A stretch of 64,000 bases of DNA, taken from Nymphaea colorata (lineage: Eukaryota > Streptophyta > Magnoliopsida > Nymphaeales > Nymphaeaceae). Under the pieces are notes generated by a model. That model did no database searches. It was not told where the DNA came from and saw only the letters and a program-made list of their open reading frames with translations. Made by a program: the position numbers and the translations under genes. Positions 1-64,000 of this stretch are shown here, in pieces (position 1 is the first letter of the stretch; every line of letters starts with the position of its first letter). The stretch covers positions 8,747,001 to 8,811,000 of the forward strand of contig NC_045148.1 in NCBI RefSeq assembly GCF_008831285.2. The letters are read 5' to 3'.

Positions 1-353
1 GAGCTCGACTTCAACTCTATTAAGGCTCGACAAACTCATTTAAATAGAACTAATATTAATCTTTATGTGTTGAGTTGGAGTTCGAGCTCGATTAAGGCTC
101 GACAAACTCATTTGAATATAATTGATATTCATCGTTACGTGTTGAGCTCGACAAACTAGTAAACTCGTTTGAATATATCGACTTGATTAAGGCTCTACAA
201 ACTCGTTTGAATATATTGACTCAGGTCGAGGATAGCTCGAACTCAACTTGATTATTTTAACAAGTCGACTCATGAACTCAAACTCGACTCATTAAGCAAA
301 TGACTCGGCTCAAACTCGTTAACGAGAACGAATCAAGCTCCTTTGTTCACCCC
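1..353. repeat. Degenerate hAT-like non-autonomous element end
   Basis: The stretch repeats variants of GCTCGACAAACTCATTTGAAT at least four times (near 27, 91, 147 and 190) and is rich in GAGCTCGA-type words. It closes at about 340-353 with GTTCACCCCTA, whose reverse complement TAGGGGTGAAC resembles terminal sequences common in plant hAT-type elements. The other end lies outside the window, so neither length nor target duplication can be checked. No coding capacity is visible. Assignment to hAT is inference from the terminal motif. Confidence 0.4.
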
Positions 354-593
354 TACCCTAGACTGAGGGCAAGGAAATGGCCTTGGGGTTTTAATGTGCG
401 CTGGGCAGGAGATAGGAGAAAAAAGAAAAATTAAAAAGGAAATCACTATTATTATTATTATATATTTTTTTTTAACTCAATAGAATGTGAAACGAAACTA
501 ATGTAATGGTAGAAGAGAAATGTGATGGTAGAAGAGAAGGGAAGGAATCGTGAGAGTATCCACAGGCACAAAAACAGAGAGATACAGAGAGAG

Positions 594-938
594 CTACTTC
601 TGAAACTGATCCGATCTCGAGCTCAGCGATTCCTGTAAGAAGCTCCACGACCGCTCCATCAACCCTGGGCTCAATCTGACCATGAGCACGCAGAACTCCA
701 TCTGATTGAGAGCACCATCGCCGTCCAAGTCCCCCACCCTCACCATCGCCGCCGCCTCCTCATCGCTCATCCCCGTCAGCCCCAGCGCCGCCGCATTCCT
801 CTTCAGGCTGTCGCAGGTGATCAGCATTGTCGTTGGATCCATAAGCATCCTGAAGCCGTTGCAGAGCTCGCTCATCAGGCCCTCTGCCCCCAACTTCTCC
901 GCCAGCCGAGGCAGGAAATCCTCAAAATCTTGAACCAT
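594..938 (-). CDS. KIC/PBP1-like single EF-hand calcium-binding protein (copy 1)
   Basis: Single-exon gene of 114 residues. Residues 4-33 hold the conserved start of the family (DFLPRLAEKLGAEGL, then ELCNGF). Residues 70-81 form one canonical EF-hand loop, DLDGDGALNQME, with Asp at loop positions 1, 3 and 5, Gly6 and Glu12. The loop is followed by FCVLMVRLSPGLME, typical of the KIC/PINOID-binding-protein-1 group. In Arabidopsis such proteins bind calcium and regulate partners (the kinesin KCBP, or the kinase PINOID); here the partner is unknown. The family's usual size is about 110-135 residues, so it is full length. The methionine at 938 is the first in frame before the conserved block. It is paralogous to the gene at 8990-9367 but more diverged, with a shorter N terminus and Ala/Val replacing charged residues before the loop. 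No frame damage is seen, so it is probably functional. Confidence 0.85.
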   Translation of the reverse strand: MVQDFEDFLPRLAEKLGAEGLMSELCNGFRMLMDPTTMLITCDSLKRNAAALGLTGMSDEEAAAMVRVGDLDGDGALNQMEFCVLMVRLSPGLMERSWSFLQESLSSRSDQFQK

Positions 939-1754
939 TTTGGGATTAAGACGCCTCTCGTTCTGAAGAGGGGAGATTCTTGTGGTTTCTGTTGGGAAGG
1001 AGAAGGCATCAACCCTGCTCGACTCTTATAGAGGAAGGAGGAAAGACAGAAACGAATCGATGGTAGAAGGAAACTGCATCCATTGGTGATGATTCCAAGG
1101 AAACTACACAGAGAAAGAGAGAAGAGGAAGAAGTCGGCAATTGACGACTTCCACAATTCTTAAACGCAATGTTTATACGAGAAAGGGATTTTCCTTGACG
1201 GCAGCAAGGCGAAGAGAAATTTCCATTGGGCCGAAGAGTCTTTGTCAGAGATTGACGTGCTGCCATTGACCATTTCTTCCTTGGGGCATAAACAAATGGG
1301 CAGTCGGAGGGATACTCTTGTTCGAAAAGGAAAAAATTTAGAGTGCCTCTGATACGGCAGCACCTGCTTTTCCATGGAAAACTTATTACAGTACGACCTA
1401 GAATGGAGTGGCCTGTTTCACAAGGAATGAACACCATGAGTACTCAACTCTGATGTTGTTCAACTTGAATTCTTTTCAAGTAGTTTCACTTAGAGCTCAC
1501 AGAAGGTGCTTTGATGTGGATAGATCGGAACTTTTCCGTGGAGGTGTAAAATTACATCTTCTGTAGACCAACCTTGCTTTACCAATCGCAGGTGATCAGC
1601 GTGTTCCAGTTTGCATTGTACACGCCACACGGCTTTGAATTTGACTGTTAAGGGGATGATGACTGGATTCAACTGAGCCAAGACATAACTGGTCGCCCGA
1701 AAGAACCCAACCAGCATAGTTGGCAAACTCGTCCATCGGACTCGTGAGTCATCC
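939..1754. other. 5' flank of the first EF-hand gene; no further gene
   Basis: This holds the presumed promoter and 5' UTR of the minus-strand EF-hand gene, including a TATA-like site at 1024-1031. Open frames here (for example 1009-1437 minus) show no recognisable domain, and I treat them as chance. Confidence 0.6.
1024..1031 (-). promoter_or_regulatory. TATA box of EF-hand gene copy 1
   Basis: On the minus strand the sequence reads CCTCTATAAGA, a good plant TATA match. It lies about 90 bp upstream of the start codon at 938, leaving a 5' UTR of roughly 50-60 nt if the usual spacing of about 30 bp to the transcription start applies. The site is seen in the sequence; use as a promoter is inferred. 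Confidence 0.5.
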
Positions 1755-1928
1755 GAATTGACTAGGCCTGGGCGGCGGGCCCGGCGCCGCCGGGTCAGGC
1801 CGGGCCACCCCCGGGTCGGGCCGGCCCAATCGGATTTGGCCCAGGCCGAGCCCAGGCCAAGACCTGGGCTATCGGGCCAGGCTCACACGCCCGACAGGCC
1901 CGGCCCAATGCCCACCCTTAAAATTGAC
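1755..1928. mobile_element. hAT-type MITE (158 bp) with near-perfect 8-bp target duplication
   Basis: The element spans 1763-1920. Its left end is TAGGCCTGGGC; the right end, read inverted, is TAAGGGTGGGC. Just inside both ends are GGGCC/GGCCC blocks, and the interior is extremely GC-rich against an AT-rich background. The flanking octamers are GAATTGAC (1755-1762) and AAATTGAC (1921-1928), identical in 7 of 8 positions, as expected for an 8-bp hAT target duplication. It has no coding capacity. A 70-residue open frame inside it is an artefact of low stop-codon density in GC-rich DNA. Confidence 0.8.
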
Positions 1929-4900
1929 TATGATAGTTTATTTTCTAGGTCCCATTTAGGAATCACCTGACTTGGCAGGTTATCAATTAATTTCATGTTT
2001 TTTTTTACTCTACTCGTGTTGATGAAAAGTTTGTTATTTTAAAAATTGTGAAATATACATCCAAATCTTATGGTTTGAAAGTGGTTTTGTCTGTTGTAAA
2101 CTTGTATTTAGGTTTTTTCTCAATAATTTGGTAATAAAAACATTGGGAAATAAGTGCACATTTAGGTTGGATTCACGCGGAGTTATTGTCCTGTTAGACA
2201 TTTAATTCCTAATTTTACTAAATGTACACACAAAGGCTCGTATTTCATGTTATTTAGTTTGATGAGGAAGAATTCAAACATGAAGCCCCCAACAAACTTA
2301 CCTTCATCCATTTATAGAAAAAAAAAAGCTTTTATGATTTTATGACCTAGCCTGCTGAGTCGCCGAATCAACTCACTGAGCTGGTGACCTAACTGTCAGC
2401 TGATCCAAGTTCAAGTCACGGTTTGCCAATTATGTTCCAAGGTCCAAAAATTTATTCATATGCCTTAAGCAAGATTTCAGGTTTGTGAGAGGGGTTCTAA
2501 GTAATTTTTCATGAAATGTACTAAATTAAAGTTTTTAAATTTTGGTTAGGGCCGAAATATCATTTTTCAAAAAATTTTTATATAGTAAAATGAAAATTTC
2601 TAAAATTTACATGTAAATTTTAAAAGAAAAAATTGAGGTGGGGCAAGGGCCCATGCGGGCCCCACCTTGGCTCTACCCCTTGGTTTTTGACATCTTCAAA
2701 ACGAAGATTGTAGGGTGATATTTTTTTTTTCCAATGTAGGAACAGGTGATGTTGTGATCATATTTTTTTCACCATTAGATATCGGACAGGTGGGCGTATA
2801 AAAGACAATTCACCCGTGTAATTTTTGTGGGTGCTACTCCCTTGTATTGTAAAAGGAGAGATCACGACATCCGAGTTGAAAGGTGTCGCAATGTAACGAA
2901 AGATCCCAAAGCATAAAAAACAGAAAAACCTTTGGGTCTTTCTTTAAGTAAAGTTTGCTCATTCTAAAGTAATCAGTCAAGTTCTCACACCACAATAAAC
3001 TGTATTTCCCCACATTCACACTGAAGTGGGATCATCATCTGGCTACCGGAGCTTGACCTTTGGATACTTTCATTCGTCAAACGTCTCTGTTGAAAAGCAT
3101 CACTTCTTGCCAAATTTCACCCTGCAAGCTTGGGTAAAAAATTGGGGCGACCCGCATAATCGGGTTAAATCCGATCCGTCAAGGATTTGATATTACTTTA
3201 ATATCCAAAAGCTAAAACGATACTTGGATACCAAGAAGTGTACGATTCAAGTCCCGTTACTTGATCTCGGCGAGAACGAAAGGTTTACGACCATTTATTG
3301 CCCTTTCTTAATTCTGGATCTGGATTTCGGACTCTTGTCCAGCTTCAATTAAATTATGAGATCAAAGACGCTTTCCTTGCCGGTTGGAAGGTTCCAACGT
3401 AATTTCTTTGGGAATTTTCATTTCACATATGAAAATGGAATAAAGTAGAAAAGAACAGAACTTCAACGGAAATTTTTCTGAATTTCCGGATAAGAGCACA
3501 TGTTTTCTGAATGCTGCTCCACGAAGAAATCGGGTTTGACAGTCAAAATCTGGAAAGAGTTGAACTTTTCCTTTCTTTTTCTTCTTTCATGTTTTCAGAT
3601 TCTATCTTTCTCTTTGTTTCAGATTGGAAAAGGCAAAGTCTACTCATAAGAAAATGAAAAGTTTATGGCAATTTTTTGAATCAACTTACCTGCAGTTGAA
3701 TTTTGAATATGTTCAACTACCCAACAAGATTTTCGAACCATTTCAAGTGGCCATCCGAATTTTGACTACTTCTTTTCGTAACCTAAAGTTTAAATGTTAG
3801 AATGGCTTATAAAATGAGTTTTTTCTTATTTTATATTGCCAATTGCATTAAATAAGACGCTTGTATCAAGCAATCAAGGAATTGAAGCCCTCCATTAGAT
3901 TATTAAGAAAAAAAGTAGGACCGAAACTTGAATTTTCCATATTTATTAATTTAATTTTTTGGTTTTAATTGACCGGCCCAAAACCTGATGCCACTAAATG
4001 CTGGTATCCTTCCTGGAAGATGCAGACCAACATGCTGACGGGACTAATTATCTAACCCTTGTCTTTTTCGTTTTTACAAATAAAAAAATCAATTAAAAAA
4101 CTGAAAAAATTGTAGGAAAATCTTTGGAGAACCAATTGTTAAGCATATCCAAGATCATTTTCAGGTTACCCAGAATTTCTTAGACCAAGTAATCAAACAC
4201 GACGGTCTTTGGATTAGATATGAATTAGGAGGTTGAAGAAAGTACGACATCAAATGTGTTTAAATGTAACTCATTAAACTTCATATTATTATTGGCTTTT
4301 GGGATCAGAAATAAGATGATCATGTCATCTTCCGTATGAACAAAATGACATCAGCCTGGCGATCGTTGAATTATGAACGTCGGATATTTCTGAGGGAAAG
4401 ATTATCTCACCCCTGCATCCTATTATCAGAGGACGGGAAAAGTTTTTCTGAAAATTTCAGTTTTACAGAGCATTTTCTATTGCTTCTCTTTAAGTAGTCT
4501 TCTTGGTCTTAATTTTTTCAACCCAGGAAGGGTGTTTGGTTGCAGATGAAACTTCCCACGGGCAATTATTTACTTTGGTAACTTATTTCCGGTTCGAGGG
4601 TAAACATAGATTCATCATATCGATTAGAATAGAGATAAATTTTGAAGGTGGAAATTTAGCTTGTGTTTGATTGCGGTGGTATAGGAATTCTTAACTCGCG
4701 GATAAACTTTTGTCGCGGAAAAGAGTTTCCACTTTTCTACCTAATTGGAGCTGTAAATATTTCGAATAAGGATCAGAACAACTGATTGTATTTGTAGCTA
4801 TTTTGGTTGGAATATGAACATCAGAATTGGTGAAAGCCTCTTAGTTCAGACCAATTGCAGTTTTATTTAATTACAATAATGATATTCATATATAATAAAT

Positions 4901-5469
4901 TAATAATGCTTGTCCGCTGTTTTTTCTCATCTATCAAACTACAGGCACGCCTTATTATTTTATGCTGTTAGATAACTGGCGATCCATATTTGGTCTAATG
5001 TCTGGAGGACATGAGTGCATTATTTTGCTGCGTAAACAAATTAAAACCAAACATGTATATATAATAAACTAGAAAAAAAACATTGTCTAACAGCTACAAT
5101 ACGTACCTACTATCTCTTTCTTCCCTTTCCTTCTCTCTATTTTTTATTTTTCTTAGTTTTTTACTTTAATTTTCATACTCATCTTCTGCACCCTTAAATT
5201 AACTAACTTTGTTAGAAAAAACGAGATATAAAATCTTATCTAATAAATACTGAGTTTAGAGAGATAGACAGAAAGAAAAAGAGAGGGCAACAAAACGGGA
5301 ATTCATTCAAGACAAAAACAGTGACAAGGCGTCACCAAACAAAAAGTAAAAAAAAAAGAGAAAGGTAAAAGTAGCAAAAAAGAAAACTAACAAAGAAAGC
5401 AAATGCAAAAAACATGGAGAAACAGAAATCAGAACATATGAATCAAAAAACAAGACGAGGAAGACACAC
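1929..5469. other. AT-rich intergenic region without recognised genes
   Basis: About 3.5 kb with only short open frames. It contains one dispersed repeat (2515-2682). A TATA-like word near 2797 has no convincing gene downstream. Confidence 0.6.
2515..2682 (+). repeat. Dispersed repeat family A, copy 1
   Basis: The pattern is AAATTAAAG-TTTTTAAATTTTGG, then GGGCCGAAATAT, then an AT-rich middle, then GTGGGGCAAGGGCCC and a CCCCACCTTGGCTCTACCCC end. The same order recurs at 37238-37395 (same strand) and, inverted and diverged, at 7716-7846, 14423-14600 and 48636-48780. No protein is encoded. It is probably a fragment of an old transposon or retroelement; the class is not determined. Confidence 0.55.
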
Positions 5470-5862
5470 TAAGTGAGTCAAAGGCGGAAGTCATCCTGTG
5501 ACCAATGCGAAGGCCAATGTGAACATCTGCCTTCACAATACATCCAACGAACATGATATTGTTACGCTCTTCCCAAACCGGCCACCAACAACAAATGAGT
5601 CAAAACCACTGGTAAAATGCCAACCACGGCTGACTAAAGGTGAATGTGAAAAGAAATCATAGAGAAGGGAGATAGGAGTGTATGAGGGAGGGAAGACCAG
5701 GCGGGGGCTGTAATTGACAAAAGAAACGACAGTGAACAAAAAGATGGTACCTTGACTCCACAATAAAGAAACAAAGAAGACACTGAAAAACCATGGCACG
5801 AAGTGAAGGGCCTGAGAACCAAAGGGCACGATAAAGGAGCCATGGAACAGCTGGCCTAAAAG
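5470..5862 (-). pseudogene. LINE reverse-transcriptase C-terminal (zf-RVT-like) fossil
   Basis: Read on the minus strand in more than one frame, this gives two signatures of the C-terminal part of plant non-LTR retrotransposon polyproteins. The first is a cysteine/histidine segment of the form CLLCFFIVESRYHLFVHC (around 5720-5800), matching the C-x2-C ... ES-x2-HLF-x2-C pattern. The second, further downstream, is WPVWEERNNIMF (around 5545-5585), matching the W-x-x-W-x-ERN-x(3)-F box. The two are in different frames with stops between, so it is dead. The solo LTR at 5863-6155 sits immediately upstream and may have inserted into it. Assignment is by motif only. Confidence 0.5.
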
Positions 5863-6160
5863 TGTTAGGAACAACACACAAAACTCTCCTCTCGCACTCT
5901 CAAGAGGGGGTTAGAAGCAACAAGGAAGAAGACAAAGATTTACGTGGTTCGGAGCAATAATCTCCTACATCTACGGTCGCACAGATCTTTCATTATTCAC
6001 TCTCAGATGAACATAGACACTCTCAAAGAGAAGACAAAAAAGAAACGGCGCCCCCCCTCACAACATAAGGATTAGGAAAACTCGCATTTGTACAAAATAA
6101 CATAAATGCCCTTACATAAGAATGTCCAGTATGGATCAAGTTTCATACACCAACAAAAAG
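5858..6160 (-). mobile_element. Solo LTR (293 bp) with perfect 5-bp target duplication
   Basis: The LTR is 5863-6155. It starts TGTTAGGA and ends ACCAACA, giving TG...CA termini and short inverted ends (TGTT / AACA). The flanking pentamers are identical: AAAAG at 5858-5862 and AAAAG at 6156-6160. There is no internal domain, so this is a solo LTR left by recombination between two LTRs. A diverged relative lies at 16475-16779. Copia-type membership and minus orientation are inferred from the TGTTGG-like end when read on the minus strand. Confidence 0.8.
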
Positions 6161-6918
6161 TAGTACGATAACATGAGGCAAATGTAAACAAGGTAGTAGG
6201 AAAAATAGAGAGAGAGGTCGCCATAAATTTCATTATTGCCTAGAGGTGAGAAATGGGTTGCCAATAACACCCTTTTGCTATTCATAAATTGAGTTACCTA
6301 GAGCTAGCGTCCACTTGTTGTTTACGTTCAAAAATTGGTCACAATATGCTATCTTCTTCATATGAAAGTTTCTTATTTATATGCACCATAGACTGAATGG
6401 AGACGGCAGCCATCTTTAAGGACCAAATGTCAGCTAAGGAAATTGAAGTCTTAAACCACATCCCAAGCAAGACTCTTTGAATACATATCACGTGATGGGG
6501 ACGTTTCGTATTAGGCAGCTGGTGTACAAACGCTCTCATCATGTTTAGAATCATTTTTGCTTCTTATTGAGCTTAAGAAAGAATTTCGTTAGTGCATGAA
6601 TTTGGGAGCTCAATCTGAGCTTATATGATTCTAAGAAGGACATTACATTCCTAAAATACGTGCTTCAAAAATGTAATGTTCTTATTTAATAAAACATGCA
6701 TAGTCACATGGTGTTTCTTGAAGCAAGATCATGGTGTTCTTTAAACATGTATTCAACTAATGATCATGTGTCACAAAAACACAATGTCTTTCTAATCAAA
6801 TGCGGCACTTTTACTTGCTCTACCTATTGTCCACTCTTAGGGGTCAGGCTGATGAAAGCTGATCATCAGTTTCATTCTTGTGGGCACTATTTCTCTGGAC
6901 TACAAACAATTGGTACAT

Positions 6919-7000
6919 TACTCTCAAATTTGAATGGAGTAACTATACACCCTACCCCCTACTCTCAAATTTGAATGGAGTAACTATACACCCTACCCCC
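6919..7000. repeat. Perfect 41-bp tandem duplication
   Basis: Copies 6919-6959 and 6960-7000 each begin TACTCTCAAATTTGAATGG and end CACCCTACCCCC. They are identical base for base, so the duplication is recent. Confidence 0.95.
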
Positions 7001-7715
7001 AACATTCCTCGGGATTGTTTGGTATAAAGAATAGTAATATTTGCCCGAAAGAATGATGCAAATTCATGGAACTCTATATTCTTAAATTTGCGTCAGAGGG
7101 TCAGTTCTGGTTGTTGCATATACTATTGTAGTGACCCCTCATCTAGAAAGCATGGTAATTTAAAGGAAAAGAACAAACAACGAGCTGGAACTTTTATGTT
7201 GCTGACCAGAAGTTCTTTTTTTTTTAATCAAAATTAGTCAACCGATCGATGTCCTCTTCTTCTTTTATCAATGTTAAAAAATTAGCCAAGAGCAATATAC
7301 GTGAATGTCTTTCTGTCTCATAGAGAAATCCAACACTACAGAAGATAAGCATATATGTCATATTACGTGTTTAACGGCGGAGTTGATAAAAATAAACTTG
7401 TATGTTGACCTTTTCAAATATGAAGGAAAAAACTCAGGTGTCCTTTTAAGAATATTGGAAAGTGGGGGTGGGATCTTCTTTAATTATCATTATGGGATGT
7501 GTTTTTGAATATTTTCCAACTCACAGTGGCTTCCCCGTATAAGTTTCCGAATACATTGTAAATGTACGGCCGCTTAACAATTGAATGATTTACAAAAGGC
7601 CGCTTAACGTTTAAATAATTATAAATGGCCCTCAGTTAAGAAACAGGTTTGCAAAAGAGTGCCTGCCTCTCTACGACGGTCCCCTATTCTAGGCGTTATC
7701 AAGTCGACAATTTTT

Positions 7716-7846
7716 TTTAAAAAAAAAATTTAGATTTTCTTTTGTCTTTTATAAAAATTTTAAAAATTAATATTTCGGCCCGTGTCAAAATTTGTAAACT
7801 TTAATTCAGCCCTCCTCACAAAAAATTTCTGACTTCGCCTTGATTG
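7716..7846 (-). repeat. Dispersed repeat family A, inverted copy 2
   Basis: The reverse complement carries AATTAAAGTTTACAAATTTTGA, GGGCCGAAATAT and TAAAATTTTTATAAAA in the same order as 2515-2585. The GC-rich end seen in the first copy is missing. Confidence 0.55.
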
Positions 7847-7954
7847 GACTCAACTACTTGAACACCATCCATTCATTTTCTTACCTAAAGCCAGCCAAGG
7901 AATCGCCCACGAGTTTACACTTAAGTGGCCAAGTCTCCCTACTTGGGATGGATT

Positions 7955-8266
7955 TGGGGATGTAAATGGCTTACAGATTTTGATCGGATTCAGTCTATAA
8001 CAAATTCAATTATGAGTTTACATAACTGGATCCTAATCATATTATTTTAAGGCCGAATTTAGATTGGACTAATATAAGATCTGATCTGACATTGACATGG
8101 AATTGATTCAGATCTTTATCACATTCCAGTCAGATATCATATCTGAATTCATATTCGATTTCGCAACTGTATCCAATAAGATCCAAATTGTTTTTTTATC
8201 GAATCTGGCTAAACGAATATAAAATCAAATCTCTAACTTGATATATCCAACCCATTTACACCCGCA
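7955..8266. mobile_element. hAT-like non-autonomous element with GGGTGTAAATGG ends
   Basis: The left end is GGGGATGTAAATGG and the right end, inverted, is GCGGGTGTAAATGG. The interior (about 310 bp) is full of GATCTGA/GATTCAGAT words, typical of a widespread plant hAT-derived MITE type. I could not find a matching 8-bp target duplication, so the element is old or its ends are eroded. Confidence 0.5.
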
Positions 8267-8337
8267 GGCGTTCTTCCCGTGGAAGAATAGGAAGGTCACT
8301 AAAACAGTCACAACCAGATTAGACAAAAAAGCCGCAA

Positions 8338-8471
8338 ACATTAGAAACATAACATTTGTGTTTCATGAATCTACTTTCAAACTAAAGTTTCATAAAACAC
8401 TTGAACTAGTGTTTTGAATCTACCTCAATTTTATGACAGATTCATGAAACACTCACATGTTATTCTGAATG
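8338..8471. mobile_element. Small foldback MITE-like element
   Basis: A perfect 15-bp inverted pair, GTGTTTCATGAATCT at 8358-8372 and its complement at 8438-8452, extends imperfectly outward to about 35 bp per arm (ACATTAGAAACATAACA on the left). The inner 65 bp is also partly self-complementary. It resembles the foldback at 26136-26280, which shares GTTTCATAAATCTAC. Confidence 0.5.
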
Positions 8472-8989
8472 TCAAACGACTCCTAAATGTTTCATAACCT
8501 TTTTTGAGATCCCAGACTCTCACATATTTCAAAACCATGGACTTGTGATCAGGCAGTCGCCCTCATACCATAAATCTGTTGTTTTTACAAAATAATACAG
8601 ATTTGGGATCCTCAATTGAAAGATCCACTGTTTATTTAACCTGTAAATCTAATCTCTATAACGGAGATTTAAAATCAACATCGACAGATCTCATATTATC
8701 AAACATAAACACAATCGTAGGACAAGGTTTGATAAGCGATTTTGAATCGATAGAACTCTTTGTAAAAGATGAAATACTCTTCATAATGACGAATCGGTAG
8801 CCATTGTGATCGAAAACGATGAGAAGAAACAAATATGACGCACTATTGGTAATATAATATGAACATGAATGTGTCTCTCCCGGCATGCAAAGAGCACGTC
8901 AAAAGGACAAAAATTGGCGTAAGAAAGACAGCACGAAAGACGGAGAGAGAGATGTCTCTGTCAACAATCGACCGGAAGAAGAAAGAAAA

Positions 8990-9367
8990 CTATCGATTCA
9001 GATCGATGATTTGCCTTGAGAGAGAATCGTCCACGGATCTCCACAGCCGCTCCATCAACCCCGGGCTCAACCTGACCATGAGGACGCAGAACTCCATCTG
9101 GTCGAGAGCGCCGTCGCCGTCCAAGTCTCCCTCCCTCACCATCTCCCTCGCCTCCTCCTCCGTCATCCCTTCCATCCCCAGCGCCTCCGCCTTCCTCTTC
9201 AGGCTCTCCCAAGTGATCAACCCGCGCGTCGGATCCATTATCAGCCTGAAGCCGTTGCAGAGCTCGCTTATCAGACCGTCTGCCCCCAGCTTTTCCGCCA
9301 TGTGGGGCAAGAAATCCTGGAACGTCTGTTCTTCAACCATGTTCCTGGAACTCTCTCTGTTCTGCAT
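8990..9367 (-). CDS. KIC/PBP1-like single EF-hand calcium-binding protein (copy 2)
   Basis: Single-exon gene of 125 residues. Residues 16-43 carry the family block FQDFLPHMAEKLGADGL followed by ELCNGF. Residues 81-92 form a complete EF-hand loop, DLDGDGALDQME, followed by FCVLMVRLSPGLMERLW. In Arabidopsis, members are small cytosolic calcium sensors that bind KCBP kinesin (KIC) or PINOID kinase (PBP1); the partner here is unknown. It is the better-conserved member of the pair with 594-938 and keeps the charged residues before the loop (EEEAREMVREGD). The start at 9367 is the first in-frame ATG; Met10 is a possible alternative that would still keep all conserved parts. A TATA box at 9434-9442 fits a short 5' UTR. 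Confidence 0.88.
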   Translation of the reverse strand: MQNRESSRNMVEEQTFQDFLPHMAEKLGADGLISELCNGFRLIMDPTRGLITWESLKRKAEALGMEGMTEEEAREMVREGDLDGDGALDQMEFCVLMVRLSPGLMERLWRSVDDSLSRQIIDLNR

Positions 9368-9433
9368 TGCAAAATGGAGGGATTCAATTAAGAGATCACG
9401 AATATGGGATTGAAAGGGGAAGAGAGTGGCGAT

Positions 9434-9442
9434 CTAATATAG
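9434..9442 (-). promoter_or_regulatory. TATA box of EF-hand gene copy 2
   Basis: The minus strand reads CTTCTATATTAG, about 70 bp upstream of the start at 9367. The spacing is normal for a plant core promoter with a 5' UTR of about 40 nt. Use is inferred. Confidence 0.45.
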
Positions 9443-11008
9443 AAGCTGTGATCTGAAAGACTGGTTTCTAGGAAGGAAGAAACCGAGTTTATTAATGCCA
9501 ACCAAATTACAGATGGGAAGGAGTCGGTGGACGGTTGCTGGCTTCCATTTGAATTCACATCTTCAGGCTCTGCCTCTCTCTCACTTGCTTCTCTGAAGCT
9601 GCGTCTTCCAAAATTCCAAGATACCAACCTTCACCAAGGGGGAAACATGTCATTTCCAAACGACGTGGCATCCCCTCTTTGCTATATGATTGAAGTTGAG
9701 TAAAAGGACTGCGAACCGAGTCGAACCATATGTTCAACAGTTCAATCTCTCTTTCGATTTATTTTATTGTCAAAACTTCATGTTCAAGACCGATTCGGCT
9801 CCGGTAACGTTCAATATGGGAAGTGATTCATTATAATACTCAAATTCTTCATCTCACCTTCATATGGGTAACTTCTTATGATCTAGGATGAAATTTCGAA
9901 CATAATATAAAAATAATAAATTTAGAAAGAAAAGCACACAGGTAGACAAAAAAATTATGAAGTGAACTTATAAAAAGAAATTAATGAATAATGCTGTGTT
10001 GACCACGTATGCCACATGTCTGTCAGCTAGATTTTCAGTTTGTAACAAAATGTAGAGAGATTTAGTCAAATAAAGTATGAGTTTTTTTTTTTTTTTTCAA
10101 TTTCTCAGACCATCTTGTAATGTTGAAATTCAAGTATATGACGAGTTTGTCAGGCAAAGAACAATAACAAATTTCTCAGCTGCCAAACAATGCTATGGTG
10201 GAACGGGAAATAAATTTCATAAATTACATTGTAAAAAAGAATTATGCTTCTCATAAGAACTTAAACCAAGGTAAATTAAAAAAATATATATAGTACCATA
10301 GTTATTGGTAGAACAAGTGCAAAGGCACCTGAACTAAGATGATTGGTAAAGAGAGTACCCATGAAGTGTTCCGTGCAGAACTGATGGTAAATTCATTCAG
10401 TTTCACTCAATCATCTCGTAATTTCACACGTCGTATTTTAATTATTCTTGCTCAACCTTTTTAAATGTTTTTATTCTTTAAATGGTTTGCATTCATATTT
10501 TCAAAAAATATACACAATATCAACATTTTATTGGTTTTCACCTAAGGTTAACTGTGATTCGATTCATCCGATTATTTGAATATGTCATTTTACAAGATTA
10601 TATGCAAAAACCAAATTTTGTTATATTGTCATGGTGAGTAACATTGTCACTTCACAAGATTCTCTGCAAAAAACCCAATTTAGTTCACACTTTAAAAAAC
10701 CCATTTTGTAAAGACAAAAATGAAAATAAAAAAAAGTTAAAAAAAAGTTTATAAAAAACATCTTTTAAAATTACCAAAAAAGTCCCATATACTTTTAAGG
10801 CGTACAAGAGTTGTGTGCTAGATTGGTGGGATGTAAAGGCTGGCAACTGTCATTTTTATGAATTTTCGAAGTTTTGTATTTATGACAACTTAGTAGAATT
10901 TTTCATACAAAAAAATGAGCTTAAGAGAAAAAATGAGCTTAAGAGTACCTTTCTTCGAGACTCATGACCGATTAAGCTAAAGATTGGAATTTGAGTGCCC
11001 ATTTTGGT
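9443..11008. other. AT-rich intergenic region; no gene seen
   Basis: Low-complexity AT-rich DNA, with a T tract near 10083-10098 and a 19-bp direct repeat (AAAAATGAGCTTAAGAG, twice) at about 10910-10946. No coding signal. Confidence 0.6.
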
Positions 11009-11304
11009 TAAGGGTGGGCGTAGGGCTGGTGAGCCCGGGTCTCGGCTCGGTTTTGGCCAATTTAAAATCTAAAAATAATTTTTTAATTATAAAATAATTT
11101 TTTAAATATAAAATATATTTATTAATAATAAATATATATTATTAAAACAAAAAAATTAAAAAAATATTTTTTAAATTTAAACGAGTCGAGCCGGGTTTTT
11201 TCGGGCCCAGGCCCAGGCCCAATCGGGTTGGGCCCGGCCGGGCCGGTGGCGGCCCAATCGGGTCAGGCCGACCCGACAGCGGCCCGGCCGGACACCCACC
11301 CTTG
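11009..11304. mobile_element. hAT-like non-autonomous element with GC-rich ends
   Basis: The left end is TAAGGGTGGGCG and the right end, inverted, is CAAGGGTGGGTG, close to the terminal sequence of the element at 1763-1920. Both flanks are GGCCC/GGGCC-rich around a very AT-rich core (about 11063-11180). No 8-bp target duplication is convincing; only TTGGT is shared near both edges. It ends about 265 bp upstream of the protease TATA box, so it lies in that gene's upstream region. Confidence 0.6.
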
Positions 11305-11569
11305 GTGGCTCGAGCCTCCCTTTCTCGGGTCGGGCGGGTTGAGATGGGTCCAACCCCAAGTTCTTTGGGTAAACATTCCAAACTTAAGATTGTTTCTGAA
11401 TGTTTTCTTGTTGATTGAAACGCCTAAAGAAAGCACTTATCGCAAGGCAACGAGCATTTGTTGTGTCCAAACCAATTCATGCCACACGAACTCATAGCAA
11501 CATGCAGTTGTCATTCTAATTATAGGAATGAACTGCCACCATTCCAACATTCATCACTCTTCCTGTGCC

Positions 11570-11575
11570 TATAAA
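11570..11575 (+). promoter_or_regulatory. TATA box of the aspartic protease gene
   Basis: TATAAA within GCCTATAAAGTC lies 70 bp before the start codon at 11645. This suggests transcription begins near 11600 with a 5' UTR of about 40 nt. Confidence 0.65.
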
Positions 11576-11644
11576 GTCTCCCTCATTGCGTCCTTTCTCG
11601 GCATCAGCACCACCATCAGCTGATCCACCATTGCAGAAAGCGCC

Positions 11645-14219
11645 ATGGAAGTTACACCAAGGCTGCCCCACCTCCCATCTTTCCTCCTCATCCTCCTCCT
11701 CACCACCTACCTTCTCCCCTTCTCCTCCTCCTCCGCCACCACCACCACCACCACCACCATCTCCGCCACAGCCGGCCTCGTCATCGAGCTCTTGCACGTA
11801 GATGCCCACATGAATTTAACCTACCAGCAACACATACATGCGGCCATACGCCGAACCCATCACCGGGCTCTCCACCACATGCAGAACAGAAAGAAAGTGC
11901 CACTTCGTCAACAAGCAACAACTCTCGACACGCCACTACACGGCCTCAATGGAGAGTACCTTATGAGTCTAGCACTCGGAACTCCGCCAACCTCCTTCTC
12001 GGCCGCCATGGATACAGGCAGTACTCTTATATGGGCTAAGTGCTTTCATCCAACAGACGCGCAAGACCTGCCCATTTTTGATCCGGAAAGCTCCTCCTCC
12101 TATTCAACAGTTCCATGCAACAACTCACTCTGCAACATCAATAGTGTTTTTACTGGTTGTAATGGTACCGATTGTGCCTACATGGCGCAGTATGCAGACT
12201 CATCAGCCAGTATGGGAACTCTCAGTTTTGAGACTCTCACCTTCGGCTCCCTGACAGTTAATAACATCGGATTTGGATGTAGCTTTAGGGCTGACGGCTT
12301 CGACAGCTATGGTGCTGCAGTAGTTGGGTTCAACAGAGGGCCCTTATCTCTCGTCTCTCAGTTGGGATCATTGATTGATCACCAATTCTCCTACTGCTTG
12401 GGTGGGTATAATGCTTCCAACCAAAGCAAGCTCAAGCTTGGACCCAGCAGTCACTCGATCACATCGGATGCCTCAACAAGTACTCAATTGTTGGTAAATC
12501 CTGCAAGTCCTGAACACTATTATGTCGCTTTGCATGGCATCAGTGTCGGCGGGAAGCGCCTCCCCATCCCAGAGTCTGTGTTCCAGTTCAGCTCTGATGG
12601 AAGCGGGGGAGTTGTTGTTGACTCAGGCTCAACTTTTACAGGCCTTGCTGAAGAGGCATACAGGTATGAACCCCTTCCCTTGGCTTTCTTTCTTTCCTTG
12701 GCCTCTGCATAGTAAAGGATCTTGCATCCTAGGAATTCGATGAGATCACATTTGAATACGATGAGCTCAATTGAGCGTGCCACGACAGAAAAGCCAATAT
12801 CCTAGCTAGTATCTTCTTTCGATCCCTACTACAAAACTTGAATAGGATCCTATATGTATACTGTATTTTTGGTTCTCTAATATTATTTTTCACCCTCGTT
12901 TGTAAAACCATTTCTCTTTTCTTGATACGATTAAATTGGACTGAAAATACCAGTTAATTGCTTTTGCAGTTATCTAATTCCTGCACATAAAATTAGATTG
13001 GAATGATATTAAAGTCTTCCCGTTTGAGTGGACGCGAACATATGATATCAAGTGCATAGAGAATGAGGGGATCTTTCCTCCTCAAAATAGTTTTTAGCAA
13101 GCTTGCCAACCTACCTACCGATTTTATTCATCTGCTCGACAAGTTAGATATCAGACCTGAATTTGTCTAACTCCCATGAAGCAAATTTAGTAAAGAAAGC
13201 TCAATCTGTTGGCTAGATGTGCTGGCATTGGTTTGGGCTTTATCTTTAATTTGCAATCGAAATCTTGAAAAGTTATTTGGATTCTGCGTTTTTCATTTGC
13301 ATGAAGGCAGTTCAATTCAATTATTATACTTTTTGCAGCTTGGTATTGTCATTAATTTACATGGAAGTTGTTAATTAATTTCAGTATCGTAGATGCAGAC
13401 GAATAATTTCGTCTATATCGTACTACTTCTGCAACCTAGCTAAATGATAATGCCGCTGTTATTGGAGATGAAATTCTCTCACCCTTATTCTCATTGGCTT
13501 GAGTTTTCTAAATCAAGACATTTCTTGGAAAAAAAAAACTATTTAAAATATCAAGCCATAGTGAATTAATTGTCTACTACGAAGATATAGCATTCCAATT
13601 TACCTAGAGAACAAGGAAGACGCATGAATACAGAACGGACACAAACTCAAAAGCACGAGATATTTAATATCCTTGTCTACCATCTGCTGGCCATGACACT
13701 TCTCATATAGTTAACTCAGAAAAGAGAATTTGCATGAAATATAAAAGGCAACGAACAGCCAGTTGTTTCATAATTGGAAGCTTCTCATGTACATCACGGT
13801 GAATAATAACTGGTGCTGATCATTAGACTATTTATATTGGTAAGATCCCTGATTATGTATAGTTATTGCTAATAATGTTTGATCTTGATGACAGTCTTCT
13901 GAAGGCGGCGTTCATCCAGGAAATTGGTAAACCATCTGTGAATACAACGTCCCTGGATATGGAGACCTGCTTCCAAGGCTTACCCGACTCGATCTCCATC
14001 CCCACTCTCACATTTCATTTTGAGGGCGGCGATCTGCAAGTGCCTGCAGAAAACTATATTGCAGTTGATTCAGTAAAGCAGTTGTCTTGTTTGGCCATTC
14101 TTCCAACTCCAGCCAATGTGAACCTTATTGGTGCCACAACAATGCAGAACTTCCTTGTCAGCTTTGATCTTGGGAGGAACATGATCACTTTCACACCTAC
14201 ACAATGTAGTACATTGTGA
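11645..14219 (+). CDS. Nepenthesin-type (CDR1/atypical) A1 aspartic protease, two exons
   Basis: Exons 11645-12663 and 13895-14219 encode 447 residues. Residues 8-30 are a hydrophobic signal peptide, so the enzyme probably enters the secretory pathway (vacuole or apoplast). A Thr run (32-38) follows, then a prosegment. The first catalytic motif is DTGS at 123-126 (AMDTGSTLIWAKC), the second DSGS at 326-329. Between them is a nepenthesin-type cysteine-rich insert (CNNSLCNINSVFTGCNGTDC, about 158-177) and the flap Tyr183 (QYADSS). The C terminus reads LIGATTMQNFLVSFDLGRN, typical of the plant TAXi_C domain. Donor GT at 12664 and acceptor AG at 13893-13894 join codons in phase 2 (AG+T, Ser340), restoring the family segment EEAYSLLKAAF. 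Without splicing, exon 1 runs on to a stop at about 12712. Both catalytic aspartates are present and no frame damage is seen. The natural substrate is unknown; close types act in defence signalling or protein turnover. Confidence 0.9.
12664..13894 (+). other. Intron of the aspartic protease gene (1231 bp, phase 2)
   Basis: The junctions are CATACAG|GTATGA and GATGACAG|TCTTCT. The intron is AT-rich with no recognised transposon. The boundaries are supported because only this join restores the conserved protein sequence across the second catalytic region. Confidence 0.85.
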
Positions 14220-14422
14220 AGTTCCCACCATGTATGAATTCTTTCTGCATATGGTGTACTTTGCCACACATTACATGCTATAAATATAATAAGCAAAAGG
14301 TGCTTCCTCCAATATATAGTCAATAACTGTTCAACTTCATACTCTTTCTCTGTGTGTGTCATTATGAAATTATGAATGTATCAGTGTGAGGTTAATGAAA
14401 GGGTCACTAATAACGACTCGCT

Positions 14423-14600
14423 CGTTGAGGGGGAGGGAGCCAGCAGGGGCCATGTCTCCCCTGTTCAAGTTTTGGAAATTTAAATTTTACCTATTAAATA
14501 TTTCAAAATTTTTATTTGACCAACATAAAACTTTTGAAAAAATAGGAATAGCCCCTATTAAAAATTTTCAAAAATTTTATTTAGTGGTCGTAGGATTTGG
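14423..14600 (-). repeat. Dispersed repeat family A, diverged copy 3
   Basis: The order is GGAGCCAGCAGGGGCCATG, then alternating AAATTT-rich blocks (TTTTGGAAATTTAAATTTTA, AAAATTTTTATTTG). This is consistent with a diverged inverted member of the family seen at 2515-2682 and 37238-37395. The match is by pattern and weaker than the others. Confidence 0.35.
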
Positions 14601-16028
14601 TATGGCAAAAGATATATATATATATATATATGCCAACAACTACAAGTTATCAAAATTGAGATATCTTGTCTATTGTTTAAATCCTCAACATCATTTGTAG
14701 ATTTATTAGAAAATTTAAAATTCTTTTTTGCTTGATTTCACGGAAAAATTGCACATAGTCTCGACGGAAATTGATTTCCATATTAACAATTTTTTAAATA
14801 ACTTGTCCATTGTAATTTAAATAACTTGTCCATTTGTATCGAAAGATCAGGTCCGATCAGGTCCGATTCCAAAGCCACGTCCATACCACTTAGCAGGTTG
14901 GTTCCTGTTAATTAGCGGGACCCCAGGAAACTTGGGTTCGAACTTCAACCTCATTTGGAAGAAGTGCAAGCAGAGAAGCTGGGAAACTCTTTCCCATTTG
15001 CATTGACACTCAAAATTGGATTTTCTTATTGCCGAGGATGCAGATTGTACTTCTTAAGAAATGAAAATTAAATTCTCAAGAATCATTTGGTATTTGGAAC
15101 CTGTTGTGAGTGTCTGACATAAAAGTTAAGACATATTTACTAAAAATTTATTTTAGTAACATGAATTTGTCCCAATTTTTGAAGCTCATTCATGTAACAT
15201 TTAGAATGTTCTTACAATAGTCACAAAAAAACGCATTATTTTAAGAAAAATGTGAAAAAAACATGAGAAAATGAAATGCCATTTAAAACTTAAAGAAAAG
15301 CATTTTTTTGAAAAAAACCGTAGAAAACAAAAAATGCGTTTTTAACACATTTTTTGATTTTTTTCACTTTTTTCATTTTTGTCATTTTTAATGCCAAATT
15401 TATTTTTTATTTTTTATTTGTTGTAAATCTACTTATCTTTTGATGTTTTGATGTTTGTGTTATTATTTTCTTACTTATTTTATTTTTTTCATATTTTTAG
15501 TTTTTTAATTTATCAAAAAATATCACTTTTTCATTTTTTTTTGTATTTTTCAAACTTACACAAAAAAAAAAAAAACTTTACCGTTTAAAACTTCAAAAGC
15601 TATGGTTCTTACTAAAATGACATCTCAAAGTTAAAGTATTAGACCATTAAGGATGTCAATGGGTCAGATTTGATATAAGCTTACGTCAAATTTTACTTAT
15701 TAAGATTTGCACGTTGAAATAATAATATTCTATTTTCTATAATAAGTGCACAAATTTTTGTTTAAAAGGCTTTCACTACCCATTTTCCATTTTTACCGGT
15801 TACTAACTACATAGAAAATCATGATAATGACAACGGAACAAGGGGGCCCAATTAGGTTGAGTACTTGGTTTTCCCGTAGCTAATTCTATCACTCAGTAGT
15901 TCACTTGAATCGCTTCCACTACTTTCTAAGGCTGATTGACTAAAAATTTTGTTTGTAGGGCTGTCTTGTTGTAGTTCTCAAACCTTTCATAGACCAAATT
16001 AGAGTTTTTAAAAATATTATAATGAATT

Positions 16029-16206
16029 TGACTTTTTAAAATGAAAGAGGTAAGTGGATAGGTTGAAAAAGATTTACCTTTTAAGACATACTTACTATAC
16101 TTATGACACATTTGCATTAACTTTTCAAAACAAAGGAGGTAAGCGGATAGGTTGAAAAAGATTTACCTTTTAAAGCATATCAACTTTACCTATGACCCTT
16201 GCATTG
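16029..16206. repeat. 89-bp imperfect tandem duplication
   Basis: Both copies share GAGGTAAG-GGATAGGTTG and AAAAAGATTTACCTTTTAA at an offset of 89 bp (for example 16047 and 16136). Differences in the flanking thirds show that it is not very recent. Confidence 0.85.
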
Positions 16207-16474
16207 GGTCTCTAACCCACTTTTATGAGTAAATGACATGGTGTATAGGAACAGGAACTTGTGCATATAATCAGGTTCAGTTGTGGCCCCTTCCAGCCAT
16301 CAAATCAATTCCGGCTTTAAATGTCATATAAATGTGAAGAATGCCAACTGCATTCTATTTACTGTCATCTAACTACAAAAGCCAAGTACATACTTAGGAT
16401 GTCCGCTCTCCTACTTGAGATGGTAGGACAATTCTCATCTCAACTACAATAGTGTCGCATTCCTCCAAGCAACC

Positions 16475-16779
16475 TATTAGAAACCACACTCTCTTAATGC
16501 ACCAAGAACAGAAAAAAAAGAACAATAAAGTAAAAGAACATACTAAGATTTACTTGGTTTAGAGACAATGTTCTTTTCCACCCACGACTGCCATACTAAA
16601 CAGTTTTCGGTATTTAGAAAAAATTAAAGAATACAAGTCAAACAACACCGTGGTAAGCATGAGAGGGTAAGCATGAGATTAGGACAAAACCTACAAAATA
16701 GAAAATGACATAAATGTCCTTATAAAAAAAGTAGAAAGTAAGAAAGGGTATCAATTATAGATCAAGCTCCACTCCAACA
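16475..16779 (-). mobile_element. Degenerate solo LTR related to 5863-6155
   Basis: It shares with the solo LTR at 5863-6155 the ordered blocks TTAG-AA..CAC at the start, AGATTTAC-TGGTT and a CCCACGACTG-like block in the middle, GACATAAATG-CCTTAT later, and ATAGATCAAG...CCAACA at the end. The first bases are TATTAG instead of TGTTAG. The flanking pentamers CAACC and CAATT match at only 3 of 5 positions, so the copy is old. Confidence 0.6.
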
Positions 16780-16887
16780 CAATTTTTTTTAAGAATTATA
16801 TTTTTTGTATGGAATTTATAATTTTTTCATAATTTTTGTGGTGTTTTTCATATTTCACAGTTAGAATTTTTTGTACTTTTTCACAAC

Positions 16888-16919
16888 ACACGCGCGCGCA
16901 CACACACACTCTCTCTCTA
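16888..16919. repeat. Compound (CG/CA)n-(CT)n microsatellite
   Basis: CACACGCGCGCGCACACACA is followed by CTCTCTCTCT, about 115-145 bp upstream of the methyltransferase start codon. CT-rich tracts are common in plant 5' UTRs and proximal promoters, but a regulatory role is only possible. Confidence 0.8.
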
Positions 16920-17033
16920 TGTTTCGTCACATGGGCACGTTCAGTGTGGTGCGGATTGAGGAAGCCTTTTACCATTGCAGATCCAACTATGCCTCACCCC
17001 TCTCTCTCTCCCTGACTGCGCCGCTGTGATGGG

Positions 17034-17759
17034 ATGGAGTTCCGCGTCTCCCACGCCCTGCTGAACAAGCTCTCCTGTGCGGCAATCGTCGCCACCTCCG
17101 TCGCCCTCATCTTCCTCTCTACCACCCACCCTCGCACCTTCTGCAGTACCCCGCACCACCACCACCGACTCCCCGCTTCCTCCCGCTCCAGTCTCCTCCG
17201 TTTCCCCCGCTCCTCCTGCGAAGCCCGCCGCCGCGACGTCCTCTCCCCGGACCGCCGCGCCGAGCGTCTCCGCTCCACGCGCGAATGGCGCCGTCGCGTT
17301 GATTCGCTCGCCTCGCTTTTTCGATCCCTCGCTTCCCGAGGTCTACTCCGCAATAGCTCCCGCGCCCTCTGCGTCTCCGCCGGTGCCGGTCACGAGGTCG
17401 CCGCCCTCTCTGAGGGGACAGGCCTCGCTGACGTAACAGGCGTCGAGATCGTCGATTCACCTCCCCTCGTCAGCCGGGCCGACCCTCACAACCTCCCCTT
17501 CTTCGATTCCGTCTTCGACTTCGCGTTCAGCGCTCGTCTTGCCGATGCGCTTTTCCCGGCCAGGTTCGTGAAGGAAATGGAGCGGACGGTCAGGCCCGGT
17601 GGCGTACTCGTCGTGACATTGGAGAGGCCATGCTCCGGAGAGACGATGGGGGCTGTCAAGCTGCTCTTTGGGAAATCGGAGGTGGTCAGTATTACTAATG
17701 CCACGTTGGTCGGAGTGGACGTGGTGGAGATTGTGTTCAGGAAGAAGATGCATCCTTGA
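17034..17759 (+). CDS. Membrane-anchored SAM-dependent methyltransferase-like protein
   Basis: Single exon, 241 residues. Residues 12-30 are hydrophobic (LSCAAIVATSVALIFLST), giving a probable N-terminal signal anchor with the domain beyond it. Residues 36-100 are Arg/Ser/His-rich and basic. From about 108 the Rossmann-like core begins: ALCVSAGAGHEVAAL (111-125) is motif I, GVEIVDSPPLV (136-146) provides the acidic residue for SAM, and LPFFDSVFDFAFS (154-166) corresponds to the motif after it. FVKEMERTVRPGGVLVV (178-194) is the conserved helix and strand of class I enzymes. This matches an uncharacterised plant family annotated as methyltransferase type 11-like; the substrate is unknown. At 241 residues it is of usual size for that family. 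Coding DNA is very GC-rich, with several overlapping shadow frames. ATG at 17034 is chosen because it includes the membrane segment. Confidence 0.8.
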   Translation: MEFRVSHALLNKLSCAAIVATSVALIFLSTTHPRTFCSTPHHHHRLPASSRSSLLRFPRSSCEARRRDVLSPDRRAERLRSTREWRRRVDSLASLFRSLASRGLLRNSSRALCVSAGAGHEVAALSEGTGLADVTGVEIVDSPPLVSRADPHNLPFFDSVFDFAFSARLADALFPARFVKEMERTVRPGGVLVVTLERPCSGETMGAVKLLFGKSEVVSITNATLVGVDVVEIVFRKKMHP

Positions 17760-17953
17760 AATGGGAAGAACTTCTGTTTGTATCCGTCATTCCGATTCCT
17801 TGTACATCTTATTCATTATTTGATTTCCATAAACAGAAAATTAGTTCGAATTTGTGCAATTGGAATGGTTTTCTTTGTGAAGCTATATTCTAATGGGACG
17901 TGAAATTGACCTGATTCGTGCAAGTCATCCGAAATTCTGTGATAGGTTAATCG

Positions 17954-17999
17954 ATTTCAGTCATATTCCTCTTTGAATTTCAGTCATATTCCTCTTTGA
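17954..17999. repeat. Perfect 23-bp tandem duplication
   Basis: ATTTCAGTCATATTCCTCTT plus three bases is repeated exactly at 17954-17976 and 17977-17999, within about 200-240 bp of the methyltransferase stop codon and possibly in its 3' UTR. Confidence 0.9.
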
Positions 18000-20329
18000 A
18001 ACGAATGCATTCTTCGAACAGTGAAAATGCAGAGACACATTCACACACATAAAAACAGAGTTACGCTTTCTGAGTCTTATCGTAATTCTACATATACCTT
18101 TTCAAATGAAAACCATTTGCCTTGAGTAGATATTTCAACAGTTAAACCATGTTTCTTTTTTTGGGTAAAAAGTTTGATTTTCTAATGCCAGAATGCTGTG
18201 GAAATTATAGGCTATTGGTCTTGAATCACTATAAAAACGTGTACTGCGTATTTTAATCAAGCGGTTCTTATGACGTTGTTTTTTATAACAGCGATCTTAT
18301 ATGGTCACTTTTGCAAAAGAAGTACAAATGACCATAAACTGATATAGTGATATACCTCAGTGGTCATCTCTCTCTCTCTCTCGTTTATATGTAGATCTGC
18401 TTGTATATGTGTTTGTTTGTGTGTGTGTGTGTATGCATATGTTGCAGATTTATAACCTTGCAGGCATTATAATTGTTCCGGGGAGAGAGTTAATTTACAC
18501 AATTTTCATGTGTGATATGTGCTTGTCAGGCAATTGAAAGGTACTTGCTAGCGTAGAGGACCACTGTTTGAACTGTCCACCCGGAAACAACTCTACTTCT
18601 TCCACCACTGGTATACTTATTTGATCCGTAAGCAGCTGATAGCAGGCTAGAAACCTGGCGATAGAAGATCATAATTCTTTTGTGAAGTCTATTCAAGGTT
18701 CAAAGTTTCAAACCAAAGGGTCACTCGTAATGAATAAGTGACGATGACATACTGTGTTTGGAACTTTGGATTGAGTAACAAAAACGTGTTGAGCTATGCT
18801 TGGAGATGTATCTGGATCTCTCTGCATTAATTGTCTGTGTCAACTGTCTGAGATATGTGCACATAATTATCTAAATTCATAATATAGCTAGGTCTGAATC
18901 ATGAACTAATACAGGTTTGCATATTTCAAAATTTTGGTGAAATTTAAGACAAGACTTTTGAACTGCTTCTATGAGCTTCAATTATGCTTGCTAAAATGCA
19001 AATCTGATCAATGTTGTACATACTAGGTTCCATACTGTATGATAAATTCAGAACCCTTAAAATCTGATTCATATTGCCAACATGCATCAGCCTGTGTCGA
19101 TCTGTATAGGCCATAAAAAGCTAAATTGGAAATTTAAAAACAAATATATATATATATTTGCCTAAGGATTTGCAAAGTTATGCTATTTATATGTAACATG
19201 GGAGTAGGCCCATTTCTTTGCTTGTTATTGTTTTACATTTTTCTGGAACTGTTGTAAAATGCTTCCTGCTTGCTTTTCTTGATCATTAGCATGAGTTCGA
19301 AGTTCCAACTAGTTGAAGGGGTGCTAACTAGCAATGTCATAGCAAATACTCATAAGTCAGATTTAATATGCAGTTGATTTGGAGGTCTGATACTGTGTGA
19401 TTGATTTGGACACACAGCACTGACATAGAACAATTTGGAGTTGTCTCACTGATGGCAGTTTCGCTGTAACCATGGGGATATAATCTAGCAGTTACCGCTA
19501 GTATGAAAGGTTATTATATTACTAGCCAACAGGAGATCCATTCACTCAATCTGGGTGTTAAACTTAATACCTTCAAGTTGAAGAAGGTTGAGAGCTCAGT
19601 ACCTGGGGCACACTTCTTGGCATAATCTGGTTTTGCCTAACATCACCTTGCTAAATTTTGAGGAAGGAAAAAGGAAGAAAAGTTCATTATGATGTTAATT
19701 AAAGTGATCTTGGAACAAACATGGTGAGGAAGTGAGTGCTGGAGAAACTGTCTAGTTGATGCTAGGTCTGTTTACAGGAGCTGCCATCTAGAAACAGCTG
19801 ACTAGTTCTCAGAAATATGCTTCTGGGATTTAGCAGAGGATCCAGATCTTGCTATCATTGTGTCTAGACTGATAGTCTAAGGATTGCCAAAGCTTGTGAC
19901 AAAAACACTATTGTCTATTGTATAAGCGCTTCTTATCAATATTTTCATCCTCAGAACTCATGATGCAGAAATGTTTCAAGACTTGATCATGTTTGTTCAT
20001 TTTTCCTGAAAACCTGTCTATGCATATGTGCCAGGAAGAACATGCATACCCAAAAGCTTTGTCTAAGTAGCAAGTCTATATGTTACTTTTGATTTTTAAT
20101 CGTTCCTTGTACATATTGTTGATTGACATTAAGATATTTTTTTTTCTCGGCATATCATACAATTTGCTGACATCAGGGACTTAGAATGTTATTTCTAAAG
20201 TGCATTTCAGCTCATGATTGCAGTTGGTGTCATTCTGTCAGACACTAACTTCAGTTTCATTACCACATCCTGGAAAAGAAGTTTTTTTTTTATTACCTAA
20301 TGGCATTGTGTTTGGTCTCACGTCCCAAA

Positions 20330-20760
20330 TCCTCTGTCACACGGGGAGGAGTACTCGGCCGGTACTGGTACGACACCGGTACCCGAGGCCGTATCCATCT
20401 TTTATTGGACATAGTCAAATTTGACCGAGTTCAAATATGTCCTTTTTTAATTTTAACGATTATTTGATTTTACAGTTTAAAACCATTTTAACATTAAAAA
20501 CAAATGTTCGAAACCCTTAAAACTTAAGAACTTTTTTCGACTTTTCGTTTGTTCTCTTCTCACCTCTCACCGAACGACCTCCGGCAATGAAGGCAGGGGC
20601 GGCGACAGTAGCGGCCGAACGGCGATCGGCGACGGTATTTTTTTTTTCTTTTGTCATTTTTTTTACAATTGGTTTTTCATCGGCTCCACCCTTGCGTTCG
20701 CCGCCGGCGATGGCAGATGGCGTAGGGGCGTCTGTTTTTTCTGTTCCCTTTGTTCCTCAT
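20330..20760. repeat. GC-rich block, probably transposon-derived
   Basis: GGCCGGTACTGGTACGACAC and a run of CGG/GGCG words (about 20580-20635 and 20690-20735) stand out from AT-rich surroundings. Short open frames here have no known domain. The class is undetermined. Confidence 0.3.
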
Positions 20761-22628
20761 TATGATTTTAGTTTCTATTTTTGTTCCTTATTATAATTTT
20801 TTGTACATTTGTTGCAGACCGTTCTAGTTTTTGTTTTTGTGTCTATTATCGATTTTAGTATCCGTCGTTTGGCTAATTGATGGTCGTTTTCTGATCAAGA
20901 GGTCAAACAACTTTCATGTTGAGACATGTTTGAGTCTCCTCTTGCAGATTTTTCATCTCTGCGTCTTCCCTAGTTATTGCTGTGAATATGATATATCGTT
21001 TCGTGAGAGGATTCGTCTATTTGGAACGATCCCTGTTTCTATTGGTTGTTTCTATTGGTTCTGTGTTGCAGCTCTTTTGCTAGGTGCTTTTCAAATATAA
21101 GTTGTAAGTGGGTATGTCTATCCCAGTTTGAACTTCAAATATAATTTGCTAGGTGAATATGAAACTGGGATAGACAAACTGGGATAAACTGGTTGTTATT
21201 GCACAATACCAGTTTGAACTTCAGTTTTAAATTAATAGAAAACTTCAAATACAATTCGCTTTGTGCAGCTTAGGCAGTTATCTCAATATTTGTGAGAGCT
21301 GAGAAGTTATTGAACTCGTAATTGCTTTTTAAACCATGCCGAAGTTGTATGACTTAGTTGAGCATCATCATTGTACAAATTTGTATAGAACCAGTAGAAA
21401 TATTGTATACTAAATCTTTTGTTGATGTGCTCATTTTTTCCATCTGTATAGATCTCTTCTGTATAAAAACCTTCATTCAGAATGATTTCCCCGGTTCGCT
21501 ATGGTTGAAACTTCCAAATGCTCAAGCTGCAGTTTTTTTTTTTTTTATGTTGCTTTGACAGTTTCATGATATAATATGACCTTGTTAAAGTCGGGTAGCA
21601 GCAATCTTTCCACCTATTGTTCAATAAAAGGAATTTCGTCTGTTAATAATTTCATTTCAGATTGGCGCAGCTGTTGTTTACCCTCATACTGACTTTGGAT
21701 ATAATTCTCTCTGGGTTTGAAATCTATGGATACCTCATCTGGTAGTTGATAGTGTTTATTTTAGTTTAAGTTTTTTGAAAATTATTTGTTTTATAAATCA
21801 GGGATTTTAGCACCACATCAGATTAGCTTCCTCATTAAAGCAAGAGGGAAAGTTAGAAAAAGGTTATTCAAGGTTTTAAGTTCAACATGTCCGGATCCAA
21901 TTAGTTCAGGAAGATATGGACAAGTTTTTAGTTTGTGCCATCTTCCTTTACTTTTCGTGAATTTCTGATGTTGTCGGCGAATTTCTGGTGCTGTCTGATA
22001 TCAAGAATGTAAATGGCAAGAAGATAAATGATTATATGTGATCTTCAATTCATTATTCTGGAAAGCATGATATTATATACAGACGAAGAAAGAAAGGGTA
22101 GGATACTAGGATGACCATTTAAGAAAATGATGATTTTCTTTTGTCCGTGAAGGCTGTTATTGATTAATCAACTTAAGATAATAGTTTCAAGTCAGGCTTT
22201 GAAATTCATCTTAACCCTATTTCGCCAGCTTGAGTATCGCCCATTCTTTAACGTATGTGTTTCTCCAGTGTCCCCCTGACATTTACAGAGTGTGCTGTTG
22301 TATGTCTTTGACTCAAATTGGAGAAAACGAACGCAAACCTCACACTTGCCTAGCATGTAATTTGTATACTGACTCAAATTGGGGAAAATTAAGATGATCT
22401 TCTGTTGTAGCCTTGACAAATCCTGTTAGCAGTTAACGGTGTGTAGTTCAAGTATGCATGGCTTTTTCTGTAGGTGAGATAGGCATCTTCCAATCTAATC
22501 CAGTGCATTGTCTTTGTTCACCCTCCACGTCCTATTGTGCATTTTTATGTTCCACATGCATGATGAGTTTGGTTATGTATTCCCATGGAATTTTGAAGTC
22601 ACTAGAATCTTAAATTGAAGAGCACTCT

Positions 22629-23035
22629 TGACAGCTGAATGTTCTGATGGTCCTGCTGGTCACAGGTACACTGTGAAAAGGATGCCCCACAAATAACAAT
22701 AGTTCAATCAGTTTCAGTTAACAATTGAATGTTCTGATAATCATGCTAGTTATAGGTATACTGTGTCGAGTGAGTAGGAGGAGTATTTGATTCTATCACC
22801 CAAGAAAAAGGCCGAAACCCTCACCCTTCCTCCCATCATCCTAGGGTATATACCATTCTTTAACTTGCATATCAGTAGGCATGTTTGTAGCACAATAAGT
22901 TGACGCTTTGAAAACTGAAAACGGATATTGCCACCTACCAGCTCCTACCCAATCCATTTCACCAACCCCTCTTAGGATAATTGTAAGTACATTGTGGAAA
23001 GGATACCCCATAATAGTTCCATCAGTTCCAGTGAA
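22629..23035. repeat. Threefold degenerate repeat
   Basis: TGAATGTTCTGAT...GCTGGTCACAGGTACACTGTG (from 22638) recurs as TGAATGTTCTGAT...GCTAGTTATAGGTATACTGTG (from 22727). The adjoining GTGAAAAGGATGCCCCA...CAGTTTCAGT recurs as GTGGAAAGGATACCCCA...CAGTTCCAGT (from about 22994). The copies are diverged and no coding frame is conserved. Confidence 0.6.
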
Positions 23036-25803
23036 CTCTTATGACATTGATCCTCTTTTGTTCCAAAAGAAAGTTTGCAACAGACAGCATGGCCAGCCCT
23101 ATGAGCAAGCTTATCAGTTCGATCTCTGGCGCTGCTACTTCACAAACAAATGCTTCTGATGAGAGAAACAGCAATTTAACACTTAGATTCGCGAGAGATC
23201 AACCTATAGAGTGAAGAGATTTAAGTGATTCTCCTGGCTATGATCGAAGAAAGAACGACTGTGAAGTTACCTTCCATTGGCAAATGGCTCTCCACTTTCA
23301 TGAAATTATTCCACAAAAAATGCCGTTTTCTTAGTTCCTGCTTTGCTTTTAAATTGGACGATTGTACGGAAACAAGCACTAAATTCCATAAAATGATTTG
23401 TCTCGTCTCTCATTATTGGTTACTTGCGGGTGGTGGACAACAATCATGAATACGACTGAAGATACAGTACCACAGGTACGGGAATCATTAATTGTAGAAC
23501 TACTAAGCGCTATAGAGGTTTATTAATTGCCTGTTGATTGTGCAACTTGATTCATTGAGTGCGACGGATTGAATTTATGACAGTTTTGGTGATTTATGGT
23601 AAGTGTTCTGTACTTATTGGTCTCTCTGTTTTTTCACTTGATCATTCTTTAGGTTGTTTGCAAATTGACCTTGGTAACCTTTGGTGTCACTGTGCCAACG
23701 AATTCATGTCCGTTTATTGATTGAAGCTAGAAGAGGCTGTGGCAGAGTACAATCTCTAAATCTTTATTTGCATTCGAATGCCTCGGATCCTTTTAACTAG
23801 AAAGGGAAATACTCAAAATCTAGGAAGGAGTTACCATTTGGGCATAACATTTATCATTCATTCTCCTTTTGGCTAGTTTTGTGAAAGGAGTCATGAGTGC
23901 AGGAGAATTCTTTAGGTTTTTCGTGTCTACTCTTTTTAATTGCCATCTTGATAATGAGTGGTTGGGTTTCCTAAGAGAATCACATTCTTATGCTTGCATA
24001 TATCACTGCATGAAATTCCTTCATATTGCCGGAAAAAACGTTGCTGAATGTAACCGTGTCAACTAGAACACAAATTAGCTAACGTTTTTAGTGAGACTGG
24101 GATGGCAGCACCAGCAAAGCTGTCATAGATCAGCCAACTTGATCCAAGACTCATAAGTTATCCACTAAATATAAACAATCAAAACGAACATGAGTCCTAA
24201 TGACTCAGAGAGCATGTTTAATTAAGAAGAACACTGTAGAATATGCTAAAATTTGACAGTAGGCAAACAAAAACAAAATGCCAAATCAAAGCCAGTACAA
24301 TCTATCTTTTTAACTTTCATTTTCGTGGAAGGAACTTCAACTTCCCGATGTATTAGTTTATTACAAAATCCTTAGTCTTTGCGATGCCCTCCAGTAATCT
24401 TGATGATCAATTCCATCTTAAGGGAACATGGTCTTCCTTCTGCCAGGACCAGCTGTTCAGATGCGTCACGTGAGGACGATATTCCACTTCATGACACATG
24501 GAAAGCTTAACAGTTTCGTAAGATGATCTTGGACTGTCCTGTCATGAATCTGCACAAAACCCGTGGCTTCCACGCTTGAATTGACGATAATGGTTGGCGA
24601 GGCGTCAGTTTGACTCCAATATTTTATACTTTTGAATACTGTATAGTTAATGGCTTTGGTGTCCCATCTTTATTTTTCCGGTCAGTGGTTACTGGGTCAG
24701 TCAAGAACATGTCCTGGAGCAACTGTCATAGCTCCTGTCCTCTTTCTTAAATTATGCCTTGTTTGTTTGGTTTATTCTATTGTCTCGATAAGATTTCTCT
24801 GCGTTGCTTGTCTAGCTACTTGTTAGATGTTTCAAATAATTGTTGCCCAGAAACTGTTTTTCTTGCTGGCGTGAGCCTGGAGCAGTGCAGGCCCGCTTTT
24901 CCATTTTCTTCTGGTTTCTGTCTTCGCTACAAGTGCAGCATGTCGGTCCCTGCCATCAGATCTGTTCAATTGTTTGTCATGTGGGGCGTGGCACAGGATT
25001 TGAATCTTTAGATTCTTGTCATCAGTTTACTGGGTCAAAACTTCTAGCAGGAGACAGCTAATGAACCTCAAGATCTGCGTCAATGTTCTTTCTTTAATCT
25101 GCTTATGGTTCAGTGTGGTCAAAACACAACTGTTATGATCCTGGAGCAATACGTGAACCCATGTGCCCTGCGCCTGAACACTGGAGAAGTCTACGAAAGA
25201 ATAAATATGAAAAGAACTTTTAGATATTATGGTCTGCAGTCGCTTAAACCAGTCAATGGACCCAAATTCTCTGCTAAAACACAACTCAGACCCAGTATTT
25301 TTTATTGCTGGTGATTCGATAGTTTTAGCATATTTCATATATATCGTTTTTCTTTTTAAACATGACCTTGGAACTCGCACATGGATGACAGTAGATAAGA
25401 AGAATGCTTCTGCTTGGCTCTCATGTTTCATTATTCAAGTTTCAAGGCACTTTTCAATGTTGCGCAATAGATTTATGCTCGCACACGGACATGGGATTCA
25501 TGATTCCTTTTGTTTCAGAAACCTGCATCACATGATAAAGGCATCCTAGATTCAAGTTAAGACTGTAGACATCAATTAAGAATTTAAGGCCCATGCTGAC
25601 TAGTCATAAGGTAAAAGATAGTTTGTATTACATGCTCAAACTTTTTATTCCCAAATATGAATCTGACTGAACTACGGCTACCATTGCTTCAAAAGTTGCA
25701 TATATGATCAATAGCCAAAGACAGTCATAATGTAATGAACTGGATTAGGGTAATTTGTTCTTTTCAATTTGCACACGCATATATATATACACACACACAA
25801 ACT

Positions 25804-26101
25804 TTAAGGGGCATTTGGATGCATGCCCAAAATGGCGTTTTGAAAGCAAAACACCTTTTCCCTTCAAAATGCCGTTTTGGACATGTTTGCACGTTGAAAC
25901 CTGGTTATCTTAAAAGGCTGTTTTCATAAGGGGGTGAGAAAAAACTCCCTTCCTCCAGGTTATTCACTTCAAACCTGGTTTTGTCATGCCCACCCAAACA
26001 TGTAAATGATCATTTCAAAAATTCATTAAAAATAATAGTTTGACAAAACCAGGTTTTAACAAAATGGGTTTTTTTTAAGGTGTTATCCAAACACTAGCTT
26101 A
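25804..26101. mobile_element. PIF/Harbinger-like (Tourist-type) MITE, 292 bp
   Basis: The ends are AGGGGCATTTGGAT (from 25807) and, inverted, GCTAGTGTTTGGAT (to 26098). They are flanked by direct TTA trinucleotides at 25804-25806 and 26099-26101, as in Tourist-type elements. The interior carries repeated AAAACCAGGTTT/AACCTGGTTT words in both orientations, giving secondary-structure potential. It is non-coding. Confidence 0.6.
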
Positions 26102-26135
26102 GGTACGTACTCAAAGTTTATATATGTACCAAAGA

Positions 26136-26280
26136 GGCTGTTTGGAACCCGTAACTGTCTACTAAAGCTGCCCTAAAAATTGGGTAGATTTATAGAACCC
26201 TGTGTGTAACAGTGTTTCATAAATCTACTTCAGATTTTGGGGCAGAATCAATAGACAAGAACAACCTGTTATGGATGCCA
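26136..26280. mobile_element. Foldback MITE-like element
   Basis: The left arm GGCTGTTTGGAACCCGTAAC...CTGCCCTAAAAATTGGGTAG and the right arm, inverted (TGGCATCCATAACAGG...CTGCCCCAAAATCTGAAGTAG), align over about 65 bp, so almost the whole element is a hairpin. It shares a core with 8338-8471. The target duplication is not clear. Confidence 0.5.
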
Positions 26281-29200
26281 TGCCAGTATGTTTGAGTAAT
26301 GAGAAATTGTCTTATCGTAATTGAAAGTGGATTTTTTGTTTCTTTTTGAGGGGAGAGAGAGAGTGTGTGTGAGCAGAAGCAGCAGAATCGGATTCTGCAA
26401 TCTTTTTTTTTTTTTAATTTCTGTTTCTGTCATTCATATTAATGGGCAACAATGCAACAACAGAATCCAACATGGATGTGAATTGCTCCTATATTGTAGT
26501 CATTAATCACGGAGCATACTTAAAACGATCAGAAAACCAAAAGGCGGCTTAAACAGATAACATTGAACTTATTTTAATTGTTATCATAGGGAGACCAAAT
26601 TCACTGGCTTCTGATCTTTGCATTGACTAGCTTTGATTACTTCTACGTTCCTTTTTTTTTTTTTATCTCTCTCTTGATAGGAAGCTTCATGTTATTTTCA
26701 CCTATTTAATTGATGGCTTGCTTGGTTTTGCTGGCCGGGATCAATTGTTGACCCCAGGGATGCCAATACAGCTAGATTTATCTCATTTTTAAGGTGAACC
26801 CAACCTTGATTAGCTGGACTTGGTAGAGACAAAATATCCTCAACTCATAATTATCACACTTGAATTCAAATATATAGAATCATTCTAACGTAAACTAAGA
26901 TGATACTGCTAATTGATATTGCTTTTCAATCAAGCTGTACCTGTATCATGTATGTGCCGCATTCTAAGGCCAAATGTAGAGTAAGCTCGAAAACTTGTCA
27001 TATAAGGTAAATATAGCTGTGTTATTCCTGGTCTCTGCTTCAATTAGCCAACATCTATAAACTTAATCAAATGAGGCCCGACCCAAGTCCAAATTTACAT
27101 ACGTATATACTTGGTGAGGCTATATAATTTCAAACATGGAGAGACATGGTCATAATGCACTGGACCTGTTGCGTATTCAACTTGATCAAACACTGTCCCA
27201 CCTTGGACCTGTGATTCGTTTGTGGAGCAACTTGGTGCACGGACAACTTCTTCAAGAGAATTAAAAGTATTTTTGCTGAGTCGGTTTCTGTCTTCATCTT
27301 TGTACATATCTTGTGAGAAAAAAAAAAAAATCCATAAATGCTAAGCATCCATTTCTGAAACATAATCATTTGTCCTTTCTAGGGTTCCTCATGGGACATG
27401 GGCATTGGTGTCTTCCTTGGCCTCACTGGTCCTGGTTTTGAGGATTTTGGTGTCCTTGGTCAAAAGATATAATAATTTTTTAATTATTGAACATATGCTT
27501 CCTTGTCTATTTTTTTCTCTTTTTTTGTCAGAGAGAGAGAGAGAGAGCTACTTGTAGACATCTAAATCATGTTGGATATCCTTGTCCAAGCATCTTGCAA
27601 TACCATTTGAAGGGACAAGCTTGCCAAACTAGGTTGGTTATTAAAATAGCAAAACTTGTCTATCAAATGAGTGTTTTTGGCTGTTCCTTGGGAAGACAAG
27701 ACCACAACCTCATTCATGGCCCTAATGGGGGGTTGCTGCATATGGGCCAGCTTTTTATGAATTTGCTGACCTACTATTGTCATAAACAAAAGATGACAAG
27801 ATATATAAAAGCTTCTCTGTGCTTCTTTAACTTAGGGTTTTGAAGTATTAAATGCTCTGGTAAGTAGGCCAAGTGGCGCCCCATAGTTGGCGGCCTACGG
27901 AACCGACAAAGTATGCATGGCTTAGTCTGCAGTGGGTTCAAGTAGCGTCGCAAGTGGTCCAGGTCTGGTTAGAGTCTCTTGTCAAATTTCAACTTATAGG
28001 GCCTTGTTCTGATCTGACCTCTAATGCATTTTGTTGCCCTAGATCAGATCCATTTGCAGCCCTATTTTCTTGACAGTCCTAGACTGAACTTCTGCAAAAT
28101 AATACAGAAAGTGGGAAACTTAAGTGCCTAAGAAAACTACAATTTTATACTTCCAATCTAGATGTTTTTGCTAAGATCTGTTTATAAAAAGTATCACTTA
28201 TTGAAGTTTTTAAGTTTTATTTGTCCAGTTGCTTTCATTGAACTACACTCTTATAACAGGTTGTTAACCATTAATAAAACACCAACATTATTTATCATTG
28301 TTCCAAGAACCGATCCTCTTTAGGAAATACTTTACCAGTATTGCACCAACAGATGATTTACAATGGGAAATATTAATTGCTAAGTGACAAAATCACAGAA
28401 CCAATTATAATGATCCGTTTTCATGTTTGCATCAAAATTTCGACAAGTTCGCTAGTGATTAGGACTGTCATCTCATTCAAAGCCACAAAATCGTGTAGCA
28501 TTTATTTTCTTCCCTTAATTTCTATGGGGGGTAGGGTTCTAAATGGGTCTAGATGAGTGGTCATAGAATGAGACTCATGCTTAATCAAGTAAGCTGTTTT
28601 AATATCCTTTGCCATTGTATAGATTAATGCAAAAGTGCTGTAAAAAGGTAGGTTTCTAGTTCGATTTCAATGGGCATTATGCATCTACGTTTTCAGTGAA
28701 ACATGGTACCTAAGTCGAATGGTGCATGATAACACTAATTGAAGCATAATCGCTGATCGATCAAATCCATTTCCAATAAGAAATCTAAGTTTGTGATTGG
28801 AGCGGGGCTAGGTTTAGAAACGGAGACTTCAACCTGGATCCGCTTTGTTGGCGATGTACAGCGTTGGGATCGGGTCTGCACTTGAGTTAAAAATCTTGTG
28901 AACGGCAGAAGGAGTTTGGTTCAGATTTGTTTATCCAATAAACTAAGCAAACCTAAACAGATTTGATCTGTTGAAAGGGATTCAAAGCACTGCTCACACC
29001 ACCACCAAGAACCTCAAAACTCATTGCCCTAGTGGCCGAGTCAGATATAGGTTGGTGTGGACAGTTTGCCCACTTCTCAATTTTTTTATTATTTTTACAT
29101 TAAAATGGTTTAATATTTATTTTGTTATATATATAAGTACCTTTTTTTTATATAAAAACATATAAATTTTTCTAACTCCACCATTGCATCCCTTCACGCA

Positions 29201-29528
29201 CTAAAAGAAGGCTGTAGGATAGAACATCGTCTACAGCATATTTTCAAGGTGCTTCGAGACCTACGTAAAAAATAAAATACTTCATGTCAAAACAATAATA
29301 TTGACGAGAATCAAACTGATGCTGTTCACCAGCTTGCCTATTCGATCAGCCATGACATAAACTTAAACATGAAAATATAACGAAAAGAAAATTAATCAAA
29401 GCTTATCCAGACGAACAGGGGAAGAGAAACGAGGAAACGGTGGGTCCCGAGTGTGACATTCCCACGGGTGGTGGCGCCACCTGGCATGATACAGACGGGA
29501 CACCCTCGTGATGGAGTGCGAGGTTTGG

Positions 29529-29645
29529 CACGTGGGCACAGTTTCTTCCCCAATATGAAAACGAGTTAAATTTTGTGAGGAGGGAGGGAGAGAGGAAGGA
29601 ACAGGAGGAGACCATGACCACCACAGTCCTGGTGCTGTTCACGTG
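29529..29645. promoter_or_regulatory. Pair of G-box (CACGTG) motifs without an assigned gene
   Basis: CACGTG occurs at 29529-29534 (GGCACGTGGG) and 29640-29645 (TTCACGTGAA) in a locally GC-richer stretch. Two G-boxes within 117 bp could mark a promoter, but no gene is recognised on either side. Confidence 0.25.
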
Positions 29646-32600
29646 AAAGGGCTTCGGTTTTGGACTCGGTGATCCCCACCTCCTATTTCTTCCTATTTTA
29701 TGATTTCTGCTGATGTTGCTTCCTTGCATCTTCCACCGTTTATAAAATACAGACAGAAACAGGGATTAGGTTACGTCAACTGAGATATGTAGTTATTTTT
29801 CATTTTTTTCTTTAAGGGTATCCATATGAATGCTAACCATGCGATTAAATTTGTCAAGAATCAAAATTACTCGATGAATATATGCTTTTGAAGAGGTGTC
29901 AAGATCAAGGCCCTAGAACATAACACTCAAAAGAATTTGTATCTTTCCTCGAAAAAAAAAACACATGATCCAAGTTTGCTAGGAGAACATGCATTACATA
30001 CCATTTAATGTTATATAAATGCGCATTAAATTTTTGGCTGGTTCCGAACAAAATTGATTGAAGCATTTTCTCGAAGACGTGCCTGATTGATTGATTAGCT
30101 ACTTTCAGTAAAATCGATTCTGTCGAGGAATTTCTTGACTTTGTGTTAATGAAGCCCTGCAAATATGACCTACTTGATTTACTGATAGTATGTTTCTGAT
30201 TGCTTTATGTCTCTGCTGACTGCATATTCTTGATTTCATATGAAAAGACAGTGGCACCTGAAGTATGCCTTCCCATCGGAACATGTGCCACATTGGTGTT
30301 TAAGCAGTTGTCTAGGCTTCTATTCAAAGCTCCTGCAACGAAGAGCTACACCATATAATTGAACGTCATCGCAGATTAACGTTGGCAGTAACTCCTAGCG
30401 TTCTTGCATGGCAGTCCATTCAGTTTTCTTTCATTTTGATGGCACCCATGAAAGTCCAACCCACTAACAGTAGGAACATTGTTTGTTATTGTGAAAAGAC
30501 AACACCTGGCAGGACAGTGTGTCCCACTGAAGACAATTGGCTTTCTTGATAGGCGAAAATGATGCAGAGGTCCCACCCTGAGATTGGCAGCTACTGCTTG
30601 TCATGGCCCTACCATCTGAATCATGTATGTATCAGTGGTTTAGTCTCTCCTATACTGGGCAGCATACAACCTGCCCATGTGTTCTATACCGATGCAAAAC
30701 ATGACAAATTCCGGAAGGTTCATGGCGTTCTCCAAGTCCTGTTAAAGCTAGTCAGATCATAATTATTGACTTGGTGGCCCATATATTATGGACTTGGTGG
30801 CCCATATCCAGGCGTATGTCCTCTATCAAGTCTACATACTATCCCGCATCAAGTGTACAGTACTTGAAACTGGTACACAGTTAGGATCACGAACTACTAA
30901 AGAGTACCAAAAATAAGTTTAAAATCCCATTCCTAGTACTTGGAAAATTGGTACTATCTCTAGCACAAACTGTTTAAATTTATATTATTCTTAGAGGTAA
31001 GAACCAAACAAGCTTTTTTCGACAATTCCAGAATACCATGTCTTCAGTAGGAGTTGCAGTTAAAAATTTGATAAACTTCATGAACACATTAAGCTGCTTT
31101 TCATTCATATGCATCTTTGTGGAAATGTACATTTGACATTATTTTTATAAACCTATGCAAGTTTGCAGTGACCACACAAGTATTTAATTTAAGCTTCTAT
31201 ATTTTCTTCTGAACAGGATTGGATATGTAACTCATGAACCTAAAACTTAATCTTAAGCCTTTGCATACAATTATGTCTTGTACCTGTTTCCAACAAGTGC
31301 ATATAGTCTACACAACTAGGTGGAACCAGGTATGAATCAGCCCCTGCCTTCGCAAAACCAAAGGGAGCAAAAAAGGTTTTCTAAACAAGATGGCTTACTT
31401 TTATGGGTTATTTTTTGGCATCACTTAAAGAGAGTTACTACTATGGGACCTTAGGACCAATTATCATTTCTAGGAGGTATTGAGAGACAGAAAATAAGTT
31501 GTGCAAAAAATTAGGAATTCCAAAAAGAAAAAAAGCTGCTGAAGTGGGTGAGGGGCCGAGGGATTAAAGGAGCTGACAAGTGTTCTTTGGCTTCATGGTT
31601 AGAAAAAAATGGCAACTTATCCTTAATGTTCCTCATTTTTTGTGATAAAGCCTCGGTAAATCTTGTCTGCGTATGTTTAATATATAAAATTCTTTAGAGT
31701 TCTCCATACTCTAGGAGTCTGACTGGGCTCAGTTTGGCGATTCTGAATTGGAAGAGAAGTGAATCGAATAGTACATGATGCACCTATAATGCAATGATTT
31801 AAGCCTAAAGGGTGTTTGGTGTAGTGGAGTCCAGCTTCGGCCATCAGAGGAACCGCTGCACTTCATGTTTTATGTGTGTCAGCTCTGTGTACAAACCAAA
31901 GATGTATAAGCCTTGTGGTTGGGGGGTACTGGCCATCATCGTTTGCAAACCTGACAGAATGACCAAGTCTTTTGGCCTAATTGTAGTTTCACTGTGCATA
32001 GGCCAAAGCATGGATAAGTTCTGTGAGTGGGGTTCTAACCATGGGGTTTTTCCATCTTGACTGAGTGGCTAAGACTCTTAACCCAGTTGCACTTTCTGAG
32101 TGTAGCACATTGAACTAAGAATGCAAAATGTTGCAGTTGTGTGGATCTAATCCATACCTTTCTTGGCTTTACGGATATTTGGTTTTCCATGTAATTAAGT
32201 GAATTAAAAACAAACTTTTGTGCATTTCTCTTGTTTCAATTTGATCTGTTTGCAAGGCTTTTTTTCCTGTCTGTACTTGGTGGGATATGTTACCCTCAAG
32301 AGACAAAGAAAGATGATGATAGTGGGGTTGAATTTAGCCTTGTATGTACGACTGCTTGGGTGAGAAATCCACCACCACCCCCCTCACCGAGACCAGATTT
32401 TGGAGCATCTATTTCATTCACTAAGTGTTCTGTGACATTGCATGTGTTGTGTTTAATGTGGAATTTATTGAAAATAAACGCACATTGACATTTTGGCAGT
32501 GAGTGGAAATGTCACCAAATTAATTATGAACAATGGCTTTTCTTCCTGCTAATGGGAGCTTTAAAGCTGTTGATATGGGCCTTTTGTCACTAGGTGATGA

Positions 32601-35553
32601 ACTGATGATTTGTTTTCTTGTGCAGCCATTTTATGACTGTACAACATTTTTTCTGCGAAAGAAAGGGGAACCATCAAATTTTCTGGATTGCCAGAGTTTT
32701 CCAGCCATATGGGAGGTGCATGTTTGTCCCCTCTTCTCTTGAAAGGGGATTCATTACTCGGCCGGTCGAGTACCTGGAGTACTATGCCCTTGTGGGAGCC
32801 CAGTTCAGCAGATGGGTTCCACCGGTGAGGCCCACGAGCACATGGCTGGTCTAAGAAATAGATCCCCAGATCCGCTGCTCGTGCTTTTAACTTCAAAGAT
32901 GGAACTCAGATTAGTATTCTTCCCCTTGTCCACATGGGGCGTCTTTATACGAGAATGGCTTCTAAATTGAATCGATTTGGTCCACCACATCTAAGTTAGA
33001 CACATGAAAATTGACATGGTGGAACCAGATAAGATAAATGTCACTCGGTTCCTAGCAAATCTATTTTTTGAATTTCCCTGTTCCCCTAGAAAACTTGCTT
33101 TCATTTTCATGGGCTCATTCACTATCCAAACAAAAGATTTACAACTGCGGGGACAATGCCCAGAAAATACTCAATGTGTTAAATTCAACAGCGGGAAGTT
33201 GGAGGAAGAATCAAAGCTTTGAGCAGAATTATTAAATAAGCCTGTTTTCTAGAGGACCTTATCGCCACTTTTAAATAATGACTGTCTTTGTTTTGATCAG
33301 TACACAAGCTCACTTGAGTGCTGTACACCTGGACAAAAGGTTGGCTTTGAAACTGTTGTATGAAGAGGGACAAGATCTGATGGGCATAAACTGTTGCAAA
33401 AACTCATAGGAAATGAGTTGGGGGCCTGTGTCATCTGATGGAAGAAACTAGCATTTCACCTACTCTTATACTGCATGCTGCCAGCGATCAAAGTGGGTTT
33501 TGCAGAAATCAGAAGAAAATGTAAAGGGATACTTCAGAAAAGAGGGAGGCAATTTATGGTCAGGATATTCCCAGCAAGGGGAAAATTTTCATGATAAAAA
33601 AATTGGAAGTGTTCCTTGAGAAACTGTTAGTAAATTTTCAATTCAGAAATGGGAAAAAACTCAATAAGATGTTGACTTAGGAGGTGCTCGGTATTCTTAA
33701 AATATCATGATTGTTTTGTATATATTGACTTTTGAAAAGTGAAAACCAGCTTGAAAATTCGGCAGCCTGATGTTTATGATCATGATAGGAACTGCTATGC
33801 CGTTGCTTGTTTGATCATGAAAAAGTTATGATTCATATGCAATTCAGAGTTGTGCACACAGGAAGACAACACTCATGATAATGTTTGCGGCCTTGACAAC
33901 AATGTCTACCACTCATTCTCGGTTCTTTTCTCTTTTCAATGTTGAGGATTTTACTTCTCTTAAGGTGAGATAATCGATGTGGCCACTATCTTGAAATTTT
34001 TGTGTCACCTCTCTCTCTTTCTTTTTCATTCATTTGATTGTTAACAGTTGAACTCAATTAGTGGAGGCCGCAAACGCTATATTCTCTTTCTTTTCTTGTT
34101 GTTTCCAATCACATGCTAGTCACTGCTAACTCATAACATGCAACTCCATTTCTTACAAAGAATTGACATTTGAAAGACATATATCTTTCATGTACTTTTT
34201 CATATATCTCTCTCTGTAATGAATGGATCCGAAGCATTACCACTTTCGTTCAATGTCAACCCCAAAATATCCTTTCTTTTGCACCCACAGAGATGTTTGG
34301 TTGTCTTTGGGCGGAACATGTACCGTACATGAATTGGCTGGAACTCATAGATGCTGGCTGTTTAGACTCATCGATGATACTGTAAGGATGATGATCTACA
34401 TGGTCTTTTTAGCAGGGACTGTGATATTGTCCCTCCATTGTTTGAACTAAAATGTCTTGTTAGAACTATAAAATCAATGGCTGTAAACTAGATAATTGGC
34501 GAACTTAAATTCTTTTATTAGCAATTGAATGAAGAGCCGATCTCTCAACTTACACACACCCACCCACTTCTATATATGGCTTGATCCGAACTCTGTTAGG
34601 ATAGACAGTAAAACGCTTAATCAGATATACATCTCTTATGCAGACTGTGTGCCCATAGCTTCTGGATTTACAAAGATCAGTTCACATGTTACAAATATTA
34701 GCTTTATCTGTCCTTCATAGCAGCTTCTTAAGAATCCAAAACAAAAGAAAGGGCCATGATCACCAACTGTCTTTTCTAGGGTGCATTTACTGCAGAAAAA
34801 TCTTTGCTTTGACTTTTAAGATGCGGCTGCCTGGATATATTCTCTAAGATAGATAGATGCTCTTGCTCCTTGCAACTCTTGATATTGCTGTACTTGGAGA
34901 ATAGGTATCCATTCTTTTTTGCCCTTCTCTTTTTAATTTTTTTACGCGGAGAAACCGTACCCCGTATCAATATCCAAATCTTATAACCACTGTTTTGGTT
35001 ATTATTTCTTTAGATGCCTTTTTTAGCTCAAGTGATAAAGAAAGAAGATTTGCACCCCGTACTTGAGTGACCCATATGTCAATTCTCATTCTTTTTGCAA
35101 GTATAAATTCTCTCTTTCATCTTTCAACGTTCTTTGATACTGAAGATTTAGGTGGGGATTAAATTTTTCTCTTCATGGGCACCCACACATGCTTCCTAAT
35201 AAAATACAGGCAAATGGTCGGTTTAATAGCACATGAATTGTATATATAATAGGAGTCAGCATAGAATTTAAGACCCGACTATTTAAATTAGTCATCCTCA
35301 CCTGTCAACTATGATTGATTATCAGAATAGTGTGGCCTGCTCAAAAGCTGACTGCAACTTGCACTAAATGTTCTACCTGATCCAAAAATTTCACATGGGG
35401 AGGTGTTTAATTTTGCTGACAACCAAGTGTGCCCAAGATTGGCAGACTTCAAACCCAGTTATGACACTTGGTATGAGAAGCTAGCATGTGCAGCCTTAGG
35501 AGATGCATACTATTCGGATCCTGGATAACTAATTACATTGGATCGGGTCCTAA

Positions 35554-35589
35554 TAAGATCTGTCCTGTAGATCTTAAGGACAGATCTTA
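35554..35589. repeat. Perfect 13-bp inverted repeat (hairpin)
   Basis: TAAGATCTGTCCT at 35554-35566 pairs with its complement at 35577-35589 across a 10-nt loop. It may be the core of a degraded MITE. Confidence 0.7.
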
Positions 35590-37237
35590 TAGCTAGTGCC
35601 AGAATGTTGATCTTTTTCTTGAAAAGGAAAAAATTAACCTTTTACTCATTCGCATGTCAGGTTCGAACTCTAGCAGTTTCAGTTTCAACTTTATATATAT
35701 ATATATATATGTATCACAGGACAACCAACCACTTAACAACCTCATTTATAAAGCTAAACTTTTAAGGTGTTACAAAAACTGTCCTGCCAACCAAAATGTA
35801 AATCTCGCGGGAATTTAAATGTTTTACTTTTCACATTTTTTTCATAATTTATTATTTTTCACGATTTCTTTTTTTACTGAATTCAAAAATATAATTTTTG
35901 CTGAAAAGGCTGGGAATTAATTCGCATTTTATAAGTTGACGTAAACAACCTTTTTTCGTCGTCTCAAAGAGGGAAACTTTGTTGATGACTCGATCATTTT
36001 GTGCCGGTGTGGATTTGAAAAGAATACGGCGTTAAAAGAATTCGCTATAATAATGTCCTGATCAAAATGGGCTACGGGTACCAAATTTATTATCCAAACC
36101 TCCACCTTTGGGACCCTTTATCAGAACACCAACCAATTGATGCTAGAGTTTGGACCTGGATTTGACCGGACCCGTTTGCAGTTTCCATCTGGTACTTTGC
36201 TGGCATCTCCTACATAGCAGGACCACTTAATTATAGAATAAACAAGCCGTATTCCATGTCATTGACCAAAAGTAATAATAATAACAGCAACAATAATGAC
36301 AATAAAGGTAAAAAAAAATGCAATAGGAAAGAATAACTTTAATTTCATATCAAAAGGCAGGCAGGAAGGATTAATTAAATGTGATCAAGTAAATGTGATA
36401 CTAGCTGGACCAGCTCCATGAAATGCTACATAACAAATGACCTGCTCCGAACGAATACTGTGAATATCAAGAAGAGAAATTTATTCGGCATTTTTAGGAA
36501 CCAGTGAGAAATGTCGATCTGCATATATTTCTAGGGACTTATTCAGTCTGATGTTCTCAAGAAACACAAAAAATGTAACTTAATAGGAGAAAATCCGCCC
36601 CGGATTTCTTATGTGAAAACATCAAGTTATTTCCTTTTTAATATCAAGTCTTCTTCGAAAGATAACAACAAGAGTTTCATGCACCTGACTAATAACTAAT
36701 ACTTATTATACATTTGTAAATCCGCATGATTTAATTTAGCTTGCTACGTATTGGCACACCTCGATGAAGCTAACGGAACAAATTTACAAGTTCGTTCTTA
36801 ATAAAAAGGATGTGATGAAGGATACTTTTCGATCTCTCCCTCTTTTGAGAGAAGATGCTCATGGTTTCGGGATCGGCGGACACAATCCTGACGGAGTCGT
36901 CTGTGTTATGTCGCAGAGATGAGGAGCGTGGGGGTCGGTGACTCACACGACGAAAGGCTGCCCCTGCCCTTGATTGGACCGAGTCGTCCACATCCCTGCC
37001 TCCTCTGCCCACAGCTACGTTTATCTCTCTGTCCGGCGCCTTTCCTGTCTGGATCTCTCTCTCTCTTTTTTATTCTTCATCATCGAAGACTCTGCCGTTG
37101 CCCCCTCGTAAAAAGATTCTTTTTATCTTTACGGACTGAACCCGGTGGTGCACAGCCCATGACCTCCGAGGTAAGAATGAGAGTCACAGTGCATGACTCC
37201 TTCGTAGGGACAGAGCAAAAAGTTGTTTACTAGGAGT

Positions 37238-37395
37238 AAAATTAAATTTTTAAATTTTGACATAAATATTATTTTTAAAAATTTTTATATAGAACAAATG
37301 AAATTTTTTAAAATTTTACTTGTAAATTTTTATTTTTATTTTTTTTTTGAAGTAGGGCCGTGGCCCTTGAGGACCCTACCTTGTCGCTGCCCCTG
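37238..37395 (+). repeat. Dispersed repeat family A, copy 4
   Basis: It matches 2515-2682 in order: AAATTAAATTTTTAAATTTTGA, then TTTTTATATAGAA, an AT-rich middle, then GTAGGGCCGTGGCCC and CCCTACCTTGTCGCTGCCCC. Confidence 0.6.
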
Positions 37396-37904
37396 ACTCT
37401 GAGGCAACAAGAACAAGGGGCCTTTGAACCCATTTCTAGATAATGGGTTGTAATCCTCTCACTCTCTTGGATGTGATATGGTGGGTATAGATTCTTATAT
37501 AGCTTTGGCTCTTCACAAAGCCTTTCATTCAGGCTGCCTAACCATCATGGATTTGTTATCTAAGCGACCATAATCTCAACAATTCTAAAGTAATTGAAAT
37601 GGCTCTTTTGACATAAATTGGTAGGTGCTAAACTCATCAGGAGAGTTTTTTGCTATTAATTTTTTCATTAAAAATGAAGAATGAAAAAAGATGTGAATGA
37701 ATATTAGATCACTAAAAACACTGTTACTTTTTTTTTTTTTTTATTTCATCTTCATCCATCCATGTGAGTTAAATTAATGGTTCAGATCATTGCTAACCGA
37801 TCTTCCACCTTAAGTAAGGTTGTTACTTGTAAGGGTATTATACCTACATATTACTTGAAAATTAAACTATACATTTTTAAGGGCACCGAGTTCATTTTAG
37901 AGTT

Positions 37905-38285
37905 GTTTGAACCGTCATGATAAACGGATGAGAAAAAAAAACAAGTAAAAAAAAAGTGACATACATTTTTGTCGTCTAGTATTAATTCACATATTTTTGT
38001 CTTTATTTTCCTCTCAACCATTTATCACAATATGAACCATCCTCATAAATGAGTTCAAAGTCATCATTCACTATATATATATATATATGAGCAACCATCT
38101 AACCAAGGTCATTTACAATGAAAAAAAGATGTGAATTAATATTAGATAATGAAAATGCTCACATTTTTCTCTTTATTTTTCTTTTAACCAACCATCATAT
38201 TACATCAGACTGCCCTAGTTAAAAGTTGGGTAACTCTGAAAATGCAGTGTCATTCAATTTTCACATATATATATATATATATATA
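37905..38285. mobile_element. Micron-like MITE pair bounded by (TA)n
   Basis: Unit 38089-38266 lies between (TA)n tracts. It begins TGAGCAACCATCT and ends CATTCAATTTTCACA, with AGATAATGAAAATG and TTTTTCTCTTTATTTTTCTT inside. The unit at about 37905-38070 shares the CATTTTTGTC/TTTGTCTTTATTTTCCTCTCAACCAT blocks and ends CATTCAC before (TA)n. A third copy is at 61791-62049. Insertion within TA microsatellites recalls the rice Micron type; that comparison is inference. Confidence 0.45.
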
Positions 38286-39154
38286 TTGAAAGTTTTGTTT
38301 TTTTTAAGGACATTGCATTCGAGTTACTTTTGTTATTAGAATACAGCTTCTTTTGAGGTCCTCTTTGTTCCTTAGAAAGTATACCTGGCTTTAACCTTTA
38401 GATTCTATGTCTACTTTTACCAGCTAAAATGCCTAACTGGTTGTATGTGTTATACTGGTGCACAAAATTTTACAAAAATAAAAATTAAAAAAAAAATAAA
38501 AAAACTATAAGAAGGCATTTTTAAAAAATACTAAAATGTCTCCATACTCTTCTTACTGCGTAAGTTGAGTGCCCATAATGGCGGAGGCAACTCAGTCTAA
38601 CTAAAAAGTATGAAGGGATTTGTCATGACTGGTGAAGCCAGCAAATGGTGTGACGCCAGTTACAGGTTCGAATTCGGTGAGCGCCATACCCTCACCCAAG
38701 TTCGAGTTGGCATAATAGGGTGGCTCGCCTCCAGCTGTGGCTATAAAAAATGTGATTTGTGTTCCTTTCAACTACAAAATTACATACATTGCCTTTCTCT
38801 GAGATAAATTTCTAAGTCCACTATTTTTGGCTTGGGGATTTTATATCATTTATTGAACAACAATGTCCTCTCTTCATCTGAATGTGGTTTCCTGTGTAAC
38901 AAATGGCAAAAATTTTCAATATTCAATCTGTTATGGATTCGCATCTAGTCAAATATCTTATTAAATTCAGACTCGGTTCTAATATAGTTTGAAATATATA
39001 TCTTATTTCAAATATATGAACATCCGAAAAAAATGGATACAGAGAAGAGTTTATCCAATTCAAATCCGATCCATTATAGAACTACTCATGGGCATCTCAA
39101 TTTCTTAATCACCAACATGAAAATTATAAAATTTCATCTTTGTACAGCGGAATC

Positions 39155-39430
39155 TGTAGAATGTTTGCAAACCTCTTGGTAAAAGTGTGTTAAGAACTAC
39201 AAGGGCTTGTGGCCTTTCCATTTTATTTTGGTAGCTTATGTAGTATGCTTGGTGCGTCTAATAATTGTGGGCTTGCTTTGTCGTGCAAGATAGGTACATG
39301 AAGTTGCATGATTGGTTTGTGTTCGTGAAGTAGGTTCCTCTTCTCAAGGCTCAATTATGTGGACTCTTGGCAAAGTTTATTCCTCAAGTGGGGAAAAAAA
39401 AATGGCAGTTCTTGCTTCATGACTATTCAT
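39155..39430 (+). repeat. Repeat R, diverged solitary copy
   Basis: The ordered blocks GTTTGCAAACCTCTTGG, CTACAAGGGCTTG, GTACATGAAGTTGCA, CTCAAGGCTCAATTA, AAAGTTTATTCCTCAAGT and GGCAGTTCTTGCTT match both arms of the GH3 palindrome (45203-45508 and, inverted, 46003-46278). Here it stands alone, without GH3 sequence, which shows that the palindrome arms contain a dispersed repeat. Its class is unknown. Confidence 0.75.
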
Positions 39431-41339
39431 AGGTTGAAGCGGGTCAGGATCAGTAGCAGAATTAGAAATTTTTAGCTGATGGGTAATGGCTACTGTTGTA
39501 GAAACTTTTATTTTTTATGGGGCAACATACATGAATAAATTCTCATTTTTTATGGGGCACAACATACATAAATAACTAAATAATTATAAGACAAATTTTG
39601 TTGCTAAGGTGGGCAACTGCCCACACCAGCTTACGTAGGCTCCACTACTGGTCAGGTCAGGATCCATATAAGCATCTCAGTTCACAAACTGCTGGTTATA
39701 TGCACTGTCTGGTGCATTAAAAAAAACATGTAGATGATGTAATGATCAGAATACCCTTTGTTAGGAAAAGGAAAGCCTAGTGAAAAAGTTAAAAGTTTTA
39801 AAAAAAAATTGTTTTGAAAATGTCTAAAATACCCCAACTCCCACGAAGCTTTGGTTGGCACAAAAGGAGATGGAGCACAAGAGCATATTATATGTTAGCC
39901 CCAAAAACGGGAATGCGCGTTTCAAATCTCGAAATGACAAAAAATGCTTTTTTTTTTTTTTGCTCTTAACCGTCAAGAAAAATGAAAAAAAGACCACCAA
40001 CTTGAGATTTAGTAAGCATCTTGCTGCATGTTTTTCCCAAATATCGCGTTTTCTTTATCATTATCGTGCTGCTTTTGATGAGTATGTTTTTCACAAATCC
40101 AAAGAGCAGTTTTGCATAAGAACGAGATGCGATGCCTTCTTTGAAGTTGAATCAATCTTTTTGAGATGCATTAGAATGCCCTGGGATTTCGGAGCCATGA
40201 AATCACCAGAGCATCATAATAAATTGAGAGAGAAGGTGCATTAGAATTCATATTTATGTATCGAGTTCTTTTTTGGTAGAAAATGGCTTGAATTTGCAAC
40301 AGTAAAGCATATGGGAAATGGGATCCTAATTATCAGAAAGAAGGAAGCCATGGCTTGAAACTATTTATCCTAACAATTGACGCCCTTGTTCATGCTTCAG
40401 GGAAGAGAAGAGGAGGGGTACAGTAGAAGTTACGTGCATCTGTAATCTTCAGATCTCAAATATCATGACTAGAATTTGACCAATCAAACTGGCGTTCGAA
40501 TCTATTGTTATATAAAATATGTGGATTTATCTCTTGATGTAGACTTGTATTATAATAGTCAAGTGGACCATACTTTATCAGGCTATGTTGGCCAGCTCCT
40601 TGCTAACTTTCAGATTGGAATCTTCTGATCTTTTACTTGATCACAAACAGATCACTATAGCCAAAGTCAATTCTTTAAGCATTGAACAGGAGCACGCTTT
40701 TCACAATATTATAACTTCTGAGAGATCTCTCTATTGAGAAGTCATTAGGCCTACCAGAAAACAACTCTTAAAAACTGGCCAATATGGCTAAGCCCATGTG
40801 ACAGAAAAACCAAAAACGTCGACCCATTAGAAAAATCTGCTTCATAAGTTTTAGCTCAGGGTTTCCGGGAAGAACACGTAAGGCGAAAGATTTCTCTCCG
40901 ATGCTTCTTGGTTCTTGCTTGAGTTATTCCGCTGCTGCCAAGTTGATTAAATTGAGAAGCCATTTGGGTATTGGTCACTGCTTTTTTATTATTTCTCTCT
41001 TCTGTCTCCTCTATAATTTTCTCTATCTAGAGAGTTGGAAAAGAGAGTTGAATGCATTCAAAGAGTGAGGAAGGAGGTGGTCAATCGTCAAACACCAAGG
41101 TGTGGAAATTCCTTTCTTGACTTGAAGGAACTGCTTTGTACATGGCCAATATCTCAGTGGAACTAAACATGTTAAGTGACAGCTATTCGAGAGTATTTTC
41201 TAATACCACAATGGAGAAAGTGAAAGAAAGGAAGGGCAACAAGTGGGGATCCTAACTAAATGTAGCAAGCAACTTCTTTTTTCTCTTTCTAAAGTACTCC
41301 AATTGTGTTGTACAAACACACATTGACACAAGAAAGAGA
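39431..41339. other. Intergenic DNA downstream of the GH3 gene
   Basis: It contains a dispersed repeat around 39450-39660 (GGTGGGCAACTGCCCAC and a GTAGGCTCCACTACTGG end) and a 129-codon plus-strand frame at 39855-40244 with no recognisable domain. The last few hundred bases should include the GH3 3' UTR (minus strand). No other gene is seen. Confidence 0.5.
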
Positions 41340-43924
41340 CTAATTGTGGTTGTTCCATTGCTTGTGGCCAGGTGCCCATTTGGGGCACTTGGGACTGAAG
41401 TAGCTAGAGAGGACTCTAGAGTTGAGCAGCTCAATTATGGGTTTGAACTTCACACACCTTGGGGTCTTGTACTGGTTAATGGAGGCCCCATTGCTGAGGG
41501 CATAGTCCATGAGCTTGTCGAAGGTCCCGGCCTCGACGATCTTGATCTCGAGCGGGCCGATCGACTTGTCGGAGACGCGGCCTTGCCGGTAGACACTGTT
41601 GAGTGACTCTTCTATGGTGAGGCAGCAATCTTCAAAGATACATGGGGGGATTGGAGTTGCACCGTGTTTGAGCTCCCAGAACAGCACATAGTGACCCGGT
41701 ATGGCGCTGGTGTCTGCATGGCTGGTGTACTCGGCGAGGGTGGCATCAAATGGCTCGAGGTGGTGCACGGCATTCTTGACCGCGTTTTGGAGCTCGACCT
41801 CATCGGTCTTGTCGGAATCGATGCTGAGAACCACATTTTTCCGGCAGACGAACTGGAATTGGGGAGCCTTGTTCTTGAAGCCGGAGACCCTCAAGAGATC
41901 ACCAACTCTGTAGCGATAGAGACCTGTAACGACATGATCAAATCAACATCTCAATCAACTACCATTGTAATAAGCAACCACTAGAAATGCAAAAAAAAAA
42001 CCGTGTCAAAAGCACCAATCAAACTCATTTACTACTTCCAGAAATGGCAACCGTTGCTTCTTTATGTACAAAAGCTAAAAGCACAATTTCCTAAACGATC
42101 TTATCCTTCAAGAAATAATATCAAACAAGTGAAAAAGAAACAAGAAATACCACTAGGAGAAAAAGAAGATTTAAACATTCAAATTTCAAGAGGAATGCAC
42201 AAAGAAATATCGAAGTTTTGTCCAATAAAGTTAAAAGAGTCAAGACCACTTCAACGGTGGCATTGTCAAGACAGTTGAAGGAAGCAACAACAAATTCAAA
42301 ACTAAACCAGAACAGTTCTCACCTGCATAAGTGGTAACCACAAGCTCATACTCATGGCCAAGCTTCACATTAACAAGTTCCACAAGTTCCTTCTGTTCCT
42401 TCTCGCTCAGCGTCTTGGAGATGGCATGAGAGTCGGTGACACCGTTGCTTCTGTGAACGGGAAGGAACTCAAAGTAGGCCATGGTTGGGATCAGGGTGTA
42501 GGACACATCCTTGGGGTCACACAAAGGGCTGAGGTTCAGCCCAAAATAGCACTCGGAAGAGGCATACATGGTGCAAACCAGAGGGAGGCCATTGCCATAG
42601 AAATCAAGTGTTGGGATGTACTGCGACATGGTGCCCGTCACAATAACGTCTATGTACTTGGTGTTAGGCCACAGCCTGGGAATGATCCCTTGCCACGAGT
42701 TCTTGCGGCACTCGCGCTCGACGAAGTCGGCGAGCTTGGGGTCCGGCTTGAGAAGTTCGGCCACGGCGGCGCGGACGGAGGGATCCGTGATCCGGTCATC
42801 AAGCTTCCCCGTCCGGATGTCGTCGACGAGTTGAGGCCAGTTTTGTTCCAGGAACTTGATCGCCCGGATGAAGCCGGAGGCGAAGACGGCGCCCACCCGG
42901 AGGACCTCTCTGTGCAGGATGAGGCCGCAGAGGAGCTGGGAGTACATGCTCTGGAAGGAGTCCGGGCACAGGATGGTCTCGTTTGGGCTGGTGTAGTTGG
43001 TGTATGGGTCAAAGGGCCTGTTGGTGAAGTACTTGCTCCTGTAGTAGCTGGTGAGCACCGGGCGGGCCACCAGGCCTCCTGGCGTCCTGGCCTCAGACTT
43101 CACAAAGAGGAAGTACATGCCCTTGCCCTTGTCAAGCCCCGGCACAAACTGGTCCATCACAGGCATCAGCAGACTGTAGAGCAGGGACCGCCTCCCTAGC
43201 TCCTGCTCAATGGTGGGCATCAGCTTCCTCTCTCCTCCCGAAGTTCCTGAACTGCATTTCCAGAAAACAACGGAAGAACCCATCAAAATCAGGAAAAACC
43301 CAAGCAGGAAAAGCATCAAACATTTGTTGGCAGGCGTGATAATGATGCCAGAAGGTGCTTCACATGAAGAACTGCAACTGGCAATCCGCACTGCGCCAAA
43401 CCGATCGCTCACAGGGATTTTGTTTTTTTCTTTTTCCTTTTCTGGAAAATGGAAATGCAACAGTGGAGTACTCCACTGTCCGCCTCTTCTTTTTCTTTGA
43501 AAAAGAGGTCACCCTGCATCTCACAACAACCCTCCGCTCCGCCGGCAACCAGACTCTCTTATCAAACACGGTTCTACAGCGCGGCCGGTTGAGCTCACCT
43601 AGTAAGAAATTCCGACACGGGGTCGGCCGAGAGGATCGGTGACTTGTCGCCATTGGCGATCCTGTGTATGTCGGGCTGTATATCGTCGTAGCCGATGACG
43701 GGAAGAAGCTTCTTGAAGCTCTCCCGGTCGGTCCGGCCGTCGAGGCCGTAGCGACGGAGGTACTCGACATGGGCATTGCGGGAGAGGATCTCCCCCAGCA
43801 CCCGCTCCTGCACCTGGTCCGCGTTGCTGGTCACATCCTCAATGTATTGCAGTGCCTCCTTGAGCCGATCAAACGGCTTAGGGACCATGGCTTGGTCGTG
43901 CTTAACCTTTGGTGCCTCCGGCAT
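41340..43924 (-). CDS. GH3: GH3 acyl-acid amido synthetase (probably group II, auxin-conjugating)
   Basis: Three exons on the minus strand: 43599-43924, 42323-43251 and 41340-41923, giving 612 residues, normal for GH3 (about 600). Introns of 347 and 399 bp have GT-AG ends. The first joins in phase 2 (Ser109), the second in phase 1 (Gly419), each restoring a conserved motif. GH3 enzymes adenylate an acid such as indole-3-acetic acid and transfer it to an amino acid, controlling free hormone in the cytosol. ATP-site motif 1, [10 protein letters not shown], is at 109-118; motif 2, YASSE, at 338-342; motif 3, YRYRVGD, at 421-427. The C terminus ([31 protein letters not shown]) is typical of group II; substrate choice is inferred. 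The start at 43924 gives the usual N terminus; an in-frame ATG at 44131 lies upstream of the TATA box and is not used. A 281-codon antisense frame over exon 2 is a shadow. Confidence 0.95.
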
Positions 43925-44103
43925 GGTTTCAGCCTTAAAACACTTCCTTACTACTAACGCCGTCGCCGGAAAATGACGATGACAAGGACGAAGAAGAAGA
44001 AAAATACAGACAAGGAAGCAAAAGAGCCGGAGTTGCCGGTGAGAGAGAGTTAAGGAAGTGAGAGAGGTGAGGAATGGATGGTGTTGGTGCGGTGTGAAAG
44101 GGG

Positions 44104-44111
44104 TATATATA
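44104..44111 (-). promoter_or_regulatory. TATA box of the GH3 gene
   Basis: The minus strand reads GCTATATATACCCC, about 180 bp upstream of the start codon at 43924, implying a 5' UTR of roughly 150 nt. In the duplicated promoter the corresponding site is CCTATAATACCCC (47431-47443), two bases shorter. I saw no canonical TGTCTC auxin element in the 1.2 kb upstream, only related TGTCNN and CGTCTC words. Confidence 0.75.
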
Positions 44112-44237
44112 GCGGTGTCCTTTGGACTCAAGGGTGCCTGTACTCCACTCGAACCAATGGCTCATTTAAAAATTCCTTTATTTTTAAAAAAATCAAACGA
44201 TCTTTTTTTTTCTTAAGCTCCCCTTTCTCGGGCTGTG

Positions 44238-44855
44238 CTCGTCGTACAAGGAAACCGGCAAACCCGTCTGGGATCGGAACACCGGGGCACACAGTCCCAA
44301 GAGCATAAGCAAATCGTGGGCCCCAACGGCGGGTTTGGCCCCATCATGGGGATGCCACAGTCCCTGTCAGTGAGATCAACTAAGTTTTCGGGTCCAACCG
44401 ACTCCATAGATCCGACCCGAATCTCCACCGGCTGTCGCCGTAACTGTACCGGTGGACCGACCACCGGCCGGCGACCACATTTCCCGGAAACGTCGGCTCG
44501 GGTGGTTAGAGCACGCCCCACGCTTGGGGTTCGGCTGAGCTGTCCCTGGGGCCCACACTCCAACCGCCTGCACTGAGGGCACGTGTACGAGTGAAACTCT
44601 TTCACTGTCCCTGTCATCGCTCCCAAAATAAATTTCCGAAGCTCGGAATTCCTCACCGAGTCAGTGAAACCGTCTCGCCCGGCAGTCCACAAAGGTTCGG
44701 ATCGGTCCGAGGGTCACGATTCAGTAGTCCAAGGAGTTCACGGTTCCGGAACACCTGGAACAGGGAGATTGGCTGAGCCCACCGCGGCAAGGTGGGCGAA
44801 GGAGGCAAGGCGATCGGCGTGAGGGCGGTTGTCGTTACGCGGCGGCGGGGGACGA
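44238..44855. other. Left-arm-only GC-rich block in the GH3 upstream region
   Basis: This 618-bp segment is missing from the right arm, where AAAAAGTCA runs directly into CAGCCCGAG (about 47299-47302). The junction shows only a CA microhomology, favouring deletion in the right arm over insertion in the left. The block is GC-rich, has a CACGTG motif near 44581 and gives open frames (for example 44213-44692 minus) without a known domain. Confidence 0.55.
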
Positions 44856-45196
44856 TGACTTTTTCTTGTTTTCTTTTTTTTTTTCCCGGCGATCTTTTGG
44901 TTCCCCGGCGACTCGCCGGCCGAGCTCATTCGGTGGGTTCGAATACGACAGCGTGCGGGGCGGACCCACCGGAGGTGGGTCCGATCCGATCCGCTTCGGG
45001 ACACGCGGCGGAGCCCCTGCCTCATCTCCGTCATGTCTTTAGCTAGCTGGCGTTGCATCTCCTGGAAGCACGCCATGCCACGTGGCCGGTGACGGTCAAA
45101 GCTGACCGGGAGACGGACGGCCGGGATTCGGGTCGGCCTGAGCTGGCTCAGGAATCATGGACACACGAGCCCCGGTCGCGCGTGTGATCGGCGAGT
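44856..45196 (-). repeat. GC-rich block, left copy, with a short gag-like frame
   Basis: Read on the minus strand it contains a frame beginning MACFQEMQRQLAKD (start at 45076) and then RRVSRSGSDRTH. The copy at 46978-47300 has MAEFEEMQRQLAKD followed by the same second block. An EMQRQLAK-type start recalls the first residues of some plant LTR-retrotransposon gag genes, but no further gag, protease or polymerase motif follows, so this is weak inference. Both copies hold a CCACGTGG palindrome (near 45077 and 47081) and are inverted relative to each other. Confidence 0.45.
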
Positions 45197-45202
45197 TTTG
45201 TA

Positions 45203-45508
45203 TAGAAGAGTCTTTGCAAACTGTAGAGTGTTTGCAAACCTCTTGGAGGCATGCTATTCTTGGTGAAAGTGTGCTACAAGGGCTTGGGATTTGATTTTGA
45301 TAGCTTGTGCAGCATGCTTGGTGCATCTACTAATTGTGGTCTTCATTTGTCGTGTAATATATGTACATGAAGTTGCACCAGAGGCTTGTGTTAGCAAAGA
45401 CGGTTTCTCTTCCTAAGGCTCAATTAAGTGGATTCTTGGCCTCAAAGTTTATTCCTCAAGTACTAAAAGGTGGCAGTTCTTGCTTTAAGACTGATGATAG
45501 GCTGAAAT
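45203..45508 (+). repeat. Repeat R, left palindrome arm
   Basis: It is the same sequence as 46003-46278 inverted and a closer match to it than to the solitary copy at 39155-39430. It directly adjoins the GH3 exon-2 fragment at 45509. Confidence 0.8.
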
Positions 45509-45768
45509 GGCCAAGCTTCAGATTAACAAGTTCCACGAGTTCCTTCTGTTCCTTCTCGCTCGGCGTCTTGGAGATGGCATGAGAGTCAGTGACACCGTTG
45601 CTTCTGTGAAGGGGAAGGAACTCAAAGTAGGCCATGGTTGGGATCAGGGTGTAGGACACACGAAGGGCTGAGGTTCAGCCCAAAGTAGCACTCGGAAGAG
45701 GCATACATGGTGCAAACCAGAGGGAGGTTTTGCCATTGCCATAGAAATCAAGTGTTGGGATGTACTGC
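45509..45768 (-). pseudogene. GH3 exon-2 fragment, antisense arm of hairpin
   Basis: It corresponds to 42356-42626 of the intact gene (about residues 318-408, from the SQYIPTL region to VKLGH). It is very similar by eye but has a deletion of about 16 bp near 45660 and a small change near 45727 (GGTTTTG). It cannot encode a functional enzyme. It faces its inverted partner at 45769-46002 across the palindrome centre and abuts repeat R at 45508. Confidence 0.9.
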
Positions 45769-46002
45769 GATGGCAATGGCCTCCCTCTGGTTTGCACCAT
45801 GTATGCCTCTTCCGAGTGCTACTTTGGGCTGAACCTCAGCCCTTTGTGTGACCCCAAGGATGTGTCCTACACCCTGATCTCAACCGTGGCCTACTTTGAG
45901 TTCCTTCCCCTTCACAAAAGCAACGGGGTCACCGACTCTCATGCCATCTCCAAGACGCTGAGCTAGAAGGTACTCGTGGAACTTGTTAATGTCAAGCTTG
46001 GC
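45769..46002 (+). pseudogene. GH3 exon-2 fragment, sense arm of hairpin
   Basis: It encodes the [15 protein letters not shown] motif region through [16 protein letters not shown], then an in-frame TAG (about 45964) where the intact gene continues. The match resumes to VNVKLG and stops at 46002, where repeat R begins. Unlike the antisense arm it lacks the deletion of about 16 bp, so the two arms have diverged independently since they formed. Confidence 0.9.
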
Positions 46003-46278
46003 TTAAAGCAAGAACTGCCATTTTTTTAGTACTTGAGGAATAAACATTGAGGCCACCACCTAATTGAGCCTTTGGAAGAGAAACCGGCTTTGCTAACACA
46101 AACCTCTGGTGCAACTTCATGTACATATCTTACACGACAAATGAAGACTACTATATGCATGAAGCATGCTGCACAAGCTATCAAAATCAAATCCAAAAGC
46201 AAGCCCTTGTAGCTTGTAGCACACTTTCACCAAGAATAGCATACCTCCAAGAGGTTTGCAAACACTCTTCTATACAAA
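46003..46278 (-). repeat. Repeat R, right palindrome arm
   Basis: Inverted copy of 45203-45508, from AGCAAGAACTGCC at the GH3 junction to TCTTCTATACAAA at 46278. Confidence 0.8.
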
Positions 46279-46977
46279 GATGAAAAATACTCATAATTTT
46301 CACTATGCTTCTCTTTCATAATTTTAAAATCTAACTACATCTTCTTTTGCTTTTTCCCCTACAATTTCGCCACCCTCTAGTGTGTAAGAAGCTGGAGCAT
46401 TGAATGGCTGTAAAAATAGACGTCCTAAAAAAAAAAGGGGTGAGAGACAAAGATCGATGCATATTAAACTATCAATGATATCTCAACCAAAACTTAACAC
46501 TCTTCAATACCATCAAGATAAGAGCCATTCAGGTTTGAACTAGGCCGTGGTCATCCTATGCCACCCAACCCGACAGGTTTCGATATCCAAATACAACATT
46601 TAGACTTTAAACAATTGGTGACCCGATGAAAATATCAGGTTATTGCCAGATATTGCCAAAACCAAAGGTTTGAACGAATTCCACAATATTATAAAGATGT
46701 TTTACTAGGTAGATATAATATTGTGACATTTTGGACAAGGTCGTCAATAGGACCAGGCTGTACATTCTAGGACCAGCGTGGCTTGGACCGAACCCGACCG
46801 ACTCCGGACCTGTAAAAAAATGGCCGCGACTGACCAAATGAATGGGCGAGATCCAAGACCATACTTTTATATTAAGGTCTACTTCAATTAATTCGTCGAA
46901 TATTATACCCTTCTCCCTTCCTGTGAACACGAAAAAACAATTCCTCGGAGGAAAATCGGGACCAGGGGAGCGGCCAC
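46279..46977. other. Right-arm-only block of the palindrome
   Basis: This 699-bp stretch has no counterpart in the left arm, where repeat R joins the GC-rich block directly at about 45197-45203. It is AT-rich, with (CT)- and A-rich tracts and no gene. It is either an insertion in the right arm or sequence deleted from the left. Confidence 0.6.
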
Positions 46978-47300
46978 AAAACTCGCCGATCACACGCGCG
47001 ACTGGGGCTCGTGTGTCCACGATTCCTGCGACAGCTCAGGCCGACCCGAATCCGGGCCGTCCGTCTCCCGGCCACCTGCCACGTGGCATGGCGGAATTCG
47101 AGGAGATGCAACGCCAGCTAGCTAAAGACAAAAGGGAGACGAGGCAGGAGCTCCGCCGCGTGTCCCGAAGCGGATCGGATCGGACCCACATCCGGTGGGT
47201 TCGCCCCGGACGGTGTCGTATTCGAACGCACCCAATGAGCTCGGCCGGCGAGTCGCCGGGGAACCAAACGATTGCCGGGAAAAAAAAAAAGGAAAAAGTC
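46978..47300 (+). repeat. GC-rich block, right copy, with a short gag-like frame
   Basis: Inverted partner of 44856-45196. Its frame begins at 47089 (MAEFEEMQRQLAKDK) and reads on through RRVSRSGSDRTH. No downstream retroelement domains follow. Confidence 0.45.
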
Positions 47301-47302
47301 AC

Positions 47303-47617
47303 AGCCCGAGAAAGGGGAGCTTGAGGGTGCTCAAGAAAAAAAGATCGTTTGAATTTTCAAAAATAAAGGAATTTTTGAATGAGCCATTTGTTCCAGTGGA
47401 GTACAGGCACCCTTGAGTCCAAAGGACACCCCTATAATACCCCTTTCACACCGCACCAACACCATCCATTCCTCACCTCTCTCACTTCCTTAACTCTCTC
47501 TCACCGGCAGCTCCGGCTCTTTTGCTTCCTTGTCTGTATTTTTCTTCTTCTTAGTCCTTGTCATCGTCATTTTCCGGCGACGGCGTTAGTAGTAAGGAAG
47601 TGTTTTAAGGCTAAAAC
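47303..47617 (+). promoter_or_regulatory. Duplicated GH3 core promoter and 5' UTR
   Basis: Inverted copy of 43930-44235. From CACAGCCCGAGAAAGG through the TATA region (CCTATAATACCCC, 47431-47443) and the CT-rich 5' UTR to TTTTAAGGCT it differs from the functional promoter at only about ten positions in the last 235 bp. It faces right, away from the hairpin, and so forms a divergent pair with the real GH3 promoter. The altered TATA sequence may weaken it. Confidence 0.8.
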
Positions 47618-47947
47618 TCTATTGTCACAAAAAATGTGTACGAGTGTTAGACAGTGGAGAAAAAGACGGATATAATACGGCAAAGTTATATATTTTAAAA
47701 ATAAAACGAAAAACTTTAAAACATTTAATAAATATTAAAAATTATAAAAAATAAAAATTAATAAAAAAAAGGCAAAAAAGGAAATTAATGGTAAAAAACA
47801 AAAAAAACATATAATACCGGTATTATATGGGTATTATAAGTGTTTTTTGTTTTTTGACGTTTTAAAAAAAACATGTTTTATACGACTGACTTGTTTTTCA
47901 CATTTTATACGCTTTTTTTTAATAAAACATATTTTTTGTAACAATGA
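47618..47947. mobile_element. MITE (330 bp) inserted in the duplicated GH3 5' UTR
   Basis: The left end is TCTATTGTCACAAAAAA and the right end, inverted, TCATTGTTACAAAAAA. The element interrupts TTAAGGCT / GAAACCATG, which is continuous in the intact gene. Flanking CTAAAAC (47611-47617) and CTGAAAC (47948-47954) are a 6-of-7 direct repeat and look like the target duplication. The interior is AT-rich and non-coding. The superfamily is uncertain (hAT-like or Mutator-like). Confidence 0.75.
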
Positions 47948-47955
47948 CTGAAACC

Positions 47956-48052
47956 ATGCCGGAGGCACCCAAGGTTAAGCCCGACCCAACCATGGTCCCT
48001 AAGCCGTTTGATCGGCTCAAGGAGGCACTGCAATACATTGAGGATGTGACCA
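47956..48052 (+). pseudogene. Truncated GH3 exon-1 fragment
   Basis: It starts with the GH3 ATG and encodes [10 protein letters not shown] through QYIEDVT, nearly the same as the first 32 residues of the intact gene. The homology ends abruptly at GATGTGACCA and unrelated sequence follows, with a stop at about 48160. An in-frame ATG inside the MITE end (47944) would extend it by four residues. It is non-functional as an enzyme. Confidence 0.9.
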
Positions 48053-48263
48053 CTTTCCCTTCTCAAACATTGTACATTTTGAAGCTTGCACATAGTGAGG
48101 TTAATGATGACCAACCAATCCTTGTGGTTGAATCATATAAACATTTCCTCAGCCTGACCTAAAATCTAGATTGGGTTTGAATCATTATGTTCGCCTGGAG
48201 TTGGTGTTTTATACCATTGCAAGAAAGCTCTGTGGACACCTATGTGCGTCCAAGAATCTTATG

Positions 48264-48276
48264 CTCTGATACCATA
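48264..48276 (-). mobile_element. Primer-binding site remnant of an LTR retrotransposon
   Basis: The minus strand reads ATGGTATCAGAGC, the classic sequence complementary to initiator-Met tRNA used by plant copia-type elements. An LTR would be expected at higher coordinates. The DNA just right of it (48277-48360) is AG-rich, with no clear LTR termini. The preceding 48053-48263 may be internal or leader sequence of the same element, which begins exactly where GH3 homology stops. Confidence 0.5.
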
Positions 48277-50238
48277 AAAGGAGAATGTAGAAATAGGAAA
48301 GAAATTAAGTGGTTTGATGAGAAAGAGAGAGAAGAGAGAAAGAGAGAGATTATCTATGTCCACTAGAATAAATTTTCTGTCTCAGTTTTTATGTTAATTT
48401 GCTTGAGGTTTCATTATATTTTATCTGTGTATCACAATTTGTTCACTCAGTTTCCTTTTTTTTTTGGATTGAGTGGGTTTTCAACAATTATGTCTTTTCT
48501 TAAGTGCTTGTTAATATTGGCAATGACACCTGTAGAACCTTTAGTTTCCTTATCTTTGGATTGTAAGGTTTATAGCAATTATCTTCTTTCTTAAAATTTA
48601 GCTTGCTAATATTGGCAATAACACCCCTATAGCTTATCCAGAAATGGAGCAGAGCCTTGTTTCCCCTCAAATTAAAATAAAAAATAAAAAAACTATATAC
48701 AAATTTCAAAAATGTTAGTTTAATCTAATAAAAGATTTGAAAAATTCTATTTCACCTCCTGTTGAAATTTTGAAATTACACAAAAAAAACTTGTGTCTGT
48801 TGCATGTTTTCCATTTTGAGCTGGATTCTTTTTCTTCATGGGACATTTGATATCCTTAGATTTGTGGATTGATATGGTATGATGTGCCAAAAGATTCACG
48901 ATAAAACCCATGGATCATTAACTAAAGATTTTAGGTCAGACTTAGGTTCCACACTTAGATCCTCATTTTATTTTTTACATTTATAAAATGATGGATTTAA
49001 GATTCGAAAGAGGAAGGGTTTGATCTTAAATCCATGGTTTTCAAACACTAAGGATCTTAAATTAGAGACTATCAAAGGCCCCCTCAATGTCTTCAACTTG
49101 TCCATGAATGCCTTCAACGTGTCCAACCTTATCGTCGCCTTTAATGTGAAGCTATCCTTAATATAGGGAGAGGTGGACAGAAAACACCAAGTTGGTGCCT
49201 TGTGCTTGGTGCTGTAGTTGTTTAGAGAGAGAAAGTTGTGAACAAGGGGACACAAAAAAGAGGGTTGACCACCAAGAACGAGGATTCAAACCCAAGGATT
49301 GGCTTGCCGCCATATCCGTTCTATCTCTTCCTGTCCCCCATACTCTCAACTCATTACTGTAGATCATGCGTTAAACAATGTTGTACAATTGGCTTTTTCT
49401 AGTGGGCACTCTCTCCATCAGGCAACCATGCTTCCAGCTACCTCTGGCGGCTCAGCCCCCGCGCAGAGATCGCACCATTTTTTCTCCATTTCCCACGGAC
49501 CCTCTTCTCCAGAGTCCCCAAATGGGCGAAGCTTCGATCACAGTGAAACTTGCCAAGTAGATTATAGACATTCTTTCGCAGGAGCTTTGTTATTAAGTTA
49601 ATATGTCATTGTTTTTTTGTTTTTCCAAGGACTGCATTAAGCATCCGTTTCAGCACAGAAATTCCCTCACTGGTACTTACATAAGCTGCAATTAATATGC
49701 ATATATATAATTTCTTTCCTCCTGTTCAGTGTACCTTTATTCTTTGACATCTTTCTTTGCCTTGTCCTTCGTCGTGTTATAGCATCTGATCAGGTGGATC
49801 ATAAAGTTTTAACTATCTTTTTTCAACTGGTAACTGTATATGTACTGAAACAACCAGACTAGCACAGAAACTCGACTTTGTTTGATCACTCACCATCAAT
49901 CAGCCATTTTCTCTTTCTTTAGCATAGTGGCCGAGCGGAGCAACCCCAACGCGTGAAACGCAAACAAGTTCAGCACTAAAAGAGAATTATGCGAAGATAA
50001 ACTTTAAGTACAATACCTGCTACTAATTTAAAGCATCTTTTGTATGATTAGCTAGAGCAATATGCCATGAAAAAGAAGGGTCTTGTTACTGTTAAAACGC
50101 ATTACAGCGTTCAATATTAAACCTCAAAAGCTTAAGCAGAAATTATGGGCCATGAGCCGAGCCCTGTTAGGTTTGTCAGTAAATGATTCAAGTCTGAACA
50201 AGTAGTATAATTATGTTCATTTGACTCATTCCCTAGGG

Positions 50239-50239
<1 letters not shown>
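48277..50239. other. Intergenic DNA with old repeats
   Basis: It contains a repeat-A-like copy (48636-48780) and a segment at about 49160-49340 with TTGGTGCC..TTGGTGC words and, inverted, GGGTTTGAATCC, which resembles a tRNA B box. Short frames at 49299-49601 show no known domain. No gene supported. Confidence 0.5.
48636..48780 (-). repeat. Dispersed repeat family A, diverged inverted copy 5
   Basis: Inverted, it reads TTTCAAAATTTCAACAGGAGG, AAATCTTTTATTAGATT, then TTGAGGGGAAACAAGGCTCTG. The AT-rich core and GAGG...AAGGCTC end suit family A, but divergence is high. Confidence 0.35.

Positions 50240-50282
<43 letters not shown>
50240..50282. repeat. (TA)n microsatellite
   Basis: About 21 uninterrupted TA units followed by a GA-rich tail (GGAGAGAGAGAGATAGAGAG). 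Confidence 0.95.
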
Positions 50283-50284
<2 letters not shown>

Positions 50285-50789
50285 AGAGAGAGAGATAGAG
50301 AGCTTGTAAAGCAGAGCCTTTTAACATAGAAATTATCGCACTTCAAAAAAAAAAAAAAGACTGGCTCACAATAACATGGCCTAGTTATTTTATTAGAGTA
50401 AGATTGGGAAGGGGAGCAAGACTGCCTTGAGGGTTAATACCCAGTGTAGCCACTGCTGGAACCATGCAACTTCCGCCATGGTTTTGATAAGAATATTTAT
50501 TGTCACCTCAGCGTGTATCATGGGAGACGGTGCTTTGCCTGCTGGCAACATGTAGGAATTGGTATAAAATATTCAGAGGAAGAAAGGTAAGATCCTGCAA
50601 GAGGATGGCATAATGAAGATCGCGCTCGTTTCTTTATTAACTTTTCTAAGTTGGTTTAATTATGACCTGAAAGCCATCTTGTGTCTTTCTTAGCTGTACG
50701 AAAGACATGTCACATGCATGCTTTTCCATTCTAATCAAGTTTCTTTTCTCCCTTAATTACTCTCTCAATAGGAAGCTAACACGAAAACT

Positions 50790-50791
<2 letters not shown>

Positions 50792-50857
<66 letters not shown>
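50792..50857. repeat. (TA)n microsatellite
   Basis: About 33 uninterrupted TA units. It creates the spurious poly-(Ile-Tyr) frame at 50707-50937. Confidence 0.95.
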
Positions 50858-50861
<4 letters not shown>

Positions 50862-51576
50862 TTCTAATCCAATCGATTTGCTTAATGTAACTTTAATTAA
50901 AGTAAGCGGACGCACGCTCTATTGGAGCTACATCTAATGAGTGCAATCAGGGGGCATGAAAATTTTTCAGGCTTAACGTAGTTACTTTTGTTTAATTTAA
51001 AATCTTATGGTAATGCTTATATTAATATTATAAGGTGACCGAAAACATTTTTAAAAGTGGCATTGCATGACTAAATCATGGAACAGTGGGATAACAATCA
51101 TGTGAAAACAGCAAACTATTGAGAAAGCGCGCTAACTTTCCTAGACCTTTGGTTTTAAGTAAGAGATTCGAGTCTTCAACTTTTGTGTTGAAAAGAGAGC
51201 ATAAAGGCGATAAATTCTTAGCGTGGGTGATCAATTTGGAGTTTGGATTTTCTCCTTTTCTTTTGAAGAAAAAGGAATAGTTAAAATAATAGTAAAACTT
51301 AATGAGTACGGCGACAGCAGCAGTTGCTGCTGTCAGGACAAAGAAACGCATGGCAATAAAAACTGGAAGCTGTAAAGAAGTGGTTACTAAGGCATGTATC
51401 TTGAACGGACAATAGAATCCTGATTTTCACACAATTACCTATCAGCGCAGTAGCTTGGAATTGTTGTTAAGTGTCTACGTTTCCTACCTCCTTCTCGTCG
51501 ATTTGTTGCTTCTTTAATTGAGTGCTCTGGCACTGGCTTCATATATGGAGGGCAATGCGATGAGCAGTTTCTAATT

Positions 51577-52113
<537 letters not shown>

Positions 52114-53356
52114 TCTTAACATCCTATATGCCTATATGGCTTATGTTACCTTATTAGACTACATTAAAATAACATGGATTAACCAGCATAGAATGCAGTT
52201 CTTCAGTTCTTATTTAATCTCTCCATTTAGATACTAACTTGTGAGGAATTCGTGTGTGTAATGTTTCAAAGTCTTCCATAAAATTGAGCAGCTGAACTAT
52301 TGATCTCAAAAACCAAGAGTATATACATCATGAACTTCCATGGCCAACATCAAAATGAGATAGGGAATAGGTATGACGTACAATGATGATGGATCCCACT
52401 GACAACACATCAGTTTTTGATATGGACCGATATGATAGGCATCCGATAAGGTTCTCGACACTAGATTTTTTTGCATATCAGATCAAATCTTTCAAATCTT
52501 TGATGTAACATGGCATGAGTAATAAAATCATCGAAGAACATGATCAACTGATCATCCATTTATCCACCATAACAAGCATGACTGAAACATGTCCACATGC
52601 ATGTGCAAGTGTTCTTGTATTTGAGGATTAGCTCGTAGTTCGGATCACAACACCATAGTATAGAATTATGCAAATCATTCGGGTACTTGCAACCCTTAGT
52701 GCACCATTCTAAGTTAATTCAGAGTTGAAATCCTATTGCTTATTATTATCGTTATGTATCATTATTATTAATTAAACTCTGAAATAATGCATTGGTTATA
52801 AGGTTGCTACACGTTGATTTGGTATAGAGCAGAAGAATTTACTAATTTTACCGTTGGAAACCAAATCATGCTTGTGGTAAGTAATTGAAGCCAATTTGGT
52901 TTAAGATTAAGCTAGCTCTCCCAGAAAAACTTTTGTTTAATTTCTTCTACTTGTTCACCATTCCTGTTCACCAACAGTATCCTAGGCTGCACGTTGTCTG
53001 GGATTTCTTCCAATTATGGCGATAGCAACCACAGACAGATCCAAATTTCATGATTTGCGGTACTCATTCTTCAGGATGCCCCACTATGTTTTCATGTGAA
53101 TAAGAGAATTTATGTGTGGTCTCAAAAAGAAGCAGTACTTTTTTGAGTCCTTGTCTGTGGATCCCGTTTGCTCAGAGTGACTTATTGTGTCTATCACACT
53201 AGCGCTTTTAACATGGCTTATTTTATCTCCTTCTTTTTCTTTCACTTTTATGAATTGTGACTTCATGGCTTTTAAATGTCAAAATGTGCTCCTGATCGAT
53301 GCCGACATTGCAAGAATGATTTAGGAACAACACTTGTAGTGGGTAGCTATCGAGAG

Positions 53357-53488
53357 AGTTTAATAAAGACCGAGCTGTGTTTACAAAAGATAGACAATAG
53401 AGTTTAATAAAGAGCGAACTGTGTTTACAAAAGACAGACATAATAGTTTAATAAAGACCGGAATGTGTTTACAAAAGATAGACAATAG
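53357..53488. repeat. Three 44-bp tandem repeats
   Basis: Units starting AGTTTAATAAAGA at 53357, 53401 and 53445 continue GTGTTTACAAAAGA-AGACA. The period is exactly 44 bp, with a few substitutions between copies. Confidence 0.95.
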
Positions 53489-56309
53489 ATTGGGTGATGC
53501 ATGGACAGCTCTAACAAAGACTACATTATGGCAACCAGTTGAACTAGAATAGATATAGATATCGTCATGTTATTACTGTTAGGAACGTTAAGTTCTCCCC
53601 TAAAGTACTTATGAACTACCGCTCTATTTCTTCCCTCAGACAGATCCATTTAATTGTCCATTTAAGCATCTTGTAAGCAGTGATAACGGAACAATTACAT
53701 GGGCACAGGCGTGGGAATGAAATGATGGGCATTCATTGGGAATTACATTGGTAATTTTTCAAATTTAGTTGATATCAAGACGGTAAAAAGACCCAAGCGT
53801 TGATTCCTGCATGCACAAGGCAATAAGAGATGCATATTATCTCAAATGAAGGGATGTATATTATCTCAAATGAGGTCTCTTTCGTAGCAACTGCGAATCA
53901 TGATAAGTAAAAAGAGTAATTAAAGCATAGTGCAAATTAGCTGATGGCAAACTTTTAAGCCAAACTCAATCACAAGCTGTTCAAATTAAAGAGATAATGT
54001 GGACCCTCTCTAAATACGGTTTTACTTTGGACGTGATAATATAATTTAAGTTGTTCAAATTTCATGTATAGACCGCATGAGTATGTCAAGTAAAGCAGAG
54101 CTGTGGGCGAACATTTCAATAACTTGCGATTATTCATTTAAGATGTGGAATTTTTCTCAAGTCTTTTTCTCAATTCAAATGCACTTTTCTGTTATTAAGG
54201 GAAAACCATGCTGATGAACAAAATCTTTACTTTGTCATGCATGCACGTAGCTGCCTCCAAGCTGCAAACGGTTCCATGGATGACCAACTAAATCAAACTC
54301 CATAGAGCCCCATGTTTTGCCTTGCAGATTAACCATGTGACTCAAACTGTATACAGGAGGCATTAGATTGTGGTCAAATCCCTATCGACAGAAAGATTAT
54401 TCACCCAACTCTTGGAGTGATTCCACTTCCATGTGATCACATGAACAGACTTTACTGCAAATTGATTGCCGAAAAGAACTCCGTCCACCTGGCTGTAGCT
54501 GTTCTAAATTACCTGCAAGGCATCAGAAATGCCGCTGACATATTAACTTTGAGATATGTGGGTCAGAAGTTGTGGTTCAGACTAGTCCTTTTCAGTACCC
54601 AGCAAAAGAAACGGGAAGAGTTGACATGACTTGACTACTGCACGGCACTACTGAGTCAGCTAGCCACACATAATGGTGGCCAAGGGAACACTTGATATGT
54701 CATTAATCTCTAGTTCCATACGAAGGACAGTACATAGCATGGCAACATCTGCTTTATTCCAAGAGCTGTGTACGTCACTATTCTTATCGAAAGTTTTTCT
54801 ATTTTCCCTCTTGCATACAGCGGGCCAGGATTCGTTATAGATCAAACCTAATTTCGACATTATTGTAGTCGAGGATGAAGCAAGCAACTGAGAGGAAATT
54901 AAGCTGATGTGAAAGTAAAAGACTAAGATGACTTAATAAGAATGTGAAGACTTCATATTTTGGCTTGGCCTTGTGGTTATAGTAACTGGGAGTTTAATTT
55001 GAAAACGGTTACTGTTCAGCTTAATCTGCTGCACTGTGATGATTTGCAGATGTTGAGTTCAGAGCCAACACAAGAGAGTGGAGTTGGGAGAGATATGACC
55101 AGAGACAGGGCGGTAGACCCCTGTTGCCCATCCTGCGGTGTCCCCCGTTCTGTTAGATGGTGGGTCACCTAGCATCACCCACATGCTTGGCCACACGCTG
55201 CTGTGAAGGATCAAAATTTTTCTGTTCCCTTATTCTTTTCATTCAGATATGATTCCAGGCATATGAATGAGAAAAGATTGGCATTTTTTAGGGGCCTCCC
55301 GTTCTGTTTTTTCGCTTTTGGCCATATGATGAAAGGGGGCCAAGAGACCAAATGCTGGTGGGGGCATCTAATGTGTTCTCAAAAGGGGGAAAACATAATA
55401 GAGAGTGAACAGTAAGGATCCTTATTAAAATAAGAGCAAAGGAACAGCAGCCTCCTGCTTCTACATGGGGCTATCATGAACCTACTTCCCAATGGCAATA
55501 TATTTCTTGGAGTGTTTTTAGGGGGTGTGGACCACTGATGTGTGTGAGAACCTAGGGGTTGCGTCAGAGCGGTTTGACTAGTGTTTGAATACGTGTCGAG
55601 TTTGGACTGTGGCTTCGCACTGACCATAGGTTTTACGCCCCTGTGGTGTCCAATGGTACACAAAACATGATAACGATGCATCATGTCTCCACGCAACCCT
55701 CACCACAGAAAGGGCAGCATTATTGTGTCCTTCTCTGGTACTCTCTCTGTCCTCCAAAAGCACAAAGCTTAATCTCTCTCTCTCTCTCACTCACACACAC
55801 ACATTGCTTTATGAAACTCAAAAAAGGGAGTGGAGCAGTGGGCGGGAACATGGCAGACGTACACCTATTTCAGTGTGCATAATATAAATTATAAAGATGG
55901 TAGTGCAGAATACTAATTAGAAACAGTTAAGAGAGATGCATTACGAAATTAAGACAGTCTATGAAACAATAAGACCGTCCATAAGATTAGATACCAACTA
56001 ACAAAGGCTTCATGCTCATCACTTCCAATCAACGCATGGCTTCATTCATTCAAGCCAGGAGACAAACAGTAAAAAATAAAAAGCAAAAAATTCATGTACT
56101 TTCATCTCTTGAAATCCATGGCCGCATATGCTTTTTGACATTCAATAACAAAAGAGATGGGAACCTTCCACCCTCTCTCTCTCTCTCTCTCCAGCATGAC
56201 CGGTATCAACAAGGGTTAACATGCATTATCACATCCATACAAGTACACCAACTAACTTGTGTTTTTGGTGTTTGAAGTGGACTTGCATAACTAGTCGAGA
56301 CCACCCTAA

Positions 56310-56545
56310 GGTGATGGCAGAATTGGTTAAAGCTGAAACTGATTACTTAAAGTCCTTCTAAAGGTCCGATGCAGTTAGTGAAGGTGAGCTCTTGTTCGAA
56401 TCTCATAGTTGCCACGCTGTTCACAAGCCAATGTGATAAAGAGTCCCCTCCCTTGTGAGCCCTCCTCTATTGCACTGGAATTGAGAAGGTACACTCAACA
56501 AAGAGGGTTCAAATTCAACCAATTTCATAAAAAACAAAAAAATTG
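56310..56545 (+). mobile_element. Possible tRNA-derived SINE
   Basis: TGGCAGAATTGGTTAAAG (56315-56332) fits the tRNA A-box pattern, and TTGTTCGAATCTC (56392-56404) fits a B box, about 80 bp downstream. An A-rich tail (ATAAAAAACAAAAAAA) follows near 56525-56541. No target duplication was confirmed. Confidence 0.4.
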
Positions 56546-57265
56546 GAAGCAAATTCCGCCAGCTGGAAAATCACAATCTTAAAGAGTTTCTTTTGTTTTC
56601 ACGATCAAGTGGTCTCATCCGAACCATTCTTTTCTCTACACAAGTGGTGGCGTCTACGCAAGTAGTCGCATGGTGGAGCACACCAAAAAGAAGCACCATT
56701 AACACTTATGATGGTGACCATTCATCACAAAAATTAAATGGTCGAACTTCCAAATTATATGACCTTCAGAATGTGATTTATCATATCACATTATATAATC
56801 TTGCTCTCCTTTTGAAAAGAGCACGGACAGTTCTATCAGCCCAGCCAAAGTGTGCATGGCATGCAGAACCTTGATAAACTGTCAAATGGGGACATGGGAA
56901 AGGAGGTGACTAGCACCATTATTGCTGCTGTACAATTTCATCTGAATTTTGATTCTCCATGTCCTTGATCGTGCAACAATCGACGGCCATCATTGTACCC
57001 CTTCCTCATGATTAAACGGAAGAACGAAAAAATAAACAAGAGAAAAAATGAAAAAGTAAAGGTGAAAGGATAGCATCTTTTTCCTTACAAGTATACTTTA
57101 CACAGGCTTTGTCTGCTTATCCAAGTGAAAGGATAGAACCGACCAAAACAGACAAGTGGACACTGTTGGAAGATAATCGATATGGGGACTCAATTAGACC
57201 AGCTTGCTTTTCTTTTACTTGAGGGTCTGGTGGAACATTTGAACAAGTGGACTAAAGAACAATAT

Positions 57266-57513
57266 AACTCTGAGAAGCAACTCAATTGATTACAGAATTT
57301 TCCAAGCAAGTGAAAATCAGTCTCCTTTCACTGTCAAAACGAGTTCTATTATCCCATATCAGCCGTTTATACTTGTTCATCCGTACTCTGAGAAGTAAGA
57401 AGCAAATCCATTGATCATAGATTTTTTTAAGCATGTGAAAAAGTTTGCATTTTTTATCCTTTCATAGTCGAAATAAGTTCAGTTCATCCCATATCAACAT
57501 TTTTCACCTGTTC
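57266..57513. repeat. Diverged tandem duplication of about 120 bp
   Basis: ACTCTGAGAAG, AATTGATTACAGA/CATTGATCATAGA, CTTTCACTGTCAAAACGAGTTC/CTTTCATAGTCGAAATAAGTTC and ATCCCATATCA occur in the same order in 57266-57384 and 57385-57513. Confidence 0.8.
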
Positions 57514-58517
57514 AGTACGTGTGAAAATGTTGTGGATAATAAATTTCATATTTTCTGGGCATATCTCATGTGAACATTTTATATTGACTATATTATAGAC
57601 AAACCGTACCAGAAGATTGTCATTCTTTCTCCAAGAACCTTCCACTCCTGTCAACATTGGATTCTCACCACTGACCGTTAGGAAGCTATGTCTCAGTGAT
57701 TAAAGATGCACATAGCCATAGGCATGCACTTGCAGATGTTTTCTTTGAATTAAAGTAAAAAACAAGAAGCTTAGTTTAAGGATCACGTGAAATCAAACGC
57801 ACTGGAAGTGAATGTAAAAAGCATGTTTTAGAAGATGATTCCATCGATTGGCACATTCCCTAGTGAAGTTTCACGCTCAAGTTGCTTTAGCCCAATACTC
57901 GCATTAACAGATACGGGGCAATGTATCTTGAATAATACTGTTTGCTGTTCTCACATAAGTCTTCTGAGTGATGCTTGAGAAAGAGATTATTTATATTATT
58001 TGGTGCAAGTTCTCACAATAACGGGATCTTGGATTTTGACATCTCTAGTCTATCCTCTACATGTTGGTTACATAAACAGCAAATATATCTATTCATTAAT
58101 CCTAGTGACTGACGACCCAATGGTACAGCCTTTTCAGGCCTTAATGACCAGTATTTCATTCATTGAGATGTACCATACCAGATAAATGCAGCAGCACAGT
58201 GAACCGTTTTCACTGATGAATAAGAGCAAGTTTTGACCATGAAGGACGCTAACGTGGCCAAAGATTTGTACAAGAATAGCCAGATACATTCTAGTGATAT
58301 CATACAGAAGCCTGTGGCACTGACAGTCGAAATGCACATGCACGGGTAGACATGCTTTGCATGACCCTACACAGGCAATGGATGCCAGGACCATCAGAAT
58401 TTAGGCACTGTTGGTCCAAGCAATCAACAGCAACAAATACAAGTACAAACAACATCAACAAGTGACTTTTATGTATGTAGACCCACATTTACATGTTAGC
58501 AGATTTCTTATCGTAAA

Positions 58518-58750
58518 GCTACAAGACAATCAAGGGTTTGTTCTAGATTCTATCCCAGGCATGGAGAAGCCCAGTACTAATTTCCAGCCAATGCATAACG
58601 CTACAAGACAATCAAGGGTTTGTTCTAGATTCTATCCCAGGCATGGAGGAGACGAATACTAATTTCCAGCCAATGCATAAAGCTACAAGACAATCAAGGG
58701 TTCCCACGCATGGAGAAGCCAAGTACTAACTGCCACCCTATGCAGAAAGG
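58518..58750. repeat. Three 82-bp tandem repeats, the third internally deleted
   Basis: GCTACAAGACAATCAAGGGTT starts copies at 58518, 58600 and 58682. Copies 1 and 2 share the full 82 bp, including TCTATCCCAGGCATGGAG. Copy 3 lacks about 20 bp after GGGTT and is more diverged at its end. Confidence 0.95.
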
Positions 58751-58772
58751 AACCATGTGGTTGCAGTTACTA

Positions 58773-58801
58773 ATCTCTCTCTCTCTCTCTCTCTCTCTCT
58801 T
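58773..58801. repeat. (CT)n microsatellite
   Basis: About 14 CT units. Confidence 0.95.
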
Positions 58802-61547
58802 CACGTGCACATGCAGAATATCTATGTGCTTGAGTAGCATAGCATGAGGTAGTAGACTTCACTAAAAGAAGATGATTGAAAAGATCCTAGCATGTAGGCC
58901 CATCTTTATCAAGAAAGGTAAAAAAAAGATATAAAATTCTAGAAGTAATAGTCCTAGTGAAAAACCAGTAATTCTCTACATATTTGTCCAAAATTCCCAT
59001 GCCTAAGCAAGGAAGAAGACAATGATAACCACATCAATACATAATAGTTTTCTTCCAGACTTATGCATATATTCTGCTGAAGAACAATCAAGGTTGCCAT
59101 AAATTCACAAAAGAACATGAGCATCCAACAACAATATTAGCCCAAAGAATATCTCAACCCAGTAACAGAAGAAGGTAATGACTTGCATCATCTTACTTCC
59201 AATGCTGATGAATTGTTGTGTTTTACAATGATACAGATGCTGCTCTCCCCTTTATTGAATATAATCACATGGCCTGGTATTATCTTCAGAAGATTTACTA
59301 AAATGTTGTCTTAAAAAATAAAGGGCAAAAGTGTATCTCCACATTTCTAAGTAATTCTAACATATTAGCCTCAATTAGCTTCTACAGAAAACAATGCAGA
59401 CCACTCAGGAATAACTATAATGGTTATGAAGCCGCTAGGGAGAAAGACATGCTAAAAGATGAGAAGTTTTCCTGGTCTATGGTGGCATAATTCTGAGGCA
59501 TGACAGGATGATACAAAAGATCTAAGCATTTTTGCACATACAATGTCCAGTGAGTTAAGAATAGAAGACATAACTATTAAAGTACGTCTATCATAAAGTT
59601 CCAACCGAATTGCATCTAGAATCTTCACCTGGTTAGAAATACGTTAATTAATGCTTTCTATGTCTTCATGTTTGCACAAGTTGGACGACTCATCCAATCT
59701 AAAATTTCAGTTTCCAAACAGGAGAAAAGGGACTAAGCTAAAGGCATTGGCATAAACCTGCTGTACAAACGCTCAACAGTGCAAGAGACAAGAAATAAAT
59801 GTAACTACTAGAAAGGAAATCCAGAACACCACCATCCAAATAGAAGCTACACTTAGTATAAGACCAGCTACTCTGTGCTTTTCACACCTTTTCCAAATAG
59901 AATAGATTGCTGGATAGGATAATCACAACATAATATGCATTAGGTTCCCAACGTAAAACCCGATGGATAGATGCATATGATTTCACATAAACATGTCACA
60001 TAAAAAGACAGTTGTCCCACAAACTCCTAGATCCAATAATGGAACAAATAAAAATTTTACTAAGGGACCATCTGATTGCCTCAAAATCTTTGCAATAGTC
60101 TATACATTCTTATAATCATATCATATAACTTTATTAGCTTAATGTTTCACCTATAATAACTTTATTCTTTTTTAATAAATTTTACTTTCAACTAGTGTAC
60201 AAAGCAGTGAACTTTCTAGTCATTCCTAAATCTCAATTGGGCTTTAAAGTATAAACTAAACCACAAAAAATGACAGCTATACAATAATCACATTGATTGA
60301 AATTCTTTATCATAATAAAACCATATATTTTATTTAATACGACCAATACTAACAACTGGAAAACAAAATCTTTTATTTTAATAGCCCCAATATTGACAAT
60401 TGGCATTCTCTAAAAAAGGAAACTCCGCCAACTAGCATCTTATCTTCATGTTAAACAATAAAAAAATGTATCAAGATTGCTCGGGATGACTCCCAAATAC
60501 ACAGTTACTTTCTATTGGAGGCATATGTCGCATACCCTTTCTTTATAGCTTGTACACGCTACACATTCTTAATGTCAAGTAGTAAGCAATGCTTCAGATA
60601 TTGTGTGAATACATGTCCTCTATGTTTCACATAGAACTGGTTGAGAAACACAAGGCAAAAAAAAGAAAAAAGATAGCAAGAAGAGCATGCAAAAGAGCGC
60701 ATTGGTAGATCCCAGAGTTCCGGTTTTCAAATTCACTCCTTGTGTACAAGCATATGTTTGCAAATCAGGAGAGATAACAGCAATGAAAATGGCAAAATAT
60801 GGAAATAAACCAAAAATCAGCTTCATTAAGAGACTAATCCAGAGTTCCACTCCCTAAAAAAAGTTGATATTAACTTCATCCTTTATTTAGAGTTAGAATC
60901 TGGCTGAGCAGGAAGACCAACTCAAGATCAAGGACAATGTCTGAGCAACTTCATTTAGAGGCCAACCATGCCGTAATGAAATTAAGCATCTTTAGGATAG
61001 TCAACAGTTTTCTGCACTCGCAGTGTGCTAAAGGAAATGCACTTGTTTGTCTAAATAACCAAATATTATTTCATTTATTTTCTCCAATTTATAAGGGATA
61101 ACTACAAATATTTCCAGCTAATTTATATGGTGGTTTTCATATTTTCATTGTGTTACATGGACACATTTAGGACATTTTTGCAAGTGTGAAATGCTGACAC
61201 TCAAACTGACAACAACAATTACACTCCTTCGATACTTGTTAATTGGTCGTGCCTCTTTCTTTTCCACATGAAAGGATGTTTCCCTTTCCTATCTAAATAG
61301 AAAACTGAGAGGATAGGGGTCAAGATGCTATTCCACCCCATTTTATTGGTCAGACAACAAAGGAAATACGTATACTGGCAGATTTATTTATTTTTAATGG
61401 CTTCAATGGAAGAATAGCTAAGAAAACACAAGTAATTCTATGGCACACCATGATAACTCTCATTAGCTCTCCTCATCGAATACAAAAGAGAGTGCATTGG
61501 ATGAGAAAGATAGAGAGACTTCCTTGGCTTCTCTCTCTCTCTCTATT

Positions 61548-61591
61548 TATCTATATACATACATTACAAGCATATATACATGCACACATAC

Positions 61592-61635
<44 letters not shown>

Positions 61636-61689
61636 ATCTATATATATACACATACATACAAGCATATATACATAGACAGACACACACAC

Positions 61690-61723
<34 letters not shown>

Positions 61724-61790
61724 ATATATATCTATATATATATACACATACATACAAGCATATATACATAGACAGATACATATATATATA
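61548..61790. repeat. Compound (TA)n/(TG)n microsatellite with a duplicated segment
   Basis: (TA)n(TG)n tracts alternate with a unit CACATACATACAAGCATATA followed by CATAGACAGA that occurs twice (about 61649-61682 and 61744-61777), with a related earlier copy near 61557. The Tyr/Val/Cys-rich frames on both strands are artefacts. Confidence 0.9.
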
Positions 61791-62049
61791 TGAGTGAGTA
61801 AATGGTGACTCTGGCTATCCAGAATTACCTAGCCATCTAAGTTTCTAATCAAGGCAATCCATCTGATGCAAATGGATGGTTGAAAGAAAAACATGGAGAA
61901 AAAGTTGGAAAATAATACTAGATGACGAAAATGTCCATCACCTTTTTCTCTTTGTTTTTCTCTTAATCATCCATCATGCTGGATCAGACGGTCTTGTTTA
62001 GATGGCTGGGTGACTATAAGAAACCAAACTCACCATTCAATTTTCCTAT
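61791..62049. mobile_element. Micron-like MITE bounded by (TA)n, third copy
   Basis: It runs from TGAGTGAGTAAATGG after (TA)n to CACCATTCAATTTTCC before (TA)n. It shares AGATGACGAAAATG, TTTTTCTCTTTGTTTTTCTC and ATCAGACGGTC...GGGTGACT with 38089-38266. It is non-coding. Confidence 0.5.
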
Positions 62050-62073
62050 ATATATATATATATATAGCTATTA

Positions 62074-62341
62074 GACCCTCATATGCCAGACTTGATGGGA
62101 ATCATCTCGATCATCAATTCCAAACGATCAAATGATAGAGATAAAGTTATAAATATAGAAAAGTCAAGCTATTTTTTCAAGATTCTAAAATGCCTTTAAA
62201 CGAAAACCCGTCTCCTTTGAAGGGCATTTCCGACTCTTGAAAACAACTTAGCTTCTATATTTGCAACTTAATCTCTACCATATGATCTCCTTCTAATCAA
62301 TGATTCAGATGATATCCATTGAAGTCTAGTATATAAGGGTC
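62074..62341. mobile_element. MITE with long imperfect terminal inverted repeats
   Basis: The left arm (GACCCTCATATGCCAGACTT...) and right arm, inverted (GACCCTTATATACTAGACTT...), align over about 130 bp, so the 268-bp element is essentially one long hairpin. The target duplication is obscured by flanking (TA)n and the superfamily is undetermined. Confidence 0.7.
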
Positions 62342-63048
62342 AGATATATATATTGTCACTCAAAGCACCATGTTACAAGAGAAATAGGAATGATTTATGG
62401 TGCAGCAATAGCTTATGGTTTCTTTACTGACAGTTTATGGTGCTTTTAGACCAGGTTTTAAATATTTAGTCATCTGGCAACTAGCTAACTTTAACTTTCA
62501 TATATGTATATGTGTGTGTGTGTGTATTGCATGTGTATGCTTTGTCATACCCTGTGCCCACACTGTTAAGATTTGTTCTGTTTGTAGCTGCAGTTACCTA
62601 CCCATGCCCATACAAACACACATGTGACTTAGGTGTGGTTAGTTCAAGAGGAAAAGGAAAAGTGGTGGTGTGTAGGAAGTAACTGGCACAAAAAGAAAAA
62701 AGGGAATAAGTCGTAGGTCTTATAATAAAGCAACCAGTGAAAGGACAAGTGCTTCTGCCTCTATTAGAAGTTCCTTTCCCTTCTCATACCACTCAAGGTT
62801 CTCAACCTGATGTTAGGACAGTTATGAGTCTATGACTCTCAAACATTTGGTAGAACAGGCAAATAGTGCAGAAAGAGATGGTTCTATCATTTATGATACA
62901 TGTTTGCTATTTAATGCATCAAATTTAATTCATTCACAGGTACAGCAGATAATGCCCTTTTATCATCACCTGAGAGAAAAATTCTTGATGCAAACATTAA
63001 AGAAGTAAGAGCATGTGGTGAATTAGGATTGAGTTGGAGAGGAAAAGG

Positions 63049-63411
63049 GTATAGTGGTATGGCAGATTGATGGATGGATATGGGATTATGGGGACAAGAA
63101 CATTGATAAAAATTTTCATATATTGTCCTAAAAGCATTATGTTTTTAAATTAATGATTTGTCAAATACTACAAAAACTACTGATGTTTCCTTTCATGTTT
63201 TCATGATGTTGTCAAAGATGTAAACTTGAAAATGTTGTGCAGATCATCACAGATAATGCAGCAAACTACAAAGCTGCAGGTAGAATTGGCTGCAGCAAAT
63301 TACAGAGCTGCAGGTAGAATGTTGGCTTCAAACTATGGGTCGTTCTTTTTTACTCCACGTTCTACTCATTTCATCACCTTATGCTTGGAGATCTTGGCTA
63401 GATGGATGAGA
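63049..63411 (+). pseudogene. hAT-family (DUF659-type) transposase fossil
   Basis: Pieces in different frames line up with the order found in plant hAT transposases: YSGMAD-stop-W (63054-63074), TLIKIFIYCPKSIMFL (about 63101-63148), DLSNTTKTTDV, HDVVKDVNL, then after a one-base slip VVQIITDNAANYKAAGR (about 63236-63286), and finally RMLASNYGSFFFTP with STHFITLCLEILA to about 63404. A direct duplication of about 33 bp (AACTACAAAGCTGCAGGTAG / AATTACAGAGCTGCAGGTAG) interrupts the ITDNA block. At least three frame breaks and stops show it is inactive. In-frame TDNAANY is the diagnostic part; the assignment is by memory of the family pattern. Confidence 0.65.
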
Positions 63412-64000
63412 TGAGATCAACTGTTGAATAATGTCAACATACCACAAAATACATTCACAGTCATGCTTAAGTTGAACTGATCTAAATCTATATAAACTAT
63501 ATTTCGCCACAAATATTTTGAATGTACAGAATAAAATGAAACAGAGAAATGCTTTGAGATAGATGTTATTAGGTGATGAACAAGTTGTGTTTCCACATGC
63601 TCATAACTCATAAGAGCAGGTCAATGGAAATTGTATATATTGTATTCAACAGTCAATGTTGGGAATCATGTCTCAAATTATTGAAAATCAGCATACTCTT
63701 AGTTAAAGTTTAAGATTGATTGACAGCCTTGGAGTACCCTTATGAAGTTATAGACAAAGCAAAAATGTATCAAAAGCCACCTCAAAGAAAAGAAGAAATG
63801 GATATGCCCGTACGAAGGATTGTCCATGATAAGTAGACCGGGCAACTTCATTATGCCCTTCATGCAACAACATGATACTTAAACTCCGCATTGAATTATT
63901 CTGCAATGTCTTAAATGGACATAGAAGTGAATAAGATTTTATTAGACTGCATTCAGATATGCCATTGAAATTGACACATAAGGTGTCATTCATCATGAGA
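63412..64000. other. AT-rich DNA to the window end; no gene seen
   Basis: Only short frames without known domains. It could include further decayed parts of the hAT element, but I see no motif. Confidence 0.5.

Follow-up and report, generated by a model that had tools for sequence, protein, structure and literature searches.

Several described systems resemble parts of the locus reported here. Mu killer of maize is likewise a partial inverted duplication that includes the promoter end and turns within the coding region (about 1.3 kb in). A hairpin RNA was proposed, and the silencing of its transposon target, its activity and its transcripts have been demonstrated; silencing accompanied short antisense transcripts, not the read-through hairpin that was proposed first (PMC3440606). 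The soybean I locus also contains natural inverted genes of a host enzyme with homology to working family members. Its inverted chalcone synthase (CHS) genes form two perfect clusters of 10.91 kb, and 21–22-nt siRNAs have been demonstrated (PMC3804491). MIR163 and MIR161 share the foldback arms with similarity to a coding source, and MIR163 is reported to have copied the promoter of its source as well (PMC1790633, PMC3237417). Drift and decay has been called perhaps the most common fate (PMC1790633). At the DNA level, fold-back inverted duplications are similar: an arm copied back through the flank and an unduplicated spacer, which is typical at the turn (PMC7467729, PMC3907307). In yeast with normal Mre11 and Sae2, the median fold-back loop is 36 nt, and a fold-back assay used stems of 4–15 bp (PMC7467729). 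Human inverted junctions had 2–8 bp of homology in 13 of 21 cases and spacers of 766–70,466 bp (PMC3907307).

The locus is located in a window of 64,000 nucleotides from Nymphaea colorata, contig C11, positions 8747001–8811000, the whole stretch of DNA analysed, and coordinates refer to this window. It differs from each of these systems. The target of Mu killer is a transposon; here it would be a host gene, and the arms have drifted. In comparison to the soybean clusters, the arms are shorter and diverged. Unlike MIR163 and MIR161, the locus has no significantly protected segment and its promoter copies point outward. In comparison to the published fold-back duplications, it is interstitial, only a few kb long, old and has less junction homology. 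With a probability of about 70%, a single inverted duplication by fold-back or template-switch synthesis left the locus as a scar that is now drifting. It seems nearer to the drift-and-decay fate than to a MIRNA of the MIR163 or MIR161 type.

The source of the duplicated sequence is gene A, a GH3 gene with three exons in a splice model with GT-AG introns (exon 1, 43924–43599; exon 2, 43251–42323; exon 3, 41923–41340). The closest solved structures in a PDB search were GH3.6 and GH3.5 (E = 0, residues 1–610), and exon 2 alone matched the Pfam profile PF03321 with 285 bits. The full-length GH3 domain and the intact frame of 612 codons characterise gene A as a predicted intact acyl-acid amido synthetase gene, in agreement with the sequence-only reading, which had placed an intact GH3 gene beside the hairpin. 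The features of the locus are:

39151–39438, + strand: solo R, a single older copy 3′ of gene A and the only further copy found
41340–43924, − strand: gene A, GH3, similar to GH3.5/GH3.6, 612 amino acids (splice model)
42354–42626, − strand: source of the GH3 fragment of the hairpin, within exon 2 of gene A (alignment)
43828–45201, no strand: left outer arm, covering gene A from its promoter to codon 32, 5′ leader included (alignment)
45202–45506, + strand: left R copy, named R′ (sequence, alignment)
45507–45770, + strand: left GH3 exon-2 arm, antisense to the GH3 mRNA in a + strand transcript (alignment)
45743–45769, no strand: 27-nt loop at the turn (alignment)
45770–46002, + strand: right GH3 exon-2 arm, sense to the GH3 mRNA in a + strand transcript (alignment)
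46003–46278, − strand: right R copy, inverted (alignment)
46279–46975, no strand: spacer between R and promoter, right only (absent on the left)
46976–47617, + strand: GH3 promoter with 5′ leader, copied in inverted orientation, without 44238–44868 (alignment)
47618–47947, no strand: 330-bp insertion, MITE-like, right arm only (imperfect inverted repeats of 19 nt close to its ends)
47948–48052, + strand: inverted start codon and first 32 codons of gene A, outer end of the palindrome (96% over 105 bp)

The central hairpin spans 45197–46278 and turns at 45770. Each arm consists of R and some 80–90 codons of gene A. Aligned with its own reverse complement, the element matches over 45225–46268 at 81% of 1113 columns with gaps counted, far above chance. 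The GH3 fragment is present first in antisense and then in sense, as had been read from the letters, and is flanked by the inverted R copies around 27 unpaired nucleotides, where a loop of about 27 bp had been noted. The left arm differs from exon 2 (42354–42626) at 7 of 259 aligned bases and carries a 14-nt deletion and a 5-nt insertion. The right arm differs from the inverted positions 42598–42357 at 10 of 233 bases and has a 9-nt deletion. The YASSE motif lies in the peptide covered by the exon-2 fragment. The described near-perfect complementarity holds in stretches, not throughout: the longest perfect run between the arms is 64 bp, located in exon 2. An RNA of 45190–46290 is predicted to fold as a near-continuous stem with −848 kcal/mol, a single value with no shuffled baseline at that length. 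Exact matches to gene A were found for 83 of 244 21-mers of the left arm and 88 of 213 of the right arm. Perfect arm-to-arm duplexes are formed by 60 21-mers, and 32 are common to both arms and gene A. No exact hairpin 21-mer occurred in six further GH3 stretches, which were hits of a genome search and less than the whole family; the best match in each had one mismatch.

The hairpin is the centre of a larger palindrome of 4.2 kb (43828–48052), which the sequence-only reading had missed; its interval of 45203–46278 contains the hairpin and is too narrow, as the symmetry runs on through R to both outer ends. The stretch 43828–45201, from the GH3 promoter through the 5′ leader to codon 32, recurs inverted at 46976–48052. 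Pairing is 96% for 43828–43932 with 47948–48052, 93% for 43926–44237 with 47300–47617 and 89% for 44869–45201 with 46976–47295. The inner hairpin and the outer copies of promoter and exon 1 share one centre at 45770. The inverted promoter copy points rightwards; like the promoter of gene A itself, it is directed away from the hairpin. Its TATA run, TATATATA, has become TATAATA. The auxin-response elements TGTCTC and TGTCGG were absent from both strands of 44081–45201 and 46976–47617. No other match to the GH3 promoter was found in the genome, and paralogues on the contigs C1 and C2 matched the coding part only.

The symmetry is interrupted by indels of 697, 631 and 330 bp, each on one side only. 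The left arm lacks the 697 bp that are kept as the right spacer, with TTTGT shared at the junction of R′ and promoter. The right arm lacks the 631 bp of 44238–44868, with TG shared at the junction. For both large deletions, the sequence missing from one arm is present on the other. The 330-bp insert lies after the leader and just before the start codon of the inverted GH3 copy; its inverted repeats are 89% identical. In the genome, the right spacer has only weak matches of about 100 bp; its part 46487–46589 (about 100 bp) has at least six weak copies elsewhere with 72–75% identity. In the window, a comparison of 48053–51000 and the right spacer with the rest of gene A and the flank of solo R yielded only a weak 33-bp match at the edge of R (E = 0.48).

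The turn reads GTACTGCGA/TGGCAATGG; the direct source continues with GACATGG and the inverted source begins with CTATGG. At this point, 28 source bases (gene bases 42599–42626) are single-copy. The two arms mirror each other around a single turn and an unduplicated spacer, as in fold-back inverted duplications. At the junction TGCGA/TGGCAATGG, 1 bp (A) is shared, or 4 bp (ATGG) if 2 bp were lost later. A 9-bp microhomology (TGGCAATGG) was considered and rejected: these bases are the start of the inverted arm. One base pair of homology at the turn is below the published ranges, and plain template switching without pairing is therefore as open as a fold-back. Where the exon-2 segment joins the R-like sequence, GG and perhaps ATGG are shared. 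The outer end at 48052 has no readable second junction.

The arms have diverged evenly. Among the segments taken as unconstrained, differences between the arms amount to 16/247 in R, 25/320 in the distal promoter and 11/219 in the exon-2 arms and are homogeneous (P = 0.44). The segments with one copy in the working gene are also homogeneous (P = 0.31), with 4/98 in exon 1, 3/155 in the leader and 8/155 in the proximal promoter. Pooled divergence is 0.066 (52/786) for the unconstrained class and 0.037 (15/408) for the class with a working-gene copy (Fisher P = 0.046, with classes assigned after the numbers were known). Drift of just one copy in the latter class would produce such a lower rate, and the two rates fit a twofold difference (P = 0.68); this factor is weak evidence, because a single rate also fits all six segments together (P = 0.16) and the classes are post hoc. 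The arms appear to be of one age along their whole length, as in a fold-back inverted duplication, and the even divergence fits one inverted duplication and subsequent drift. Exon-2 changes were polarised by gene A and six paralogues: three are common to both arms, four are left-only and seven right-only. Most divergence thus followed the inversion. At two of the three shared sites, five of the six paralogues agree with the arms, and gene A may be what changed there; its private changes in exon 2 number at most two.

The duplication of R is older. Between solo R and the two copies in the hairpin, 50/269 and 42/240 sites differ (0.175–0.186), a larger divergence than between the hairpin copies themselves. 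These values are from a trimmed alignment; misaligned edges inflate untrimmed values to 23/263 between the arms and 0.22–0.25 for solo R.

The scar may have formed as follows. Upstream of gene A, some 2 kb from its start codon, an R-like sequence would already have been present, and a GH3 exon-2 segment would have been joined to it. Synthesis may then have folded back after the 28 single-copy bases. Reverse copying would have included the exon-2 fragment, R, the spacer, the promoter, the leader and the first 32 codons and would have ended at 48052. In the drift afterwards, 697 bp would have been lost on the left and 631 bp on the right, and the right arm would have gained the MITE-like insert. 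A putative transcript across the centre would form a long double-stranded RNA, a possible substrate for Dicer-like enzymes and thereby a possible source of siRNAs against gene A. The single event leaves the upstream position of R unexplained, and R′ is older than the exon-2 fragment.

A history in two steps, which we consider unlikely, differs from this course only in how exon 2 reached R′. An upstream tandem GH3 copy, with R′ as its 3′ flank and the exon-2 piece as its remnant, would have decayed through deletion, and the inverted duplication would have come later. R′ and the exon-2 piece match the order and orientation of R and gene A. With a clock and trimmed R distances assumed, an exon-2 piece joined to R′ at the time of the R duplication and drifting freely should have acquired about 15 changes before the inversion, but at most three are seen (P = 1.7e−4), and gene A has no more than its two private changes. 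Under the same assumptions, the observed changes are in agreement with a piece residing meanwhile in a gene copy under coding constraint (P = 0.33, 30% of the neutral rate assumed).

A silencing role of the hairpin is possible, and long self-complementary arms with homology to the target gene are present, as at Mu killer and the I locus. An active inverted-repeat siRNA locus that lowers GH3 is nevertheless doubtful. A read-through transcript or one starting upstream of a promoter would fold and be diced; siRNAs of 21–22 nt would cut the GH3 mRNA, and those of 24 nt may direct methylation of the GH3 promoter via the outer arms. The long stem, the 21-mers shared with gene A and the precedents in soybean (PMC3804491) and maize (PMC3440606) are consistent with this activity. 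Among the three unconstrained segments, the exon-2 arms have also diverged least (0.050 vs. 0.072), a trend in the direction of a functional hairpin, but this slower drift is not significant (P = 0.34). Nor is the 64-bp perfect run significant, with P = 0.06–0.11 within exon 2 and 0.22 over all unconstrained arms. Neither promoter copy faces the hairpin, and the exon-2 arms carry separate deletions, of 14 nt on the left and 9 nt on the right.

A methylation footprint did not emerge as a significant contrast from the CpG and polarised-change counts of the arms. In each copy of the distal promoter, 40 CpG remain, with observed/expected ratios of 1.21 and 1.28 and 33 shared, which argues against long-standing methylation there. 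Of the 23 changes polarised in exon 2 and R together, seven are C-to-T or G-to-A, six of 13 on the right arm and one of 10 on the left. The leader and proximal promoter have 10 CpG in the right copy vs. 13. These right-arm values make a mild methylation effect on the right possible. In appearance, the locus is closer to an aging scar of DNA repair than to a regulator under maintenance. The geometry in which the sequence-only reading had seen an siRNA source or newborn MIRNA stands; the function gained no support, with arms drifting alike, no significantly protected segment and outward promoters.

There is only a slim chance that the whole 4.2-kb palindrome works as a silencer in cis and trans, with the exon-2 arms giving 21–22-nt siRNAs against the GH3 mRNA and the promoter arms 24-nt siRNAs against the GH3 promoter. 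If so, one repair event would have put a brake on an auxin-conjugating enzyme in a water lily.

A newborn MIRNA gene of the inverted-duplication model is very improbable. Young MIRNA loci are recognised by extended similarity of their arms to a coding gene (PMC1790633, PMC3237417), and MIR163 is reported with a copied source promoter (PMC1790633), but here the stem is hundreds of bp long without a significantly protected block of about 21 nt, the promoter copies face outward, and no Rfam family matched the window at gathering score.

The symmetric R arms of about 300 bp that enclose a gene piece suggested a Pack-type non-autonomous transposon with R as long terminal inverted repeats and captured GH3 sequence. 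This reading was rejected, because R was found at this locus only and the symmetry passes R into the promoter; what remains of its probability is minimal. A search of the 407.8-Mb genome (783 contigs), which scores the best candidates only and skips very common words, found no dispersed copies of R, and by this distribution R is no transposon family. A target-site duplication was not seen at 45197/46278, where the flanks GGCGAGTT and GATGAAAA differ.

Long-read libraries are known to produce palindromes as artefacts. A fold-back read in the library or assembly can be practically dismissed here, because a single misread molecule would not produce arms that differ at 2–8% of sites by segment and carry large one-sided indels.

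As a drifting scar, the locus would be a readable intermediate of the process believed to give rise to hairpin siRNA and MIRNA loci. A single site shows the source gene, the copied promoter, the turn and the subsequent losses on one arm or the other, together with an internal clock. If small RNAs are active, a datable repair event would be tied to a new regulator. If they are inactive, the locus documents drift, the fate that was called perhaps the most common (PMC1790633).

For N. colorata, 27 GH3 genes are reported, 12 on chromosome 3 and seven on chromosome 8, and a floral GH3 gene is named Nycol.K00594 (PMC13149400). The letter suggests chromosome 11, and the name could belong to either GH3 locus on C11, where the Pfam search of the genome had matches at 7.50 and 8.79 Mb. 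The terms ‘inverted’, ‘hairpin’, ‘siRNA’ and ‘pseudogene’ are absent from the main text of that paper (PMC13149400). By title, a GH3 hairpin was not found among the listed matches of the literature on GH3 with inverted repeat or duplication.

Genome-wide, 85 Pfam GH3 matches (gene pieces) were obtained, 39 on C3 and 23 on C8. Six matches on C8 (2626495–2630079, − strand) are spaced by exactly 609 bp; five span the profile part 223–304 and the sixth 121–304, and four of the six contain stops. They are apparently GH3 fragments in a tandem array. On C3, three GH3 pieces (22690555, 22708863 and 22728069) in both orientations have identical stops (two TGA, one TAG, one TAA) and are surrounded by stop-free GH3 matches on both strands; they appear to be a duplicated, partly inverted cluster.

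Further features of the window are a direct repeat of 226 bp with 95% identity and 313-bp spacing (51576–52114) and an ungapped direct repeat of 280 bp with 84% identity, 8.4 kb apart (643–922 and 9039–9318). An ORF of 355 amino acids (11645–12712) contains DTGS and DSGS motifs and is presumably a plant aspartic protease.
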